Assembly: GCA_014649555.1 (NCBI GenBank)
Contig: BMTG01000011.1
Coordinates: forward strand, 248,001-312,000
From: Streptomyces globisporus
GTDB taxonomy: Bacteria; Actinomycetota; Actinomycetes; Streptomycetales; Streptomycetaceae
DNA: 64,000 bases
Direction of reading: 5' to 3'
The notes beneath the pieces were generated by a model that saw only the letters and a list, made by a program, of their open reading frames with translations, had not been told where the DNA came from and made no database searches. Position numbers and translations under genes: made by a program. Position 1 is the first letter of the stretch. Each line of letters begins with the position of its first letter. Of the stretch, positions 1 through 64,000 are shown piece after piece.

Positions 1-1911
1 GCAGTCGAAGACCTCGTAGTGCTCGGTCTTCAGGGCGGGGGCGTCGACCACGTTGCCGTTCTCGGCGATGTGGGCGACGATCGCCTCGATCTGCTCGGGC
101 TGGTAGCCCAGGCGGCGCAGCGCCTGCGGCACCGTGCCGTTGACGATCTGCATCGAGCCGCCGCCGACCAGCTTCTTGAACTTGACCAGGGCGAGGTCGG
201 GCTCCAGACCGGTGGTGTCGCAGGACATCGCGAGACCGATGGTGCCGGTGGGGGCGATGACCGAGGCCTGCGCGTTGCGGAAGCCGTTCTTCGCGCCGAG
301 CCGGATCACGTCCTGCCAGGCCTCCGTCGCGGCGGCCCAGACCGGGGAGTCGAGGTCGTCGACGTGGACGGCCTTGGCGTTGGCGTCGGAGTGCTGCTTC
401 ATGACGCGCTGGTGCGGCTCGGCGTTGCGGGCGTAGCCGTCGTACGGGCCGACGACCGCGGCCAGTTCGGCGGAACGGCGGTAGGACGTGCCGGTCATCA
501 GCGAGGTGATGGCCCCGGCGAGCGCGCGGCCCCCGTCGCTGTCGTACGCGTGGCCGGTCGCCATCAGGAGGGCGCCGAGGTTGGCGTAACCGATGCCCAG
601 CTGGCGGAAGGCGCGGGTGTTCTCGCCGATCTTCTGCGTGGGGAAGTCGGCGAAGCAGATCGAGATGTCCATCGCGGTGATGACCAGCTCGACGACCTTG
701 GCGAAGCGCTCGGACTCGAAGGACTGGTTGCCCAGGCCGTCGTCCTTGAGGAACTTCATCAGGTTCAGCGAGGCGAGGTTGCACGAGGTGTTGTCCAGGT
801 GCATGTACTCGCTGCACGGGTTCGAGCCGTTGATCCGGCCGGACTCCGGGCAGGTGTGCCAGGCGTTGATGGTGTCGTCGTACTGGATGCCCGGGTCGGC
901 GCAGGCCCAGGCGGCCTCGGCCATCTTGCGGAAGAGGGACTTGGCCTCGACCTCTTCGATGACGTCGCCGGTCATCCGGGCGCGCAGCCCGAACTTGCCG
1001 CCCGACTCGACGGCCTTCATGAACTCGTCGTTCACCCGGACCGAGTTGTTGGCGTTCTGGTACTGGACGGACGTGATGTCGTCGCCGCCCAGGTCCATGT
1101 CGAAGCCCGCGTCACGCAGCGCGCGGATCTTCTCCTCCTCCTTGACCTTGGTCTCGATGAAGTTCTCGATGTCGGGGTGGTCGACGTCGAGAATGACCAT
1201 CTTGGCCGCGCGGCGGGTGGCGCCGCCCGACTTGATCGTTCCGGCGGAGGCGTCGGCGCCGCGCATGAACGAGACCGGTCCCGAGGCGTTGCCGCCGGAG
1301 GAGAGGAGCTCCTTGGAGGAGCGGATACGGGAGAGGTTCAGGCCGGCGCCGGAGCCGCCCTTGAAGATCATGCCCTCTTCCTTGTACCAGTCGAGGATCG
1401 ACTCCATGGAGTCGTCGACGGCCAGGATGAAGCAGGCGGAGACCTGCTGCGGCTGGGGCGTGCCGACGTTGAACCAGACCGGCGAGTTGAAGCTGAAGAT
1501 CTGGTGCAGGAGGGCGTATGCCAGCTCGTGCTCGAAGATCTCGGCGTCCGCGGGAGAGGCGAAGTAGCTGTAGTCCTCGCCGGCCTTCCGGTACGTCTTC
1601 ACGATCCGGTCGATCAGCTGCTTGAGGCCGGTCTCGCGCTGCGGGGTGCCGACGGCCCCGCGGAAGTACTTGCTGGTGACGATGTTGACCGCGTTCACCG
1701 ACCAGAAGTCGGGGAACTCGACGCCACGCTGCTCGAAGTTGATCGAGCCGTCGCGCCAGTTGGTCATGACGACGTCACGGCGCTCCCACGTCACCTCGTC
1801 GTACGGATGCACGCCGGGGTTGGTATGGATGCGCTCGATACGCAGACCCTTGCTCGCCTTGGCGCCCTTGGTGCGGGAACCTCGTGCCGGGCCGCTCGCC
1901 GTCTCTGTCAT
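1..1911 (-). CDS. nrdJ: Adenosylcobalamin-dependent (class II) ribonucleotide reductase NrdJ, C-terminal part outside window
   Basis: Reduces ribonucleotides to deoxyribonucleotides with coenzyme B12, supplying dNTPs without oxygen-dependent radical generation. The frame is open from an ATG at 1911 (GGGAGG five bases upstream) to the left edge, giving the N-terminal 637 residues; class II enzymes of this type are usually about 950 residues. Visible landmarks are Cys160 (in ACFIL), a glycine-rich GGSGAG stretch, and Cys366 in NPCSEY, the motif carrying the substrate-radical cysteine, followed by SCNLASLNL. nrdR lies 166 bp upstream on the same strand, so the two are probably cotranscribed and repressed by NrdR. 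The C-terminal redox cysteines cannot be checked. The family call is confident; cofactor use is inferred from similarity to actinobacterial NrdJ. Confidence 0.95.
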   Translation of the reverse strand, partial: MTETASGPARGSRTKGAKASKGLRIERIHTNPGVHPYDEVTWERRDVVMTNWRDGSINFEQRGVEFPDFWSVNAVNIVTSKYFRGAVGTPQRETGLKQLIDRIVKTYRKAGEDYSYFASPADAEIFEHELAYALLHQIFSFNSPVWFNVGTPQPQQVSACFILAVDDSMESILDWYKEEGMIFKGGSGAGLNLSRIRSSKELLSSGGNASGPVSFMRGADASAGTIKSGGATRRAAKMVILDVDHPDIENFIETKVKEEEKIRALRDAGFDMDLGGDDITSVQYQNANNSVRVNDEFMKAVESGGKFGLRARMTGDVIEEVEAKSLFRKMAEAAWACADPGIQYDDTINAWHTCPESGRINGSNPCSEYMHLDNTSCNLASLNLMKFLKDDGLGNQSFESERFAKVVELVITAMDISICFADFPTQKIGENTRAFRQLGIGYANLGALLMATGHAYDSDGGRALAGAITSLMTGTSYRRSAELAAVVGPYDGYARNAEPHQRVMKQHSDANAKAVHVDDLDSPVWAAATEAWQDVIRLGAKNGFRNAQASVIAPTGTIGLAMSCDTTGLEPDLALVKFKKLVGGGSMQIVNGTVPQALRRLGYQPEQIEAIVAHIAENGNVVDAPALKTEHYEVFDC

Positions 1912-2077
1912 GCCGCCTCCCATATGTGGGCGAAAACGCCCTGAAGTGCCCAGATCTTCCCAGGCACAATGTGTGTCCGTTGCCCCGTGGGCCGCACTCG
2001 GCCACGGGAACAGGTCTTCGTTCGCCCGGCCATCGGTCGGCGGAGGTGACTCCGGACCGTGACGGGCGGGGTACCGC

Positions 2078-2590
2078 TCAGTCGGCGGCAATGGCGGGCG
2101 CGGGGACCTCAAGGGTCTCGCCGCTCCCGCAGTCCTCCGCGGAAGGCCGCTGCGCACGCAGTTCCACGATGGCGGCCTCGAAGTCTTCCAGGGAATCGAA
2201 CGCCCGGTACACGGACGCGAAGCGCAGGTACGCGACGAGGTCGAGTTCCTGCAGGGGGCCGAGGATGGCCAGTCCCACGTCGTGGGTGGTCAGTTCGGCG
2301 CTGCCGGTGGCGCGCACCGCCTCCTCGACCCGCTGGCCGAGTTTGGCGAGGGCGTCCTCCGTGACGGGCCGTCCCTGGCATGCCTTGCGGACGCCGGAGA
2401 TGACCTTGGTACGGCTGAAGGGTTCGGTCACGCCGCTGCGCTTGACCACCATCAGCGAGCAGGTCTCCACCGTGGTGAAGCGACGGGAACAGTCGGGGCA
2501 CTGCCGGCGGCGACGGATCGACGTCCCGTCGTCGGTGGTGCGACTGTCGACGACCCTGCTGTCGGGGTGCCTGCAGAAGGGGCAGTGCAT
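2078..2590 (-). CDS. nrdR: Transcriptional repressor NrdR
   Basis: Nucleotide-sensing repressor of ribonucleotide reductase genes. The 170-residue protein has a zinc ribbon formed by Cys3, Cys6, Cys31 and Cys34 (CPFC and CPDC), followed by an ATP-cone domain at about residues 46-136, which is the whole known NrdR architecture at the usual length. The frame remains open well upstream, but the ATG at 2590 is chosen because it begins MHCPFC, the conserved NrdR N-terminus, and a GGGAG ribosome binding site precedes it. It lies upstream of nrdJ on the same strand. Two NrdR-box-like sites in its own promoter region suggest autoregulation together with nrdJ. Confidence 0.96.
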
Positions 2591-2701
2591 TGCTCCCAAC
2601 CCTCCTTCACGCGCACGACTGAATAGCCTCTTCAGGGCCTTGTCCGGCCCCTGGAAGCAGTCCCCAGCATAGGCGATGACCACGGCGCGATTGAACCGAG
2701 A

Positions 2702-2748
2702 CCACAACTTCTGGGCGACTGAGGCAATCCAACCACTAGATCTAGGGT
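2702..2748. promoter_or_regulatory. Pair of NrdR-box-like operators upstream of nrdR
   Basis: Two sites fit the core pattern C-H-A-N-N-T-C-T-N-G that I recall for Streptomyces NrdR boxes: CAACTTCTGG at 2705-2714 and CTAGATCTAG at 2736-2745. They are exactly 31 bp apart, about three helical turns, as expected for cooperative binding of NrdR. The second is a perfect palindrome. The rest of the 2591-3091 intergenic region holds the nrdR promoter and, at its right end, the lexA promoter; nothing else was recognised in it. Confidence 0.72.
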
Positions 2749-3015
2749 CGGGTCGCGTTTTCGGCCCCATCGCGTGTCGCGCGCCGGATGCCGCCGCGAG
2801 GTCGCCCGGGAGCGCGGACCAGAGAAGAGGGTACGGGAAACGCGGGGGCGCCGAGCCGCCGGGGCTTCGGCGTCCGGGCCCGGATGAAAGACTCTGCACA
2901 CAGGTCCGGATGAAAGACTGGGGCCGGTGCCGCGAGAGGGTCGCCGCACGACCTCCGTCACGCCGCTCATACACCTGTCGACAGCACTGCGGCACCCCTT
3001 TATTCGTTTTTCACT

Positions 3016-3056
3016 CGAACGTGTGTTTGGCGCAACCTTTCGAAAGCTACTACCGT
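3016..3056 (+). promoter_or_regulatory. lexA promoter with overlapping SOS box
   Basis: The site CGAACGTGTGTTTG (3016-3029) matches the Gram-positive LexA operator CGAAC-N4-GTTCG with one mismatch in the right half. A -35-like TTGGCG (3027-3032) overlaps its end, and 18 bp further on is TACCGT (3051-3056), a TANNNT-type -10. LexA bound here would block RNA polymerase, giving negative autoregulation. The predicted transcription start near 3063 leaves a short leader with a GAGAGGGG Shine-Dalgarno before the GTG at 3092. Confidence 0.7.
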
Positions 3057-3091
3057 TGTCCAGCTAGGGAGAACATTCGAGAGGGGCCGAC

Positions 3092-3889
3092 GTGACCACC
3101 ACCGCAGACAGTGCCACCATCACCGCCCGGGACCACCGCTCCCAGAGCCGACTTGAGCCGGTGCATGCCATGAATGACTCAGTCACGAACACGGACGGGC
3201 CCGAGCCCGCACGCCCCGGGCGTTCCATGCCCGGCAGGCCTCCCGGCATCCGGGCGGACAGCTCGGGGCTCACGGACCGGCAGCGGCGGGTCATCGAGGT
3301 CATCCGCGACTCCGTGCAGCGGCGGGGTTACCCGCCCTCCATGCGGGAGATCGGTCAGGCGGTGGGCCTCTCCAGCACCTCGTCCGTCGCCCACCAGCTG
3401 ATGGCCCTGGAGCGCAAGGGCTTCCTCCGCCGGGACCCGCACCGCCCCCGTGCGTACGAGGTGCGCGGATCGGACCAGCCCAGCACCCAGCCGACCGACA
3501 CGACGGGCAAGCCCGCCGCGTCCTATGTGCCGCTGGTGGGCCGGATCGCCGCCGGTGGTCCGATCCTAGCCGAGGAGTCCGTGGAAGACGTCTTCCCGCT
3601 CCCCCGCCAGCTCGTCGGCGACGGTGAGCTGTTCGTCCTGAAGGTCGTCGGCGACTCGATGATCGAGGCCGCGATCTGTGACGGCGACTGGGTCACCGTC
3701 CGCCGCCAGCCCGTCGCGGAGAACGGGGACATCGTCGCCGCCATGCTCGACGGCGAGGCCACGGTCAAGCGCTTCCGCCGGGAGGACGGTCACGTATGGC
3801 TGCTGCCTCACAACGCCGCGTACCAGCCGATCCCCGGCGACGAGGCGACCATCCTCGGCAAGGTGGTGGCGGTGCTGCGCCGGGTCTGA
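3092..3889 (+). CDS. lexA: SOS-response repressor and protease LexA
   Basis: Represses DNA-damage genes until RecA filaments trigger its self-cleavage. The 265-residue protein carries a winged helix DNA-binding domain at about residues 58-125 and a C-terminal S24 peptidase-type domain. The scissile Ala154-Gly155 bond (in IAAGGP), the catalytic Ser189 (GDSM) and Lys226 (ATVKRF) are all present, so autoproteolysis should work. The GTG start follows a GAGAGGGG ribosome binding site; the first 55 or so residues are a non-conserved, Pro-rich extension, and an internal ATG (MNDSVTN) is an alternative start. It is divergent from nrdR and convergent with the dinG-like gene. Confidence 0.97.
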
Positions 3890-3955
3890 GGACTCGGCAG
3901 CATCGGTCACGGCTGTCCGGCCCCGGGACTCCCTAGGACGTCGATCATGACGTCG

Positions 3956-3983
3956 GTCCCGGGGCTTCGCCTTGCCCCGGGAC
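3956..3983. terminator. Bidirectional terminator hairpin between lexA and dinG-like gene
   Basis: Perfect 10-bp stem GTCCCGGGGC / GCCCCGGGAC with an 8-base loop (3966-3973), placed between the two convergent stop codons. No U-tract follows, as is common in Streptomyces. Confidence 0.7.
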
Positions 3984-4007
3984 GGCACAGCCTGCGGAAG
4001 GGCCCTT

Positions 4008-5978
4008 CTACGCCCCGTCCGCCTTGGCCTTGGCGTCGATGGCGGCCAGCGAGCGGCGCGCCTGGTTGCGGTCGGTGGTGTACCAGAAGCCCGGCAGCGA
4101 GGCGCGCAGATAGCTGCCGTACCGCGCGTTGGCGAGCCGGGGATCCAGCACCGCGACGACGCCCTTGTCGCCCGTCGCCCGGACCAGCCTGCCCGCGCCC
4201 TGGGCCATCAGCAGGGCGGCGTGCGTCGCCGCCACGGCCATGAAGCCGTTGCCGCCCGCCTCCTCGACCGCCTTCTGCCGGGCGCTCATCAGCGGATCGT
4301 CGGGCCGGGGGAACGGAATCCGGTCCATGACCACCAGCTGACAGCTCGGCCCCGGGACATCCACGCCCTGCCAGAGCGACAGCGTGCCGAAGAGGCAGGT
4401 CTCCGGGTCGGCCGCGAAGTTCTTGATCAGCTCGCCGAGCGTCTCCTCGCCCTGGAGCAGGATCGGCTTGTCCAGGCGCCCCCGCAGCTCCTCCGCCGCC
4501 GCCTTGGCTCCCCGCATGGAGGAGAAAAGGCCCAGCGTCCGGCCGCCGGCCGCCTCCACCAGCTCGGCGAGCTCGTCCAGCATGTCCGTACGCGATCCCT
4601 CGCGCCCCGGGGTGTTCAGATGCCGGGCGACATAGAGGATGCCCTGCTTCGGGTAGTCGAAGGGGGAGCCGACGTCCAGCCCCTTCCACTGCGGGACGTC
4701 CTCGCCCGCCGTGCCCTCGGGGGCCAGTCCGAGGGACGCGCCCACGCCGTTGAAATCGCCGCCGAGCTTGAGGGTGGCCGAGGTCAGCACCACGGACCGC
4801 TCGGCGAACAGCTTCTCGCGCAGCAGCCCCGAAACGGAGAGCGGGGCGACCCGGACGGAGGCGCCGAACCGGTCGTGCTGCTCGTACCAGACGACGTCCC
4901 ACTCCGAGCCCTGGGTGATGCGCTCGGCGACGCCGTGGATCGACTCGACCGAGGCCAGGGCCTGCTTGCGGACGGCGTTCTCGTCCTCGACCGACTTGTC
5001 CCGGGTGGCGCCGATCGCGGAGATCACCGTGCGCGCCGCGTCGCGCAGCGCCATCAGCGCGTAGCCGAGGTCCTCGGGCACCTCTTCGAGCCGTCCGGGC
5101 AGCGCCAGCTCCATGACCCGCTCGAACCCCTCGGCCGCGGTCTGGAGAGCGTCGGCCGCCTTCTCGTTGACAAGTTTCGCCGCCCGCCGGACCGCGCGGT
5201 TGACCTGGGCGGGGGTCAGCTCGCCGGTGGCGACGCCGGTGACCCGGGAGACCAGCTCATGGGCCTCGTCGACGATCAGCACCTCGTGCGACGGCAGCAC
5301 CGGCGCGCCCTCGATGGCGTCGATCGCGAGCAGAGCGTGGTTGGTGACGACGACATCCGCGAGCTTGGCCCGCTCGCGGGCCGCCTCGGCGAAGCACTCG
5401 GCGCCGTACGCGCACTTCGTCGCGCCGAGGCACTCCCGCGAGGAGACCGAGACCTGGCCCCAGGCCCGGTCCGAGACTCCGGGCGTGAGGTCGTCCCGGT
5501 CGCCCGTCTCCGTCTCGTCCGACCAGTCCCTCAGTCGCAGCAGGTCCTGCCCCAGCTTGCTGGACGGGGCCGCCGCCTCGAACTGGTCGAAGAGGCCCTC
5601 CTCCTCGTCCTGCGGCACCCCTTCGTGGAGCCGGTGCAGGCAGAGGTAGTTCGACCGGCCCTTGAGCATGGCGAACTGCGGGCGCCGCCGCAGCAGCGGA
5701 TGCAGGGACTCGACCGTACGCGGAAGGTCGCGCTCCACGAGCTGTCGCTGGAGGGCGAGGGTGGCCGTGGCCACGACGACCCGCTCCCCGTGCGCCAGGG
5801 CCGGCACCAGATAGCCGAGCGACTTGCCCGTACCGGTGCCGGCCTGGACGAGCAGGTGGGATTGGTCGTCGACGGCTTCGGCGACGGCTTCGGCCATGGT
5901 GACCTGGCCGGGCCTTTCCGTACCGCCGACGGCGGTGACGGCGGCGTGCAGGAGCTCGGGGAGGGATGGCTTCGTCAT
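4008..5978 (-). CDS. DinG/YoaA-family ATP-dependent DNA helicase
   Basis: A superfamily 2 helicase of the XPD/DinG type, thought to unwind damaged or structured DNA 5' to 3'. The 656-residue protein shows Walker A AGTGTGKS at residues 46-53 and the DEAH box starting at Asp237. Between them are cysteines (in NYLC, REC, KCAYGAEC) suitable for the iron-sulfur cluster of this family. Motifs near the C-terminus (LWQGVDVPG, GAGRLVR) are typical. It lies beside lexA, convergent, but I see no SOS box of its own. The IucA/IucC gene ends only 38 bp upstream on the same strand, so read-through from the siderophore operon is possible. Confidence 0.9.
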   Translation of the reverse strand: MTKPSLPELLHAAVTAVGGTERPGQVTMAEAVAEAVDDQSHLLVQAGTGTGKSLGYLVPALAHGERVVVATATLALQRQLVERDLPRTVESLHPLLRRRPQFAMLKGRSNYLCLHRLHEGVPQDEEEGLFDQFEAAAPSSKLGQDLLRLRDWSDETETGDRDDLTPGVSDRAWGQVSVSSRECLGATKCAYGAECFAEAARERAKLADVVVTNHALLAIDAIEGAPVLPSHEVLIVDEAHELVSRVTGVATGELTPAQVNRAVRRAAKLVNEKAADALQTAAEGFERVMELALPGRLEEVPEDLGYALMALRDAARTVISAIGATRDKSVEDENAVRKQALASVESIHGVAERITQGSEWDVVWYEQHDRFGASVRVAPLSVSGLLREKLFAERSVVLTSATLKLGGDFNGVGASLGLAPEGTAGEDVPQWKGLDVGSPFDYPKQGILYVARHLNTPGREGSRTDMLDELAELVEAAGGRTLGLFSSMRGAKAAAEELRGRLDKPILLQGEETLGELIKNFAADPETCLFGTLSLWQGVDVPGPSCQLVVMDRIPFPRPDDPLMSARQKAVEEAGGNGFMAVAATHAALLMAQGAGRLVRATGDKGVVAVLDPRLANARYGSYLRASLPGFWYTTDRNQARRSLAAIDAKAKADGA

Positions 5979-6016
5979 AGCCCGACCAGCCTACGGCGCA
6001 CCACTGACAACGACGG

Positions 6017-7948
6017 TCACTCCCGGACGCGGGCGGAGGGGTGCAACGGGTTGGGAACCGTGCCGTGGATCGCCGCGTGCGGGCGGCTGGCCCGGTCCCG
6101 ATAGCCGTCGACATGCAGGCGGTTGCGGTTGAGGCAGAGGCGCTCGATCTCGGGGGTGAGCATGTCGAACAGCTCGAACCGCTCCTTCAGCTCCGGGAAG
6201 CGCGCGTGGTGACGCACCATCTCCGCCCGGACGAGTGACCAGAAGGTGTCCTCGGAGACCCCGAGCTGCTCCTCGCACAGGGGTGACAGATAGCGGAAGA
6301 CGCCGACGAAGAGGCCGGAGTGGATGAACTGGGTGAGGAAGGACGGCTCCTCGGTGAGGAGGACGGCGCGCACCTCCTCGGGCATGGAGGCGTGTTCCGG
6401 CAGCGCGCGGGCGCTGACGTTGACGTCGTCGACGAAGTCCTTGATGGCGAGCCGTACGGGCACGTCGTTCTCGTCGAACACGACGATGGCGTTCTCGCCG
6501 TGCGGGGAGAACACGGTGCCGTAGCGGTAGAGGAAGTGCAGCAGGGGCGGCAGCAGGGCGGCGAAGAGGCGCTTCAGCCAGGTCTCCGGGGAGAGGCCGG
6601 AGCGCTGGACCAGCTCCGCCGTGAACGCGCGGCCCGTCGGATCCGTATGGAGGAGGGAGGCGAGCGTGCGGGCGCGTTCGCCCGGGGCGAGGCGGGGCGG
6701 CAGGGGCTCACGCCAGATTGCGCCGAGGAGTTCCTTGTACTGGTAGGGCGCTTCGGGGAGGTGGTCGTACAGCGGATGTTCGACGGCGACGGAGGCGACC
6801 TCGCCGAGGAGGATGACCCGGCAGGTGTCGCGCAGGAAGGGGTCGCCCTCGCACAGTCCTTGGACCCAGGCGGTGACGGCGGGGGCGGCGAGGGTCCGCT
6901 CGGTCGGCAGGCCGCGCCAGACCAGGGTGTTGAGGATGGAGAGCGGGAGCTTCACCGTGTGCCGTTCGGGCCGGTCCACGTTGGCGAACGTGCGGATGGA
7001 CTGCTGCGGGAGACGGGCGTCGCCGTCGGTGTGCAGGGCCACGATGTCGCCGTCGGCGATGGCCGGGGCGAAGAGCGGCACGATCCACTCGTCCCACTGC
7101 CAGGGGTGTACGGGGAGGTAGAAGTAGTCCCGCGGGTCGTGTCCCCGGGCTCGCAGTACGTCGGCGAAGGCGTCCCGGATGTCCGGGTCGAGCTCTCCGG
7201 CGTACAGCTGGTCGGGGGTGGAGACGTGGCCGACGCCCCGGAACTGTGCGAAACGGGTGCTGACCGCGATCCACGGGAGCCGGAGCGGGCTGCGGGTCTC
7301 GGGGGTGAAGCGGGCGGCGTCGGCGGCGGAGAAGCCGAGCCTCCCCTTGCTCGCCACCAGCCAGGGGTGGCCGGTCTGGTGGCCTTCCAGCTCCGCGTAG
7401 TCCAGGGCGGCGAGCCGGTCCGCGGTGAGCGCGGTGTGGTCGAGCCGGGCGTCGGCGGACAGCGTCAGGGTCAGCTCGCGGATGAGGTGGCCCAGCGTCG
7501 TCCCGTCGAGCCCGAGGAGGTCACGGGCCCGGGTGAGGAAGGTCAGCGGGTCGCGGAACGGGCGGGAGGCGGCGGGCGAGCCGTTGGACTGCGCGGCGGC
7601 ATGGGCTGAGGGCGAGCCGTCGGACTGTACGTCGGCGGGCGAGCCGTCGGCCTGGGCGGCCTGGGGCTGCGCGGTGATCTCGATCGACTCGGGGTCGACG
7701 CGCCAGCTGCCGTAGACGCCGCGCCGGGCGGTGAAGACGAGCGCTCCCCCGTCGTCGAGGGTCAGCCGGTGGAGCCCGCCGGTCCCGGGCACCGGAACCG
7801 GCTCGATGATCTTCTCGTAGGCGAACTCACCGAGCATTTTGGCGAGGAGCCTCGCTGCGGCCCGGTCCCAGATCTGCCGGTTCAGCTCCGCGGGGCTGAA
7901 CAGCTGCGGGGACTCGGCTGCGTCACGGCTCGTGGGAGATATCGGCAC
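6017..7948 (-). CDS. IucA/IucC-family NIS siderophore synthetase (distal gene of operon)
   Basis: An NRPS-independent siderophore (NIS) synthetase: such enzymes adenylate a carboxylate, usually citrate, and condense it with an amine or alcohol. The 643-residue length and conserved blocks (GHPWLVASKGRLGF near residue 190, KLPLSILNTL, the C-terminal SPHGENAIVV and IKDFVDDV) are typical. The GTG start has a GGAGGAG ribosome binding site. Residues about 100-125 form a linker with three DGSP/NGSP repeats, an apparent local expansion. It is fourth in a minus-strand operon after the aminotransferase, a second IucA/IucC protein and a GNAT acyltransferase; gaps are 28, 110 and 60 bp. Which of the two synthetases acts first cannot be told from sequence alone. 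Confidence 0.92.
   Translation of the reverse strand: MPISPTSRDAAESPQLFSPAELNRQIWDRAAARLLAKMLGEFAYEKIIEPVPVPGTGGLHRLTLDDGGALVFTARRGVYGSWRVDPESIEITAQPQAAQADGSPADVQSDGSPSAHAAAQSNGSPAASRPFRDPLTFLTRARDLLGLDGTTLGHLIRELTLTLSADARLDHTALTADRLAALDYAELEGHQTGHPWLVASKGRLGFSAADAARFTPETRSPLRLPWIAVSTRFAQFRGVGHVSTPDQLYAGELDPDIRDAFADVLRARGHDPRDYFYLPVHPWQWDEWIVPLFAPAIADGDIVALHTDGDARLPQQSIRTFANVDRPERHTVKLPLSILNTLVWRGLPTERTLAAPAVTAWVQGLCEGDPFLRDTCRVILLGEVASVAVEHPLYDHLPEAPYQYKELLGAIWREPLPPRLAPGERARTLASLLHTDPTGRAFTAELVQRSGLSPETWLKRLFAALLPPLLHFLYRYGTVFSPHGENAIVVFDENDVPVRLAIKDFVDDVNVSARALPEHASMPEEVRAVLLTEEPSFLTQFIHSGLFVGVFRYLSPLCEEQLGVSEDTFWSLVRAEMVRHHARFPELKERFELFDMLTPEIERLCLNRNRLHVDGYRDRASRPHAAIHGTVPNPLHPSARVRE
7570..7667 (-). 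repeat. Degenerate in-frame repeat encoding DGSP/NGSP units in the NIS synthetase
   Basis: Three copies of a short GC-rich unit around the sequence GGCGAGCCGTC, at roughly 24-45 bp spacing, encode (S/A)(D/N)GSPA in a linker of the IucA/IucC protein. It looks like local slippage expansion within a tolerant loop. Confidence 0.5.
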
Positions 7949-8008
7949 GGGGACTCCTCCGGAGGGAACCTATGAGGTTCGAGCGGTTGGGGCGGTGCGG
8001 AGAGCAAG

Positions 8009-8734
8009 TCACAGCTGGGCTCGGTACGTTCGGTCGCGGATCATCAGCGCGGCGCGTTTGTCGGGGAGGTCCACTTCGGCGGAGAAGCGGAAGCCGGCGC
8101 TGAGGAACGCGGATACGGACGGGGTGTTGCGCAGGTCCGGTTCGGCGACGACGCGTCCGCACTGCGGAAGGTTGTCCAGGACGAGGTCGGCGACGGCGCG
8201 GAGCAGGGTGGTGCCCACGCCCCGGCCCCGGTTCTGCACGCCCCCCAGGAGGAGGTGGACACCGGTGTCGTGGGGGCGGGCGGGGTAGTGGCGGGCCAGG
8301 GGGTCGAGGTCGGCGCGGTAGATCTCCCAGTAGCTCATGGGGGTGCCGTCGAGCACGCCGAGACAGGGGATGCTGCGCCCGTCCCCTTCGAGCTGGGGCC
8401 GGATGTGGTCGGCGGTGACGGACTCGGGTCCGGCGAGCTCCCAGAAGGCCGCCACGGCGGGGTCGTTCATCCAGCGGCTGACGACGGGGAGGTCGCGCTC
8501 CAGCCGGACGGGGAGGAGGGCGAACTCACCCGCCGCGGTCCGCGCGGGCGGCCAGGAGCCGGGGTCGCCCAGCAGGTCACCGGGGACGGTGGCCCGCTGC
8601 GTCCCACCGCTGCGCTCCTGGGCGATCAGCGCGAGGAGCTCCTCGGTGAGCTTCAGGTCGAGGGTGTCCTCGACTCCGGTGCTCCCGCCGTCGGGTGCGG
8701 TGCCGGGTTCCGCTGAGGCGTCGGCGGGAGGCAC
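8009..8734 (-). CDS. GNAT-family acyltransferase of siderophore biosynthesis (AlcB/IucB/RhbD-like)
   Basis: Predicted to N-acylate the diamine building block used by the neighbouring NIS synthetases. The conserved GNAT half is residues about 75-240, with the blocks PVVSRWMNDPAVAAFWEL, LGVLDGTPMSYWEIY and the acyl-CoA loop QNRGRGVGTTLL typical of siderophore acyltransferases. The GTG at 8734 is chosen because a strong GAGAGGAGAG lies about eight bases upstream. The same frame is open far upstream through the preceding gene, so a longer N-terminus containing 9-residue repeats is formally possible. About 241 residues from this start; the N-terminal 70 residues are Pro/Ala-rich and not conserved in appearance. 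Acyl donor unknown. Confidence 0.85.
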   Translation of the reverse strand: MPPADASAEPGTAPDGGSTGVEDTLDLKLTEELLALIAQERSGGTQRATVPGDLLGDPGSWPPARTAAGEFALLPVRLERDLPVVSRWMNDPAVAAFWELAGPESVTADHIRPQLEGDGRSIPCLGVLDGTPMSYWEIYRADLDPLARHYPARPHDTGVHLLLGGVQNRGRGVGTTLLRAVADLVLDNLPQCGRVVAEPDLRNTPSVSAFLSAGFRFSAEVDLPDKRAALMIRDRTYRAQL

Positions 8735-8770
8735 GGTGGCGCTCTCCTCTCTGGACCGGGTGCGGTCGGT

Positions 8771-8836
8771 GAGCTTCTCCGGTGCGGGTGCGGTCGGAGT
8801 CTCTCTGGTGCGGGTTGCGCTCGGAGTCTCTCTGGT
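8771..8836 (-). repeat. 27-bp tandem repeat between NIS synthetase and GNAT gene
   Basis: CGGAGTCTCTCTGGT occurs at 8795-8809 and 8822-8836 (period 27), with a third degenerate unit near 8771. The period is a multiple of three and, in the frame of the GNAT gene, encodes TRETP repeats, so it either lies in an intercistronic spacer or in an unrecognised N-terminal extension. Confidence 0.7.
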
Positions 8837-8844
8837 ACGGCGGT

Positions 8845-10734
8845 TCAGCTGTGGAGCGGGTTGGCGATCGTGACGTACACGGACTGGGTGTCGACCGGCC
8901 CGACCAGCTCGTCGAGGCCGTGCAGCCGGGTCAGCAGGTTGGCCTTGCAGCGCAGTTGGCGGTTCTCCAGGAGATAGGCGGGCAGGGGCGAGCCCAGTTC
9001 CGCCGTCTCGGTGAGGAATCGGCGCAGGACGGTGAGGAGTTGCTGTTCGTCGGCGAGGCGCTGGGACCCGAACGCCCCGATGAGGCCGAGGACGTTGTTG
9101 ATGCCGAGGTAGTAGGCGAAGCGTTCGTCGGTGACCGGGTCGGAGACGAAGGTGTCGCTGACGGTGCCGATGCCGGGGAGCCGCCGGTCCAGCTCGGCGC
9201 GGCGGGAGTCGCGGAAGTAGTAGCCCTGGTTGTCCCGGTAGCGGCCGCCGACGGGCCAGCCGTCCGGGTCGAGGAGGACGAGGGTGTTCTGCTGGTGGGC
9301 TTCGAGGGCGACTCCGCCGTGGGCGTCGAGCCAGAGGACGGGGCGCACGACGTGGTGCAGATAGCGCCGGAACCATTCGGCGGAGACGTCGGTGGCGGTG
9401 AGGCCGGTGCGGGCGCGCAGGCCGGAGACGACCTCGGAGAGCCGTGAGTGCATACCGGGGCGGCCGGGCCGGGGGCGCTGTGCGGTGAGTCCGGCGATGC
9501 AGGCGGCGTCGTCGCCCGGGCCGAAGGGGTTGTGGCGGAGCACCACGTCGAGCCCGGTGACGGGAGTGCCCTCGGGGTCGTCGACGGCGAGCCAGGCGGG
9601 GTCGCGGACGATGTCGAAGCCGGGGTGCTCCCGCTGCCAGTGCTCGGCGAGGCCGGTGGACAGGAGGCGGTGGACCTCGAAGCCCCGGTGCAGTTCCTTG
9701 CGGAGGTTCTCCCGGCGCGAGTTGGTGATGCGTACGCCGAGGGAGAGCTTGAGCATCACCCGCGCCCCGGGCCGGTGCACGGTGCGGATGGAGGAGGTGG
9801 GGTGCCAGGGATCGCCGTGCGGGCCGAGGTCGTGGAGGAGGCCGGTCTCGGCGAGGGCACGGACCTGGGGGCGGTGGATCAGGTCGGCGGCCTGCCAGGG
9901 GTGGACGGGGACGGCGACGGTGCCGGGGGGCGTCTTCAGCCCTGCGGCGTGCGGGGCGAGCAGTTCCTCGGCGGTGGCGGGACCGCCGTCGCTCCAGGCG
10001 GAGTCGGTGGCGGCCAGCGACCGGTCGACGGCGAACCAGTGCAGCGGGAAGGAGCCGTGGAGCTCGGGTGAATAGCGGCGGGACTCCGATTCGGAGAGGC
10101 CCTCGCGGCTCTTGGGCGTGGGGTGGAGGGGGTGGCCCAGCAGCAGGGACTGTTCGGCGGTGAGGAAGAGGTCCGCCTCGGCGGGGTCGGCCGGGCTGCG
10201 CCGCCGCTGCTCGATGAAGCCGGCGGTGTGGCGTACGGAGTCGGCGACCCGGGCGACCAGATCGCCCGCGCCGCTCTCGCCGCCCTCGCGGCCGATGAGG
10301 ACGGCGACGGTGGCGGCGTCGGCGGGCGGGGCGCCGGCGGGGGCGTTCTCCAGGGCGGGCGCGCCGAAGCGGTGGGCCCCGGTGGCGGACCAGTAGTGCA
10401 CGGGGACGAGGAGGGCGGTGCCGCTGGCGGGGAAGGCAATGCGCAGGGTGTCGCCGTCGGGGCGGGGCAGGTCGTTCTCCCTGGTCCAGCACCGCAGCAG
10501 GCTTTCGGTGCCCGCCGCGTCGGCGGCCCGCAGCGGGTCCGGGTCGTCGAGCGCGTCGAGGCCCGGGGCCGCGAGGTCCGGACCGGGTGCGTACGCGGCG
10601 GGGTCGGCGTCGTGCGGGGATTTCTGGCGGGGCACGGTCGTCGCCTCGACCGTGCCGGGGGCGGCCGGTCCGTCCTGCCCTCGGTGCTGGGGGGTACCGG
10701 GGCCGTCGGCCTCGGGCGCGGGGGTGGGGTTCAC
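8845..10734 (-). CDS. IucA/IucC-family NIS siderophore synthetase (proximal gene of operon)
   Basis: A second NIS synthetase, 629 residues, clearly a distant paralogue of the one at the operon's end. Conserved blocks include LLGHPLHPTPKSREGL (the GHP-HP-K-R nucleotide-binding signature), KLSLGVRITNSRREN, WLDAHGGVALEAHQQNTLV and GRYRDNQGYYFR. The first 75 residues are a low-complexity Pro/Ala/Asp extension. The GTG start at 10734 follows AAGGAAG and lies 28 bp after the aminotransferase stop. Having two synthetases suggests sequential acylation of the two ends of a symmetric carboxylate such as citrate, as in aerobactin and schizokinen pathways; this is inference from family precedent. Confidence 0.92.
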   Translation of the reverse strand: MNPTPAPEADGPGTPQHRGQDGPAAPGTVEATTVPRQKSPHDADPAAYAPGPDLAAPGLDALDDPDPLRAADAAGTESLLRCWTRENDLPRPDGDTLRIAFPASGTALLVPVHYWSATGAHRFGAPALENAPAGAPPADAATVAVLIGREGGESGAGDLVARVADSVRHTAGFIEQRRRSPADPAEADLFLTAEQSLLLGHPLHPTPKSREGLSESESRRYSPELHGSFPLHWFAVDRSLAATDSAWSDGGPATAEELLAPHAAGLKTPPGTVAVPVHPWQAADLIHRPQVRALAETGLLHDLGPHGDPWHPTSSIRTVHRPGARVMLKLSLGVRITNSRRENLRKELHRGFEVHRLLSTGLAEHWQREHPGFDIVRDPAWLAVDDPEGTPVTGLDVVLRHNPFGPGDDAACIAGLTAQRPRPGRPGMHSRLSEVVSGLRARTGLTATDVSAEWFRRYLHHVVRPVLWLDAHGGVALEAHQQNTLVLLDPDGWPVGGRYRDNQGYYFRDSRRAELDRRLPGIGTVSDTFVSDPVTDERFAYYLGINNVLGLIGAFGSQRLADEQQLLTVLRRFLTETAELGSPLPAYLLENRQLRCKANLLTRLHGLDELVGPVDTQSVYVTIANPLHS

Positions 10735-10762
10735 GGCGTTCTTCCTTGTGGGGATTCCGGGG

Positions 10763-12157
10763 TCAGGTGGTCGGCCCGGCGGTGGTCCGACGGTGCGGGG
10801 AGCGTGTCGCGGCTGCCAGCGCGTCGGCGAGACGGTCGACGACGGCAGTCGCCTGCTCGTCGGTGAGGGTGAGGGGCGGCAGGAGGCGGACCACGGCGCC
10901 GTGCCGGCCGCCGAGTTCGACGATGAGGCCGCGGCGCAGGCATTCCTGCTGGACGGCGAGGGCGAGGGCCGGGTCGGGCGGCGGGGCCGGTGCGGGGTCG
11001 CCGGATTCGGCGGGCAGGGGCGCGCTCTCGGGATCCACCAGCTCCAGGCCGATCATCAGTCCACGCCCCCGTACGTCACCGATTCCCGGGTGATGCGCCT
11101 TCAGTTCCCTGAGACGGGAGAGCATCCGGGCCCCCAGGACCGCTGCGCGGTCCGCCAGTTGATTCTCCCTGACGTACGCGAGCGTGGCCGCGCCCGCCGC
11201 CATGGCGAGCTGGTTGCCACGAAACGTACCCGCGTGCGCGCCCGGCTGCCAAAGATCCAGCTCAGCGCGGTAGACGATCACGGCGAGGGGCAGGGAGCCG
11301 CCGATCGCCTTGGAGAGGACCATGACGTCGGGGACGATGCCGCTGTGCTCGACGGCCCAGAACGCGCCGGTCCTGCCGACCCCGGTCTGGACCTCGTCGG
11401 CGATGAGCGGGATGGACCGTTCCTCGGTGATCCGGCGCATGCGGCGCAGCCAGGCGTCGGGGGCGGGGTTGACGCCGCCCTCGCCCTGGACGGGCTCCAC
11501 GATCATCCCGGCGGGGGCCGGCACGCCGCCCTTGCGGTCGTCCAGCAGGTGTTCGGTCCAGCGGGCGGCGAGCGTGGCGCCGTGCTCGCCGCCGGTGCCG
11601 AACGGGCAGCGGTAGTCCTGCGGGAAGGGGAGCCGGGTGACCCGTACGTCGGTGGCGCCGCCGGAGGCTTCCAGGGCTCCGGCGGTCATGCCGTGGTAGG
11701 CGCCGGTGAAGGTCAGCAGGCCGGAGCGCCCGGTCGCGGAGCGGACCAGCTTGAACGCGGCCTCGACGGCGTCCGTGCCGGCGGGGCCGCAGAACTGGAT
11801 GCGGGCGTTGTCGGCGAACTGCCGGGGCAGGGTGGCGAACAGCTCGGTGGTGAAGGCGTCCTTGACCGGGGTGGCGAGGTCCAGCACATGCAGGGGGGCG
11901 CCGGAGTCGATGACCTTCCGGATCGCTTCGAGCACGACCGGGTGGTTGTGGCCGAGTGCCAGGGTGCCCGCGCCCGACAGGCAGTCCAGATACCGCCGGC
12001 CGTCCGCGCCCTCGATGGTGAGCCCGCGGGCGCGCACCGGGACGATCGGCAGGGACCGGGCGTAGGTGCGGGCCGCCGATTCGCGCAGGGACTGGCGGCG
12101 GAGGATGCTCTCGTGCGCGGAGGGCGGCGCCACCGGTGCGGGTTCGGTCACGGACAC
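10763..12157 (-). CDS. Diaminobutyrate--2-oxoglutarate aminotransferase (class III, PLP)
   Basis: Predicted to make L-2,4-diaminobutyrate from aspartate semialdehyde, feeding the siderophore synthetases downstream. The 464-residue protein has class III aminotransferase features: GPAGTDAVEAA, the ADEVQTGVGRTG block, the PLP lysine in LSKAIGG, and HAGTFRGNQLAM, which is characteristic of diaminobutyrate aminotransferases (EctB, RhbA and relatives). The GTG at 12157 is chosen over an upstream start because a perfect AGGAGG lies ten bases upstream. A second in-frame GTG six bases later is less well placed. No ectA or ectC lies nearby, so ectoine synthesis is not indicated. It is the first gene of the four-gene siderophore operon. 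I saw no clear iron box in the upstream 300 bp. Confidence 0.88.
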   Translation of the reverse strand: MSVTEPAPVAPPSAHESILRRQSLRESAARTYARSLPIVPVRARGLTIEGADGRRYLDCLSGAGTLALGHNHPVVLEAIRKVIDSGAPLHVLDLATPVKDAFTTELFATLPRQFADNARIQFCGPAGTDAVEAAFKLVRSATGRSGLLTFTGAYHGMTAGALEASGGATDVRVTRLPFPQDYRCPFGTGGEHGATLAARWTEHLLDDRKGGVPAPAGMIVEPVQGEGGVNPAPDAWLRRMRRITEERSIPLIADEVQTGVGRTGAFWAVEHSGIVPDVMVLSKAIGGSLPLAVIVYRAELDLWQPGAHAGTFRGNQLAMAAGAATLAYVRENQLADRAAVLGARMLSRLRELKAHHPGIGDVRGRGLMIGLELVDPESAPLPAESGDPAPAPPPDPALALAVQQECLRRGLIVELGGRHGAVVRLLPPLTLTDEQATAVVDRLADALAAATRSPHRRTTAGPTT

Positions 12158-12458
12158 GGCTCTTGATCCTCCTGCGGTAACAGTTGCGTTGCACGTCGGT
12201 ACGATTTCGCGCGGACGCACCGAGGCCGTGAACGCTGTCCTGGTGTCCCCCGTACGTACCAACGACGCCGACCGCGATGGATCACGGGTAAATCGGAACA
12301 TCCTCGCGGCGACGGAACCGTGGACCTGCCGCGTGCCGTCACCATCGGCACCGGCATAGTGGGGGCCGCACAGCGGCGCGGAAGCACCTGCTCCGGCGCC
12401 CGAAGTGTCCGCAATGCAGCACGAGTACCGAGTGACGAAGTCCCAGGGGGATCACGAG
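12158..12458. other. Divergent intergenic region between siderophore operon and first protease gene
   Basis: It contains the AGGAGG ribosome binding site of the aminotransferase and a weak GGGGG site before the protease ATG. I looked for a DmdR/IdeR iron box (TTAGG..CCTAA type) and for convincing -35/-10 pairs and found none that I would defend. Confidence 0.5.
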
Positions 12459-13679
12459 ATGCGACCCATTCGCCCGACCGATACCGCACGCCGCGGGAGG
12501 CGCGCACGGCGCATGCCCTCCTCCGCGCTCGCCGCGACCGCCGTAGCCGCCGTGCTGGCGCTCACCGCCACCGCGTGCGGTCCGGAGGAGGACAACGCGG
12601 GCGGTACGCCCAGCGCTTCGGCCGGCCAGGCCGACGGCAAGGTCACCATCCCGGACGACCTGAAGGACCGCCTCAAGGAGCACGGGATCGACCCCGACCA
12701 GTGGCGGGACGGGGAGTGGAAGAACTGGGACAAGGACAAGTGGCTGCGTGAGGCCAAGGACTTCGTCAACCCGATCATCGAGGGCCTGTGGGACCCGGAC
12801 CGGATGCGGGATGCCGACAAGCCCCCGGAGAACCCGGTCGACAACGACATCTCGGGCGACGACGGCGTGACGGACCCGACGCCGGCCCCGGTCCGTGCCG
12901 CCGGTGTCGCGACGCCGTACCACGACAACGCCCCGGAGTCCGGGAAGCTGCTCTTCGACGGCCCGCAGGGCTCGATGGTCTGTTCCGCGACCGTCGTGAA
13001 GGACCCGGCGAACCCCGGCAAGTCCAACATGGTGTGGACCGCCGGACACTGTGTGCACGCGGGCAAGAAGGGCGGCTGGTACCGCAACATCGCCTTCGTC
13101 CCGGCGTACAACAACGACGGTCTGTCGCTGGCCGAGCTGGAGACCGCGCCCAAGGAGAAGATCGCTCCCTACGGTGTGTGGTGGGGCCAGTGGGCCCAGA
13201 CCTCCGAGCAGTGGATCGAGCAGGGCGCCGCGACCGGCGGCCAGGGCGCGCCGTACGACTTCGCGGTGCTGCACGTGACGCCGGAGAAGGGCGCGGGCGG
13301 CAAGTCGCTGGAGGAGACGGTCGGTTCGGCGCTGCCGGTCGAGTTCAACGCTCCGGCCGTGCCGAAGATCGCCGAGATGACGGCCACGGGCTACCCGGCC
13401 GCACCGCCGTACGACGGTCAGAAGCTGCTCCAGTGCAAGGACAAGCCGGGCCGGCTCTCGGTCTTCCGGGAGCAGCCCACGATGTACCGCATCGGCTGCA
13501 CGATGACCGGTGGTTCCTCCGGCGGCGGCTGGGTCGCGGCGGGTCAGGACGGCAAGCCCGCCCTGGTCTCGAACACCTCGATCGGCCCGGTCACGGCGGG
13601 CTGGCTGGCCGGTCCGCGGCTCGGCAAGGAGGCCGAGGGCGTCTACCGCGCGGTGAGTGAGAAGTACGCGGGCCAGTAG
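12459..13679 (+). CDS. Trypsin-like serine protease lipoprotein, copy 1
   Basis: Secreted, membrane-anchored chymotrypsin-fold peptidase. The 406-residue product begins with an Arg-rich n-region, a hydrophobic segment and a lipobox ending LTATAC, with lipidated Cys40. The mature part starts with an acidic/Lys-rich segment (residues about 60-135, repeats of W and K/D: DQWRDGEWKNWDKDKW) of unknown role, then the protease domain with His197 (WTAGHC), Asp in YDFAVLH, and Ser354 in GGSSGGG. The ATG at 12459 is chosen because it gives a complete lipoprotein signal and follows a GGGGG site. A 14-bp terminator follows. It is paralogous over its whole length to the next gene; substrate unknown. Confidence 0.88.
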   Translation: MRPIRPTDTARRGRRARRMPSSALAATAVAAVLALTATACGPEEDNAGGTPSASAGQADGKVTIPDDLKDRLKEHGIDPDQWRDGEWKNWDKDKWLREAKDFVNPIIEGLWDPDRMRDADKPPENPVDNDISGDDGVTDPTPAPVRAAGVATPYHDNAPESGKLLFDGPQGSMVCSATVVKDPANPGKSNMVWTAGHCVHAGKKGGWYRNIAFVPAYNNDGLSLAELETAPKEKIAPYGVWWGQWAQTSEQWIEQGAATGGQGAPYDFAVLHVTPEKGAGGKSLEETVGSALPVEFNAPAVPKIAEMTATGYPAAPPYDGQKLLQCKDKPGRLSVFREQPTMYRIGCTMTGGSSGGGWVAAGQDGKPALVSNTSIGPVTAGWLAGPRLGKEAEGVYRAVSEKYAGQ

Positions 13680-13702
13680 TACCCGCGAGGGCCTGCGGGT
13701 CC

Positions 13703-13734
13703 GCGGCCCCCGGCAGTCGACTGCCGGGGGCCGC
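13703..13734 (+). terminator. Strong hairpin after first protease gene
   Basis: Perfect 14-bp stem (13703-13716 with 13721-13734) closed by a TCGA tetraloop, 23 bp after the stop codon. It separates the two paralogous protease genes, implying independent transcription. Confidence 0.85.
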
Positions 13735-13874
13735 GTGCGACCGGCGGCCTGCTCCGGCATCCGCATGACAAGCACATGACAGAATGCACGACCGCGACCG
13801 CGCACCACCGCGCTTGCGCGCCGGGCGAGGTCGCGCACCATCGCACGCATCAGCTGTTCAGGGGGATCTCTTCC

Positions 13875-15047
13875 ATGCGATCGATACGTCCGCTGCTGGC
13901 CGCCACCGGCCTCGTCGCGGCGCTCACACTGACGGCCACGGCCTGCGGTCCCGAGGAGGACTCCGCGGCCGCCAAGCCGTCGGCCACCGACGGAGCGGCC
14001 GAGAAGGACCCTGCCGCCGGTCTTCCCGGCGATCTGGGCGACGCCCTGGAGAAGCACGGGGTGGACCCGGAGAAGTGGAAGAAGGGGGAGTGGAAGAACT
14101 GGGACAAGGACGGCTGGCTGCGCAAGGCCGAGGACTTCGTCAACCCGGTCATCGACGGCCTGTGGAAGCCGGAGCGGATGGCTTCGGCGGAGGAGCCCGC
14201 CAAGACGATGGCGGCAGGTGACCTCTCCGCCGGCCAGGACGTCAGCGACCCGGAGCCAGCCCCGGTGCAGGCCAAGCCGGAGAAGCTGCCCTACCACCGG
14301 TACGCAGCCCCGGTCGGCAAGGTCTTCTTCGACTCCCCCAAGGGCTCCATGGTGTGCTCGGGCACGGTCGTGAAGGACCCGAAGAACCCCGGGAAGTCCA
14401 ACCTCGTGTGGACCGCCGGACACTGTGTGCACGCGGGCGCGGGCGGCGGCTGGTACCGCAACATCGTCTTCGTGCCCTCGTACAACGACCAGGGCAAGAA
14501 CGCGGCGCAGCTGCGGACCGCGCAGCCGCAGGAGATCGCCCCGTACGGCACCTACTGGGCGGACTGGGCCGCATCTTCCGGCGAGTGGATCTCCGGCGGC
14601 GGCCCGACGGGCGGCGCCGGTGCCCCGTACGACTACGCGGTCCTGCATGTGAAGCCCGAGAACGGGACCAAGTCCCTCGAGGAGACCGTGGGCAACGCGC
14701 TGCCGGTCTCCTTCGACGCTCCGGAGATCCAGCAGATCAGCGGCATGGGCGCCTGGGGCTACCCGGCGGGTCCGCCGTACGACGGTCTGCTGATGCACCA
14801 GTGCGTCGACCGTCCCGGCCGGCTCTCGATCGCCCCGGGGACCCCGACCATGTACCGGATCGGCTGCACCATGACGGGCGGCTCCTCCGGTGGCGGCTGG
14901 TTCGTCGCCGGGCCGGACGGGAAGTCGATGCTGGTCTCCAACACCTCGATCGGACCGGTCACTTCGGGCTGGCTGGCCGGACCACGGCTGGGCGAGGACG
15001 CCCGGCGCACCTTCACGACGATGAGCGACACGTTCGCGGGGCGGTAG
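13875..15047 (+). CDS. Trypsin-like serine protease lipoprotein, copy 2
   Basis: Tandem paralogue of the preceding gene, 390 residues. It shares the lipobox (LTATAC, Cys24), the immediately following GPEED, the Trp/Lys-rich segment (EWKNWDKDGWLRKAEDFVNP is nearly identical to copy 1) and the catalytic triad: His183 in WTAGHC, Asp in YDYAVLH, Ser338 in GGSSGGG. The shorter signal peptide lacks the Arg-rich start of copy 1. The ATG at 13875 follows a GGGGG site. The copies probably arose by tandem duplication and then diverged in signal peptide and linker. A shared bidirectional hairpin separates it from convergent hflX. Confidence 0.88.
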   Translation: MRSIRPLLAATGLVAALTLTATACGPEEDSAAAKPSATDGAAEKDPAAGLPGDLGDALEKHGVDPEKWKKGEWKNWDKDGWLRKAEDFVNPVIDGLWKPERMASAEEPAKTMAAGDLSAGQDVSDPEPAPVQAKPEKLPYHRYAAPVGKVFFDSPKGSMVCSGTVVKDPKNPGKSNLVWTAGHCVHAGAGGGWYRNIVFVPSYNDQGKNAAQLRTAQPQEIAPYGTYWADWAASSGEWISGGGPTGGAGAPYDYAVLHVKPENGTKSLEETVGNALPVSFDAPEIQQISGMGAWGYPAGPPYDGLLMHQCVDRPGRLSIAPGTPTMYRIGCTMTGGSSGGGWFVAGPDGKSMLVSNTSIGPVTSGWLAGPRLGEDARRTFTTMSDTFAGR

Positions 15048-15068
15048 TTCCGGACGCCGGCCGTACGC

Positions 15069-15114
15069 CGAAGGCCCGCCCCGGACTCCCTGGAGAGTCC
15101 GGGCCGGGCCTTCG
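15069..15114. terminator. Bidirectional terminator between protease copy 2 and hflX
   Basis: A 20-bp stem (15069-15088 with 15095-15114) with a single mismatch and a 6-base loop, between convergent stop codons at 15047 and 15138. Confidence 0.85.
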
Positions 15115-15137
15115 GCTGTCGTACGGTCCCGCGGCCG

Positions 15138-16658
15138 TCAGTGCGCGGCGAGGGCGAAGGTCTCCAGCTCGGCGGCCAGCTCCTCGTGGACCTGGGCCTT
15201 GAGCAGGGTGCCCTCGGCGGTGTGCTCCTCGGAGAGCACCTCACCCTCGGCATGCACCCGGGAGACCAGGGCCCCCTGGATGTACGGCACGAGCACCTCG
15301 ACCAGGACGGACGGCCGGGGCAGCTCGGCGTCGATGAGTGCGAGCAGTTCCTCGATGCCTTCGCCCGTGCGAGCCGAGACCGTGATCGCGTACTTCTCGT
15401 TGCGCAGCAGGCGCTGGATGACCAGGGGGTCCGCCGCGTCCGCCTTGTTGATGACGACGATCTCTCGTACGTTCACCGCGCCGACGTCCCGGATCACCTC
15501 GCGCACCGCGGCGAGCTGCTCCTCCGGCACCGGATGGGAGCCGTCCACCACGTGGAGGATGAGATCGGACTCGCCGACCTCCTCCATCGTGGAGCGGAAC
15601 GCCTCGACGAGGTGGTGCGGCAGATGCCGGACAAATCCGACGGTGTCGGCCAGGGTGTAGATCCGGCCGCTCGGCGTCTCGGCACGGCGGACGGTCGGGT
15701 CCAGGGTGGCGAACAGGGCGTTCTCCACCAGGACTCCGGCCCCGGTCAGACGGTTGAGCAGCGAGGACTTGCCCGCGTTGGTGTATCCGGCGATGGCGAC
15801 GGAGGGCACCTTGTTGCGCTTGCGCTCCTGGCGCTTGATCTCGCGGCCGGTCTTCATCTCCGCGATCTCCCGGCGCATCTTCGCCATCTTCTCGCGGATC
15901 CGCCGCCGGTCCGTCTCGATCTTGGTCTCACCGGGACCACGGGTGGCCATACCGCCACCGCCACTGGAACCGCCGCCGCCCATCTGCCGGGAGAGCGACT
16001 GACCCCAGCCGCGCAGCCTGGGCAGCATGTACTGCATCTGCGCGAGCGAGACCTGCGCCTTGCCCTCGCGGGACTTGGCGTGCTGGGCGAAGATGTCGAG
16101 GATCAGGGCGGTCCGGTCGACCACCTTGACCTTGACGACGTCTTCCAGGTGGATCAGCTGGCCGGGGCTCAGCTCACCGTCGCAGACGACGGTGTCGGCA
16201 CCGGATTCGAGCACGATGTCGCGCAGCTCCAGCGCCTTGCCCGATCCGATGTAGGTCGCCGGGTCGGGCTTGTCGCGCCGCTGGTACACCGCGTCCAGCA
16301 CCTGGGCGCCCGCCGTCTCGGCGAGGGCGGCGAGCTCCGCGAGGGAGATCTCCGCGTCGTGCACCGTCCCCGAGGTCCAGACGCCCACCAGCACCACGCG
16401 CTCCAGGCGCAGCTGGCGGTACTCGACCTCGGTGACGTCCTCGAGCTCGGTGGAGAGACCTGCCACACGCCGCAGCGCGGCACGCTCGGAGCGGTCGAGC
16501 TGTTGGCCGTCGCGTGCTCCGTCGATCTCGTGGCTCCAGGCGACGTCCTCTTCCATCAGGGCGTCGGCCCGGCGGGCCTCGGTGAGGCTCTCGGTGGTGT
16601 TCTCCGTGGCGCTCTGCGCGTCCTGCGCGTCCTGGGGAAGGGAAGAAGAGGAGGTCAT
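15138..16658 (-). CDS. hflX: Ribosome-associated GTPase HflX
   Basis: Binds the 50S subunit and splits stalled or hibernating ribosomes during stress. The 506-residue protein has the HflX N-terminal domain (residues about 80-260, including DPATYIGSGKALEL), the glycine-rich linker GGGGSSGGGG followed by RGPGETKIETDRR, and the GTPase domain with G1 GYTNAGKSS, G3 DTVGFV and G4 NKAD. The first 65 residues are a variable acidic extension. The ATG at 16658 has GAGG immediately upstream. It is convergent with the protease gene and stands alone on the strand. Confidence 0.96.
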   Translation of the reverse strand: MTSSSSLPQDAQDAQSATENTTESLTEARRADALMEEDVAWSHEIDGARDGQQLDRSERAALRRVAGLSTELEDVTEVEYRQLRLERVVLVGVWTSGTVHDAEISLAELAALAETAGAQVLDAVYQRRDKPDPATYIGSGKALELRDIVLESGADTVVCDGELSPGQLIHLEDVVKVKVVDRTALILDIFAQHAKSREGKAQVSLAQMQYMLPRLRGWGQSLSRQMGGGGSSGGGGMATRGPGETKIETDRRRIREKMAKMRREIAEMKTGREIKRQERKRNKVPSVAIAGYTNAGKSSLLNRLTGAGVLVENALFATLDPTVRRAETPSGRIYTLADTVGFVRHLPHHLVEAFRSTMEEVGESDLILHVVDGSHPVPEEQLAAVREVIRDVGAVNVREIVVINKADAADPLVIQRLLRNEKYAITVSARTGEGIEELLALIDAELPRPSVLVEVLVPYIQGALVSRVHAEGEVLSEEHTAEGTLLKAQVHEELAAELETFALAAH

Positions 16659-16789
16659 TGGATCCTTACGTCGATAGAAGTCTTTACGTCAGTCACAACG
16701 TGTGATCTTCCCGGATGATTCCCCTCGGGGAACTCCGGTGCGGTCCGCCGCGCCGACGCGTCGATAGTGGCACGGCCCCACCAGGCCCG

Positions 16790-18235
16790 TCACGCGGGTT
16801 TCGCGCTGCTCCAGTCCGGGTGTCCGGGCATCGGCGGGGTCTTCTTCCCGTACAGCCAGCCGTCGAAGAAGGCGGTCAGATCACGGCCGGCGATGCCGGA
16901 GGCGAGCCGGGTGAAGTCCGCGGTGGTCGCCGTCGAGTCCCGGTGCGCCCGGACCCAGGTGCGCTCCAGCCGGTCGAAGGCCCCCTCGCCGATCTCCTGG
17001 CGCAGGGCGTAGAGCACCAGCGCGCTGCCGTCGTACATCACCGGGCGGAACAGGCTGAGCTTCTGTCCCGGGGCCGGTCCTTCCGGGTGCGCCGGAGGGC
17101 CGCCGTCCGCGCGCCAGCCGTCGGACAACTTGTACGCCTCGCGCATCCGGCGTTCCAGGGCGGGGCCGCCGTTCTCCTCGGCGTACCGGGCCTCGTACCA
17201 GCTGGCGTGTCCCTCGTTGAGCCACAGGTCGGACCAGCTCGCGGGCGAGACGCTGTTGCCGAACCACTGGTGGGCCAGCTCGTGGATCATCACCGAGTCG
17301 ACGTACCACTCCGGATAGGCGGGCTCGGTGAAGAACGACTTCCCGAACAGCGACAGCGTCTGGGTCTCCAGGGCGAACCCGAGGGGACTGTCGGCGACGA
17401 GCACCCCGTACGTCTCGAAGGGGTAGCGGCCGACCCGCTGCTCCATCCACTCCAGGTGGGCCGGGGTCTTCTTCAGCCAGGGCTCCAGCTTCTTCCGGTC
17501 GGCGGCCGGGACGACGTCACGCACCGGCAGCCCGTGCGGTCCGGTGCGGTGCGCGACGGCGGAGCTGCCGATGGAGACCTGGGCCAGTTCGGTGGCCATG
17601 GGGTGCTCGGTGCGGTACGTCCAGGTGGTCGAGGAGCCGTGCCGGGTCTTCTCCACGGGCAGCCCGGCCGCGACCGCCGTCAGCCGGTGCGGGGCGGTGA
17701 TCCGGAAGGTGAAGTACGCCTTGTCCGAGGGGTGGTCGTTGCCCGGGAAGACGCGGTGGGCGGCGTCGGCCTGGTTGGCCATGGCGAGCCCGTCGGCGGT
17801 CCGCACCCAGCCGCCGTCGTCCCCGGATCCGTTCGGGTCGCTGGTGTGCCGCACGGTGATGTTCAGCGGTACGCCGGCGGGGAGGCGGCGGGGTGCCTGG
17901 AGGACGAGGTCCTCCCTCTTGCTGCCGAAGTCGACGCTCTGCCCGTTGACCTCGACGCCCTGGACGGTGCCCCGGGCGAAGTCGAGGTTGATCCGGTCCA
18001 GCGGGGCGGTGGTGCGGGCACGGATCTTGGTGACGGCGTCCAGGGGTTCGGTGTTGGAGCCGTGGTAGGTGAAGGCGATGTCGTACGCGAGGACGTCGTA
18101 TCCGGGGTTGCCCAGCTCGGGGAAGAGCCGGTCGCCGATGCCCAGGGGCTCGGGGGCGGGCAGGGCAGCGGCGACGAGGGTGGCCGAGGCGGTCGCCAGC
18201 AGGGCGGCGCGCAGGCGGCGGGTCAGGAGCGGCAT
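16790..18235 (-). CDS. Secreted M1-family zinc metallopeptidase
   Basis: Extracellular aminopeptidase-type enzyme. The 481-residue protein starts with a signal peptide (residues 1-25, Arg-rich then Ala/Leu-rich). An N-terminal beta domain precedes the thermolysin-like domain, whose zinc site is complete: HELAHQWFG with His318, Glu319, His322, and the third ligand Glu341 in WLNEGHASWYE. At this length it lacks the large C-terminal domain of full-size aminopeptidase N, as is usual for small actinobacterial members. I could not see a good ribosome binding site before the ATG at 18235, so the exact start is less sure. Substrate not predictable. Confidence 0.88.
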   Translation of the reverse strand: MPLLTRRLRAALLATASATLVAAALPAPEPLGIGDRLFPELGNPGYDVLAYDIAFTYHGSNTEPLDAVTKIRARTTAPLDRINLDFARGTVQGVEVNGQSVDFGSKREDLVLQAPRRLPAGVPLNITVRHTSDPNGSGDDGGWVRTADGLAMANQADAAHRVFPGNDHPSDKAYFTFRITAPHRLTAVAAGLPVEKTRHGSSTTWTYRTEHPMATELAQVSIGSSAVAHRTGPHGLPVRDVVPAADRKKLEPWLKKTPAHLEWMEQRVGRYPFETYGVLVADSPLGFALETQTLSLFGKSFFTEPAYPEWYVDSVMIHELAHQWFGNSVSPASWSDLWLNEGHASWYEARYAEENGGPALERRMREAYKLSDGWRADGGPPAHPEGPAPGQKLSLFRPVMYDGSALVLYALRQEIGEGAFDRLERTWVRAHRDSTATTADFTRLASGIAGRDLTAFFDGWLYGKKTPPMPGHPDWSSAKPA

Positions 18236-18313
18236 GGACTACCGCTATCAGCGCGGGGCCGCCGGGCCCGGGAGCCGCGCGCCGCACCACCCGAACGAGG
18301 ACGGGTGGTGCGG

Positions 18314-18405
18314 GGCGGCTCAGCCCGTCGGGGCCGGGTGCCTTCGATGCGGGCCGGCCGGTGGGACGGCCGGTGCGGGCGGCTCAGCCCGTCGGGGCCG
18401 GGTGC
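18314..18405 (-). repeat. 28-bp perfect direct repeat duplicating the 3' end of the RSH gene
   Basis: The 28 bases at 18378-18405, which include the stop codon of the RSH gene, recur exactly at 18314-18341, 64 bp downstream of the gene end. Between them is a 7-bp hairpin (18354-18360 with 18367-18373) that may act as terminator. Confidence 0.85.
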
Positions 18406-20552
18406 TGGGCGCGGCTGACGTCGTAGACCCCGGCGACATCGCGCATGGCACGCATCAGGCCGGGAAGACCGGCCGCGTCGGGGAGCCGGAGGGTGTAGGT
18501 GTGGCGGACCCGCTGCTCGCTGGGCGGTTCCACGGTGGCGGACACGATCGCCGCGTCGGCGGTGGCGATGGCCTCGGTGAGGTCGGCGAGGAGCCGGGGG
18601 CGGCCGAACGATTCGGCGACCAGGGTGACCCGGCAGCCCGCGTCGGACTCCCGGCCTTCCCCGTCCTCCCAGCGGGCCACGACCGGGGCACGGCCGATCT
18701 CCTGCATGGCGGCGACGGCGGGACACTCCCGGCGGTGCACGGTGACCGCGCCGCCCCGGACGACGAAGCCGGTCAGCTCGTCGGGGGGCACCGGCGTACA
18801 GCAGCCGGCCAGGCGCACCTGCGCGTTCGGGTCGTCCACGACGACGCCCGTGGGGCGAGGACCGGACCGGCTGCGGGCCGGAGCGGTGCCCCCCGGAGCC
18901 TCGCGTTCCGAGGAGGCGGCGGGCTCGCCCTGGGTGCCGGGTCCGGTCGCGTCGACGGTCTCCGGGTCGGGCTTCGCCTCGTCCGGATGGTCGCTGAACC
19001 AGCCGGTGATCGCGATCCGGGCGGCCGGGGTGCGCGCGTGGTCGAGCCAGTCGGGCGAGGGGCCGGAAGCGGTGTCCTGGGCGAGCAGGAGCTGCACGGT
19101 GTCGCCGTCGCTGAGGACGGTGCTCAGGGTGGCGAGGCGGCCGTTGACCCGGGCCCCGATGGCGGTGTGGGCCCGGTCGCCGTACTGGGCGTAGGCGGCG
19201 TCGACACAGCTGGCCCCGGCGGGCAGCCCGAGGGTGCCGCCGTCGGTGCGGAAGACGGTGATCTCGCGGTCCTGGGCGAGGTCGTCGCGCAGGGTGGTCC
19301 AGAAGGTGTCGGGGTCGGTGGCGGACTCCTGCCAGTCCAGCAGCCGGGAGAGCCAGCCGGGTCGGGTCGGGTCGGCGCGCTCGTCGGACGGCTCGGTCTG
19401 CGGGGGCGCGGCGGGGTCCTGGGCGTACGGATTGCCCAGCGCGACGACGCCCGCCTCGGCGACCTTGTGCATCCGGTGCGTACGGATGAGGACTTCGGCG
19501 ACGGCTCCTTCGGGGCCGACGACGGCGGTGTGCAGCGACTGGTAGAGGTTGAACTTGGGAGCTGCGATGAAGTCCTTGAACTCGGAGATCACCGGGGTGA
19601 AGCAGGTGTGCAGCTCACCGAGGACGGCGTAGCAGTCGGCGTCCTCGCCGACCAGGACGAGCAGCCGCCCGAAGTCGGTGCCGCGCAGTTCGCCGCGTTT
19701 CCTGCGGACCCGGTGCACGGAGACGAAGTGGCGTGGCCTGATGAGGACTTCGGCGCTGATGCCCGCGTCGCGCAGGGTGTGCGTCACGTTCTCGGCGATG
19801 GTTTCGAGGGGGTCGTCCGGTCCCGTCGCGGCGGCGATGAGGGCGCGGGTCTCCTCGTACTCCTCGGGGTGCAGGATCGCGAAGACCAGGTCCTCCAGCT
19901 CGGTCTTGAGCGCCTGTACGCCGAGCCGTTCGGCGAGCGGGATGAGGACGTCCCGGGTGACTTTGGCGATCCGGGCCTGCTTCTCGGGGCGCATCACCCC
20001 GAGGGTGCGCATGTTGTGCAGCCGGTCCGCGAGCTTGATGGACATGACCCGGACGTCGTTACCGGTGGCGACGAGCATCTTGCGGAAGGTCTCCGGTTCG
20101 GCGGCGGCGCCGTAGTCGACCTTCTCCAGTTTGGTGACGCCGTCGACGAGATAGCAGACCTCGTCGCCGAACTGCTCCTTTACCTGATCGAGCGTCACTT
20201 CCGTGTCCTCGACGGTGTCGTGGAGCAGGGAGGCGGTGAGGGTGGTGGTCTCCGCGCCCAGCTCGGCGAGGATCAGCGTCACGGCGAGCGGATGGGTGAT
20301 GTACGGCTCGCCGCTCTTGCGCATCTGGCCGCGGTGCGAGGACTCCGCGAGGACGTAGGCCCGGCGCAGGATGGTCAGGTCGGCATCGGGGTGGTGGGCG
20401 CGGTGTGCCTCGGCGACATGGCTGATGGCGTCGGGCAGCCGGTCGCGGGAGACCGGGCCGCGCAGTGCCACCCGGCCCAGTCTGCGCAGATCGATCCGGG
20501 GGCGGCTCCGCCTGCGAAGGGGGGCGCCCGGATCGGCGGCCTCTGCACTCAT
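18384..20552 (-). CDS. rshA: RelA/SpoT homologue (RSH) (p)ppGpp hydrolase/synthetase, RshA type
   Basis: Controls the alarmone (p)ppGpp. The 722-residue protein has an N-terminal HD hydrolase domain with intact landmarks (His111-Asp112 in LLHDTVED, KLADRLHNMRTLG), then a synthetase-like domain with FKDFIAAPKFNLYQSLHT, then TGS and ACT-type C-terminal domains. In the synthetase part several usually invariant residues differ: RPRH replaces RPKH, the block normally reading YDLVGIRV is FGRLLVLV, and EYGIAAHWKYK is EAGVVALGNPY. Hydrolysis is therefore likely and synthesis doubtful. The ATG at 20552 with GGAGGT five bases upstream is preferred over an upstream in-frame start. In S. coelicolor the second RSH gene, rshA, sits in this context. 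Confidence 0.88.
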   Translation of the reverse strand: MSAEAADPGAPLRRRSRPRIDLRRLGRVALRGPVSRDRLPDAISHVAEAHRAHHPDADLTILRRAYVLAESSHRGQMRKSGEPYITHPLAVTLILAELGAETTTLTASLLHDTVEDTEVTLDQVKEQFGDEVCYLVDGVTKLEKVDYGAAAEPETFRKMLVATGNDVRVMSIKLADRLHNMRTLGVMRPEKQARIAKVTRDVLIPLAERLGVQALKTELEDLVFAILHPEEYEETRALIAAATGPDDPLETIAENVTHTLRDAGISAEVLIRPRHFVSVHRVRRKRGELRGTDFGRLLVLVGEDADCYAVLGELHTCFTPVISEFKDFIAAPKFNLYQSLHTAVVGPEGAVAEVLIRTHRMHKVAEAGVVALGNPYAQDPAAPPQTEPSDERADPTRPGWLSRLLDWQESATDPDTFWTTLRDDLAQDREITVFRTDGGTLGLPAGASCVDAAYAQYGDRAHTAIGARVNGRLATLSTVLSDGDTVQLLLAQDTASGPSPDWLDHARTPAARIAITGWFSDHPDEAKPDPETVDATGPGTQGEPAASSEREAPGGTAPARSRSGPRPTGVVVDDPNAQVRLAGCCTPVPPDELTGFVVRGGAVTVHRRECPAVAAMQEIGRAPVVARWEDGEGRESDAGCRVTLVAESFGRPRLLADLTEAIATADAAIVSATVEPPSEQRVRHTYTLRLPDAAGLPGLMRAMRDVAGVYDVSRAQHPAPTG

Positions 20553-20668
20553 GGGCACCTCCGGCGACTCGACCGGCGGGGCGAGGGCTGGATGCGCCTC
20601 GGGTCCGGTGCTTGATGCTATCGAGCCCACCACGTGGAGCAGTCCAGCTCTCGCCCAGCGTGAAACGG

Positions 20669-20712
20669 ATCACCCATTCGAGCGAAGCCAGGACCGATCA
20701 CCGTTTCGAGCG
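20669..20712 (-). repeat. Imperfect 18-bp direct repeat upstream of the RSH gene
   Basis: GATCACC followed by TTCGAGCG occurs twice about 26 bp apart in the 213-bp gap between dapF and the RSH start, a possible pair of operator sites for RSH transcription. Evidence is only the repeat itself. Confidence 0.35.
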
Positions 20713-20765
20713 CGCCCCGCCCCGGAGGGCGGCGAACCGTTCGGCGGAAAGCGTCAAGCCAATGC

Positions 20766-21632
20766 TCAGGCGGTTTCGAGCCACGCCGGGTCGATGACAC
20801 CTTCGGCGACGATCACGGCGGGACCCGTCATGTCGACCGCGCCGTCGGGGTGCTCGGTGATGACGAGGGTGCCGCCGGGGAGATCCACCCGATACGTGAC
20901 GGGGAGACCGGTCACGGCCGGGTCGGCGCCGTCCCGGCGGGCGGTGGCGACGGCGACCGCGCAGGCGCCGGTGCCGCAGGAGCGGGTCTCGCCGGAGCCG
21001 CGCTCGTGGACCCGCATCCCGACGTGGCGCGGGCCCCGGTCGACGACGAACTCGACGTTGACGCCTTCCGGGTAGACCCCCTCGGGGGAAAAGGGCGGGG
21101 CGGTGAACAGATCGCCCGCGTGGTCCAGGTCGTCGACGAACGCGACGGCGTGGGGGTTGCCCATGTTGACGTTGCGGGCGGGCCAGCTGCGGCCGTCGAC
21201 GCTGACCGTGACGCTCGCCTCGGGCAGCAGGGCCTGTCCCATGGAGACGGTGATGTCGCCGTTCTTGGCGAGGTGCACGCGCTTGGGGCCGCCCCGGGTG
21301 GCGACGGTCAGGTCGCCCTCCTCGACGAGGCCGGCGCGCTGGAGGTAGTGCGCGAAGACACGCACGCCGTTGCCGCACATCTCGGCGATCGAGCCGTCCG
21401 CGTTGCGGTAGTCCATGAACCACTCGGCCTCGTCCGCCATGGACCGCGCCTCGGGGTGCGCGGCGGACCGCACGACGTGCAGCAGTCCGTCGCCGCCGAT
21501 ACCGGCCCGGCGGTCGCAGAGCCGGGCGACGAGGGCGGTGGGCAGCGTGAGGGCGTTGTCCGGGTCCGGGACGATCACGAAGTCGTTCTCGGTGCCGTGC
21601 CCCTTGAGGAAGGCGATCTGCGAGGTGCTCAC
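20766..21632 (-). CDS. dapF: Diaminopimelate epimerase DapF
   Basis: Converts LL- to meso-diaminopimelate for lysine synthesis; Streptomyces peptidoglycan uses LL-DAP, so here the main role is lysine supply. The 288-residue length is standard and both catalytic cysteines are present: Cys86 in EMCGNGVR and Cys219 in RSCGTGAC. The GTG at 21632 (VSTSQIAFLKGHGTEND) is chosen from the conserved N-terminus, although the frame is open further upstream and the ribosome binding site is weak. Confidence 0.95.
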   Translation of the reverse strand: MSTSQIAFLKGHGTENDFVIVPDPDNALTLPTALVARLCDRRAGIGGDGLLHVVRSAAHPEARSMADEAEWFMDYRNADGSIAEMCGNGVRVFAHYLQRAGLVEEGDLTVATRGGPKRVHLAKNGDITVSMGQALLPEASVTVSVDGRSWPARNVNMGNPHAVAFVDDLDHAGDLFTAPPFSPEGVYPEGVNVEFVVDRGPRHVGMRVHERGSGETRSCGTGACAVAVATARRDGADPAVTGLPVTYRVDLPGGTLVITEHPDGAVDMTGPAVIVAEGVIDPAWLETA

Positions 21633-21747
21633 ACGTCCACTGTACGAGGCGGCGCCGACAACCCGCTCCGGCGGACCCCCGCGATCGGCTTCGCCGTACG
21701 GGTCACGCATCGGGGCGTCGAGGGCTCGTCGTGCGGGTCCGCGGCCG

Positions 21748-22200
21748 TCAGCGCAGCCGGGCCACGCGCCAGACGGCGAGGGCGACCAGGGCGAGGCCGG
21801 TCGCGGCGTACAGCGCGATCACGCGCCAGTCGGGGCGGTCGCCCGAGCCCCGGGAGGGCAGTCCGGGCCAGGTGTGCCCCACGCGGCGGGCCGCCATCAT
21901 GCCCCAGCCGGCCGCGCAGCAGCTGATCAGGAGCCCCAGCATGGCGACGATGGCACCGCCGTCACCGAACTCGAAGGCGAGCGGGAAGGCGAACATCAGC
22001 GAGCCGACCGCGGCCAGCATGACGATGGGGGCGAGCTGCCAGATCCGCAGCTTGCGGGTGGGCCGCAGCTCGACCTCGACCTCGGGGGTCACGTCCTGCT
22101 CGTCGGGCCCGTCGGGGCTCAGCCGTCCCGCGGTCTCCCGTGGTGACGGCACCTCGTGCTCTGTGTCGCGCTGCTCCGTGTCGCGAGGGCCGGCCTCCAT
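21748..22200 (-). CDS. Small integral membrane protein, function unknown
   Basis: 150 residues: an acidic N-terminal tail of about 50 residues, then three predicted transmembrane segments (IWQLAPIVMLAAVGSLMFAF, IVAMLGLLISCCAAGWGMMA, VIALYAATGLALVALAVW). The ATG at 22200 is chosen because GGGAGGG lies nine bases upstream; a GTG at 22263 without such a site is the alternative. It lies between dapF and miaA on the same strand, a position conserved in Streptomyces as I remember it. No domain recognised. Confidence 0.75.
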   Translation of the reverse strand: MEAGPRDTEQRDTEHEVPSPRETAGRLSPDGPDEQDVTPEVEVELRPTRKLRIWQLAPIVMLAAVGSLMFAFPLAFEFGDGGAIVAMLGLLISCCAAGWGMMAARRVGHTWPGLPSRGSGDRPDWRVIALYAATGLALVALAVWRVARLR

Positions 22201-22307
22201 CGCCACGCGCCCTCCCAACTCGGACTCCACTGGTGGATCGATGCTCGATGATGGCACGGTCACGGGCGCCGAATTGACGGGCGGAGCTTCCCGATGCCAT
22301 CACGTGA

Positions 22308-23246
22308 TCAGGCTGTGACCGCTCGTTCGACCAACGTCAGTGCCCGGTGCGGGAGTTCCCCCCGGTCATGGTCTCCGCCTCCGAGCCACACGACACGCGG
22401 GTCGCGGCGGAACCACGAATCCTGACGGCGGGCGAAGCGCTTGGTGGCGCGCACGGTCTCGGCCCGTGCCTCCTCCTCGGTGCACTCCCCCGCGAGCGCC
22501 GCGAGGATCTGCTGGTATCCGAGGGCCCGTGAGGCGGTGAGGCCCTCGCGCAGCCCGGACGTCTCCAGGGCGCGCACCTCGTCCACGAGTCCGGCCTCCC
22601 ACATCCGGTCGACGCGCAGGGCGATGCGCTCGTCCAGTTCGGGGCGTTCCACGTCGACGCCGATCTGGAGGGCGTCGTAGACCGGCTCGTCGCCGGGGAG
22701 GTTGGCGGTGAAGGGCTTGCCGGTGATCTCGATGACTTCGAGGGCGCGGACGATGCGGCGGCCGTTGCTCGCCAGGATGGACCGGGCGGCTTCCGGGTCG
22801 GCGGCGGCCAGCCGTGCGTGCAGGAATCCGGAGCCGCCCTCGGCCAGCTCCGCTTCGAGGCGGGCGCGCACCTCGGGGTCCGTGCCGGGGAACTCCAGGG
22901 CGTCGATGGCGCCCTTGACGTACAGCCCGGAGCCGCCGACCAGGATCGGCGTACGCCCCTCGGCGAGCAGCCGGTCGATCTCCCGGCGGGCCAGGCGCTG
23001 GTACTCGGCGACACTGGCGGCCTCGGTGACGTCCCAGATGTCCAGCAGGTGGTGGGGCACGCCGTCGCGCTCGGGGAGTGTCAGCTTCGCCGTGCCGATG
23101 TCCATCCCCCGGTAGAGCTGCATGGAGTCGGCGTTGATCACCTCGCCGCCGAGCCGCTGGGCGAGAAAGACCCCCAGATCCGATTTTCCGGCCGCTGTGG
23201 GGCCTACGACGGTGATGACGCGGGGGGTGGGGTGGGGAGGGATCAC
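22308..23246 (-). CDS. miaA: tRNA dimethylallyltransferase MiaA
   Basis: Adds a dimethylallyl group to A37 of tRNAs reading UNN codons, the step before methylthiolation by MiaB, whose gene lies 1.5 kb upstream on the same strand. The 312-residue protein begins just before the P-loop GPTAAGKS (residues 15-22) and contains INADSMQLYRGMDIGTAK and GGSGLYVKG, both diagnostic. The GTG at 23246 is the only suitable start after the upstream region that encodes the divergent MT0933-type protein; its ribosome binding site is weak. Confidence 0.95.
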   Translation of the reverse strand: MIPPHPTPRVITVVGPTAAGKSDLGVFLAQRLGGEVINADSMQLYRGMDIGTAKLTLPERDGVPHHLLDIWDVTEAASVAEYQRLARREIDRLLAEGRTPILVGGSGLYVKGAIDALEFPGTDPEVRARLEAELAEGGSGFLHARLAAADPEAARSILASNGRRIVRALEVIEITGKPFTANLPGDEPVYDALQIGVDVERPELDERIALRVDRMWEAGLVDEVRALETSGLREGLTASRALGYQQILAALAGECTEEEARAETVRATKRFARRQDSWFRRDPRVVWLGGGDHDRGELPHRALTLVERAVTA

Positions 23247-23399
23247 CCGGACAGTGTCCCAAAAATCCGGGCCCTCCCCAACACACCGGGTGGCGCCGTC
23301 GGAGGAGTAAAAACGGCAGGAACGGACAGGTGACGGACAATGGGGGCGGGAGAACGTTCCCGCGAAGACAGTCCTCCACACTGCACGGAAGGTGACCCA

Positions 23400-23705
23400 A
23401 TGGGGTTCCTGGACAACCTGAAGGCCAAGCTGGGGCCGGCCAAGGAGAAGGTCGGCGACCTCGCGCAGCAGCACGGGGGCAAGATCGAGCAGGGCCTCGA
23501 CAAGGCCGCGCGCACGGTCGACCAGAAGACCAAGGGCAAGTACAGCGACAAGATCGATTCGGGTACGCGCAAGGCCAAGGAGGCCGTGGACAAGCTGGGC
23601 CAGAAGGACGGCGGCACGCCCGGAACCCCCGGTGCCCCGGTTACGCCCGGGAGCACCCCCGGCAGCCCCGGCAACACGCCTCCTCCGCCGCCGCCCGCGC
23701 CCTGA
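23400..23705 (+). CDS. MT0933/Rv0909-like putative antitoxin-family protein
   Basis: 101-residue Lys/Ala-rich protein. Its first 60 residues (MGFLDNLKAKLGPAKEKVGD onward) are predicted mostly helical and match the small actinobacterial family named after Rv0909/MT0933, annotated as antitoxin. The last 30 residues are a disordered Pro/Gly tail ending PPPPPPAP. The ATG at 23400 has GGAAGGTG upstream. No partner toxin gene lies beside it: the neighbours are miaA and a LigB-like gene, both on the other strand. The antitoxin label should therefore be read as a family name only. A strong terminator follows. Confidence 0.75.
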   Translation: MGFLDNLKAKLGPAKEKVGDLAQQHGGKIEQGLDKAARTVDQKTKGKYSDKIDSGTRKAKEAVDKLGQKDGGTPGTPGAPVTPGSTPGSPGNTPPPPPPAP

Positions 23706-23719
23706 CACAGCGGTCCCGC

Positions 23720-23762
23720 CCGGCGGCGGGTCCGGAGCCGAGTGCTCCGGGCCCGCCGCCGG
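23720..23762. terminator. Bidirectional terminator after the MT0933-like gene
   Basis: A 19-bp stem (23720-23738 with 23744-23762), one T-G wobble, 5-base loop, between convergent genes. Confidence 0.85.
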
Positions 23763-23806
23763 TCTGTTCAGGACCTGCCTGTTTCAGAACCGGTCTCTTC
23801 AGGACC
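23761..23806 (-). repeat. 15-bp direct repeat around the stop of the LigB-like gene
   Basis: GGTCTCTTCAGGACC (23792-23806), spanning the stop codon, recurs with one change at 23761-23775, 31 bp downstream of the gene end. Confidence 0.7.
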
Positions 23807-24539
23807 AGGCGGCGACGGTGTAGCCGACGCCGTAGGGGGCGTCCTCGTACAGCAGCCGTCCGGCGAGCCCGGCGTCCCGCGCGGCGCCGGCGAGCAGCTG
23901 CCAGGGGGCCCGGCCGGCCGCCTTGAGCTCGTGGGCGAGCGTGGCGTCGAGCGCGGCGATGGCGTCGAGGTCCGCGGAGCCGAGCGCCTCGGTGGCCCGG
24001 GCGTCGAACGCGGCGGCCCGGTCGTCGAGGTAGCCGGGCGCCTTGAGGGTGCGGCAGGCGCTGCCGTCGCCCATCACCAGGAGCGCGACCCGGTCGGTGC
24101 GTCCGGCGACGGAGCGGCCGGCCTCCGCGCAGTCCTCCGGGGCCGCGGTCTGCAGAAAGGCGAGCCCTTCCACGGGAGCGCCCGTCCAGTGGGCCCGCTC
24201 CAGCAGCCAGGCGCCCACCGTGAGGGACTGCGGCAGCGGGCGCCCCGCCGTCGTGTCCCCGTCGGGTGCGTGCCCGAGCGTCACGTCGAGGTCCACGCCG
24301 ACGCCCCGGAAGGAACCCTGCGCGCCGGGCGGGTAGGGCCCGACGGTCGGGTGCTCGCCCGGCTCGGACGGCTCGTCGCCGGGCCCCACGACGACGAGCA
24401 GGTCCGGTCGCGCGGCGGCGAGCACGCCCACGGCATCGAGGCACGCGTCACGCGCGGCGTCGAGCTCGGGGGCGGCCCCGGCGGCGACCTCGGGCACCAG
24501 GAGCGGCGGACAGGGGCAGACGGCGGCGGCGACAAGCAT
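23799..24539 (-). CDS. Class III extradiol dioxygenase LigB-like domain protein
   Basis: 246 residues with the fold signature of the LigB/MEMO superfamily: the N-terminal AAAVCPCPPLLVPEVA, the DLLVVVGPGDE strand-loop and LLVMGDGSACRT. Canonical LigB enzymes use two histidines and a glutamate to bind ferrous iron. Here the usual N-terminal histidine block reads CPCPPLL, so iron binding and dioxygenase activity are uncertain. It lies between miaA and miaB on the same strand, a neighbourhood I recall as conserved in Streptomyces, but no functional link is known to me. Confidence 0.78.
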   Translation of the reverse strand: MLVAAAVCPCPPLLVPEVAAGAAPELDAARDACLDAVGVLAAARPDLLVVVGPGDEPSEPGEHPTVGPYPPGAQGSFRGVGVDLDVTLGHAPDGDTTAGRPLPQSLTVGAWLLERAHWTGAPVEGLAFLQTAAPEDCAEAGRSVAGRTDRVALLVMGDGSACRTLKAPGYLDDRAAAFDARATEALGSADLDAIAALDATLAHELKAAGRAPWQLLAGAARDAGLAGRLLYEDAPYGVGYTVAAWS

Positions 24540-24543
24540 GCCG

Positions 24544-24676
24544 GTCAGCGTACTTGCCGGGGACCATGGGCCGGTCGGCCACAGGCGGCGACGGGCGGCG
24601 CGGGGCCGTCAGCGTACGTGCCGACGGTCGCGCGAGCCGGTCGGCCTCGGAGGGGCGACGGGCGGCGCGGTGCCGT
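24544..24676. repeat. Imperfect tandem duplication of about 65 bp between the LigB-like gene and miaB
   Basis: Three blocks recur in the same order at 64-67 bp distance: GTCAGCGTAC(T/G)TGCCG (24544 and 24608), GCCGGTCGGCC (24570 and 24636) and GGCGACGGGCGGCGCGG (24587 and 24654). The whole 205-bp intergenic region is thus largely a diverged duplication. Confidence 0.75.
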
Positions 24677-24744
24677 AGCCCCAGGCCCTCGGCCCGCTCG
24701 GCGCCGACCCCTTGGCCAGGGGCCCCGCGGCGCGCCCCGAGCCC

Positions 24745-26265
24745 TCAGCCGATGCCGCAGGCCGGGGCCGCGGCGGCCGGAAGCGGGTCCGGGGCGCCGA
24801 TGCCGGGGAGGCCCAGCATCACTCCGGCGGGCTTCGCGGCGGCCTCGGTGGTGCGCTTCTCCCAGGCGTCGCCCGCACGCGTGGACCGCACGGCGAGCGG
24901 CGTGCCCTCGGCGAGCAGGTGGTGCGGGGCGGCGTAGGTGATCTCGACGGTCACGACGTCACCCGGGCGTACGGCCTTCTCGGGCTGCGTGAAGTGGACC
25001 AGGCGGTTGTCGGGCGCGCGGCCGGAGAGGCGCTGGGTGGCGCCGTCCTTGCGGCCCTCGCCCTCGGCGACCATGACGTCCAGGGTGCGGCCGACCTGCT
25101 TCTTGTTCTCGTCCCAGGAGATCTGCTCCTGGAGGGCGGACAGGCGCATGTACCGCTCCTGGACGACCTCCTTGGGGATCTGGCCGTCCATGTCGGCGGC
25201 CGGGGTCCCGGGGCGCTTGGAGTACTGGAAGGTGAACGCGTTGGCGAACCGCGCCTCGCGGACGGCGTGCATCGTCTGCTCGAAGTCCTCCTCGGTCTCG
25301 CCGGGGAAGCCCACGATGATGTCGGTGGAGATGGCGGCGTCCGGCATCGCGGCGCGCACCTTCTCGATGATCCCGAGGAAGCGCTCCTGGCGGTAGGAGC
25401 GGCGCATCGCCTTCAGAATGGTGTCGGAACCGGACTGCATCGGCATGTGGAGCTGCGGCATCACGTTGGGCGTCTCGGCCATGGCGGCGATGACGTCGTC
25501 GGTGAAGTCGCGGGGGTGCGGCGAGGTGAAGCGGACACGTTCCAGGCCCTCGATCTTTCCGCAGGCGCGCAGCAGCTTGGAGAAGGCCTCGCGGTCGCCG
25601 ATGTCGGAGCCGTACGCGTTGACGTTCTGGCCGAGGAGGGTGATCTCGGAGACGCCCTCGGCGACCAGGGCCTCGATCTCGGCCAGGATGTCGCCGGTGC
25701 GGCGGTCCTTCTCCTTGCCGCGCAGCGCCGGAACGATGCAGAAGGTGCAGGTGTTGTTGCAGCCGACCGAGATGGAGACCCACGCGGCGTAGGCGGACTC
25801 GCGGCGGGTGGGGAGCGTGGAGGGGAAGGCCTCCAGGGACTCGGCGATCTCGATCTGCGCCTCTTCCTGGATGCGGGCGCGCTCCAGCAGGACCGGCAGC
25901 TTGCCGATGTTGTGGGTGCCGAAGACGACGTCGACCCAGGGGGCCCGCTTGACGATGGTGTCGCGGTCCTTCTGCGCGAGACAGCCGCCGACGGCGATCT
26001 GCATCCCGGGGCGTTTGGTCTTCATGGGCGCGAGGCGGCCGAGGTTCCCGTACAGCTTGTTGTCGGCGTTCTCCCGCACCGCGCAGGTGTTGAAGACGAC
26101 GACGTCGGCGTCGCCGTCGGAGCCTTCGGGGGCGCGGACGTAACCGGCGCCCTCCAGGAGACCCGACAGCCGTTCGGAGTCGTGGACGTTCATCTGGCAC
26201 CCGTAGGTGCGCACCTCGTAGCTCTTCTGGACGTCCACTGCTTCGCTCCGGTTGCCGCTGCTCAT
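24745..26265 (-). CDS. miaB: tRNA-2-methylthio-N6-dimethylallyladenosine synthase MiaB
   Basis: Radical SAM methylthiotransferase acting on tRNA after MiaA. The 506-residue protein has the UPF0004 N-terminal domain with iron-sulfur ligands Cys23, Cys61 and Cys95, the radical SAM CxxxCxxC at Cys169, Cys173 and Cys176 (GCNNTCTFC), and a TRAM domain near residues 395-460. The last 40 residues are an Ala/Pro-rich tail. It is divergent from the TAXI protein gene and followed at 205 bp by the LigB-like gene. Confidence 0.96.
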
Positions 26266-26402
26266 GGGACAAGGGTAGGCGGTTGCGGGGCGGTGCCCCT
26301 CCGGCCCCGTGCCCCGCCCCTCTCCGCTCCCCCGCCGACTGTGGGGCGGGCCTCATGGGCGAGCCTGGCCAGGGGGGCGGGTGAGCTGGCAGGATCGCGC
26401 GC

Positions 26403-27404
26403 ATGCCCCATGCTCTGTCCCGATTCGGCCGCCGGCGCACCCTGCAGACGGGCGCCCTGATCGCGGTCGTGCTCGGGCTGCTCGCATGGTGGCTGCAGCC
26501 CCAGGGCGACGAGGGGGACCCGAGCGGTCCGCTCACCTTCTCCACCGGGGTGCCCAGCGGGGTCTACCAGCGGTACGGGGAGCGGCTGGAGGACGCGCTC
26601 GCCAAGGACATGCCGGAGGTGGCCATACGGCTGCGGACCAGCGAGGGGTCGCAGCAGAACCTCGCGCGGGTGGCGACGGGCGAGGCCGACTTCACCATCG
26701 CGACGGCCGACGCCGTGGCCACCTATCTGCGCGACGGCAGGCAGGGGGCCCAGCGGCTGCGCGGCTGCGTCCGGCTGTACGACGACTACGTCCAGCTGGT
26801 CGTCCCCCGCGACTCCGACATCCGCAGCGCCTCCGATCTGCGGGGCAAGCGGGTCGGCGTCGGCCAGGAGGGTTCCGGGGTGCGGCTGGTCGCGGACCGG
26901 CTGCTGAAGGCGGCGGGGCTCGATCCGGCCGACGACATCACCCCGGTGCCGGTGGGCATCGACACGATGCCCGTACGGCTGACGCAGGGGCAGCTGGACG
27001 CCTTCTTCTGGTCGGGCGGGCTGCCGACCGCCGCCGTGCAGGAGCTGTCGGAGCGCTTCGACGTCCGGCTGGTGCCGCTGGAGGCCGACCTGGTCGCGAA
27101 GCTGCAGGCGGCGACCGGTCCCACCCGTTTCTACCGGTCGGCCATGATGCCCGCCGACGCCTATCCGGAGGCCCAGCAGGGCCAGTCGGTGCCCACGGTC
27201 GCCGTCGCCAACCTGCTCGTCACGACCGACCGTACGGACGCGGCCATGACCGAGGCCTTCACCCGGACGGTGATCAACAGCCGGGACCGGATCGGCCGTG
27301 AGGTCCACGCGGCGCAGCTGGTGGATCTGCGGACGGCGATCTACACGGATCCGCTGGACGTGCACGAAGGGGCCAAGGACTACTACCGCTCGGTGAAGCC
27401 CTGA
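26403..27404 (+). CDS. TAXI-family solute-binding protein (TRAP-type)
   Basis: 333 residues with an N-terminal membrane anchor or signal (residues 14-30, LQTGALIAVVLGLLAWW) and no lipobox cysteine. The remainder matches TAXI (TRAP-associated extracytoplasmic immunogenic) binding proteins: LTFSTGVPSGVYQRYGE, LRTSEGSQQNL, GEADFTIATADA, RGKRVGVGQEGSG and DAFFWSGGLPTAAV. In this family the ligands are often glutamate-like or other carboxylates. It is convergent with the GluK/GluR genes and separated by only 37 bp, so it might supply an extracellular signal to that system, but no TRAP permease gene is nearby. In this respect it is an orphan binding protein. Confidence 0.87.
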   Translation: MPHALSRFGRRRTLQTGALIAVVLGLLAWWLQPQGDEGDPSGPLTFSTGVPSGVYQRYGERLEDALAKDMPEVAIRLRTSEGSQQNLARVATGEADFTIATADAVATYLRDGRQGAQRLRGCVRLYDDYVQLVVPRDSDIRSASDLRGKRVGVGQEGSGVRLVADRLLKAAGLDPADDITPVPVGIDTMPVRLTQGQLDAFFWSGGLPTAAVQELSERFDVRLVPLEADLVAKLQAATGPTRFYRSAMMPADAYPEAQQGQSVPTVAVANLLVTTDRTDAAMTEAFTRTVINSRDRIGREVHAAQLVDLRTAIYTDPLDVHEGAKDYYRSVKP

Positions 27405-27441
27405 CCCCTCCTAGGGCGCCCCGGCCTGGCTCGTTCCCGGC

Positions 27442-28836
27442 TCAGCCGCCCGGCCGTTCGCGGGGCAGCGAGACGGTCACCCGCAGGCCGTGCGGTGCGT
27501 GGTGCTCGTACGCGATCGAGCCGCCGCCCGCCGCAAGCAGCACCCGGGAGATGGAGAGGCCCAGCCCCGATCCGCTGACGTTCTGGTGGCGGGTGCTGCG
27601 CCAGAAGCGGTCCCCGACGCGTTCCAGCTCCGCTTCGGTGAGGCCGGGTCCCCGGTCGGCGACCACGACGGTCGTCGTACGGGTTCCGGCGGCGACCGTG
27701 ACGGTGACGTCCTCGCCGGCCGGGGTGAACTTCAGGGCGTTGTCGATCACCGCGTCCAGGGCGCTGGAGAGCGCCACGGGGTCGGCCCAGGCGGTGGCCG
27801 CCGGGGCGCCTTCCAGGGTGAGCCGCACGCCCTCCCGGTCCGCCATCGGGCGCCAGGACGCGACCCGCTCGGCGGTGAGCGGGACGAGGTCGATCAGCTG
27901 GAGGTCCGCCTCGGCGTGCTCGGCCAGCGCGAGGTCCAGGAGGTCGTCGAGGACCCGGGCAAGCCGCTTGCCCTCGGTGCGCACGGCCGCGATCTCCTCG
28001 CTGTCCTCGGGCAGCTCCAGGGCGAGCAGCTCGATGCGCAGCAGCAGGGCGGCGAGCGGGTTGCGCAGCTGGTGCGAGGCGTCGGCCACGAAGGCGCGCT
28101 GCTGCTCCAGCACGTCCTCGACGTTGTCCGCCATCTCGTTGAAGGAGCGGGCCAGGTGCCGGAGTTCCGGCGGCCCGGCGGAGGCGGCGACGCGGGAGCG
28201 CATGCGGCCCCCGGCGATGTCGCGGGTGGCCGCGTCCAGGGTCCGTACGGGCAGCAGGACCCAGCCGGTGAGCCGGACCGCCGCGGCGACCGCAACCAGC
28301 AGGGCCAGTGCCTCGCCGAGGCCGATGAGCAGCCAGGTCCGCACGATCCGGGACCGCATCTCGCCGGTGGGCGAGTCGATGACGACCACGGCGACCACGT
28401 CGCCGTCCCGCACCACGGGTGAGGCGACGACGACGCGCCCGTTCTGCCAGGGCCAGACCTGCGGCGGATCGTGCGAGCGGCGGCCGAGCAGCGCCTCGTC
28501 GAAGGCCGTGCGCCCCTCCCCCTCGGCGGGCAGGGCCCAGGAGCCGGGCGCCTTGGCCAGGGCCCGGTCGTCCTGGAAGAAGACGCCGGCGCGGATGTCG
28601 TAGACGGAGGCGTAGACCTCCAGGTCGGTCTGGAGGGTGCGGCGGCGCTCCTCGCTGTCCGGGGAGATGTCGGTGATGGCCTGGGCCAGGGCGGCGAACC
28701 GCGCGGTGTCGTCGATCCGGTCGATGACCAGGCGCTGCTGCTCGGCGGCGGCCACGCTGATCGCGAGCGGGAAGCCGAGGGTGACCAGGACTGCGGCCAT
28801 CAGGACGATGAGCAGCGGGAGCAGACGGGAGCGCAC
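27442..28836 (-). CDS. gluK: Sensor histidine kinase, GluK-type
   Basis: Membrane sensor of the two-component system that in S. coelicolor responds to glutamate. The 464-residue protein has two transmembrane segments (residues about 5-27 and 170-192) flanking an extracytoplasmic sensor domain of about 140 residues. A HAMP region, the phosphoacceptor His255 in DASHQLRNPLAAL and an ATPase domain with NALKFTP, DRGPGL and GSGLGLSI follow. The GTG start is 21 bp after the response-regulator stop, so the two are one operon. The name rests on the divergent position next to gluABCD, matching the published GluR-GluK locus as I remember it. Confidence 0.9.
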   Translation of the reverse strand: MRSRLLPLLIVLMAAVLVTLGFPLAISVAAAEQQRLVIDRIDDTARFAALAQAITDISPDSEERRRTLQTDLEVYASVYDIRAGVFFQDDRALAKAPGSWALPAEGEGRTAFDEALLGRRSHDPPQVWPWQNGRVVVASPVVRDGDVVAVVVIDSPTGEMRSRIVRTWLLIGLGEALALLVAVAAAVRLTGWVLLPVRTLDAATRDIAGGRMRSRVAASAGPPELRHLARSFNEMADNVEDVLEQQRAFVADASHQLRNPLAALLLRIELLALELPEDSEEIAAVRTEGKRLARVLDDLLDLALAEHAEADLQLIDLVPLTAERVASWRPMADREGVRLTLEGAPAATAWADPVALSSALDAVIDNALKFTPAGEDVTVTVAAGTRTTTVVVADRGPGLTEAELERVGDRFWRSTRHQNVSGSGLGLSISRVLLAAGGGSIAYEHHAPHGLRVTVSLPRERPGG

Positions 28837-28857
28837 CGGGGAAACGTACCCGTTCGG

Positions 28858-29550
28858 TTACGCGGACGGCGCGACGAGCCGGTAGCCCACGCCCCGCACG
28901 GTCTCGATCAGGGTGGGCAGCCGCAGCTTGGAGCGCAGGGAGGCGACGTGGACCTCCAGGGTGCGTCCGGTCCCCTCCCAGCTGGTGCGCCAGACCTCGC
29001 TGATGATCTGCTCGCGGCGGAAGACGACGCCGGGGCGCTGGGAGAGGAGGGCCAGCAGGTCGAACTCCTTCCGGGTGAGCTGGACTTCCTCGCCGTCGAC
29101 GCTGACCCGGCGGGTGGGCAGCTCGATGGCGACCGGTCCGAGGCGCAGGGCGGCGACGGGGGTCGGGGCGGTGTCCTCGGCGCCGGAGGTGCGCCGGGCG
29201 ACCGCGTGGATACGGGCGAGCAGCTCGCCGGTGTCGTACGGCTTGGTGACGTAGTCGTCGGCGCCGAGGTTGAGGCCGTGGATGCGCGAGCGCACGTCGG
29301 CGCGGGCCGTGACCATGATCACGGGGGTCGCGGTGCGCTTGCGGATCTTGCCGCACACCTCGTAGCCGTCCTGGTCGGGCAGGCCGAGGTCGAGGAGGAT
29401 CACCCCGAAGGGCTCCTTCTCGGCGGGCAGCAGCGCGCGCAGGGCCTCCTCGCCGTTGCGGGCGTGCACGACCTGGAATCCGTGCCGGGCGAGCACGGCG
29501 GACAGAGCCGCCGCGACATGGTCGTCGTCCTCGACGAGCAGCAGTCTCAT
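28858..29550 (-). CDS. gluR: OmpR-family response regulator, GluR-type
   Basis: 230 residues: receiver domain with acidic residues EDDD, phosphoacceptor Asp54 ([11 protein letters not shown]) and Lys in VTKPYD, then an OmpR/PhoB winged helix with the recognition region [15 protein letters not shown] and the terminal wing GVGYRL. The ATG at 29550 has GGAGG upstream. It is read away from gluABCD; by analogy with S. coelicolor it controls gluABCD transcription in response to glutamate sensed by GluK. Confidence 0.92.
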
Positions 29551-29938
29551 GGCCCTCCTCTCCGTCTCTCCCGGGGCCGTCCGGCTCCTCGGGCTCATAC
29601 GTGCAACCGTTGCACGGTGTCACCGGGCGTTGTCCCGCGTTTCACCCTGCTTCATGCGGAAGGCCCTCACCGTGATCTTCCGTTCATCGACGCTTCGCGT
29701 CGACCTCGCTCAAGGCATCCACGCCGATGAACGGCACACCAGTCAAGAGTCTGCCGGTTACAGCGGGGTTTCCGTTATGCACCCGGTACGCCCCGGGGCG
29801 GCGCGGGGCGCCCTGTTCACACGGAGTGTCCGGTTGCCGCCGGATCGTTATGCTCAATTTCCGCTCAGATGTAATGACGTTGGTCGCACTGCGTCATTAG
29901 TGTCCTTCTTCAACCGAGGAGGACGGAGCAAGAAGCCG
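29551..29938. promoter_or_regulatory. Divergent gluR / gluA control region
   Basis: 388 bp without a gene. Visible elements: a perfect 8-bp inverted repeat TAATGACG ... CGTCATTA (29872-29879 and 29892-29899, 12-bp spacer) ending 39 bp before gluA; two direct copies of CGTTATGC (29773-29780 and 29846-29853); and an AGGAGG at 29917-29922. The region is noticeably A/T-richer than its surroundings around 29840-29900. One of these repeats is a candidate GluR operator. Confidence 0.55.
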
Positions 29939-30724
29939 ATGAGCGGAGTTTCAGTGACCAAGGACGCCGAGGATGCCGCGCCCGCGGCGAACGACCTGGT
30001 CGTACTGAGCAACGTCAACAAGCACTTCGGCGCGCTGCATGTGCTCCAGGACATCGACCTGACCATCGCCCGGGGCGAGGTCGTGGTCGTCATCGGGCCT
30101 TCCGGGTCCGGCAAGTCCACGCTGTGCCGCACGATCAACCGCTTGGAGACGGTCGATTCGGGAGCGATCTCGATCGACGGCAAGCCCCTGCCCCAGGAGG
30201 GCAAGGAACTGGCCAGGCTGCGTGCCGACGTGGGCATGGTCTTCCAGTCGTTCAATCTCTTCGCACACAAGACGGTGCTGGAGAACGTCATGCTGGGCCA
30301 GATCAAGGTACGCAAGGCCGACAAGAAGGCCGCGGAGGAGAAAGCCCGGACCCTGCTCGACCGGGTGGGCGTCGGCGTACAGGCCGACAAGTACCCGGCG
30401 CAGCTCTCCGGTGGCCAGCAGCAACGCGTCGCGATCGCACGGGCGTTGGCGATGGACCCGAAGGTCATGCTCTTCGACGAGCCCACGTCGGCGCTCGACC
30501 CGGAGATGATCAACGAGGTCCTCGAAGTCATGCAGCAGCTGGCCAGGGACGGGATGACGATGATCGTCGTCACCCATGAGATGGGCTTCGCCCGGTCCGC
30601 CGCCAACCGCGTCGTGTTCATGGCGGACGGGAAGATCGTCGAAGAGGCGGCGCCCGACCAGTTCTTCAGCAATCCACGCAGCGACCGGGCCAAGGACTTC
30701 CTGTCGAAGATCCTTCACCACTGA
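29939..30724 (+). CDS. gluA: Glutamate ABC transporter ATP-binding protein GluA
   Basis: Energises glutamate uptake. The 261-residue ATPase has Walker [10 protein letters not shown] (residues 53-61), the Q-loop FQSFNLF, signature LSGGQQQR, Walker [13 protein letters not shown] and the switch His in VTHEMG, all typical of the polar amino acid family. The ATG at 29939 is preceded by AGGAGG (16 bp) and GGAG (10 bp); a GTG 15 bp later (VTKDAED) is an alternative. First gene of gluABCD; gluB starts 32 bp downstream. Confidence 0.94.
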
Positions 30725-30756
30725 CGACAACGACCTACGACCTAAGGATTGTTCAC

Positions 30757-31680
30757 ATGAAGCTCCGCAAGTCCGCCGCCGTGGCGGCCATCGCCGTCCT
30801 CGCCCTGACCGCGACCGCGTGTGGTGGCAAGGAGGGTTCCGCCGGTGACAAACCGGGCGGCACCCAGCCGGGCGCCTCCGGTGCCCCCGAGCTGCCCAAG
30901 TACACCGCCGCCAAGGACGTCGCCCTCGACTCCCCGGTCTTCAAGAAGGCCAAGCAGCGCGGCAAGCTCATCATCGGCGCCAAGGCCGACCAGCCGTACC
31001 TCGGCTTCGAGGACCAGGCGACCAAGGAGCGCTCGGGCTTCGACATCGAGATCGCCAGGATGGTCGCGGCCGACCTCGGCTTCTCGGAGAAGCAGATCGA
31101 GTGGAAGACCGTCGACTCCGGCGTCCGTGAGACGGCCATCTCCAAGGGCCAGGTCGACTACTACGTCGGCACCTACACGATCAACGACGAGCGCAAGAAG
31201 CAGGTCGGCTTCGCCGGTCCGTACTACAAGGCCGGCGCGGACCTCCTGGTACGCGAGGACGAGACGGCGATCACCGGCAAGGAGTCGGTGAAGGGCAAGA
31301 AGGTCTGCTCGATCGTCGGCTCCACGCCGCTCCAGGAGATCAAGAAGCCCGAGTACGGCGCGAGCGTCGTCGAGCTGGCCAAGTACTCCGACTGCGTGCA
31401 GCAGCTGCTGACCAAGCAGGTCGACGCCGTCACCACCGACGACTCGATCCTCAAGGGCTACGCCGCGGCCAACAAGGGCAAGCTCAAGGTCGTCGGCAAG
31501 CCGTTCACCGACGAGCCCTACGGCGTCGGCCTGAACAAGGACGACAAGGTGCTCCGCGAGGCCATCAGCAAGTCGCTGGAGGACCGCGTCAAGGACGGCA
31601 CGTACAAGAAGATCTACGAGGCCACCCTCGGCCTGTCCGGCTCGGACTTCGTCGACCCGCCGGCCATCGAGCGCTACTGA
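30757..31680 (+). CDS. gluB: Glutamate-binding lipoprotein GluB
   Basis: Extracellular substrate-binding component, 307 residues. A lipoprotein signal peptide ends in LTATAC with lipidated Cys22, followed by a Gly/Pro-rich linker and a bilobal SBP family 3 domain (GKLIIGAKADQPYLGFED, SGFDIEIARMVAADLG, VDYYVGTYTINDERKK, VDAVTTDDSILKGY). The ATG follows AAGGA. A hairpin-forming repeat region separates it from gluC, compatible with higher expression of the binding protein than of the permeases. Confidence 0.95.
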   Translation: MKLRKSAAVAAIAVLALTATACGGKEGSAGDKPGGTQPGASGAPELPKYTAAKDVALDSPVFKKAKQRGKLIIGAKADQPYLGFEDQATKERSGFDIEIARMVAADLGFSEKQIEWKTVDSGVRETAISKGQVDYYVGTYTINDERKKQVGFAGPYYKAGADLLVREDETAITGKESVKGKKVCSIVGSTPLQEIKKPEYGASVVELAKYSDCVQQLLTKQVDAVTTDDSILKGYAAANKGKLKVVGKPFTDEPYGVGLNKDDKVLREAISKSLEDRVKDGTYKKIYEATLGLSGSDFVDPPAIERY

Positions 31681-31685
31681 CGCCC

Positions 31686-31735
31686 TCGGGCGCCCGGCAC
31701 CGTCGGGCGCCCGGCACCTCCCGGTGTCCGAGCGC
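31686..31735 (+). promoter_or_regulatory. Intercistronic GC-rich repeat/hairpin between gluB and gluC
   Basis: TCGGGCGCCCGGCACC is repeated exactly at 31686-31701 and 31703-31718; each copy contains the palindrome CGGGCGCCCG and the copies can also pair with each other. A further GGCACC / GGTGTC stem follows. Lying just after gluB in a 192-bp gap, it probably stabilises gluB mRNA or terminates part of the transcripts. Confidence 0.55.
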
Positions 31736-31872
31736 CGACACCCGTCACGACGCCCCGCGAGTGACCCAGGCGTCCCGTACGCCCCCGCCGCCCCCCACTC
31801 CCCGGGGACGGCGGGCGAACGGGGCGCTCCCTCCCCTGCCCCGATGCCGATGACCGCCGACGCGGAGACCTC

Positions 31873-32520
31873 ATGAACGTACTGCTCGACAATTTCCCAG
31901 CGTTCCGCGACGGCTTCATAGGAACTGTGTCGATCACCGCCGTCAGCTCGCTTATCGCCCTGGTTCTCGGTGTCGTCGTCGCCGGATTCCGCGTCTCGCC
32001 GGTGCCGCCGCTGCGGTACTTCGGCACCGCGTGGGTCACGCTGATGCGCAACACCCCGCTGACGCTGCTCTTCCTGATCTTCTTCTTCGTGGTGCCGGAG
32101 ATCCTCTTCCCGGGGATGAGCCCGTTCGTCCTCGGCTCCCTGGCCCTCGGCTTCTACACCTCGTCCTTCGTCTGCGAGGCGGTCCGCTCCGGCATCAACA
32201 CCGTGCCGCTGGGACAGGCCGAGGCCGCGCGCTCGATCGGCATGACGTTCGCCCAGACCCTGCAGATCGTGGTGCTCCCCCAGGCGACGCGGACGGTCAT
32301 CCCGCCGCTGAGCAGCATCTTCATCGCCCTGACGAAGAACTCCGCGATCGCCGGCGCCTTCAGCAACGCCGAACTGTTCGGCTGGCAGAAGCTGATGAGC
32401 GACAAGGGGTACGACATCGTCCCCGTCTTCATCTGGGTGGCCATCGGGTACCTGATCATCACCTTTACCATCAGCGGCCTCTTCCGGCTGCTGGAGCGTC
32501 GCATGGAGGTCGCCCGATGA
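31873..32520 (+). CDS. gluC: Glutamate ABC transporter permease GluC
   Basis: 215-residue inner-membrane permease of the HisM/polar amino acid type with about five transmembrane segments and the EAA loop GINTVPLGQAEAARSIGMTF. The ATG at 31873 follows GGAGACC. Its stop overlaps the gluD start (ATGA), indicating translational coupling of the two permeases. Confidence 0.94.
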   Translation: MNVLLDNFPAFRDGFIGTVSITAVSSLIALVLGVVVAGFRVSPVPPLRYFGTAWVTLMRNTPLTLLFLIFFFVVPEILFPGMSPFVLGSLALGFYTSSFVCEAVRSGINTVPLGQAEAARSIGMTFAQTLQIVVLPQATRTVIPPLSSIFIALTKNSAIAGAFSNAELFGWQKLMSDKGYDIVPVFIWVAIGYLIITFTISGLFRLLERRMEVAR

Positions 32521-33458
32521 GCGCCAGCGTTCTTTACGACGCCCCGGGCCCCAAGGCCGTCGTCCGCAACCGGATCTACGCCGTCGTCGGCAGCCTCGCC
32601 ATCGTGGCGCTGATCGCCGCCAGCATCATGCGGCTTGCCGACAAGGGGCACCTCGCCCCCGAGATGTGGGACATCTTCAACTACTCGGGCATCCGGCAGA
32701 ACATCGCCGACGCGGTGCTCGCGACCCTCAAGGCGTTCGGTCTCGCCGCGGTCGGTTCGCTGGTCCTCGGTGTGCTCCTGGCGGTGGGCCGGCTCTCCGA
32801 CCACCAGCCGGTCCGCTGGGTGGCGACCACCTTCATCGAGCTGTTCCGCTCGCTGCCGCTCCTGATCACCATCTACGCGATCTGGGTCGGCTTCCTCACC
32901 GACTACTCGATGTGGGCGCTGGCGGCGGGCCTCTCCGTCTACAACGGCTGCGTCCAGGCCGAGGTGCTGCGCGCCGGGATCAACTCGGTGCCCAAGGGCC
33001 AGAGCGAGGCCGCGTACGCCCTCGGCATGAGCAAGACGCAGGTCATGACGACCGTCCTGATGCCGCAGGCGATCCGGTCGATGCTGCCGACGATCATCAG
33101 CCAGCTCGTGGTGACCCTCAAGGACACCTCGCTCGGCTTCATCATCCTGTACCCGGAGCTTCTCCAGACCGCGCGTCTGATCGCCTCCAACACCCAGGTG
33201 AACGGCCAGTACCCGTACGTCTCGACGATCGTCGTGATCGGCACGATCTACATCGCGATGTGTCTGCTGCTCTCGGCGCTGGCCACGTGGATCGAGAAGC
33301 GCGGCCGCCGGGCCAAGACCGGCATCAAGGTGGCGCCCGGCGTCCAGACCGCCGGCATCCCCACGGTGGAGGACATTCCCGGCCCTGGGGCGGGGGGCGC
33401 AGGGGGCGCAGGCCCGACGGACGGCGGTACCGCTGGGGCCGGAGTGACGAAGGACTGA
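32517..33458 (+). CDS. gluD: Glutamate ABC transporter permease GluD
   Basis: 313-residue permease partner of GluC with a similar membrane core and EAA loop (GINSVPKGQSEAAYALGMSK). A 55-residue hydrophilic Gly/Pro-rich C-terminal tail extends into the cytoplasm. The ATG overlaps the gluC stop by four bases and GGAGG lies about 12 bp upstream. A clear terminator hairpin follows, ending the glu operon. Confidence 0.94.
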   Translation: MSASVLYDAPGPKAVVRNRIYAVVGSLAIVALIAASIMRLADKGHLAPEMWDIFNYSGIRQNIADAVLATLKAFGLAAVGSLVLGVLLAVGRLSDHQPVRWVATTFIELFRSLPLLITIYAIWVGFLTDYSMWALAAGLSVYNGCVQAEVLRAGINSVPKGQSEAAYALGMSKTQVMTTVLMPQAIRSMLPTIISQLVVTLKDTSLGFIILYPELLQTARLIASNTQVNGQYPYVSTIVVIGTIYIAMCLLLSALATWIEKRGRRAKTGIKVAPGVQTAGIPTVEDIPGPGAGGAGGAGPTDGGTAGAGVTKD

Positions 33459-33498
33459 CCTCCCCGGGGCCCTACCGGCCCCTCCCGGCAGGAGCATT

Positions 33499-33528
33499 CG
33501 AGGCAGCGGCGCACGCGTCGCTGCCTCG
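33499..33528 (+). terminator. Terminator of the gluABCD operon
   Basis: Perfect 10-bp stem CGAGGCAGCG / CGCTGCCTCG with a 10-base loop, 40 bp after the gluD stop. Confidence 0.7.
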
Positions 33529-33634
33529 GTCACTTGACGCAAGCACCACCAGTGGGTTGCATACGTTCTGTGATCACGCACCCGGCTACCTCTGCCACGT
33601 TCCGCATGACCGTCAGGGCCGGAGGGTACGCGCC

Positions 33635-35335
33635 GTGGACCCGGTGATCGTCGTCGGCGCCGGGCCCGTCGGCCTGACGCTGTCGCTGGCCCTCGCAGCC
33701 CAGGGCGTCCCCTCGGTGCTCCTCGACGAGGGCTCCGGCGCGGAGGAGCCCCGGCCCGCCCGCACGGTCGTGCTGCGTGAGGACACCGCCGACCTGCTGG
33801 GCCGCCTGGGCTGCCGGGAGCTGGACCGGGTCGGGCTGCGTTGGACGGGCTGGCGTTCGATGCGCCGGAAGCAGTCGGTCCGGGAGATGCCGCTGAGCGG
33901 GGGCCGGCCGGACGAGGGGGGCGAGCCGCTCTCCGGGCTCCTTCCCTCGCCGCTGCACCTGCCGCAGCACGAGCTGAGCACCGCGCTGCGTGCGGCGGTT
34001 GACAAGGAACCGCTGGTCCGGCTGGTGCCGATGAGCCGGATCGACACGCTGGAGCAGGACCGCGACGGCATCACGGTGCACACCAGGGAGCCGGGATCGA
34101 CCTGGTGGCGCGGGAGTTATCTGGTCGGCTGCGACGGCGCCCGCTCGACCGTACGCAAGCTGCTGGACATCCGGTTCCCCGGCCGTACGGCGGTGGAGCG
34201 GCATGCCGTCGCCGCACTCCGGGCCGAACTGCCCTGGCCGGACGAGGCCGTTCTGCACCGGCAGCCGCCCTGGCGGACCGGCGGCGATGAGGTCTCCGCC
34301 CGACCGCTGCCAGGCGGCGTCTGGCGGCTGGACTGGCTGCTCCCGCCGCGCGGCGAACTGGTCACCCCCGAAGCGGTGATCACCCGGATCCGGGACACGC
34401 TGGCCGGCTGGTGCGGCGAGACCCCGGCGTACGAACTGCTGGACACCGGCGTCCACACCCTCCACCACCGGCTCGCCCGGCGCTGGCGCAAGCAGCGCGC
34501 CTTCCTGGCGGGAGACGCCGCACATCTGCTGGGCGCTCTGGGCACGCAGGGACTCGACGAGGGCATCCGGGACGCCGAGAACCTGGCCTGGAAGCTGGCC
34601 CACGCCTGGCACCACGGCCCGGCCGAGCAGCTGCTCGACAGCTACCAGGCGGAGCGGCGGGCCGCTGTGGCCGCCCGGTTGCGCGCCGCCGATCAGTCGC
34701 TGCCGATACTGCGCGGCGGAGGCGGTCTGCGGACCCTGGTCCCGGGCGCCGCACGCGGTCACGACACCCTCCTCGCCGACGGCCATCTGGGCCGCGGGGC
34801 ACTGGGCGCGCCCCCTTCGTACTCGCACTCCCCCCTTTCACCACCGCACGCCGAGGCGCACACCGTTGTCGGTACGCCCCCCGGTGCGCCGGTCGCCGAT
34901 GTGACGGTGGCCGCGCCGGACGGAACGACGGCACGGCTGCGGGAGCGGCTCGGGCAGGGCCATCCGCTGGTGATCCTGGTCGCGCCGGGGACCGGGGTCT
35001 GGGACCGGCGGCACTGGCAGACCGCGGGCGTCATGCCCCGTCTCACGGACGCCGTGGCGGCGCTCCCCGGTACGACGGAGCTGCTGGTCACCGAGAGCTA
35101 TCCGGGGGCATCGGCCCATACCGTGCTGCTGGTCAGGCCGGACGGGCATCTGGTGGCGGCCTTCGGCGGCGTACGGCCCGCGGAGCTGTTCACCGCGGCT
35201 CAGGCCGCGCTGGGCGGTGCGCCCCGCGGTGAGCGGGAGCGCGCGGAGGACGAGGAGAGCGGCGGTCGGGAGGGCAGGGGCGAGAAGGGGGCCCTGGCGC
35301 GGGTTCACGCCGAGGGAACCGCCGGGCACCGCTGA
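33635..35335 (+). CDS. FAD-dependent aromatic-type monooxygenase
   Basis: 566 residues of the PheA/TfdB (class A flavin monooxygenase) family: N-terminal Rossmann motif VIVVGAGPVGLTLSLALA, the central LVGCDGARSTVRK (DG motif) and FLAGDAAHLLGALGTQGLDEGIRDAENLAWKL (GD motif), then a C-terminal thioredoxin-like domain from about residue 400 without a CxxC. Such enzymes hydroxylate phenolic substrates with NAD(P)H and O2; the substrate here is unknown. The GTG at 33635 has GGAGGG eight bases upstream and starts the FAD motif directly. It lies alone between the glu operon and the cysteine dioxygenase gene. Divergent TTGACG-containing sequence at 33535 may be its promoter. Confidence 0.88.
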   Translation: MDPVIVVGAGPVGLTLSLALAAQGVPSVLLDEGSGAEEPRPARTVVLREDTADLLGRLGCRELDRVGLRWTGWRSMRRKQSVREMPLSGGRPDEGGEPLSGLLPSPLHLPQHELSTALRAAVDKEPLVRLVPMSRIDTLEQDRDGITVHTREPGSTWWRGSYLVGCDGARSTVRKLLDIRFPGRTAVERHAVAALRAELPWPDEAVLHRQPPWRTGGDEVSARPLPGGVWRLDWLLPPRGELVTPEAVITRIRDTLAGWCGETPAYELLDTGVHTLHHRLARRWRKQRAFLAGDAAHLLGALGTQGLDEGIRDAENLAWKLAHAWHHGPAEQLLDSYQAERRAAVAARLRAADQSLPILRGGGGLRTLVPGAARGHDTLLADGHLGRGALGAPPSYSHSPLSPPHAEAHTVVGTPPGAPVADVTVAAPDGTTARLRERLGQGHPLVILVAPGTGVWDRRHWQTAGVMPRLTDAVAALPGTTELLVTESYPGASAHTVLLVRPDGHLVAAFGGVRPAELFTAAQAALGGAPRGERERAEDEESGGREGRGEKGALARVHAEGTAGHR

Positions 35336-35383
35336 CCGGTGGTCCGTCGTCCGCCGCACTTGTGCCTCCCCGACGGACGCACA

Positions 35384-35413
35384 TTGACCGTCACGGGCAC
35401 GCGTGGTGTACTC
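35384..35413 (+). promoter_or_regulatory. Predicted promoter of the cysteine leader peptide
   Basis: TTGACC (35384-35389) and TGTACT (35407-35412) are spaced 17 bp. The ATG of the leader peptide at 35420 lies eight bases after the -10, and no Shine-Dalgarno precedes it, so the transcript may start at or next to the ATG (leaderless). Confidence 0.55.
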
Positions 35414-35419
35414 CAGATC

Positions 35420-35506
35420 ATGACCGACACCGATGTGCGCCTGTGGCGGAGGGTCCATATGGACCTCGTCCGTTACGCGGGCTGCGTGTGTCGCCCGTCC
35501 TGCTGA
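35420..35506 (+). CDS. Cysteine-rich 28-residue regulatory leader peptide
   Basis: A complete 29-codon frame starting MTDTDVRLWRRVHMDLV and ending GCVCRPSC then TGA. The pattern (LWRR-H-DL followed by a C-terminal cluster of cysteines with CRPSC) is that of the actinobacterial 'putative leader peptides' found before sulfur-metabolism genes. It ends 73 bp before the cysteine dioxygenase start, with a hairpin between. Inference: ribosomes stalling at the three terminal cysteine codons when Cys-tRNA is scarce, or passing them when cysteine is plentiful, would change folding of the downstream RNA and so expression of the dioxygenase. No independent function of the peptide is suggested. Confidence 0.8.
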   Translation: MTDTDVRLWRRVHMDLVRYAGCVCRPSC

Positions 35507-35520
35507 ATCGCCTCCCTCTG

Positions 35521-35549
35521 CCGGTCCGTGCCGCTTTCCGCACGGCCGG
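35521..35549 (+). promoter_or_regulatory. Hairpin between leader peptide and cysteine dioxygenase
   Basis: CCGG-CCGTGC / GCACGG-CCGG forms a 10-bp stem with one bulged T and an 8-base loop. Its left arm starts 15 bases after the leader stop codon, within reach of a ribosome held at that stop, and its right arm ends 30 bases before the dioxygenase GTG. Candidate attenuator or translation-control hairpin. Confidence 0.5.
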
Positions 35550-35579
35550 GACCCCGCGCGAACTCTCAGGACGGTCCTC

Positions 35580-36170
35580 GTGTCTTCCGCTCCCTCCGTC
35601 GTGCCCACGGCCGGCTCGGTGCCTTCTCCCTCCGCTTCCTCATCTGCCTCCCCTGCCTCCTCTGCCTCCTCTTCCGCCGCGCCGACGATCGCGGAGCTGC
35701 TGGAGTTCGTCCGCCGCACCGCCCGGGACGAGGCGCTCATCGCCTCGTTGCCCCTCGATCCGGAGGGCCGCACCTGGATCCGGCTCGACGGCCCCGGCGG
35801 CAGCGAGGCGTGGCTGATCGGCTGGCCGCCCGGCACCGGTACGGGCTGGCACGATCACGCCGACTCGATCGGCGCGTTCACGACGGCGGCCGGTTCCCTC
35901 AAGGAGCACTCGCTGGCCGTGCGGCTGCCCACCGACGGCTGGAAGACGCTGGAGCTGACGGACGGCGTGGACCGGTCGAGGGAGCTGGCGGCCGGTCAGG
36001 GCCGGGCCTTCGGGCAGAACCACGTCCACGAGGTCCTCAACGAGTCCGAGGGCGTGCACGCGGTCTCCGTCCATGCCTACTACCCGCCGCTGCCGCGGAT
36101 CCGCCGCTTCAGCCGCACCGGTGCCGTGCTCCGGCTGGAGCAGACCGAGAGCCCCGAGGACTGGCAGTGA
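35580..36170 (+). CDS. Cysteine dioxygenase (type I, cupin)
   Basis: Oxidises cysteine to cysteine sulfinate with ferrous iron and O2. The 196-residue cupin has the iron ligands in GWHDHADSIGAF (His91, His93) and NHVHEV (His148 or His150). The first 35 residues are a Ser/Ala/Pro stretch of no apparent fold. The GTG at 35580 follows a modest AGGACGG. The frame is open further upstream across the leader peptide in another reading frame, but no conserved sequence is found there. The next gene, rhodanese-like, overlaps its stop by GTGA. Regulation by the upstream cysteine leader peptide would fit a cysteine-catabolic enzyme. Confidence 0.87.
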   Translation: MSSAPSVVPTAGSVPSPSASSSASPASSASSSAAPTIAELLEFVRRTARDEALIASLPLDPEGRTWIRLDGPGGSEAWLIGWPPGTGTGWHDHADSIGAFTTAAGSLKEHSLAVRLPTDGWKTLELTDGVDRSRELAAGQGRAFGQNHVHEVLNESEGVHAVSVHAYYPPLPRIRRFSRTGAVLRLEQTESPEDWQ

Positions 36171-36580
36171 GCGAGAACCGAAGCACGGAGACCCCTGTCC
36201 CGGTGGGCATCGACGAGCTGCTGGAGCGGGTCAGAGCCGGCTACGACCGGATCGACCCGCGCGAGGCCGCCGCGGCGGCGGAGGCCGGGGCCCTGCTCGT
36301 GGACATCCGGTACGCGGCACTCCGCGACCGGGACGGACTGATCCCCGGTGCGCTGGTCGTCGAACGCAACGAACTGGAATGGCGGCTCGACCCGCAAGGC
36401 AGCCACCGCGCACCCGAGGCGGTAGGCCACGGCCTCCAGGTCGTCGTCATCTGCAACGAGGGATACTCCTCCAGCCTCGCGGTCGCCTCGCTGCGGCAGC
36501 TGGGACTGCACCGGGCCACCGATCTGATCGGCGGCTTCCAGGCGTGGCGCGCGGCGGGACTCCCGGTCGCCGCCACCTGA
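36167..36580 (+). CDS. Rhodanese-like sulfurtransferase
   Basis: 137-residue single rhodanese domain with the CDC25-type signature: LLVDIRYAALRDRDGLIPGAL at the start and the catalytic Cys96 in the loop ICNEGYSS, then FQAWRAAGLPV at the end. Transfers sulfane sulfur to an unknown acceptor. The GTG start overlaps the dioxygenase stop, so the two are translationally coupled, consistent with joint handling of cysteine sulfur. A very strong palindromic terminator follows. Confidence 0.9.
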   Translation: MSENRSTETPVPVGIDELLERVRAGYDRIDPREAAAAAEAGALLVDIRYAALRDRDGLIPGALVVERNELEWRLDPQGSHRAPEAVGHGLQVVVICNEGYSSSLAVASLRQLGLHRATDLIGGFQAWRAAGLPVAAT

Positions 36581-36611
36581 CGCCCGGCACCCGCAACCTG
36601 GCGCCCATACC

Positions 36612-36651
36612 CCTGGCGCCCGGCACCTGAGCTCAGGTGCCGGGCGCCAGG
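36612..36651 (+). terminator. 40-bp perfect palindrome, terminator after the rhodanese gene
   Basis: Arms 36612-36631 and 36632-36651 are exact reverse complements with no spacer, followed by TTTCTG. The left arm is the third of three nearby copies of a (T)GGCGCCC-containing unit, so the palindrome may have grown by local duplication. Confidence 0.88.
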
Positions 36652-36756
36652 TTTCTGCTGCCACGCACCCGAACGCCACGTTCCACTGGAGCAATCGCCG
36701 CGCGTGACCGACATTCGCCTCACACAGAGGACCGAAATGTACGGAGATGACCGCAT

Positions 36757-37383
36757 ATGGCGACCGCTGTCCTCACCCCCGATCAGCTCGACGGCCAGGC
36801 TGCCCGGCTGCACGACACCCAGGCATGGCAGCAGATCGTCACGGGCTGGGAGCACACCGCCGCCGAGCCCACCCCTGCCCTCGCCCCCGCCCCCGGACCC
36901 GCAAGGGTCTCCGACTGGCGGGGAATGCTGTCCGTACCCGTGGACCAGCTGATCGACGACACCCTGCGCGCTCTCCCCGCGCCGCCTCCGCACGAGCGCC
37001 CGCTGCCCGGACGGCTGGGGGCGATGCTGCCCGACCGCGTCCACCTCTGGCGGCGGGTCGGGCAGAGCGACCTGCGCCCTTCGGTCCATCTCGGCCACGC
37101 ACGGCAGATCCTGGCCGAGTGGGGCTGGCAGAACACGCCGTACCGGCTGCGGAACGCCCGGGGAGCACGCTGTGTCTGCGGCGCGATGATCTCCGCGCAC
37201 CGCCTCGGCTACGGCTCCCTCGACACCGTGGACCGGGCCGGCGCCTGGCTGATCACGGAGCTGCGCGCGCAGGGATGGCCCGGGCTGATCGGCCCCTGGA
37301 ACCGCCATCCCGGCCGCACCGCCGCCGATGCCCTGGCGCTCGTCGACGCCACCATCCGCCGCGCGTCCCTGGCCGGACAGTAG
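36757..37383 (+). CDS. Conserved hypothetical protein, DUF6197-like C-terminal half
   Basis: 208 residues. The C-terminal half has the pattern of a small actinobacterial family that I know as DUF6197: ILAEWGW, then GARCVCGAMISAH, a helical segment with AWLITELRAQG, and IGPWNRHPGRTAADALALVDATI. The N-terminal 70 residues are Pro-rich and variable. The ATG at 36757 has GGAG about 12 bases upstream. Function unknown. It sits alone between the cysteine dioxygenase/rhodanese pair and the recA-recX operon, convergent with recX. Confidence 0.75.
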   Translation: MATAVLTPDQLDGQAARLHDTQAWQQIVTGWEHTAAEPTPALAPAPGPARVSDWRGMLSVPVDQLIDDTLRALPAPPPHERPLPGRLGAMLPDRVHLWRRVGQSDLRPSVHLGHARQILAEWGWQNTPYRLRNARGARCVCGAMISAHRLGYGSLDTVDRAGAWLITELRAQGWPGLIGPWNRHPGRTAADALALVDATIRRASLAGQ

Positions 37384-37427
37384 CGCCGGGCAAGGACTGG
37401 CGAAGGGCCGACGTCGGATGATCGGCG

Positions 37428-38180
37428 TCAGAAGGGCTCGTCGAGGCCCTCCGTGTCCTCGCCCTCCTCCTCCAGCGCCTGACGCACCACCCGCAGGGCC
37501 ATGCCCTCCCCGTATCCCTTGCGGGCGAGCATCCCCGCCAGGCGGCGCAGCCGCTTGTCCCGGTCCAGGCCCCGTGTGGAGCGGAGCTTGCGGGCCACGA
37601 GCTCGCGCGCCGTCTCCTCCTCCTGGTCCGCGTCGAGCTGCCCGACCGCCTCGTCGATCACGGCGGAGTCCACGCCCTTCGTCCGCAGCTCACGGACGAG
37701 GGCACGGCGCGCGAGCCCCCGGCCGTGGTGCCGGGACTCCACCCATGCCCCGGCGAACGCCGCGTCGTCGATCAGCCCGACGTCCTCGAAGCGGGCGAGC
37801 ACTTCCTCCGCCGCCTCGTCCGGGATCTCCCGCTTGCGCAGGGCGTCCGCGAGCTGTTTACGCGTCCGGGGTGTCCCGGTGAGCAGCCGCAGGCAGATGT
37901 TGCGCGCCTGCTCGACCGGGTCACGCGGCTCCCCCTTCTCGGCCCTCGACGAGGAGGGGGAGCCGCTGCCTCTGGTGCCGGAGCGGGCACGGCGGCCCGC
38001 CCCCTCGCCGAATCCGCTCCCGGCGCCCGCTCCCTCACGTGAGCGGCGCCCGGACCGCGCCCCGACGTCGTCCGCTGCCGCCCCCCGCGCGGCGGCGGAC
38101 GTGTCGGTGGGCCCGTAACCGGATCCGGCGTCGCCGCCGGGCTCGGCTGGGCTGTCCGGCCACTCCGTACGACGCGTCAC
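37428..38180 (-). CDS. recX: RecA regulatory protein RecX
   Basis: Modulates RecA filament formation. 250 residues; the C-terminal 165 residues are three-helix RecX repeats (ICLRLLTGTPRTRKQLADALRKREIP, GLIDDAAFAGAWVESR, LARRALVRELRTKGV). The first 85 residues are a low-complexity Gly/Ser/Arg extension. The GTG start is three bases after the recA stop, so it is expressed from the recA promoter, as usual in actinobacteria. Confidence 0.94.
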   Translation of the reverse strand: MTRRTEWPDSPAEPGGDAGSGYGPTDTSAAARGAAADDVGARSGRRSREGAGAGSGFGEGAGRRARSGTRGSGSPSSSRAEKGEPRDPVEQARNICLRLLTGTPRTRKQLADALRKREIPDEAAEEVLARFEDVGLIDDAAFAGAWVESRHHGRGLARRALVRELRTKGVDSAVIDEAVGQLDADQEEETARELVARKLRSTRGLDRDKRLRRLAGMLARKGYGEGMALRVVRQALEEEGEDTEGLDEPF

Positions 38181-38183
38181 GGC

Positions 38184-39308
38184 CTAGCTCTTGGCCGCCG
38201 CGGTCTTGGCCGGCTTGGCCTTGGCGGTCGCGGTGGTCGCCGGCTTCACCGCCGCGTCGGCCGCCGGTGCCGCAGCCGCGTCCGCTCCGGGCTCGCCCGC
38301 GTCGGCGTCCGGGCGGACGCCGACGCCCAGCTTCTCCAGGATCTTCTTCTCGATCTCGTTGGCGAGGTCGGGATTGTCCTTGAGGAAGTTGCGGGCGTTC
38401 TCCTTGCCCTGGCCGAGCTGGTCGCCCTCGTACGTGTACCAGGCGCCGGCCTTGCGGACGAAGCCGTGCTCCACGCCCATGTCGATCAGTCCGCCCTCGC
38501 GGCTGATGCCCTGGCCGTAGAGGATGTCGAACTCCGCCTGCTTGAACGGCGGGGCGACCTTGTTCTTGACGACCTTGACGCGGGTGCGGTTGCCGACCGC
38601 GTCGGTGCCGTCCTTCAGCGTCTCGATCCGGCGGATGTCGAGGCGCACCGAGGCGTAGAACTTCAGCGCCCGGCCACCGGTCGTGGTCTCCGGGGAGCCG
38701 AACATCACGCCGATCTTCTCGCGGAGCTGGTTGATGAAGATCGCGGTGGTCTTGGACTGGTTGAGCGCACTGGTGATCTTGCGGAGGGCCTGGCTCATCA
38801 GTCGGGCCTGGAGACCCACGTGCGAGTCACCCATCTCGCCCTCGATCTCCGCACGGGGCACCAGGGCCGCCACGGAGTCGATGACGATCAGGTCCAGCGC
38901 GCCTGAGCGCACCAGCATGTCGACGATCTCCAGCGCCTGCTCGCCGTTGTCCGGCTGGGACAGGATGAGGCTGTCGATGTCGACGCCGAGCTTCTTCGCG
39001 TACTCGGGGTCGAGGGCGTGTTCGGCGTCGATGAAGGCCACCGAGCCGCCCAGGCGCTGCGCGTTCGCCACGGCGTGCAGCGTCAGCGTCGTCTTACCGG
39101 AGGACTCCGGTCCGTACACCTCCACCACGCGGCCGCGCGGCAGACCGCCGACGCCGAGGGCGACGTCGAGGGCGGTCGATCCCGTGGGGATGACCTCGAT
39201 GGGCTCGTTCGGCCGCTCACCGAGGCGCATCACCGCGCCCTTGCCGAACTGTCGTTCAATCTGTGCGAGCGCGGCGTCCAACGCCTTCTCGCGGTCGGTT
39301 CCTGCCAT
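38184..39308 (-). CDS. recA: Recombinase RecA
   Basis: Forms filaments on single-stranded DNA for homologous recombination and activates LexA cleavage. The 374-residue protein has Walker A GPESSGKT (residues 66-73), Walker [11 protein letters not shown], the L1/L2 DNA-binding loops ([24 protein letters not shown]) and a lysine/alanine-rich C-terminal tail typical of Streptomyces. The ATG at 39308 gives [14 protein letters not shown], the conserved start. An SOS-like site lies 140 bp upstream. Confidence 0.98.
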
Positions 39309-39447
39309 GGGTTCCACCCGATTTGCTTGAGTCGATCGCTTCACGTCACAGACGCTAACCCCTGCCACTGACAATGGGCCTCGACGTCCTCCCGACCTGT
39401 GGACAACTCCACGGCCGGGCCCGGGAAAACCCGGCCGGAATCCCATC

Positions 39448-39461
39448 AGAATGGATGTTCG
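39448..39461 (-). promoter_or_regulatory. SOS-box-like site upstream of recA
   Basis: On the recA strand this reads CGAACATCCATTCT: a perfect CGAAC half, a 4-base spacer and a degenerate right half (ATTCT for GTTCG). It resembles the operator I recall for other Streptomyces recA genes. The rest of the 39309-39604 gap holds the recA leader and the AGGAGGA site of the DHFR-like gene. Confidence 0.7.
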
Positions 39462-39604
39462 ATTTCCGTGTCAAGCGCACCACGCGGGTGCGGCGGCACG
39501 GTGGCACGATGAGTTCTCGGGCCCCCGGCGGTCTACCCCGTGACAGCCGCATCGGGCGATTCACCCCGGCAGGCGCCGGACGGTCGCCACAGGAGGACGG
39601 CATC

Positions 39605-40225
39605 ATGACCGCATATTCAGGCAGGGTCACCTGCGACCTCTCGATCTCCGCGGACGGATACTCGGCCGGGCTCGATCAGAGCGAACAGCGTCCGTTCGGC
39701 GAGGACGGCGGCGACGGCTGGGGCGACCGGCTGCACTCGTGGATGTTCGCGACGCCGGAGCTGCGCCAGGCCGAGCTCGACCGGCTGGAGACGGTCGGCG
39801 CCTTCATCATGGGCCGCAACATGTTCGGCCCCGTACGCGGCACCTGGGATCGCGACTGGAAGGGCTGGTGGGGCGACAATCCCCCGTACCACGCCCCCGT
39901 CTTCGTGCTCACCCACCATCCGCGCGACCCGCAGCCGATGGACGGCGGCACGACGTTCCACTTCGTCACCGACGGCATCGAGTCCGCGCTCCGTCGGGCC
40001 CGCGAGGCCGCCGGAGACCGCGACGTGTCGATCCACGGCGGGGCGCTGACCATCAACCAGTACCTCGCCGCGGGCCTGATCGACGAGCTGCGGCTGCACA
40101 TCGTTCCGTTCACACTCGGCGTCGGCACCCGCCTCTTCGACGGCGTACCGCCACTGGACCTCGAGCAGGTCGAGACGCGCACGGGAGACGCGGTGACCCA
40201 TGTGACCTACCGCGTCCTGTCCTGA
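39605..40225 (+). CDS. Dihydrofolate reductase family protein (RibD C-terminal domain)
   Basis: 206 residues with the RibD-C/DHFR-like fold: VTCDLSISADGYSAG at the N-terminus, FIMGRNMFG, FVLTHHPRD and the dinucleotide-binding IHGGALTINQYLAAGLIDELRLHIVPFTLGVGTRLFD. Members are NADPH-dependent reductases of mostly unknown substrate; this is not the essential FolA. The ATG at 39605 has AGGAGG 8-10 bp upstream. It is divergent from recA and followed 66 bp later by an SDR gene. Confidence 0.88.
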   Translation: MTAYSGRVTCDLSISADGYSAGLDQSEQRPFGEDGGDGWGDRLHSWMFATPELRQAELDRLETVGAFIMGRNMFGPVRGTWDRDWKGWWGDNPPYHAPVFVLTHHPRDPQPMDGGTTFHFVTDGIESALRRAREAAGDRDVSIHGGALTINQYLAAGLIDELRLHIVPFTLGVGTRLFDGVPPLDLEQVETRTGDAVTHVTYRVLS

Positions 40226-40277
40226 CCCGGCGACCCGGCCAGGCCACCGACCATCTGCACACATCGGCGTATCGCCC

Positions 40278-40283
40278 TATATT
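40278..40283 (+). promoter_or_regulatory. Possible -10 element for a near-leaderless SDR transcript
   Basis: TATATT (TANNNT type) ends eight bases before the ATG at 40292, and there is no Shine-Dalgarno in that interval. A matching -35 was not evident. Confidence 0.35.
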
Positions 40284-40291
40284 CGGTCGGT

Positions 40292-41245
40292 ATGGGAGCG
40301 ACGACGGAGCCCGGGACACCCCACGACGGGCAGCACCCCGGCCCCGGCCTGGCCGGTCGTGTGGCGCTCGTCGCCGGTGGCACCCGCGGGGCCGGGAGAG
40401 GCATCGCCGTCCAGCTCGGCGCCGCCGGGGCGACCGTGTACGTGACCGGCCGTACCAGCGGCTCCGAGCGCTCCGAGATGGACCGGCCCGAGACGATCGA
40501 GGAGACCGCTGCCCTGGTCGACGCGGCGGGCGGACGGGGCATCGCCGTCCAGGTCGACCATCTGGTGCCCGACCGGGTCAGGGCGCTCGTGGCCCGGATC
40601 GCGAGCGAGCAGGGAGCCCTGCACATCCTGGTGAACGACATCTGGGGCGCGGAGATCGAGTGGGACAAGCCGGTGTGGGAATCGTCGCTCGACACCGGAC
40701 TGCACACCCTGCGGCTGGCCGTCGACACCCACGCCATCACCAGTCACTTCGCGCTGCCGCTGCTGATCGAGACACCGGGCGGGCTGGTCGTCGAGATGAC
40801 CGACGGGACGGACGAGTACAACGCGTCCCACTACCGCGTCTCGTTCTTCTACGACCTGGCGAAGGCCGCGGTGAACCGGATGGCCTTCGCCCTCGGCCAT
40901 GAACTCGCGCCGCACGGTGCGACGGCCGTGGCGCTCACCCCGGGCTGGCTCCGGTCCGAGGCCATGCTCCAGGCCCACGGGGTGACCGAGGCCACCTGGC
41001 GCGACGCCGTCGCGCACGCGCCCCACTTCGCGATCTCCGAGTCACCCGCGTACGTCGGCCGTGCCGTGGCCGCCCTCGCCGGCGATCCCGAGGTGGCCCG
41101 CTGGAACGGCAGGTCGCTCTCCAGCGGGCAGCTCGCCCAGGTGTACGGCTTCACCGATGTGGACGGGGACCAACCCGACGCCTGGCGCTATCTGACCGAG
41201 GTCCAGGACCCGGGCCTCCCGGCCGACGTGACGGGCTACCGCTGA
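40292..41245 (+). CDS. SDR-family oxidoreductase
   Basis: 317 residues. A short variable N-terminus is followed by the NAD(P) motif LVAGGTRGAGRG (residues about 26-37) and the active-site pair in FFYDLAKAAVN (Tyr-x-x-x-Lys). It is longer than classical SDRs because of a C-terminal extension after GRSLSSGQLAQVYGFTD. Substrate unknown. There is no clear ribosome binding site before the ATG. The stop lies 29 bp from that of the convergent AI-2E family permease. Confidence 0.88.
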   Translation: MGATTEPGTPHDGQHPGPGLAGRVALVAGGTRGAGRGIAVQLGAAGATVYVTGRTSGSERSEMDRPETIEETAALVDAAGGRGIAVQVDHLVPDRVRALVARIASEQGALHILVNDIWGAEIEWDKPVWESSLDTGLHTLRLAVDTHAITSHFALPLLIETPGGLVVEMTDGTDEYNASHYRVSFFYDLAKAAVNRMAFALGHELAPHGATAVALTPGWLRSEAMLQAHGVTEATWRDAVAHAPHFAISESPAYVGRAVAALAGDPEVARWNGRSLSSGQLAQVYGFTDVDGDQPDAWRYLTEVQDPGLPADVTGYR

Positions 41246-41274
41246 CACCGGCTGTTCTCGCCGAACGGGCGCTG

Positions 41275-42543
41275 CTACCGCTGACGCGGCCCGTCCGACG
41301 TGCCCTCCGCTCCCCCGCGGCCGCCGGCCCGGGGCCCTTGCAGCAGGCGGCGCATGCGCGACGGCAGCGGCCTCCCGGGCGCGCGGCTGCTTCCCCCGTG
41401 CACGCGCGGGTCGTCCATGACGTCGTAGCGCTTCACATAGGCGCCCAGGAACGCCTGGAGCGTGGCGATCGCGGGGATGGCGACCAGCGCGCCGACCGCG
41501 CCGAGCAGGGCCGTGCCGGCGATGACCGATCCGAAGGCGACCGCGGGGTGGATGTCGACGGTCTTCGCGGTCAGCTTGGGCTGGAGCACATAGTTCTCGA
41601 ACTGCTGGTAGATCACGACGAAGCCGAGCACCCACAGCGCGTACCAGGGATCGACCGTGAAGGCGATCAGCATGGGCAGGGCGCCCGCGAGATACGTGCC
41701 GATGGTGGGGATGAACTGCGAGACGAGTCCGACCCAGACCGCGAGCGCCGGGGCGTAGGGCACTTCGAGGATGACCAGCAGGATGTAGTGCGCGACGCCG
41801 GAGATCAGCGCCATCAGACCGCGCGAGTAGATGTAGCCGCCGGTCTTGTCGACCGCGATCTCCCAGGCGCGCAGCACCTCGGTCTGCCGGGCCGGCGGCA
41901 GGACGGAGCACAGGGCGCGGCGGAGCCGGGGGCCGTCGGCCGCGAAGTAGAAGGAGAACAGGAAGATCGTCAGCAGCCGGAACAGCCCGCCCAGCACCGT
42001 GGTGGAGACGTCGAGCACTCCGGTGGCGCTGTTCTGGACGTACTTCTGCAGCCAGTCGGAGTGCAGCAGGCTGTCCTGGACCTCGACCCGGGAGAGTTCG
42101 GTGCGGAAGGTCTGGTTGACCCAGTTGATCACCGAGTCGATGTACTTGGGCAGCTCGTCGACCATGTCGACGATCTGGCCCGCGAGCATCGACCCGAGCA
42201 GCACCACGAATCCGGCGCCGAAGATCGTCACAGCGAGGAAGACGAGGAACGTGGCGAGTCCGCGGCGCATCCCGCGAGCCGCCATCCGGCCGACCGCGGG
42301 CTCGATGGCGAGCGCGAGGAAGAACGCGATCAGAATGTTCGTCAGCAACCCGATGAGCTGGTCGAACGCCCAACTGCCCAGCTGGAAGCACGCGTAGAGC
42401 GCCAGGGCCAGCACCATCGCACGCGGCAGCCAGCCGGGCATACGGACCCCGCCGGATCCGGACGGCGACGCGGGTGGGGCGGCCGGCGGAGCGGGCGGGG
42501 AGGCGGACGGCTGGGCCGGGGCGCTCTCGTCTGTCGATGACAC
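41275..42543 (-). CDS. AI-2E family (YdiK/PerM-like) membrane transporter
   Basis: 422 residues with about eight transmembrane segments and the family's conserved blocks: FFLALAIEPAVG, FYFAADGPRLRRAL, GVAHYILLVILEVPYAPALAVWVGLVSQFIPTIGTYLAGALP and VLQPKLTAKTVDIHPAVAFGSVIAG. Some members export autoinducer-2 or act as cation/proton antiporters; the substrate here is unknown. The first 35 residues are a Pro/Ala/Ser-rich cytoplasmic tail and the last 50 are basic. The start is a GTG at 42543. Confidence 0.9.
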   Translation of the reverse strand: MSSTDESAPAQPSASPPAPPAAPPASPSGSGGVRMPGWLPRAMVLALALYACFQLGSWAFDQLIGLLTNILIAFFLALAIEPAVGRMAARGMRRGLATFLVFLAVTIFGAGFVVLLGSMLAGQIVDMVDELPKYIDSVINWVNQTFRTELSRVEVQDSLLHSDWLQKYVQNSATGVLDVSTTVLGGLFRLLTIFLFSFYFAADGPRLRRALCSVLPPARQTEVLRAWEIAVDKTGGYIYSRGLMALISGVAHYILLVILEVPYAPALAVWVGLVSQFIPTIGTYLAGALPMLIAFTVDPWYALWVLGFVVIYQQFENYVLQPKLTAKTVDIHPAVAFGSVIAGTALLGAVGALVAIPAIATLQAFLGAYVKRYDVMDDPRVHGGSSRAPGRPLPSRMRRLLQGPRAGGRGGAEGTSDGPRQR

Positions 42544-42636
42544 GGGACAAGTCTCGCCTACGCCACGGACAGCCGGTCCCCCGCCCCGAACCGGGCGCTC
42601 CGGCTCCGCTGCCGCCGAAACCGGGGTCTCACAGGC

Positions 42637-42727
42637 TCAGCGCTTGTCCGCCGGACCAGCCGGGGACGTCAGGGGACGTCAGGGGACGTCCTGAACGTTC
42701 GTGGGACGTTCAGCGTTTGTCCGCCGG
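42637..42727 (-). repeat. 18-bp repeat of the DUF3046 gene 3' end plus 10-bp tandem repeats
   Basis: The 18 bases at 42710-42727, the stop and last codons of the DUF3046 gene, recur with one change at 42637-42654. Between them GGGGACGTCA is repeated in tandem (42662-42691, three units with the last one diverging at its end). Confidence 0.75.
42691..42713 (-). terminator. Hairpin overlapping the DUF3046 stop
   Basis: Perfect 8-bp stem CTGAACGT / ACGTTCAG with a 7-base loop, overlapping the stop codon at 42710-42712. Confidence 0.5.
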
Positions 42728-42904
42728 GACGTCCATGGCCGCGCAGACCCCGCGCCAGACGTCCTTGGCGTCCCAGCCCGCGTCCAGGGCCTGGTGCACG
42801 GTGCGACCGCCGAGCTCGGCCATCACATGGTCACGAGCGAAGGAGTCCGCGTACGCCGCACCGAAGTGGTCGGCCATCCGCTCCCAGAAAATCGTCAACC
42901 GCAT
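42710..42904 (-). CDS. DUF3046 small protein
   Basis: 64-residue protein of the actinobacterial DUF3046 family: MRLTIFWERMADHFG at the start, then YADSFARDHVMAELGGRTV and the terminal DVWRGVCAAMDVP. Members are usually found near recA-recX, as here (about 3.4 kb from recA), but no function is known to me. The ATG at 42904 opens directly with the conserved MRLTIFW. Confidence 0.9.
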   Translation of the reverse strand: MRLTIFWERMADHFGAAYADSFARDHVMAELGGRTVHQALDAGWDAKDVWRGVCAAMDVPADKR

Positions 42905-42972
42905 GCCACCAGTATCCCGCTCCTGAGAGTGCAGCACGTCCACCTGGCATGTGCCCGGCCCCTTTCTCCCTC

Positions 42973-42978
42973 TACGGT
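42973..42978 (+). promoter_or_regulatory. Predicted -10 for a leaderless transcript
   Basis: TACGGT ends six bases before the ATG at 42985. No Shine-Dalgarno lies in between, so the mRNA of the downstream gene probably begins at its start codon. The same TACGGT arrangement precedes the SDR gene at 51840. Confidence 0.5.
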
Positions 42979-42984
42979 CGGTCC

Positions 42985-43899
42985 ATGGCTGGAACCGGAG
43001 CACACACCCTCGCCCGTGCCGAGCAGTTCATCTGGCTCACCGCCCGCGTCCTCGAACAGAGGAGGTTCGCCCACGCCTTCCTGGGCGGAGACCCCGACGC
43101 CGTCGAGACGGCCCTGACCGCCTACCTCAACAAGGACGGCGGCTACGGTCACGCGCTGGAACCCGATCTCCGGGGCCCGGTCAGCCAGCCGCTGCACACC
43201 GCCCACGCACTGAGCGTTCTCGACTCGATCGGCCGCTGCGACGGACAGCGCGTTGAACGGATCTGTCGCTTTCTGACCGATGTATCAACCAAAGAAGGCG
43301 CGCTGCCCGCTCTGCTGCCCACGCAGCGCGGCTATCCCGCGGCCCCGTTCATCCCGATCGTGGACGACCCGCCCGCAGAGCTGCTCGCGACCGGCCCGGT
43401 CGTCGGGCTGCTGCACGGCAATCAGGTGTGGAACGCCTGGCTGTTCCGGGCGACGGACTTCTGCTGGAGCGCCGTCGAAGCTCTGGAGCAGTCCCACCCC
43501 TACGAAGTCGAGGCCGCGGTCGCCTTTCTGGACGGCGCCCCGGACCGGGCCCGAGCCGAGGCGGCTGCGGACCGCCTCGGCCGGCTGGTGCGCGAGCAGC
43601 GGCTCGCGGTGCTCGATCCGTCCCGGCGGGCGGAGTACCCGGTGGCGACGGGCTACGCCCCCGGCGAGCACCACTTCCCGCACGACTACGCCCGTACGCC
43701 CGGGTCCCTGGCCCGCCGCTGGTTCACCGACGAGGAGCTGGAGCGCTCCCTCGACCATCTGGAGGCCGAGCAGCGGGAGGACGGCGGCTGGCCCGTGACC
43801 TGGCGCCGGTGGGCGCCGGGGACCGCGCTGGAAGGGCGCCCGCTGGTGACGCTCAGGGCCTTGGAGACGCTGCGCGCGTACGGTCGACCGCTCGGCTGA
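42985..43899 (+). CDS. Alpha/alpha-toroid (terpenoid cyclase/prenyltransferase-like) protein, function unknown
   Basis: 304 residues with repeated helical pairs and the QW-like segments AYLNKDGGYGHALEPDLRGP and EQREDGGWPVTWRRW that are typical of the squalene cyclase/prenyltransferase toroid fold. There is no DXDD or zinc-ligand set that would indicate a true cyclase or protein prenyltransferase. The protein has no signal peptide, so is probably cytoplasmic. The ATG at 42985 (MAGTGAHTLARAEQFIWL) is chosen over an upstream in-frame start for its fit with a leaderless promoter. Function unknown. Confidence 0.8.
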   Translation: MAGTGAHTLARAEQFIWLTARVLEQRRFAHAFLGGDPDAVETALTAYLNKDGGYGHALEPDLRGPVSQPLHTAHALSVLDSIGRCDGQRVERICRFLTDVSTKEGALPALLPTQRGYPAAPFIPIVDDPPAELLATGPVVGLLHGNQVWNAWLFRATDFCWSAVEALEQSHPYEVEAAVAFLDGAPDRARAEAAADRLGRLVREQRLAVLDPSRRAEYPVATGYAPGEHHFPHDYARTPGSLARRWFTDEELERSLDHLEAEQREDGGWPVTWRRWAPGTALEGRPLVTLRALETLRAYGRPLG

Positions 43900-43938
43900 C
43901 CACCGCGGCGGGCCGCACAGGACGTACGGCCTCCTGTC

Positions 43939-44244
43939 TCAGGCCAGCGCCCGTACGCCCGCCGTGACCACGACGCCCGCGCCGACGACGACCAGGAAGG
44001 GAGCACGAAGCACCAGGGCGAGTGCCGCCGCGCCGAGACCGGCGGCACGCGCGTCGAGGACGAGCTGCTGGCCGTCGCCGAAGGTCTGCTGCGCGGTGAG
44101 TGCCGCCAGCAGCGCCACGGGCAGCAGGGCGGCCATCCGCTGGACGAGCGGCCGCTCCAGCACGCCCGCGGGCACCAGCAGGCCCAGGAGTTTGGCGAGG
44201 TAGCAGCCCGCCACGGTCAGTCCGATGGCAATCCAGACGTTCAT
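43939..44244 (-). CDS. azlD: AzlD-type branched-chain amino acid transport subunit
   Basis: 101 residues, four hydrophobic segments, typical AzlD small subunit (AIGLTVAGCYLAKLLGLLVP, LPVALLAALTAQQTF). Together with AzlC it forms an exporter for branched-chain amino acids or analogues such as azaleucine. The ATG overlaps the azlC stop (ATGA). Confidence 0.92.
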   Translation of the reverse strand: MNVWIAIGLTVAGCYLAKLLGLLVPAGVLERPLVQRMAALLPVALLAALTAQQTFGDGQQLVLDARAAGLGAAALALVLRAPFLVVVGAGVVVTAGVRALA

Positions 44245-45065
44245 GAGTGCCGCTCACCCTTCTTCCGCTGTGTCACCGTGCCGTTCGAACCCTTCCCGTC
44301 GCCCGGTCCACGCTTCGTCCGTCCCATGAGGAAGAGGACGACGGGCGCGGCGAGCGCCGACAGCAGGACGGGCACCCCTGCGGGCAGCACGGGCAGCAGG
44401 GTCAGGGCCAGGACGACGGCCAGTCCCGCCGTGACGCGTTCGGTGGTGCTCCTGAGCATCGGCGCGAGCAGCGCGAGGAACACCGCGGGACTCGCCGCGT
44501 CGAGACCCCACGCGTCGGTGTCGCCCAGCGCCTCGGCGCCCAGAGCGCCGACCAGGGTGGTGAGGTTCCACAGCACGTAGAGGGTGAGTCCGGTGACCGT
44601 GAAGCCGATGCGCGCGGCCCGCCGGGTGGGCTGGGGCAGGGTGACCGCGGTCGTCTCGTCGATCACCCAGTGGGCGGCGAACGGCCGTACCGCGCGGGGA
44701 AGGGCGAGCAGCTGGGAGAGGCGCAGACCGTAGAACGCGTTCCGGATGCCCAGGAAGAACGCCCCGGCCGCCGCGGTGTACGGGTTGCCGCCTGCGGCCA
44801 GTGCCCCGACCAGGGCGAACTGCGAGGCGCCGGTGAAGACGAGAAGGCTCAGGACGCAGGTCTGGAGCAGGCTGAGGCCGGATCCGGCGGAGGTGACGCC
44901 GAAGGCGAAGCCGGAGAGGCCGACGGCGATGCCGACGCCGAGCGCGTCCCGGACGACGGCCGCGTCCGGCTTGTGCGGTCGGTCCTCGGCCGCCGGGCCT
45001 GGCGGACCGGCGGATATGGCACCGGGCGTGCCGGTGCTCTCTGGGAGTGCTGTCTGTTCTGCCAC
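44241..45065 (-). CDS. azlC: AzlC-type branched-chain amino acid exporter subunit
   Basis: 274 residues with the AzlC family blocks GLSGFAFGVTSAGSGLSLLQT, LLVFTGASQFALVGALAAG, FFLGIRNAFYGLRLS and HWVIDETTA. The start is a GTG at 45065 giving VAEQTALPES; it has no Shine-Dalgarno, but a -10-like TAGCGT ends seven bases upstream, so the mRNA may be leaderless. An AraC-type regulator gene lies just upstream on the same strand and probably controls azlCD. Confidence 0.92.
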   Translation of the reverse strand: MAEQTALPESTGTPGAISAGPPGPAAEDRPHKPDAAVVRDALGVGIAVGLSGFAFGVTSAGSGLSLLQTCVLSLLVFTGASQFALVGALAAGGNPYTAAAGAFFLGIRNAFYGLRLSQLLALPRAVRPFAAHWVIDETTAVTLPQPTRRAARIGFTVTGLTLYVLWNLTTLVGALGAEALGDTDAWGLDAASPAVFLALLAPMLRSTTERVTAGLAVVLALTLLPVLPAGVPVLLSALAAPVVLFLMGRTKRGPGDGKGSNGTVTQRKKGERHS

Positions 45066-45128
45066 GCCCGGAACGCTACGGGGACCGGCCGGGCCCGGTC
45101 TTGTACGTTCTTGCACACCGGAACGGTG
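45066..45128 (-). promoter_or_regulatory. azlC promoter with repeats
   Basis: On the minus strand TAGCGT (45078-45073) ends seven bases before the azlC GTG. Upstream are two direct CAAGA-type half sites (plus-strand TCTTG at 45099 and 45109, about one helical turn apart) and a CACCG-GAA-CGGTG inverted repeat (45116-45128). These are candidate sites for the adjacent AraC regulator. Confidence 0.45.
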
Positions 45129-45160
45129 CTTCTGGTGACTCCGGTGCGTTCGCACACGCT

Positions 45161-46009
45161 TCACCGGCCGGGGCCCAGCACTCCACGCTCGCGCTGGTAC
45201 GCGCCCGGCGGCACGCCCACGATCCGGGTGAAGTGCCGGTTGAGGTGCGGCTGATCCGTGAAACCGACGGCGGCCGCGGCCGCGGCCGGGGCGACCCCGG
45301 CGTCGAGCATGCGGCGGGCCCTGCGCACCCGGGCATCCGTGAGCCAGGTGTGGGGCGGCATCCCGTACTCCTTCTTGAAGGCCCTCAGCAGCGCGAACGG
45401 GCCGGTGCCCAGCTCGGCGGCGAGCGTCTCCAGCGTGGGCGGGTCGGCCATGCGCTCCTCCAGCACGGCACGGGCGCGTACGGCGTTCCGCGCGCCCCCG
45501 GCGTGCGCAGTCAGCCCGGGCAAGGAGCTGCCGTGCCGACTGAGGAGCCGGGTGACCAGGATCCGCAGCAGGCTGTCGGCCGCCAGCGCGTTGCCCTCCT
45601 CCGCCGCCCGGTGCACCTCGGTGATCAGCCGGGAGGCGTGGGGGTCGGTCACCCGGGTCTCGGCGAAGCCGACCGTACCGCGCAGGGACGTCACCTCCGC
45701 CGCGATGTCGTTGATGACCTGGGCCGACGGGTAGAGCGTGGAGTACGCCCAGCCCTCGGGCGCCCCGGAGCGTGCGGTGTGCGGCACCTCCGGGTTGATC
45801 ATGACGACGGTTCCGGGGACCGCGTGGACCGTGCCGCCGGGCAGCCCCACGTCCTCCACCCCACCGGTGACCGCCCCGAAGACATAGCCCTCGTGGCTGT
45901 GCCGGGGGAAGGTGTGGCGGACGTACCGGGCGCGCAGCAGATCGAGGTCGGGCAGCGCGGCGTACTGCCAGTGCCGTGCCCACTCCGCCACGCCGTCCGC
46001 TCCCGCCAT
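45161..46009 (-). CDS. AraC-family transcriptional regulator
   Basis: 282 residues: N-terminal cupin-like sensor domain (residues about 20-110, HTFPRHSHEGYVFGAVTGG) and a C-terminal double HTH (LETLAAELGTGPFALLRAFKKEYGMPPHTWL, then GFTDQPHLNRHFTRIVGVPPGAYQR). The ATG at 46009 is chosen; the frame is open upstream into the divergent lhr gene. It lies 95 bp upstream of azlC on the same strand and is the likely regulator of the exporter, as in many actinobacterial AraC-AzlCD clusters. Confidence 0.92.
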   Translation of the reverse strand: MAGADGVAEWARHWQYAALPDLDLLRARYVRHTFPRHSHEGYVFGAVTGGVEDVGLPGGTVHAVPGTVVMINPEVPHTARSGAPEGWAYSTLYPSAQVINDIAAEVTSLRGTVGFAETRVTDPHASRLITEVHRAAEEGNALAADSLLRILVTRLLSRHGSSLPGLTAHAGGARNAVRARAVLEERMADPPTLETLAAELGTGPFALLRAFKKEYGMPPHTWLTDARVRRARRMLDAGVAPAAAAAAVGFTDQPHLNRHFTRIVGVPPGAYQRERGVLGPGR

Positions 46010-46109
46010 GGGGCCATTCTCGCAGGTCCGGGGCGTGCGCGACCGCCGGGCGGCCACCGCGTGCGGTGTCACCGGCCCGTTGTCAGTGGCGGGGTGCACG
46101 ATGGGGGGC

Positions 46110-49100
46110 ATGACCGGATCAGCGCTCGACGCGTTCTCGCCGGCGACCCGCAGTTGGTTCGCCGGGGCCTTCAGCGCGCCCACCGCCGCGCAGGAGGGCG
46201 CCTGGCGGGCCATCGGCGAGGGCAGTGACGTCCTGGTGGTCGCGCCGACCGGCTCCGGCAAGACGCTGGCCGCGTTCCTCGCCTCGCTGGACCGGCTGGC
46301 CGCCGAGCCACCGCCCGCCGACGCCAAGAAGCGCTGCCGGGTGCTCTACGTGTCTCCGCTCAAAGCCCTGGCGGTCGATGTCGAGCGCAATCTCCGCTCG
46401 CCGCTGACCGGCATCCGCCAGGAGTCGGTGCGCCTGGGCCTGCCCGAGCCCGAGGTGCGCGTCGGCATCCGCTCCGGGGACACCCCTCCGGCCGAGCGGC
46501 GCTCCATGGTGACCCGGCCGCCGGACATCCTGATCACCACGCCCGAATCGCTGTTCCTGATGCTGACGTCCTCCGCCCGGGACGCGCTGGCGGGCGTCGA
46601 GACGGTGATCCTCGACGAGGTGCACGCGGTCGCCGGGACGAAGCGGGGCGCCCACCTCGCGCTCTCCCTGGAGCGGCTCGACGAGCTGCTGGCCCGTCCC
46701 GCCCGGCGCATCGGCCTGTCCGCGACGGTCCGGCCGGTCGACGAGGTGGCCCGCTTCCTGTCGCCGCAGCGGAAGGTGGAGATCGTCCAGCCCCGGTCCA
46801 CCAAGGAGTTCGACCTCTCGGTCGTCGTCCCGGTCGAGGATCTGGGCGAGCTGGGCGGCTCCCCCGCCACCGACGGGGACTCCGGCCAAGCGGACAAGCC
46901 CTCGATCTGGCCGCATGTGGAGGAGCGCATCGCCGATCTCGTCCAGTCGCACCGCTCCACCATCGTCTTCGCCAACTCCCGGCGGCTCGCTGAGCGCCTG
47001 TGCAACCGGCTGAACGAGATCGCCTACGAGCGGGCGACCGGCACCGCCTTCGACCCCGACGACCCGGCCCCCGCGCTGCCGGAGGCGCACGCGCCCGCCG
47101 AGATCATGGCCCAGTCCGGGGCGGGCAAGGGCGCCCCCGCCCTGCTGGCCCGCGCCCACCACGGCTCGGTCTCCAAAGAACAGCGCGCCCAGGTCGAGGA
47201 GGACCTCAAGGCGGGCCGGCTGCCCGCCGTGGTGGCCACCTCCAGCCTGGAGCTGGGCATCGACATGGGCGCGGTCGACCTGGTGGTCCAGGTGGAGTCC
47301 CCGCCCTCCGTCGCCTCCGGGCTGCAGCGGGTAGGCCGGGCCGGACACCAGGTGGGCGCGGTCTCGACCGGAGTGGTCTTCCCGAAGTACCGGGGCGACC
47401 TGGTGCAGGCCGCCGTGGTCACCGAGCGGATGCGCGAAGGGGCCATCGAGGCGCTGCGCATCCCGGCCAATCCGCTGGACGTCCTGGCGCAACAGCTGGT
47501 CGCCATGGTGGCCCTGGACAGCTGGCAGGCCGACGACCTGCTGGCCCTGGTGCGGCGGGCCGCCCCGTTCGCCTCACTGCCCGAGTCGGCGTTCACCGCC
47601 GTTCTCGACATGCTCGCCGGGCGCTATCCCTCCGACGCCTTCGCGGAGCTGCGCCCCCGGGTGGTGTGGGACCGCGTGGGGGGTACGGTCACGGGCCGCC
47701 CAGGAGCGCAGCGGCTCGCGGTCACGTCGGGCGGCACGATTCCGGACCGCGGTCTCTTCGGGGTCTTCCTGGCCGGGGCGGACCCGAAGAAGGGCGGCGG
47801 TCGGGTCGGCGAGCTGGACGAGGAGATGGTCTACGAGTCCCGCGTCGGCGACGTCTTCACCCTGGGCACCACGTCCTGGCGGATCGAGGACATCACCCGG
47901 GACCGGGTCCTCGTCTCGCCCGCCCCGGGCGTTCCGGGGAGGCTGCCGTTCTGGAAGGGCGACCAGCTGGGCCGCCCGCTGGAGCTCGGCCGCGCCCTGG
48001 GGGCGTTCCTCCGTGAGATCGGCGGCCTGTCCGAGGAGGATGCCCGGCTGCGGCTGCTCGCCGCCGGACTCGACGCCTGGGCGGCGGACAACATCCTGGC
48101 CTATCTGGACGAGCAGCGCCGGGCCTGCGGCCATGTGCCGGACGACCGGACCATCCTGGTCGAGCGGTTCCGGGACGAGCTGGGCGACTGGCGGGTCGTC
48201 GTGCACTCCCCCTTCGGCGCGCAGGTGCACGCCCCCTGGGCACTCGCCCTCTCCGCCCGCCTCGGTGAGCGCTACGGCATGGACGCCCAGGTCATGCACG
48301 CCGACGACGGGATCGTGCTGCGGCTGCCCGACGCGGACATGATGGGCCTGGATCTGCTCGACTTCGACCCTCCGGGGACCTCCGACGCCGGGAAGGACGA
48401 CCCCCCGCCGGGAGCCCTGGCGTACGACAGCGACCAGCCCCCGGTGGCGGCGGCCGACGTCGTTTTCGACCAGGGCGAGGTCCAGCAGATCGTCACCGAC
48501 CAGGTGGGCGGATCGGCCCTGTTCGCCGCCCGGTTCCGGGAGTGCGCCGCGCGCGCCCTGCTGCTGCCCCGGCGCTCCCCCGGCAAGCGCACCCCGCTCT
48601 GGCAGCAGCGCCAGCGAGCCTCCCAGCTGCTGCAGGTCGCCTCGGAGTTCGGCTCCTTCCCGATCGTTCTGGAAGCCGTCCGCGAATGCCTCCAGGACGT
48701 GTTCGACGTCCCCGGGCTCACGGAACTGATGGGTGATCTGGAGGCGCGCCGGGTCCGGCTGGTCGAGGTGACCACCCAGGAGCCCTCGCCCTTCGCCCGC
48801 TCGCTCCTCTTCGGTTATGTGGCCCAGTTCCTGTACGAGGGCGACTCGCCGCTCGCCGAGCGGCGCGCCGCCGCCCTCTCCCTGGATTCCCATCTCCTGG
48901 CCGAGCTGCTGGGCCAGGCGGAGCTGCGCGAGCTGCTCGACCCCGAGGTCCTCACCGAGCTGGAGCGGGAGCTGCAATGGCTCACCGAGGACCGGCGCGT
49001 CAAGGACGCCGAAGGGGTCGCCGACCTTCTCCGCGTGCTCGGACCGCTGACCGACGCCGAGCTGGCCGAGCGGGGCGCCGAGCCGTCCTGGGCGCCGGAG

Positions 49101-50795
49101 CTGGCGACGGCCCGCCGGGCGATCCAGGTCCGGATCGCCGGTGCCGACCACTGGGCGGCGATCGAGGACGCGGGCCGGCTGCGCGACGCCTTGGGCACCG
49201 CGCTGCCGGTCGGCGTCCCCGAGGCGTTCACCGAGCCGGTGAAGGATCCGCTCGGCGACCTCCTCGCCCGGTACGCACGGACTCACGGCCCGTTCACCGC
49301 CGCCCGGGCCGCCGAGCGCTTCGGGCTCGGCACCGCCGTCACCGACGGCGCGCTGCAGCGCCTCTCGGCCTCCGGCAGGACCGTCCAGGGTGAGTTCCAC
49401 CCGGCGGGCATCGGCCAGGAATGGTGCGACGCCACGGTGCTGCGCCGGCTCCGGCGCCGTTCGCTGGCGGCGCTCCGCCAGGAGCTGGAGCCCGTCCCGC
49501 CCGCGGCCCTGGCCTCCTTCCTCCCCCAGTGGCAGCACTTCGGCTCCCACCGGCTGCGGGGCATCGACGGGCTGGCCCGCGCCGTCGAGCAGCTCCAGGG
49601 GGCGCCGGTGCCCGCGTCGGCGCTGGAGAAGCTGATCCTGCCGAGCAGGGTCCTCGGCTATACACCGGCGATGCTCGACGAGCTCACGACCACGGGCGAG
49701 GTCGTCTGGGCGGGGGCGGGGGCGCTGCCCGGCAAGGACGGCTGGGTCTCCCTCTATCTCGCCGACAGCGCACCGCTGCTCCTGCCGCCCCCGCACCCGC
49801 TGGAGCTGTCGGCGCTCCACGAGTCCGTGCTCACCACGCTCTCCGGCGGATACGGCCTCTTCTTCCGCCAGATCGCCGACCAGGTCCGGGCCACCACCCA
49901 CCCGGACTGCACGGACCAGCAGCTCGCCGACGCCCTGTGGGATCTGGCCTGGTCCGGGCGGCTCACCAACGACACCCTGGCCCCGCTGCGCTCGCTCCTG
50001 GGCTCCGGGCGGACGGCGGGATCCACCGCCCACCGCTCCCGGCGCAGCGTCCCGCGTGGGCGGTACGGCTCGCTCACCGCCGCCGCCCGGACCGCGTCCC
50101 GGACCGGTCCGCCGACGGTGTCGGGCCGCTGGTCCCTGCTGCCCCCGGTCGAGCCTGAGCGGACCCACCGCGCCCACGCCCTGGCCCGGACCCTCCTCGA
50201 CCGGCACGGCGTGGTGACCCGCGGCGCGGTGCAGGCGGAAGGGGTGGAGGGCGGCTTCTCCGCGACGTACCGCGTCCTGGCCGCCTTCGAGGACAGCGGG
50301 CAGGCGCGGCGCGGCTATGTGGTCGAGGGTCTCGGGGCCGCCCAGTTCGCGATGGACGGGGCGGTGGACCGGCTGCGGGCGGCCTCCACGGCCCGCGACC
50401 GCCGCGATCCGGACACCGCACCGGAGGCTCTGGTGCTCGCCGCGGCCGACCCGGCCAACGCGTACGGCGCGGCGCTGCCGTGGCCGGAGTCCCCGGACGG
50501 CGCCGGACACAAACCGGGCCGCAAGGCGGGGGCGCTGGTGGTCCTCGTCGACGGCGAGCTGACGCTCTACATGGAGCGCGGCGGCAAGACCCTCCTGGCC
50601 TGGCCGTCCGACCCCGAGGCCCCGGCCCTGCGCGCGGCGGCCGAGGCCCTGGCCGCCTCGGCCCGCGCCGGAGCCCTGGGCACGGTGACGGTGGAGCGGA
50701 CGAACGGCGTCTCCTCCCTCACCTCGCCCCTGGGCCGGACGCTGGAGGCGGCCGGCTTCCTCGCCACCCCGAGAGGCCTGCGCCTGCGGGCCTGA
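46110..50795 (+). CDS. lhr: Lhr-family ATP-dependent DNA helicase
   Basis: Large superfamily 2 helicase, 1561 residues, the full-length bacterial Lhr form. The helicase core occupies about the first 520 residues, with Walker A APTGSGKT (45-52), the DEVH box in LDEVHAVAG, motif III SAT and motif VI QRVGRAGHQ. The winged helix and Lhr-core domains follow, up to about residue 900, and the long Lhr C-terminal part thereafter. Lhr translocates on single-stranded DNA and unwinds RNA:DNA hybrids and DNA; in mycobacteria it is DNA-damage inducible. The ATG at 46110 is preferred; an ATG three codons earlier (46101) is also possible. A Fpg/Nei glycosylase gene follows at 138 bp. Confidence 0.95.
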   Translation: MTGSALDAFSPATRSWFAGAFSAPTAAQEGAWRAIGEGSDVLVVAPTGSGKTLAAFLASLDRLAAEPPPADAKKRCRVLYVSPLKALAVDVERNLRSPLTGIRQESVRLGLPEPEVRVGIRSGDTPPAERRSMVTRPPDILITTPESLFLMLTSSARDALAGVETVILDEVHAVAGTKRGAHLALSLERLDELLARPARRIGLSATVRPVDEVARFLSPQRKVEIVQPRSTKEFDLSVVVPVEDLGELGGSPATDGDSGQADKPSIWPHVEERIADLVQSHRSTIVFANSRRLAERLCNRLNEIAYERATGTAFDPDDPAPALPEAHAPAEIMAQSGAGKGAPALLARAHHGSVSKEQRAQVEEDLKAGRLPAVVATSSLELGIDMGAVDLVVQVESPPSVASGLQRVGRAGHQVGAVSTGVVFPKYRGDLVQAAVVTERMREGAIEALRIPANPLDVLAQQLVAMVALDSWQADDLLALVRRAAPFASLPESAFTAVLDMLAGRYPSDAFAELRPRVVWDRVGGTVTGRPGAQRLAVTSGGTIPDRGLFGVFLAGADPKKGGGRVGELDEEMVYESRVGDVFTLGTTSWRIEDITRDRVLVSPAPGVPGRLPFWKGDQLGRPLELGRALGAFLREIGGLSEEDARLRLLAAGLDAWAADNILAYLDEQRRACGHVPDDRTILVERFRDELGDWRVVVHSPFGAQVHAPWALALSARLGERYGMDAQVMHADDGIVLRLPDADMMGLDLLDFDPPGTSDAGKDDPPPGALAYDSDQPPVAAADVVFDQGEVQQIVTDQVGGSALFAARFRECAARALLLPRRSPGKRTPLWQQRQRASQLLQVASEFGSFPIVLEAVRECLQDVFDVPGLTELMGDLEARRVRLVEVTTQEPSPFARSLLFGYVAQFLYEGDSPLAERRAAALSLDSHLLAELLGQAELRELLDPEVLTELERELQWLTEDRRVKDAEGVADLLRVLGPLTDAELAERGAEPSWAPELATARRAIQVRIAGADHWAAIEDAGRLRDALGTALPVGVPEAFTEPVKDPLGDLLARYARTHGPFTAARAAERFGLGTAVTDGALQRLSASGRTVQGEFHPAGIGQEWCDATVLRRLRRRSLAALRQELEPVPPAALASFLPQWQHFGSHRLRGIDGLARAVEQLQGAPVPASALEKLILPSRVLGYTPAMLDELTTTGEVVWAGAGALPGKDGWVSLYLADSAPLLLPPPHPLELSALHESVLTTLSGGYGLFFRQIADQVRATTHPDCTDQQLADALWDLAWSGRLTNDTLAPLRSLLGSGRTAGSTAHRSRRSVPRGRYGSLTAAARTASRTGPPTVSGRWSLLPPVEPERTHRAHALARTLLDRHGVVTRGAVQAEGVEGGFSATYRVLAAFEDSGQARRGYVVEGLGAAQFAMDGAVDRLRAASTARDRRDPDTAPEALVLAAADPANAYGAALPWPESPDGAGHKPGRKAGALVVLVDGELTLYMERGGKTLLAWPSDPEAPALRAAAEALAASARAGALGTVTVERTNGVSSLTSPLGRTLEAAGFLATPRGLRLRA

Positions 50796-50933
50796 CCCGC
50801 ACCGGCGCGCCACCTGAGCCCCGGGCCGGCGCCCCACCGAGGACCGGCACGCCCGAGCCACGGACCCGCGCCCGCGGCCGGTCGGCGGACCCGGGTCGAC
50901 GCACGGGCGCCCCCGCGCGCCCATCATGGAGGC

Positions 50934-51803
50934 ATGCCCGAAGGAGACACCGTCCTGCAGACCGCCACCCGGCTGCATGCGGCGCTGGCGGGGCAGGTAC
51001 TGACCCGGTCGGACCTGCGCGTCCCCCGCTTCGCCACCGCCGACCTCACCGGCCGGACCGTCCTGGACGTCACAGCGCGCGGCAAGCACCTGCTGACCCG
51101 GATCGAGGGAGGCCTGACCCTGCACAGCCACCTCCGGATGGACGGGGCCTGGCGGGTGTTCTCCCCGGACGAGCGCTGGCGGGGCGGTCCCGGCCACCAG
51201 ATCCGGGCGATCCTCGGCAACACCGAGCACACCGCCGTCGGCTACCGGCTCCCCGTGCTGGAACTGCTGCGCACCGACGAGGAGGACCGGGCCGTGGGGC
51301 ATCTGGGGCCGGATCTGCTGGGCCCCGACTGGAACCCCGGCCTCGCCCTGGACCGGCTGCTCGCCGCACCGGACCGCCCCCTCGGGGAAGCGCTCCTGGA
51401 CCAGCGCAATCTGGCGGGCATCGGCAACGTCTACAAGTGCGAGCTCTGCTTTCTCGCTCGCGTCACCCCGTGGCTCCCCGTGGGCGCCCTCCCCGACGGC
51501 GTGCTCCCCCGGCTCGTCGCCCTCGCCGAGCGCCTGCTGCACGCCAACCGCGACCGCCCCACCCGCACGACGACGATCGCCTCCGAACTCCGCACCCCGC
51601 CGAACCGGGGCCTCGCCCGCAGCCCGGCCCCGGACACCGGACACCCCCGGCCACGCCCACCCCATCGCGTCCAGGAGCGGTTGTTCGTCTACGGGCGGGC
51701 CCGCAGGCCCTGTCTGCGCTGCGGCACCCCGATCCGCCTCGCCGACCAGGACGACCGGCCCACCTACTGGTGCTCCCGCTGCCAATCGGGACCGACCCCC
51801 TAG
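50934..51803 (+). CDS. nei: Fpg/Nei-family DNA glycosylase (endonuclease VIII type)
   Basis: Excises oxidised bases. 289 residues; after removal of the initiator Met the catalytic proline and glutamate are exposed (PEGDTV), followed by the conserved lysine in RGKHLL, the H2TH helices (LLDQRNLAGIGNVYKCELCF) and a C-terminal zinc finger CLRC...CSRC. The start is fixed by this catalytic N-terminus. The insertion of Arg/Pro-rich sequence at about 230-245 is non-conserved. The lhr-nei adjacency is the same as in Mycobacterium tuberculosis as I recall it, suggesting joint work in repair. Confidence 0.93.
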   Translation: MPEGDTVLQTATRLHAALAGQVLTRSDLRVPRFATADLTGRTVLDVTARGKHLLTRIEGGLTLHSHLRMDGAWRVFSPDERWRGGPGHQIRAILGNTEHTAVGYRLPVLELLRTDEEDRAVGHLGPDLLGPDWNPGLALDRLLAAPDRPLGEALLDQRNLAGIGNVYKCELCFLARVTPWLPVGALPDGVLPRLVALAERLLHANRDRPTRTTTIASELRTPPNRGLARSPAPDTGHPRPRPPHRVQERLFVYGRARRPCLRCGTPIRLADQDDRPTYWCSRCQSGPTP

Positions 51804-51833
51804 TTGACGGACCGTCAGATGCGGTCGTACGGT
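51804..51833 (+). promoter_or_regulatory. SDR promoter with overlapping palindromic operator
   Basis: TTGACG (51804-51809) and TACGGT (51828-51833) are spaced 18 bp. The perfect inverted repeat TGACGG-A-CCGTCA (51805-51817) covers the -35. The ATG at 51840 lies seven bases after the -10 and has no Shine-Dalgarno, predicting a leaderless mRNA controlled by a dimeric repressor. The promoter begins right at the nei stop codon. Confidence 0.65.
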
Positions 51834-51839
51834 CCGGTC

Positions 51840-52604
51840 ATGGCTCTCTCCGCGTACGACCTCACGGGCCGCGCCGCGTTCGTCACCGGTGCGGCGAGCG
51901 GCATCGGGCGGGCGAGCGCCCTGCTGCTCGCGGAGGCCGGGGCGCTGGTGCACTGCGCGGACCGCGACGAGACGGGCCTGCGCCGGACGTACGACCTGAT
52001 CACCGGCGCGGGCGGCAGCGCCCGGACCCACCCCCTGGACGTCACCGACCGCGACCGGGTCCGTGCCGCGGTCGCCGACGCGGGGCATCTCGACATCCTG
52101 GTCGCCGCGGCCGGGATCATGCACACCAGCAGTGTGCTGGAGACGGCGGACGAGGACCTGGACCGCGTGCTGGCGGCCAATTTCAAGGGGGTGCTGTACG
52201 CCTGCCAGGAAGTGGCCCGCTCCATGACGGCCCGCTCCGCCCCCGGCTCGCTGATCACCATGGCGTCGGGCGCCGTGGACTCCGCGAGCGCGGGCCTGCT
52301 CTGCTACAGCGTCGCGAAGGCCGCCGTGGTGCAGCTCACGAAGACGCTGGCCACGGAGCTGGGGCCGCACGCCATACGGGTGAACGCCGTCGCGCCCGGC
52401 TGGATCCGTACGCCGATGACCGACCGGCACGATGCCGCCGGGCAGCACCGGGCGGAGGCGACGATGGCCCGGATCTCCCCGCTGGGCCGGGTCGGCGAGC
52501 CCGAGGACGTCGCCCATACCGTGCTGCACCTGGCCTCGGACGCCTCGGCCTTCATGACCGGCCAGATCCTCCGGCCGAACGGCGGCGTCGCCATGCCCTG
52601 GTGA
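51840..52604 (+). CDS. SDR-family oxidoreductase (classical, FabG-like)
   Basis: 254 residues, a classical short-chain dehydrogenase: TGAASGIG (residues 16-23), the D-V in HPLDVTD, AAAGIM (NAG variant, AAG), the active-site Tyr-x-x-x-Lys in CYSVAKAAV, and RVNAVAPGWIRTPM. The catalytic serine is in MASGA. The acidic residue in CADRDE after the second strand suggests NAD(H) preference. Substrate unknown. The gene follows nei by 36 bp but has its own strong promoter with a palindromic operator, so it is probably inducible. Confidence 0.92.
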   Translation: MALSAYDLTGRAAFVTGAASGIGRASALLLAEAGALVHCADRDETGLRRTYDLITGAGGSARTHPLDVTDRDRVRAAVADAGHLDILVAAAGIMHTSSVLETADEDLDRVLAANFKGVLYACQEVARSMTARSAPGSLITMASGAVDSASAGLLCYSVAKAAVVQLTKTLATELGPHAIRVNAVAPGWIRTPMTDRHDAAGQHRAEATMARISPLGRVGEPEDVAHTVLHLASDASAFMTGQILRPNGGVAMPW

Positions 52605-52809
52605 GCCGTCCAGGAGCCGCGCCCGGGCCCCTCGACGAGCCCAACGGCACCACCGACGCGACATGAACCGGCAACAGGCTCAGCCCCCAGCCACCCGCCG
52701 CCACCGCCCCCTCCACCAGCCCCGCCTGCTCAGGACGCAGCACCAGCCGGAGCACCGCCCACCACCACAGCCCGCCGAGAACCAGCGCCGGCACCCATCG
52801 CCGTATCAA
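52552..52809 (-). CDS. Small two-helix membrane protein overlapping the SDR 3' end
   Basis: 85 residues beginning with a rare TTG start, but with a perfect AGGAGG five bases upstream. Residues 4-24 (RWVPALVLGGLWWWAVLRLVL) and about 31-53 are hydrophobic enough for two membrane helices; the last 25 residues are basic. The gene is convergent with the SDR and its last 53 bases overlap that gene, so the C-terminal residues may be non-functional. Not recognised as a known family. The strong ribosome binding site is the main evidence that it is real. Confidence 0.5.
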   Translation of the reverse strand: MIRRWVPALVLGGLWWWAVLRLVLRPEQAGLVEGAVAAGGWGLSLLPVHVASVVPLGSSRGPGAAPGRLTRAWRRRRSAGGSGRS

Positions 52810-52925
52810 GGTTGCCTCCTGCGGCCGGGGTCCTTTCCGGCAGTTTCCCCTGGCAGCGACGGCCGTGCATCCAGAACGTCCGGCCGAAGAGCCACCCCCG
52901 CAGGAGGGGGCCCGAGCACACAGGA

Positions 52926-52952
52926 GTGCCCCCGCCGAAACGGCGGGGGCAC
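52926..52952 (-). terminator. Terminator of the csbD transcript
   Basis: Perfect 12-bp stem GTGCCCCCGCCG / CGGCGGGGGCAC with an AAA loop, 30 bp after the csbD stop. Confidence 0.85.
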
Positions 52953-52982
52953 GGAAAACCCTGGGCGGCCTGGGCCGCGGGA

Positions 52983-53174
52983 CTACTTGTCGTCGTCCCG
53001 GCCGAGGGAGTCCTTGACGCCCTTGGCGCGCTCACCGAGTCCGTCGGTCGCGTCCTTGACGCCACCCTTGGCCTGGTCGGCCTTGCCCTCGGCCTCCTTG
53101 CGGCGGTCGCCGGTCAGCTTGCCGACCGCTTCCTTGCCCTTGCCCTTCAGCTTGTCCATGGCTCCGTCGCTCAT
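52983..53174 (-). CDS. CsbD-family stress protein
   Basis: 63 residues, Lys/Asp/Gly-rich and predicted unstructured to helical: MDKLKGKGKEAVGKLTGDRRKEAEGKADQ is the diagnostic CsbD motif. Members are among the most abundant general-stress proteins in Bacillus and Streptomyces, under sigma-B-type control, with unknown biochemical function. GGAGCGAC precedes the ATG. It follows dps on the same strand at 55 bp, consistent with a shared stress operon. Confidence 0.92.
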   Translation of the reverse strand: MSDGAMDKLKGKGKEAVGKLTGDRRKEAEGKADQAKGGVKDATDGLGERAKGVKDSLGRDDDK

Positions 53175-53229
53175 GATGTCGCTCCTTCGTTCGTCAGACG
53201 TATCGCGGTCGCCGGTCGGCGCAGGCGGG

Positions 53230-53700
53230 TCAGGCGCTCTCGGCCTGGAACATCCAGGCGTGCTTCTCCAGCTCCGCCGTCAGCGCGATCAGCAGATCCT
53301 GGGTCACGGGGTCCGGCTCGTCGGTCGCCTCGATGCGCTCCCGCATCCGGCCGATGACCACGCCGAGCCCGTCGACCAGGATCTTCACCGCGTCGGTGTC
53401 CTTGATCCAGCCCTCGGGCACGGACGCGATGGCCGTCTCCTTGGCCACGGTGCCGGCGCGCCCGTCCGGGTTGACCCCGACCGCCGAGGCGCGCTCGGCC
53501 ACCGTGTCGGAGTGCTGCCGGGCCGTGGCGACGACGTCGTCGAGCTGAAGGTGCACGGAGCGGAAGCGCGGACCGACCACGTTCCAATGGACCTGCTTGG
53601 CCACGAGGGAGAGGTCGACGAGGTCGACCAGGGCGCCCTGGAGCGCCGTTCCCACAACCTTGAGGTCACCCTCGGACAACGTGCTCTTGACCACAGACAT
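53230..53700 (-). CDS. dps: Dps-family ferritin-like DNA-binding protein
   Basis: 156 residues forming a 12-mer that stores iron, detoxifies peroxide and compacts the nucleoid. The ferroxidase ligands are recognisable: His38 in QVHWNVVG, His50 and Asp54 (HLQLDDVV). The ATG at 53700 is preferred; an ATG five codons upstream is in the same frame. The S. coelicolor homologue in this position is dpsB as I recall. It is followed by csbD. Confidence 0.93.
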   Translation of the reverse strand: MSVVKSTLSEGDLKVVGTALQGALVDLVDLSLVAKQVHWNVVGPRFRSVHLQLDDVVATARQHSDTVAERASAVGVNPDGRAGTVAKETAIASVPEGWIKDTDAVKILVDGLGVVIGRMRERIEATDEPDPVTQDLLIALTAELEKHAWMFQAESA

Positions 53701-53871
53701 GTGCGCTACTCCCATCCGTCAGCCACTTCACTGACCGTTTCGGTGCATCACCCACGATGGCACATATAAAGCAAAACGGTCATGTGGGCCTTGTCCTCCG
53801 TGTGCCCACTGACTCCCGGCTCACACACCCGATCCGCAACACACCTGCCGCGAAACGCACCCGACGCAAAA

Positions 53872-53905
53872 GTCCCGGCCGACCCCGGTAGGGGCCGACC
53901 GGGAC
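53872..53905 (-). terminator. Candidate terminator after clgR
   Basis: GTCCCGG (53872-53878) pairs with CCGGGAC (53899-53905), with further inner pairing CCCC/GGGG interrupted by mismatches; 27 bp after the clgR stop. Confidence 0.55.
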
Positions 53906-53931
53906 TCCGGTCGAGCTCAGTGCCGCATGGA

Positions 53932-54315
53932 TCAGGCGGCGACGACGTCCACCGCTTCCGCGGGCGCCTTGATGGTCACGCGTCCCGACGGCACACCTGC
54001 GACCGAAGAGACGGAGACGGAGTTGAGCATGGGACGAACCGGTACTGGGACCGGATCACTGGCAGCTGCCGACTCGGCCAGCTCCGCGAGCGAGAGCTCG
54101 TCGCTCACCTCTCGCATGAGCTCGGACATCCGTACGTCAAGCGCGTCGCAAATCGCGGAGAGCAGCTCGGAGGATGCCTCCTTCTGCCCCCGCTCCACCT
54201 CGGAGAGATAACCGAGCGAGACCCGGGCGGACGAGGAGACTTCGCGCAGAGTACGGCCTTGGCGCTGGCGCTGCCGACGCAGCACGTCACCCAGCAGGCG
54301 ACGGAGCAGAATCAT
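53932..54315 (-). CDS. clgR: Clp protease gene regulator ClgR
   Basis: 127-residue XRE-type activator of clpP1P2, clpC and lon genes in actinobacteria. The N-terminal HTH (residues about 20-46, [29 protein letters not shown]) is virtually the consensus of the family. The protein ends in VDVVAA; two C-terminal alanines are the type of degron read by ClpP-containing proteases, in line with the known ClpP-dependent turnover of Streptomyces ClgR. The ATG at 54315 has GAGGAGGGAG upstream and opens with the conserved [10 protein letters not shown]. It lies 94 bp after cinA on the same strand. Confidence 0.95.
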
Positions 54316-54409
54316 CGGTGGCTCCCTCCTCGGACCGCGTAGCCGCATCCTTCACGCCCTACCGTACCGCCTTGTGCTGCGGCCGTGCGGGGAGCGATGT
54401 CGTGTTCAC

Positions 54410-54934
54410 TCAGGGCTGCAAACATCCATTCCCCCCGTGTTGTTCCGTATCCTGTGCCCGCGCATTCCCACCGAGTTCGCTCGCGAGCAGTTCGAGGACG
54501 CTTCGCACACTCTCACTACGGATGTCCGCCCTCTCTCCATTCAACCGCAGAGCCGTCACTTTCTCGACGCCGGAGGGTCCGGCGACGGCCACGTAGACGG
54601 TGCCGACGGGCTGCCCGTCCTGGGATTCCGGGCCTGCGACGCCCGTGGTGGAAACGCCCCAGTCCGCGTCGAGCGCCCGGCGCACACCGGCCGCCATCTG
54701 CAGCGCGACCTCGGGGTCCACGGCCCCGCGCTCCGCCAGGAGGGTCGCGTCGACGCCCAGGACATCCCGCTTCAGAGGGGTGGCGTAGGCCGTCACCGAG
54801 CCCCGGAAGGACCGCGAGGCTCCGGGTACGGAGGTCAGATCGGCGGCGACCAGGCCGCCGGTCAGCGATTCCGCGACGGCGAGCGTCTCGCCGCGCGCCC
54901 CGAGAAGCCGGAGCACCCGGGCAGCGGCTGTCAC
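54410..54934 (-). CDS. cinA: CinA-family nicotinamide-nucleotide amidohydrolase (PncC domain)
   Basis: 174 residues, equivalent to the C-terminal amidohydrolase domain of CinA, which hydrolyses NMN to NaMN in pyridine nucleotide recycling. The conserved blocks are VAESLTGGLVAADLTSVPGASRSFRGSVTAYA and TGVAGPESQDGQPVGTVYVAVAG. The N-terminal molybdopterin-binding domain of long CinA proteins is absent. The GTG start overlaps the pgsA stop (GTGA), so it is the last gene of the coupled rimO-pgsA-cinA operon. Confidence 0.93.
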   Translation of the reverse strand: MTAAARVLRLLGARGETLAVAESLTGGLVAADLTSVPGASRSFRGSVTAYATPLKRDVLGVDATLLAERGAVDPEVALQMAAGVRRALDADWGVSTTGVAGPESQDGQPVGTVYVAVAGPSGVEKVTALRLNGERADIRSESVRSVLELLASELGGNARAQDTEQHGGNGCLQP

Positions 54935-55797
54935 CGCTCGGCCTCCGCGGCGTCACGCGCCTCGGCCGTACCGCGTACCTCCGTCACCCCACCGTGTACG
55001 TCAGTGACCCCACCTCGTACGTCCGTCGCACCGGCCACGGCGCCGGCGGTGGAACCCGCGCCGACGGTGCCCTCCGCTGTGCCCCCGACCGAGGTCCCGG
55101 CCGCGGCCTGCAGGGCCTCCGTGGCCTCCGCCGCCCGCTCGGCCACGGCGGCGCGCTCCGCAGCGAGGCCCTTGCGGCGCAGGACGACGGCCTGGCGTAC
55201 GTAATCGAGTCCGGTGACGACCGTCAGCACGACGGCGACCATCATCATCCAGAAGCGCAGGGTCGCCAGGGGTCCGGTGAGCGCCAGGACGTACATCCCG
55301 ACCGCCGTCCCCTGCGCGAGCGTCTTCAGCTTGCCGCCCCGGCTGGCCGGGATCACGGCATGGCGGATCACCCAGAACCGCATCAGCGTGATGCCCAGCT
55401 CACGCGCGATGATCACGCCGGTGATCCACCAGGGCAGATCGCCGAGGACGGAGAGCGAGACCAGCGCCGCGCCCATGATCGCTTTGTCGGCGATCGGGTC
55501 GGCGATCTTCCCGAAGTCCGTGACCAGGTTGTAGGCCCGTGCCAGATGACCGTCGAACAGGTCGGTGATCATCGCGATGGCGAAGGCCGCCCAGGCGAAG
55601 GAGCGCCAGACCGGGTCGTATCCGCCGTCGTGGAACAGCAGCAGGACGAAGCCCGGCACGAGCAGCAGCCGCAGCATGGTCAGGATGTTGGCGATGTTCC
55701 ACAGGCTGGCCTGATTGACGGCCGCAGTCCCCAGCTTGCCGCCGCGGACCGGCTTCGCGCCGGAACCGCCTGCCGCGGATGCCGGGACTCCCGTCAT
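54931..55797 (-). CDS. pgsA: CDP-diacylglycerol--glycerol-3-phosphate 3-phosphatidyltransferase PgsA
   Basis: Makes phosphatidylglycerol phosphate, the first step towards phosphatidylglycerol and cardiolipin. The 288-residue membrane protein has the complete CDP-alcohol phosphotransferase motif: Asp79, Asp82-Gly83, Ala86-Arg87, Gly96, Asp100 and Asp104 in [22 protein letters not shown]. Four to five transmembrane helices follow. A C-terminal extension of about 75 residues is cytoplasmic, Ala/Gly-rich, and includes a 7-residue repeat. The ATG overlaps the rimO stop by four bases. Confidence 0.95.
54971..55033 (-). repeat. Three 21-bp repeats in the pgsA 3' end
   Basis: Units at 54971-54991, 54992-55012 and 55013-55033 are diverged copies of one another and encode variants of V-(T)-(E/D)-V-(R/H)-G-G in the C-terminal tail of PgsA. 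Confidence 0.8.
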
Positions 55798-57275
55798 CTG
55801 GCTGCCTCCGCAAGCTCGTGGTGTTCGGCCACCAGGTCGACGCCCTCGGTGCCCACTGCCTTTGCCTCGACCATACGGCCCGGCACGAGTCCCTCGCGTG
55901 TGGTGAAGACCACCTGGCCGTCCGTTTCGGGGGCCTGGTGAGCCGCGCGCCCGATCGCGACCTCGCCGTCCTCGTCCGACTCGATGGATTCCACGAGCAC
56001 CTGAAGGGTCTCGCCGACGCGCTCCTCGGCCCGCTGCGAGGTCAGTTCCTCGGCCAGCTGGGAGATGTGGGCGAGGCGCTCCGCGATGGTGTCGGCGTCG
56101 AGCTTGTTCTCGTAGCCGACCGCCTCGGTGCCCTCCTCGTCGGAGTAGCCGAAGACACCGATCGCGTCCAGGCGGGCGCCGGTGAGGAAGCGTTCCAGCT
56201 CGGCGAGGTCCGCCTCGGTCTCGCCGGGGAAGCCGACGATGAAGTTGGATCGGGCGCCGGCGTGGGGCGCCTTGCTCCGGATGGTGTCCAGGAGCTCCAG
56301 GAAGCGGTCGGTGTCGCCGAAGCGGCGCATCGTGCGCAGCACGCTCGGGGAGGAGTGCTGGAAGGAGAGGTCGAAGTACGGGGCGACCTTCGGCGTCGAG
56401 GTGAGGACGTCGATGAGGCCGGGGCGCATCTCGGCGGGCTGGAGGTAGCTCACCCGGATCCGCTCGATGCCGTCCACGTCGGCCAGCTCGGGCAGCAGGG
56501 TCTCCAGGAGGCGGATGTCGCCGAGGTCCTTGCCGTAGGAGGTGTTGTTCTCGGAGACGAGCATGACCTCCTTGACGCCCTGCTCGGCCAGCCAGCGGGT
56601 CTCCTGGAGCACGTCCGAGGGCCGCCGCGAGATGAAGGAGCCGCGGAAGGAGGGGATGGCGCAGAAGGAGCAGCGGCGGTCGCAGCCGGAGGCGAGCTTG
56701 ACCGAGGCGACGGGGCTGGTGCCGAGCCGGCGGCGCAACGGTGCCCGCGGGCCGGAGACCGGGGCGACGCCTTCGGGGAGGTCCTCGGGGGCCGGGGCGG
56801 GCGTCTCCTGGGCGTGGCCGGGCAGCGCCACGGCGGCGTCCTGCCGCTCGGCGGGGCTGATCGGCAGCAGCTTGCGGCGGTCGCGCGGGGTGTGCGAGGC
56901 GTGGATGCCGCCGTTGAGGATGGTCTGGAGCCGGTCGGAGATGTCGGCGTAGTCGTCGAATCCGAGGACGCCGTCCGCCTCCGGCAGGGCCTCGGCGAGG
57001 TCCTTGCCGTAGCGCTCGGCCATGCAGCCGACGGCGACGACGGCCTGGGTGCGGCCGTGGTCCTTCAGATCATTGGCTTCGAGCAGGGCGTCGACGGAGT
57101 CCTTCTTGGCGGCTTCGACGAACCCACAGGTGTTGACGACTGCGACATCCGCGTCCGAGGCGTCCTCGACGAGGTCCCAGCCGTCCGCTGCCAAGCGGCC
57201 TGCAAGCTCCTCCGAGTCCACCTCGTTACGGGCGCAGCCAAGAGTGACAAGGGCGACGGTACGGCGTTCGGGCAT
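55794..57275 (-). CDS. rimO: Ribosomal protein S12 methylthiotransferase RimO
   Basis: Radical SAM enzyme that methylthiolates Asp of ribosomal protein S12. The 493-residue protein has the N-terminal cluster ligands Cys14, Cys50 and Cys84, the radical SAM motif Cys198-xxx-Cys202-xx-Cys205 ([10 protein letters not shown]) and a TRAM-like C-terminus. It is longer than E. coli RimO because of a Pro/Ala-rich linker (residues about 130-185) between the two domains. The ATG at 57275 ([17 protein letters not shown]) matches the conserved start. It is first of the coupled rimO-pgsA-cinA set. Confidence 0.95.
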
Positions 57276-57374
57276 GGACTCAAGACTACTTTGTCCCGGC
57301 GACCGCCCTGCCGTGCAGGGTTGCCTGCCCCCGCCACTGTTACTCCCCGTAGCAGCCGGGCGGGGCCGGGAACG

Positions 57375-57410
57375 CCGACGGGCGCCCGGCAGAGGCCGGG
57401 CGCCCGTCGG
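57375..57410 (-). terminator. Terminator after the RodZ-like gene
   Basis: Perfect 16-bp stem (57375-57390 with 57395-57410) with an AGAG loop, between the RodZ-like stop (57439) and the rimO start (57275). Confidence 0.88.
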
Positions 57411-57438
57411 GACGCGGCAGGGAAATCGAGGCGGCGGA

Positions 57439-58242
57439 TCAGCCGGCCTCGGGGTCACCCTTGGTGTAGGAGAGCCGTTCGACCTGGCCGGGACCGAACC
57501 GGTCCTCGACCTGCTTGCCGTTGACGAAGAGGTCGATCGACCCGGCGTCGCCGAGGACGAGGTCGATGCGCTCCTTGTCCTGGAAGGTCTTGGACTCGCC
57601 CTGGAGGAGCAGCCCGTCGAAGAGCCGCCGTCCGTTGTGGTCCTTGACCGAGATCCAGCTCTTGCCGCGGTCCGCGCTGAGCTTGACCGTCACCTTGTCC
57701 CGGGGGGCGGCGGCGATGGCGCTCTCGGAGGGCACGGGCTTGGGGTCGGAGGGCTTGGTGGCGGTGGGCTTGGCCGCGGTCTTGTCGGGCTTGGAGCCCT
57801 CCGCGACCTGGGCGGTGCTGGAGGGTTCGTCCTCACCGCCGCTGAAGAGCGTGAAGCCGACGAACCCGACGACGGCGACGATGGCCGCGACCATGGCGGC
57901 GGTCCAGTTGGGCCGCCGGGGTTCGGAGCGGATGCGTTCCGCTTCGAACAGCGGCGCCGCGGGGGTCGGGGCGGGACGGCCGCCGTGATCGGCGTCGTAC
58001 TCCTCGACCAGCGGTTCCGGATCGAGACCGACGGCACGGGCGAGCGTGCGGATGTGGCCGCGGGCGTAGACGTCGCCGCCGCAGCGGGAGAAGTCGTCCT
58101 GCTCGATCGCGTGCACGATGGGGATGCGCACCCGGGTGGAGCTGCTGACTTCCTCGACCGTCAGACCTGCGGCGATGCGGGCCTGCTGAAGGGCACGACC
58201 GATCGAAGGCCGGTCGTCTTCGGGGGAGTTGCCGATGGACAC
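57439..58242 (-). CDS. RodZ-like HTH membrane protein
   Basis: 267 residues with the RodZ layout: an N-terminal cytoplasmic HTH domain ([43 protein letters not shown], residues about 14-56, then [16 protein letters not shown]), one transmembrane segment (about 116-134, [19 protein letters not shown]), a Lys/Pro/Ser linker and an extracellular DUF4115 domain ([25 protein letters not shown]). In rods RodZ links MreB to the elongation machinery; in Streptomyces its role is less clear. The GTG start is preceded by AAAGGCG. Confidence 0.9.
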
Positions 58243-58566
58243 GGGGGCGCCTTTCGAGCGTGAGCCACCTGCTGGATGTTCAGTCTAGGGGGGGTACGAA
58301 AGGGTGGGGCAACCGGGAGGGACGACTTTGTACGCCATCGGGTTCGCCGGACGTCCCCGTCTCCGGCTCCGGTGCGGAGCGGGGGCGGAGGACAGCCCCG
58401 ATCGAGGACTGGGCAACCTGTAGTGGGCCGAACGGGGGTGGGAGCAAGGGTGAGGTGACGACGGAGCGAGCTGCGGGGAGGAGCACGGTTCCGTCCCTCC
58501 CTTCAACTGGACGTACGACCCTGCGAAACGGTTGCCCACAAAACCTTTACGGAGCGGATTCCGTTA
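58243..58566. other. Intergenic region between the RodZ-like gene and ftsK
   Basis: 324 bp with no gene seen. A likely RodZ promoter on the minus strand is TAGACT (58287-58282) with a TTGCCC 19 bp upstream. An imperfect GGGAGG...CCTCCC hairpin near 58477-58501 may terminate ftsK. At the ftsK end AGCGGATTCC is repeated (58553-58562 and 58570-58579). Confidence 0.4.
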
Positions 58567-61353
58567 TCAAGCGGATTCCCCGCGGATGACGGCCAACACC
58601 CCGTCGAGCTCGTCGGGTTTCACGAGGACGTCCCGTGCCTTGGATCCCTCGCTGGGCCCGACGATGGAGCGGGACTCCATCAGGTCCATCAGCCGGCCCG
58701 CCTTGGCGAAGCCGACCCGCAGCTTGCGCTGGAGCATCGAGGTCGAGCCGAACTGGGTGGAGACGACCAGCTCGGCGGCCTGGCAGAGCAGGTCCAGATC
58801 GTCGCCGATGTCCTCGTCGATCTCCTTCTTCTGCTTCGTACCGACGACGACGTCGTCCCGGAAGACCGGGGCCATCTGGTCCTTACAGTGCTGGACCACG
58901 GCGGCGACCTCGTCCTCGGTGACGAAGGCGCCCTGCATACGCGTGGGTTTGTTGGCGCCCATCGGGAGGAAGAGCCCGTCGCCCTTGCCGATGAGCTTCT
59001 CGGCGCCGGGCTGGTCGAGGATGACGCGGCTGTCGGCGAGGGAGGAGGTGGCGAAGGCGAGCCGGGAGGGCACGTTCGCCTTGATCAGACCGGTCACCAC
59101 GTCGACCGAGGGCCGCTGGGTGGCGAGCACCAGGTGGATGCCGGCCGCGCGGGCGAGCTGGGTGATGCGGACGATCGAGTCCTCGACGTCGCGCGGGGCG
59201 ACCATCATCAGGTCGGCCAGCTCGTCGACGATCACCAGCAGATACGGGTACGGGGACAGCTCGCGCTCGCTCCCCTCGGGGAGCTTCACCTTGCCTTCGC
59301 GTACCGCCTTGTTGAAGTCGTCGATGTGCCGGTAGCCGAAGGCGGCGAGGTCGTCGTAGCGCAGGTCCATCTCGCGCACGACCCACTGCAGCGCCTCGGC
59401 GGCCTTCTTGGGGTTGGTGATGATCGGGGTGATCAGGTGCGGGATGCCCTCGTACGCGGTCAGCTCGACGCGCTTGGGGTCGACGAGGACCATCCGCACG
59501 TCCTCGGGGGTGGCCCGCACCATGACCGAGGTGATCAGGCAGTTGATGCAGGACGACTTACCGGAACCGGTGGCGCCGGCCACGAGCATGTGGGGCATCT
59601 TCGCCAGGCTGTGCATGACGTAGCCACCCTCGACGTCCTTGCCGAAGGCCACCATCATCGGGTCGTCGTCCTCGGCCAGGCGCAGCACGTCGCCGAGGTT
59701 GACCATCTCCCGGTCACTGTTGGGGATCTCGATGCCGACCGCCGACTTGCCCGGGATCGGCGAGATGATCCGTACGTCCGGACTGGCCACCGCGTAGGCG
59801 ATGTTCTTGGTCAGGGCGGTGATCTTCTCGACCTTCACCGCGGGGCCGAGCTCCACCTCGTACCGGGTGACGGTGGGTCCCCGGGTGAAGCCGGTGACGG
59901 CGGCGTCCACCTTGAACTCGGTGAAGACGGTGGTCAGCGACTCGACCACGCGGTCGTTGGCGGCGCTGCGGGTCTTGCCGGGGCCGCCGCGCTCCAGCAG
60001 GTCGAGCGAAGGCAGGGAGTAGGTGATGTCGCCGGAGAGCTGGAGCTGTTCGGCGCGGGCGGGCAGCCCCGGCGAGGAGTCGGGGGCGGGCTTGGTCAGG
60101 TCGGGCACACCGCCCGACCGCTCCTCGCCGCCCTCGGGGGCGGGGGCGGACTTCCGGACTCCGGGCTTCGGGCGCTCCTCCCCCTCGGCCTCCCGGGCCC
60201 CGGGCACGGGCGTCCCGGTGCGCTCCCGGTCCACGGAGACACCTTGGGTGAGGTCGGCGACGACCGGGGACGGCGGCATGCCGTTGAGCACGGCCCCGTC
60301 GAGCGCGGCAGCGGCGGCGGCCGCCACGTCGACCGCGTCCAGCGGCCGGTTCATCGCGGGCTGTGCGGAGGGCCTGCGGGTCCTGCGGCGCTTGGTGAGC
60401 GCCTCCTCCTCGGCCTGGTCGTGGTCGTGGACCGGGTCCGCGTCCGTACGCCGTGTGCCGCGCCGACGGGTCCGCTCGGGCAGCGCCTCACGCCACTGTT
60501 CGTCGTAGCGCTCGTCGTCGTCCTCGTACCGCGCGACCTCCTCGGGGGTGGGTTCGACGATGCCGAGGCGGACGCCGAGCTGACGCAGCCGCCGTGGAAT
60601 GGCGTTGACCGGGGTAGCGGTGACGACGAGGAGCCCGAACACGGTCAGCAGCACCAGCAGCGGTACGGCGAGCACCTCGCCCATCATGAAGATCAGCGGT
60701 TTGGACGTGGCCCAGCCGACCAGCCCGCCGGCGTCCTGCATGGCCTCGGTACCCGCGTCCCGGCCCGGTGAACCGCAGGCGATGTGGACCTGGCCGAGGA
60801 CCCCGATGACCAGCGCGGAGAGCCCGATGACGATACGGCCGTTGGCCTCGGGCCGCTCCGGGTACAGGATGAGCCGCACCGCCATCGCGCCCAGCAGTAT
60901 CGGCGCGAGCAGGTCGAGCCGGCCGAAGGCGCCGGTCACCAGCATCTCGACCAGGTCGCCGACCGGCCCCTGGAGGTTGGACCAGGTGCCCGCGGCGACG
61001 ATCAGCGCCAGGCCGAGCAGCAGCAGTGCGAGCCCGTCCTTGCGGTGGGCGGGGTCAAGTCCCTTGGCGCCACGCCCTATCGAGCGGAATACCGCACCGA
61101 CGCCGTGCGCCGTACCGAGCCAGACCGCGCGCACCAGCCGGTAGACGCCCCCGGTGGGTGACGGCGCGGTTTTGGGCGCGGGCTTCCTGGCCGCCGCCTT
61201 CTTCGCGGGAGCCTTCTTGGCGGGAGCCGCCGACTTCTTCGGTGCGGTCTTCTTGGCGGGCGCGGCTTTCTTCGCCGGACCCGGAGTACGGCCGACGCGC
61301 TTCGCGGTGCCCGCCGTGCCCTGGGAACCCTTGCCGGACGTACGTGAGGCCAT
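58567..61353 (-). CDS. ftsK: FtsK/SpoIIIE-family DNA translocase
   Basis: Pumps chromosomes during sporulation septation. The 928-residue protein has a Lys/Ala/Pro-rich N-terminus (residues 1-65), four transmembrane helices (about 90-250), a variable acidic/basic linker, and the motor domain with Walker A GATGSGKSS (Lys599), Walker B LLVIVDELADLM and LATQRPSVDVVTGLIKAN. A C-terminal gamma winged helix follows (RKLRVGFAKAGRLMDLMESR...VGPSEGSKARDVLV), which reads KOPS-like polarity sequences. The ATG at 61353 is preferred; a GTG at 61389 is possible. The last codons are repeated just after the stop. Confidence 0.95.
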   Translation of the reverse strand: MASRTSGKGSQGTAGTAKRVGRTPGPAKKAAPAKKTAPKKSAAPAKKAPAKKAAARKPAPKTAPSPTGGVYRLVRAVWLGTAHGVGAVFRSIGRGAKGLDPAHRKDGLALLLLGLALIVAAGTWSNLQGPVGDLVEMLVTGAFGRLDLLAPILLGAMAVRLILYPERPEANGRIVIGLSALVIGVLGQVHIACGSPGRDAGTEAMQDAGGLVGWATSKPLIFMMGEVLAVPLLVLLTVFGLLVVTATPVNAIPRRLRQLGVRLGIVEPTPEEVARYEDDDERYDEQWREALPERTRRRGTRRTDADPVHDHDQAEEEALTKRRRTRRPSAQPAMNRPLDAVDVAAAAAAALDGAVLNGMPPSPVVADLTQGVSVDRERTGTPVPGAREAEGEERPKPGVRKSAPAPEGGEERSGGVPDLTKPAPDSSPGLPARAEQLQLSGDITYSLPSLDLLERGGPGKTRSAANDRVVESLTTVFTEFKVDAAVTGFTRGPTVTRYEVELGPAVKVEKITALTKNIAYAVASPDVRIISPIPGKSAVGIEIPNSDREMVNLGDVLRLAEDDDPMMVAFGKDVEGGYVMHSLAKMPHMLVAGATGSGKSSCINCLITSVMVRATPEDVRMVLVDPKRVELTAYEGIPHLITPIITNPKKAAEALQWVVREMDLRYDDLAAFGYRHIDDFNKAVREGKVKLPEGSERELSPYPYLLVIVDELADLMMVAPRDVEDSIVRITQLARAAGIHLVLATQRPSVDVVTGLIKANVPSRLAFATSSLADSRVILDQPGAEKLIGKGDGLFLPMGANKPTRMQGAFVTEDEVAAVVQHCKDQMAPVFRDDVVVGTKQKKEIDEDIGDDLDLLCQAAELVVSTQFGSTSMLQRKLRVGFAKAGRLMDLMESRSIVGPSEGSKARDVLVKPDELDGVLAVIRGESA

Positions 61354-61486
61354 GGTGCCGAGGTTACCGCTGTCGTCGCCCGTGAACACGTTCGCCTACT
61401 GGTTCACCCGACCGTGTCGCCTCCGGACGGCCGGGAACTGACGCCGCCTCATGGCACCGGCGCCGCTCATGGCCAGGAGAGAAGGG

Positions 61487-62170
61487 TCAGCCCTGGGCGG
61501 GCAGGACGCCCGCGCTCCCGCCGGTGCCCGGCTCCAGCGCGTCGAGCGCGCGGCGCAGACCGGTCAGCTTGCGCTCCAGGTGGGCGGCGGTGGCGACCGC
61601 AGCCGCGTCCGCGGATTCGTCGTCGAGCTGCTTGGAGAGCGCTTCCGCCTGCTCCTCGACCGCCGCGAGCCGTGCGGAGAGTTCGGCCAGCAGACCGGCC
61701 GGCTCCTTCTCGTGCTCGCCGCCCGCGTGGCCGTCGCCCTCCAACTGGAGCCGCAGCAGAGCCGCCTGCTCACGGAGCTTGCAGTTCTTCATGTACAGCT
61801 CGACGAAGACCGAGACCTTGGCCCGCAGCACCCACGGGTCGAACGGCTTGGAGATGTAGTCCACCGCACCGGCCGCGTACCCGCGGAAGGTGTGATGCGG
61901 ACCGTGGTTGATCGCGGTGAGGAAGATGATCGGGATGTCCCGGGTCCGCTCCCGCCGCTTGATGTGCGCGGCGGTCTCGAAACCGTCCATGCCCGGCATC
62001 TGGACGTCCAGCAGAATGACCGCGAAGTCGTCCGTGAGCAGCGCTTTGAGCGCCTCCTCCCCTGACGATGCCCGGACCAGTGTCTGATCGAGCGCAGAGA
62101 GGATGGCCTCCAGCGCCAGCAGATTCTCCGGCCGGTCATCGACCAGGAGGATCTTGGCCTTCTGCACCAT
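61487..62170 (-). CDS. osaB: Response regulator OsaB-type (receiver plus coiled coil)
   Basis: 227 residues: receiver domain (VDDRPENLLALEAIL, phosphoacceptor Asp55 in LLDVQMPGMDG, Thr in FLTA, Lys in SKPFDPWVL) followed not by a DNA-binding domain but by a long helical coiled-coil region (residues about 130-210). This is the architecture and position (after the hybrid kinase) of S. coelicolor OsaB, required for growth under osmotic stress. The ATG at 62170 (MVQKAKILLVDD) has GGAGGGC upstream and replaces a longer upstream reading. Confidence 0.88.
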   Translation of the reverse strand: MVQKAKILLVDDRPENLLALEAILSALDQTLVRASSGEEALKALLTDDFAVILLDVQMPGMDGFETAAHIKRRERTRDIPIIFLTAINHGPHHTFRGYAAGAVDYISKPFDPWVLRAKVSVFVELYMKNCKLREQAALLRLQLEGDGHAGGEHEKEPAGLLAELSARLAAVEEQAEALSKQLDDESADAAAVATAAHLERKLTGLRRALDALEPGTGGSAGVLPAQG

Positions 62171-62414
62171 GGCCCGCCCTCCTCGCCCCGGAAATGCACC
62201 GGGTGCCGCCCCAGGGGACGACTCCCTTACGCCGTCCGTCCTTGTGCCGGTCATGGTAGCCGCACCCCGCCCGTCACCACACCCTGTCACCGCGATGTCA
62301 CTGTGCACATACCGCAAACGCGGTGGGAGACCAGAAGGTTCCCCGAATACAGCGCGTTCACACCCGTTCGAGCACAGTCGGTCAACAACTCACGCCAATT
62401 CATTCAATCCTCGA

Positions 62415-64000
62415 TCACTCTCCGTGCATCCACTGCTCCATCACCGCAAGCAGATGATCAGGATCAACCGGCTTCGTCACATAGTCGGAAGCTCCGCAAT
62501 CGATGGCCTTCTCCCGGTCGCCCTTCATCGCCTTCGCGGTGAGCGCGACGATCGGCAGCCCGGCGAACTGCGGCATCCGCCGGATAGCGGTCGTCGTCGC
62601 GTACCCGTCCATCTCGGGCATCATGATGTCCATCAGCACGACCGTCACATCGTCGTGCTGCTCCAGGACTTCGATGCCCTCACGGCCGTTCTCCGCGTAC
62701 AGCACGGAGAGCCCGTGCTGCTCCAGCACGCTGGTGAGCGCGAAGACGTTACGGATGTCGTCGTCGACGATGAGCACCTTCTCGCCGCGGAAGCGGAACG
62801 TCCGCCGGGGCGCCGGCTCGGCCGCCGCGCCCTGCTCCTGCCCCTGGTTCCCGCCCTGGCTGCCCTGCACCCACTCCTCCTGCTGCGGGGCGCTCTCGGA
62901 CGTCGTGCGCCCGGCCGGCAGCGCGGGCTTACGCGCCGCGTCCCCCAGGGCCTTGCGCCGCCTGCGGAACACCCCGGCGGAGTTGGCCGGGTCGCCGTAC
63001 GGAGCCGACTGGCCCTGCGGCGACTGCGGCTGCCCCATCTCGCCCGCGCCGCCCAGCACCTCGGCGGAACCGGAACCCACCGGGGGGTAGCCCTGGGGCG
63101 GCAGTTCGGCGCGGTGCAACGGCAGGTACAGGGTGAAGGTCGAGCCCCGTCCGGGCTCGCTCGCCGCATGGATCTCGCCGCCGAGCAGCCGCGCGATCTC
63201 CCGGCTGATCGAGAGACCGAGACCCGTGCCGCCGTACTTCCGGCTCGTCGTGCCGTCCGCCTGCTTGAACGCCTCGAAGATCACCAGCATCTTGCTGGAC
63301 GCGATCCCGATCCCGGTGTCGGTGACCGAGAACGCGATCAGATCGGCGTCCGCGTCGCGCAGCGAACCCGCCTCCAGCAGATGCTCCCGGATCGCGTTCG
63401 GCACATCGGCGCCGGCCGGCCGGATCACCAGCTCCACCGCACCGGTGTCGGTGAACTTCACCGCGTTGGACAGCAGGTTGCGCAGCACCTGGAGCAGCCG
63501 CTGCTCGTCGGTGTGCAGCGTCGCGGGCAGCTCCGGCGACACCCGTACGGAGAAGTCGAGCCCCTTCTCCGCGGTGAGCGGGCGGAAGGTCGCCTCCACG
63601 TAGTCGACCAGCTGGACCAGCGCGATCCGGGTCGGGCTGACGTCCATCTTGCCCGCCTCGACCTTGGAGAGGTCGAGGATGTCGTTGATCAGCTGGAGCA
63701 GGTCGGACCCGGCACCGTGGATCGTCTCGGCGAACTCCACCTGCTTCGGCGAGAGATTGCCCTCGGCGTTGTCCGCCAGCAACTTGGCCAGAATCAGCAG
63801 CGAGTTGAGCGGGGTGCGCAGCTCGTGCGACATGTTCGCCAGGAACTCGGACTTGTAGCGCATCGAGACCGCGAGCTGCTCGGCGCGCTCCTCCAGAACC
63901 TGCCGCGCTTCCTCGATCTCGGTGTTCTTCACCTCGATGTCGCGGTTCTGCTGGGCCAGCAGCTCGGCCTTCTCCTCCAGTTCGGCGTTGGACGCCTGGA
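62415..64000 (-). CDS. osaA: Hybrid sensor histidine kinase OsaA-type, 5' part outside window
   Basis: Open to the right edge, so the sensory N-terminus is missing. The visible 527 residues comprise a coiled-coil linker (LEEKAELLAQQNRDIEVKN onward), the His-kinase core with phosphoacceptor in FLANMSHELRTPLNSLL, ATPase boxes LLSNAVKFTD, DTGIGIA and GTGLGLSISREIA, a Gly/Gln/Pro-rich linker and a C-terminal receiver domain (DDDIRNVFALTSVLEQHG, Asp in VLMDIMMPEMDGY, Lys in VTKPVDPD). The gene precedes osaB by 244 bp on the same strand. In S. coelicolor OsaA lies next to OsaB in the osmotic response system, and this order matches. Confidence 0.88.
   Translation of the reverse strand, partial: QASNAELEEKAELLAQQNRDIEVKNTEIEEARQVLEERAEQLAVSMRYKSEFLANMSHELRTPLNSLLILAKLLADNAEGNLSPKQVEFAETIHGAGSDLLQLINDILDLSKVEAGKMDVSPTRIALVQLVDYVEATFRPLTAEKGLDFSVRVSPELPATLHTDEQRLLQVLRNLLSNAVKFTDTGAVELVIRPAGADVPNAIREHLLEAGSLRDADADLIAFSVTDTGIGIASSKMLVIFEAFKQADGTTSRKYGGTGLGLSISREIARLLGGEIHAASEPGRGSTFTLYLPLHRAELPPQGYPPVGSGSAEVLGGAGEMGQPQSPQGQSAPYGDPANSAGVFRRRRKALGDAARKPALPAGRTTSESAPQQEEWVQGSQGGNQGQEQGAAAEPAPRRTFRFRGEKVLIVDDDIRNVFALTSVLEQHGLSVLYAENGREGIEVLEQHDDVTVVLMDIMMPEMDGYATTTAIRRMPQFAGLPIVALTAKAMKGDREKAIDCGASDYVTKPVDPDHLLAVMEQWMHGE

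Follow-up and report, generated by a model that had tools for sequence, protein, structure and literature searches.

The locus analysed here raises the question of where two steps of a siderophore pathway are encoded. The window, a stretch of 64,000 nt of Streptomyces globisporus DNA, contains four minus-strand genes (A, C, D and F below) whose order is that of rhbABCDEF, the gene order of the rhizobactin 1021 and schizokinen pathways, minus B and E. A preliminary description of the window left two answers: either the decarboxylase and hydroxylase steps are supplied elsewhere, or the product is a carboxylate-type metallophore that lacks hydroxamates.

Gene A (csbA/rhbA-like; 10763..12157, minus strand, GTG start at 12157) scored 480.6 bits against the diaminobutyrate transaminase family TIGR00709 in the NCBIfam profile search, above the cut-off of 401.6. 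It also matched PF00202, its best PDB match was the DABA transaminase 6rl5, and it is predicted to be an L-2,4-diaminobutyrate:2-oxoglutarate aminotransferase. Gene C (csbB/rhbC-like; 8845..10734, minus strand) matched PF04183 (230 bits) and PF06276 (115 bits), with IucA 5jm7 as best PDB match (E 2.9e-61). Gene F (csbD/rhbF-like; 6017..7948, minus strand) matched the same two families with 245 and 144 bits, and DesD, AlcC and IucC in the PDB at E values from 3.6e-96 (DesD 7tgn, the best) to 1.7e-87 (IucC 6cn7). The pair is predicted to comprise one IucA-type NIS synthetase (C) and one IucC-type, or type C, NIS synthetase (F). Gene D (csbC/rhbD-like; 8009..8734, minus strand) has about 60-75 residues before a GNAT domain that matched PF13523 over residues 78-223 (161 bits); MbtK was its best PDB match, BH2621 (2qml) was also matched, and by PF13523 it is a predicted IucB/RhbD-type N-acyltransferase. 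The intergenic gaps are 28 nt (A/C), 110 nt (C/D) and 60 nt (D/F). The Pfam, NCBIfam and PDB matches thus bear out the earlier view, taken from short gaps and family motifs, that these are real genes and not chance open reading frames.

The cluster had been placed between dinG and hflX. On the downstream side this holds directly, with dinG (4008..5978, minus strand; NCBIfam and Pfam helicase matches) following F after 38 nt. On the upstream side hflX (15138..16658, minus strand; TIGR03156, 428 bits) is present, but two divergent genes of trypsin-like appearance (12513-13679 and 13875-15047, both plus strand), which gave no Pfam or NCBIfam match, separate it from A. In the outgroup loci L122-L124 hflX directly adjoins A. 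The absence of an importer beside the cluster was likewise confirmed for the ten window genes searched with Pfam, none of which was recognised as one.

In order to locate the two missing steps we searched the whole genome. The window's contig (C11) had 0 matches to PF00282 and 0 to PF13434, as expected from the earlier remark that the cluster has neither decarboxylase nor hydroxylase. The six rhb-type genes are not contiguous in this genome, and B and E lie on another contig (C4), between pepN and pyk, as a pair with a 4-nt overlap (L021:8366-11385). The rhbB-like B (L021:9790-11385) has 2qma as best PDB match and DABA-type signatures, keeps the PLP lysine, and is predicted to be an L-2,4-diaminobutyrate decarboxylase. 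The rhbE-like, FAD-dependent E (L021:8366-9793) matched PF13434 with 385 bits, its best PDB match was S. sviceus DesB (6xbb), and it is predicted to be a 1,3-diaminopropane N-hydroxylase. The NCBIfam RhbB model is not decisive here because DesA scores higher on it than B does (436 against 287 bits, the curated cut-off being 900). The genome has three PF04183 loci, namely C and F of the window plus desD. Decarboxylase/N-hydroxylase pairs occur on C4, on C12 and in des. The C12 pair (L022:128-2981) stands at a contig end, and its counterpart in genome G005 (L106) is likewise a stand-alone pair, so that it may also serve the cluster, adding to or replacing the C4 pair in its clade.

The arrangement of the second locus was conserved. 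B and E were adjacent in 17/17 loci L087-L103, a count that leaves out the two loci of G012 (L104, L105). Among the best 80 of 358 B loci, E was found in 79, the 4-nt overlap in 73, pepN in 75 and pyk in 74, with only a short E called at L174 and L198. A, C, D, F and desD were found in the fetched flanks of B in 0/80 of these best loci. In S. griseus BIG105, E flanks B on the opposite side, where the sequence includes 2750 N. The comparison across Streptomyces that had been proposed, for RhbB and RhbE homologues elsewhere in the genome, thus found them between pepN and pyk.

The slot beside dinG was then compared across genomes. In four loci of the f3 family, which is of the same order as Streptomyces (L121, L122, L123 and L126), the genes run A-B-C-D-E-F and then dinG, with an additional gene ahead of dinG in L122 and L123. 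L124 has A to F up to its contig end and L125 keeps only C, so that a contiguous six-gene set was seen at the slot in 5/6 mapped f3-family loci. Gene C was found in 142/151 sampled Streptomyces genomes, with nearly all rows among the matches listed free of inner stops. All of A-C-D-F was present at the slot in 23/61 mapped loci, F, A or D being missing in several lineages.

In the trees, split B formed one clade (98/93) and so did split E (96/89), with 27 rows each. Both group on the side of B and E from contiguous clusters and apart from desA and desB (100/100). The nearest sister of split B was a set containing the C12-type pair and the B of the contiguous cluster L118, and the f3-locus B sequences made a weak group (69/20). 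The trees do not establish descent of the split B-E pair from the B and E native to the slot. Split B rows carried S[ML]DSWDQA in 98/98 and DLHKLGWQ in 96/98 (a few copies from one genome are included; 97 fetched rows, 96 distinct), close to the DABA decarboxylase 2qma, and desA rows carried D[YF]HKSFFQ in 8/8, as in 5o5c. Mirror-tree partial correlations, from 8 genomes only, were weak and mixed, at 0.65 for E-D, 0.46 for E-C, 0.37 for B-D and 0.02 for B-C.

The split pair also goes with the cluster in the genomes compared, in line with the first of the two answers. Split B was present in 37/44 C-positive genomes and in 0/7 clear C-negative ones. This count drops G058 and G164, where contigs end inside the locus (G058 has F, and truncation of its contig probably explains the missing C), omits 8 genomes in which B was untested, and scores G065 and G073, whose only B belongs to a second, contiguous cluster, as lacking split B. 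With all 65 genomes in which both C and B were tested, the split-locus B was found in 49/56 C-positive and 0/9 C-negative genomes, the B of G012 (two fragments without E) being counted as positive. An independent-pairs test yielded no more than 2 pairs when limited to well-supported branches and 4 over all branches, in the expected direction with a sign test p of 0.5; the association between C and B thus rests on few independent losses.

We consider it probable, with good confidence, that A-C-D-F is one half of an rhbABCDEF-type, schizokinen-type dihydroxamate NIS pathway and that B-E, encoded in trans, is the other half. This reading is built on presence, synteny, phylogeny, signature residues and co-occurrence, and all reactions and the product are deduced from these. 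A would form L-2,4-diaminobutyrate, which B would decarboxylate to 1,3-diaminopropane. E would hydroxylate one amine of the latter, and D would acylate the resulting hydroxylamine. Coupling of a first unit to citrate would fall to C and of a second to F, and the resulting citrate dihydroxamate would probably be schizokinen or a close acyl variant. Since the missing B and E are found together elsewhere in the chromosome, an ordinary siderophore of the schizokinen kind is the probable product, and not one of a new kind. As to history, a contiguous A-B-C-D-E-F would have stood before dinG, and the Streptomyces lineage would have lost B and E there; the second-site pair that would now serve the slot may have moved from it or may be a replacement set, and F, sometimes A or D, would have gone from the slot in some lineages.

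This type of hflX-dinG locus has already been described in Streptomyces sp. YIM 121038, under the name csb and as a cryptic cluster, with identical gene content and order (csbA, DABA transaminase; csbB, IucA; csbC, acyltransferase; csbD, IucC) followed, as here, by DinG, LexA and NrdR (PMC9600172). Its authors remarked on the missing hydroxylase and detected no product in that strain, a result that, like the succinyl-CoA preference of CsbC described below, counts against our reading; passages of the report on the cluster mention no decarboxylase or hydroxylase in trans, whereas the B-E pair is identified in trans here (PMC9600172). In the literature searched (titles, abstract openings and passages) we found no paper that places a decarboxylase and a hydroxylase in trans to csb. 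SCO5799-SCO5801 of S. coelicolor, with SCO5799 an aminotransferase, are named a putative siderophore cluster in passages of two papers (PMC7324645, PMC3610822); the three genes presumably occupy the same slot and would fit the A-C-D lineages without F.

Schizokinen was reported by LC-MS from S. anulatus RLA103 (PMC11865988) and from related strains, with identifications described in part as tentative or putative (PMC11865988, PMC13136089). In S. anulatus JCM 4721 we found three PF04183 loci. The two that were read are desD (93%) and F beside D and dinG (90%), and the third stands 2.7 kb from F; the spacing of the third to F matches that of C here, so that by this spacing the genome has desD and this synthetase pair only. 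In the rhizobactin 1021 pathway, as summarised together with schizokinen (PMC3534580), the steps are those of RhbB, E, D and F/C. All six gene types also occur in the present genome, and in the rhb order in the f3-family loci, but the Streptomyces B and E lie apart from the other four, neither operon has a recognisable iron box, and no importer is recognised beside A-C-D-F. Desferrioxamine desABCD has the same enzyme classes (decarboxylase, N-hydroxylase, acyltransferase and synthetase), but it is contiguous and takes the lysine/cadaverine route.

Regulation was compared on the upstream regions. With a 19-bp IdeR/DmdR iron-box consensus the window had 0 matches at up to 5 mismatches, in agreement with the earlier remark that no iron box is obvious. 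At up to 6 mismatches the same consensus was found in 0/37 A upstreams and 0/100 B upstreams, and at exactly 7 in 1/37 and 8/100, two of the 100 standing beside the B fragments of G012; in desA upstreams it occurred at 0-3 mismatches in 6/8 loci. Alignment of A upstreams gave a conserved element, CGTCGTTGGTACGTACGGGG (12248..12267, minus strand), which is a possible candidate promoter or operator. At up to 3 mismatches it was present in 23/23 A-C-D-F loci, 2/12 A-C-D loci, 2/10 C-D-F loci and 1/7 empty loci. Its first 19 bases had no other copy in the genome at up to 2 mismatches, and k-mers gave no such element upstream of B. The preliminary description had named, as evidence that would count against its carboxylate-type product, a decarboxylase and monooxygenase encoded elsewhere and co-regulated with the cluster. 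The first half of this, the genes elsewhere, was found; no regulatory motif common to the A-C-D-F and B-E operons was found by iron-box scan, upstream alignment or k-mers.

Variations on this pathway have to be weighed. One, which we regard as tentative and rather unlikely, is a stepwise dismantling of the hflX-dinG operon across the genus, first by the joint move or replacement of B and E at a second fixed slot and then by loss of F and in places of A or D, in which lineages with A-C-D and B-E but no F feed a C3-diamine hydroxamate unit to a DesD-like synthetase, giving mixed siderophores; if true, one siderophore pathway would act as building-block supplier for another. By its title, a 2024 AEM paper of Su et al. 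reportedly describes cross-talk of separate NIS pathways in desferrioxamine derivatives, and it may in part anticipate the present findings.

A succinyl variant, in which D uses succinyl-CoA and F activates the succinyl carboxylate of N-hydroxy-N-succinyl-1,3-diaminopropane to give a citrate or macrocyclic hydroxamate, seems unlikely to us. DesD and AlcC act on succinyl hydroxamates, and F scores highest with these two, but IucC scores nearly as high. According to passages of the csb report, CsbC is an N-succinyltransferase in vitro that prefers succinyl-CoA and is poor with acetyl-CoA; the substrates assayed there, however, were antibiotics and some primary metabolites and not N-hydroxydiaminopropane (PMC9600172). 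The schizokinen reported from S. anulatus and others is, moreover, an acetyl compound.

For the carboxylate-type metallophore, in which the cluster would work without decarboxylase or hydroxylase and acylated diaminobutyrate keeping its carboxylate would be coupled to citrate, we see very little probability. In its favour, the window's contig has neither B nor E, NIS products of the staphyloferrin type that lack hydroxamates are known, and C and F also match the SbnF/SbnC models, far below cut-off. However, B and E sit at this slot in 5/6 mapped f3-family loci, no clear C-negative genome had B, D matches the hydroxamate-siderophore acyltransferases MbtK, DfoC and SidF, and schizokinen is reported in S. 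anulatus. Synteny and co-occurrence thus rule it out, indirectly, as the leading reading, and this proposal of the preliminary description is not supported.

It is highly improbable that DesA and DesB supply the missing steps, with the pepN-pyk pair serving another pathway. The des operon is in the same genome and DesA outscores B on the RhbB model, but we reject this candidate because DesB of S. sviceus failed to hydroxylate 1,3-diaminopropane (PMC8009421) and because three assemblies, those of S. atratus OK807, S. griseus BIG105 and S. halstedii, whose completeness is not given, possess B and E although each shows just two PF04183 loci, which are csb-type ones and neither of them desD; the absence of B from clear C-negative genomes also argues against it. 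Another S. atratus strain was reported with a des-type cluster (PMC6011815).

A decaying remnant without function would fit the lineages missing F, A or D and the 7/44 C-positive genomes without split B, five of which also lack F, but it is scarcely credible given the near-ubiquity of a largely intact C, the B-E overlap in most of the best 80 loci, the PLP lysine kept in B, and the csbC disruption that, according to passages of the report, was not obtained in YIM 121038 (PMC9600172).

In our preferred reading, the schizokinen-type pathway split over two loci, the two probable completing genes are now named for a csb cluster that was called cryptic and whose gene C is carried by nearly all sampled Streptomyces genomes, and naming B-E makes the csb product directly testable. 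Where an operon is split in this way, genome mining by clusters can put a wrong label on the pathway, and B-E together with csb is a possible source of the schizokinen reported from Streptomyces.

Open reading frame positions and family searches confirmed the preliminary description of a four-gene minus-strand siderophore operon without a decarboxylase or a hydroxylase. The operon consists of a diaminobutyrate aminotransferase (A, 10763-12157), an IucA-type NIS synthetase (C, 8845-10734), a siderophore-type GNAT N-acyltransferase (D, 8009-8734) and a type C NIS synthetase (F, 6017-7948), all assigned by family searches, with dinG next after F in the same minus-strand row. The rhb gene order is rhbABCDEF, and A-C-D-F in the window equals this order minus B (the decarboxylase) and E (the N-hydroxylase). 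A low-complexity insert with repeated Q-x-[DN]GSP lies near the N-terminus of F (7560-7660, minus strand), and the C-D gap (8735-8844, minus strand) holds short imperfect repeats (cagagagactccga..). Two tandem related genes (12513-15047, plus strand) lie divergently between A and hflX; the encoded proteins look trypsin-like (TAGHC and GGSSGGGW in the first one), begin with a signal-like segment and gave no Pfam or NCBIfam match, and the gene pair is kept at the same place in most mapped Streptomyces loci. An nrdJ RNA (RF03034, 71.1 bits) was found between nrdR and nrdJ (1935-2015, minus strand).

The A-C-D-F locus itself is already published. Passages of PMC9600172 describe it as csb, a cryptic cluster of Streptomyces sp. 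YIM 121038, ordered csbABCD, then DinG, LexA and NrdR; the authors remarked on the missing hydroxylase gene, detected no csb product and did not succeed in disrupting csbC (D), the product of which succinylates antibiotic amines and prefers succinyl-CoA in vitro. In passages of PMC7324645 and PMC3610822, SCO5799-SCO5801 of S. coelicolor is named a putative siderophore cluster.

The incomplete look of the cluster is most likely due to a pathway that is split over two loci. In our genome PF04183 matches three loci, namely C and F of the window and desD; there are four PF00282 decarboxylases and 13 PF13434 matches, five of them strong, and the window's contig carries none of these decarboxylases and hydroxylases. 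Both enzymes are encoded side by side at three places: the desferrioxamine operon des (contig C9) and pairs on contig C4 and at one end of contig C12. On C4, B (L021:9790-11385, minus strand, PF00282 search) and E (L021:8366-9793, minus strand, PF13434 search) overlap by 4 nt and are flanked by pepN on one side and by genes leading to pyk on the other, with no synthetase within the 20 kb examined. Judged from sequence, this pair would supply the two missing steps, in line with one of the two readings in the preliminary description, that of a supply from elsewhere. The C12 pair (L022:128-2981) stands alone beside a gene that we take for KatG, and its decarboxylase is 57% identical to that of C4; its counterpart in the one-contig genome G005 (L106) has no synthetases in the stretch examined.

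The second site recurs in other Streptomyces genomes. B adjoins E in all 17 loci L087-L103; of the best 80 of 358 confirmed B loci, 79 include E, 73 have the 4-nt overlap, 75 have pepN nearby and 74 have pyk; A, C, D, F and desD are in none of these 80 flanks (67 with full 10 kb on both sides). In G012, B is in two fragments without E (L104, L105), and C and D lie near the chromosome end, away from hflX and dinG (L113), perhaps a copy that has decayed or moved.

Six loci at the corresponding place were mapped in a different family of this order (f3, by our guess Streptosporangiaceae). Four of them (L121, L122, L123, L126) read A-B-C-D-E-F and then dinG, L122 and L123 having one additional gene ahead of dinG; L124 has A-F as far as the contig end, and in L125 C alone remains, with hflX and dinG on either side. 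Upstream of A, hflX is seen in L122-L124 and is not within the stretches of L121 and L126. These loci are most simply explained by an operon that was complete in a common ancestor, with B and E now at another site in Streptomyces. Split-locus sequences (27 rows in each tree) group in a single clade for B (46 rows in all, support 98/93, long-branch warnings for L119 and L244) and likewise for E (44 rows, 96/89, warnings for L119 and L189); both clades fall on the same side as B and E from contiguous clusters and apart from desA/desB (100/100). The nearest sister of split B is the C12-type pair with B of the contiguous cluster L118, that of split E is the C12-type pair, and the B group of the f3 loci is weak (69/20); on these trees split B-E may or may not descend from the operon's own genes. 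Contiguous A-B-C-E-F with no recognised D was seen in L118 (G018, contig C3), L120 (G025) and L244 (G074), further schizokinen-like clusters at other places; in L118 and L120 an unassigned gene (412 aa and 390 aa, respectively) separates E from F, and ABC-ATPase-like genes adjoin the cluster.

C was found in 142 of 151 genus genomes (E 1e-75 or better). Across 65 genomes with B status, split-locus B is present in 49/56 C-positive vs 0/9 C-negative ones; where the locus was read directly and two cut contigs were dropped, the values are 37/44 vs 0/7 (Fisher p 3e-5, relatedness ignored). The dinG tree has four C changes, and in two independent pairs on well-supported branches B changes the same way as C, two pairs being too few for significance; a distance-matrix test (8 genomes) was weak. 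Seven C-positive genomes have no split B (G008, G010, G065, G073, G074, G080, G146); five also miss F, and G010 and G008 keep it. Gene content in 61 mapped loci, the window included, was A-C-D-F in 23, A-C-D in 12, C-D-F in 10, C-D in 5, A-C in 1, A alone in 1, F alone at a contig end in 2 and none in 7. B was retained in 10 of 15 F-less, C-positive genomes tested; possibly the hydroxamate unit is passed to DesD in such strains, a direction suggested by the title of Su et al. 2024.

Split B carries HLH[TC]PPL (94/98 rows), S[ML]DSWDQA (98/98) and DLHKLGWQ (96/98), and the diaminobutyrate decarboxylase structure 2qma has HLHTPPL, SMDSWDQA and HKL. The desA motifs are HLNCPVV (7/8), SLDTWDQS (7/8) and D[YF]HKSFFQ (8/8), and the desferrioxamine decarboxylase structure 5o5c has HLNCPVV, DTWDQS and DYHKSFFQ. 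However, the divide is not clean: B of the f3 loci reads S[QL]DSWDQS, and SLDSWDRS occurs in one of the desA rows. The RhbB model scores 287 bits for B and 436 for DesA, both below the cut-off of 900, and is therefore uninformative here. The best match of E among solved structures is S. sviceus DesB (6xbb), and DesB is unlikely to stand in for E, because S. sviceus DesB did not hydroxylate 1,3-diaminopropane according to passages of PMC8009421.

A 19-base iron-box consensus precedes desA, with 0-3 mismatches, in all but the two f3 loci among the eight compared (6 of 8), but none of 37 A and none of 100 B upstream regions has it even when up to 6 mismatches are allowed. A conserved element, CGTCGTTGGTACGTACGGGG, lies upstream of A (12248-12267, minus strand); allowing up to 3 mismatches, it occurs in 23/23 A-C-D-F, 2/12 A-C-D, 2/10 C-D-F, 2/5 C-D, 1/1 A-C and 1/7 empty loci, a spread that tracks kinship as well as gene content, and its first 19 bases have no second copy in our genome at up to 2 mismatches.

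Passages of PMC11865988 report dehydroxynocardamine (BGC 1.24) and schizokinen (BGC 1.15) from S. anulatus RLA103, and those of PMC13136089 schizokinen from S. mutomycini SL02 (putative) and strain SL03 (tentative). S. anulatus JCM 4721 has the B-E pair (L129) and three PF04183 loci: desD (93% to ours, adjoining desC), F (90% to the window's, adjoining D and dinG) and, 2.7 kb away from F, a third one in the position of C. By elimination among these loci, csb with B-E is the likely schizokinen source in S. anulatus, if the gene set of RLA103 is that of JCM 4721, although the preference of CsbC for succinyl-CoA and the productless YIM 121038 argue against it. A literature search over titles, abstract starts and passages found no statement of the trans B-E pair, of its fixed location or of the complete operon in another family, which would be the new part. 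Together, csb and B-E would, on this comparative sequence basis, most likely function as a schizokinen-type dihydroxamate pathway.
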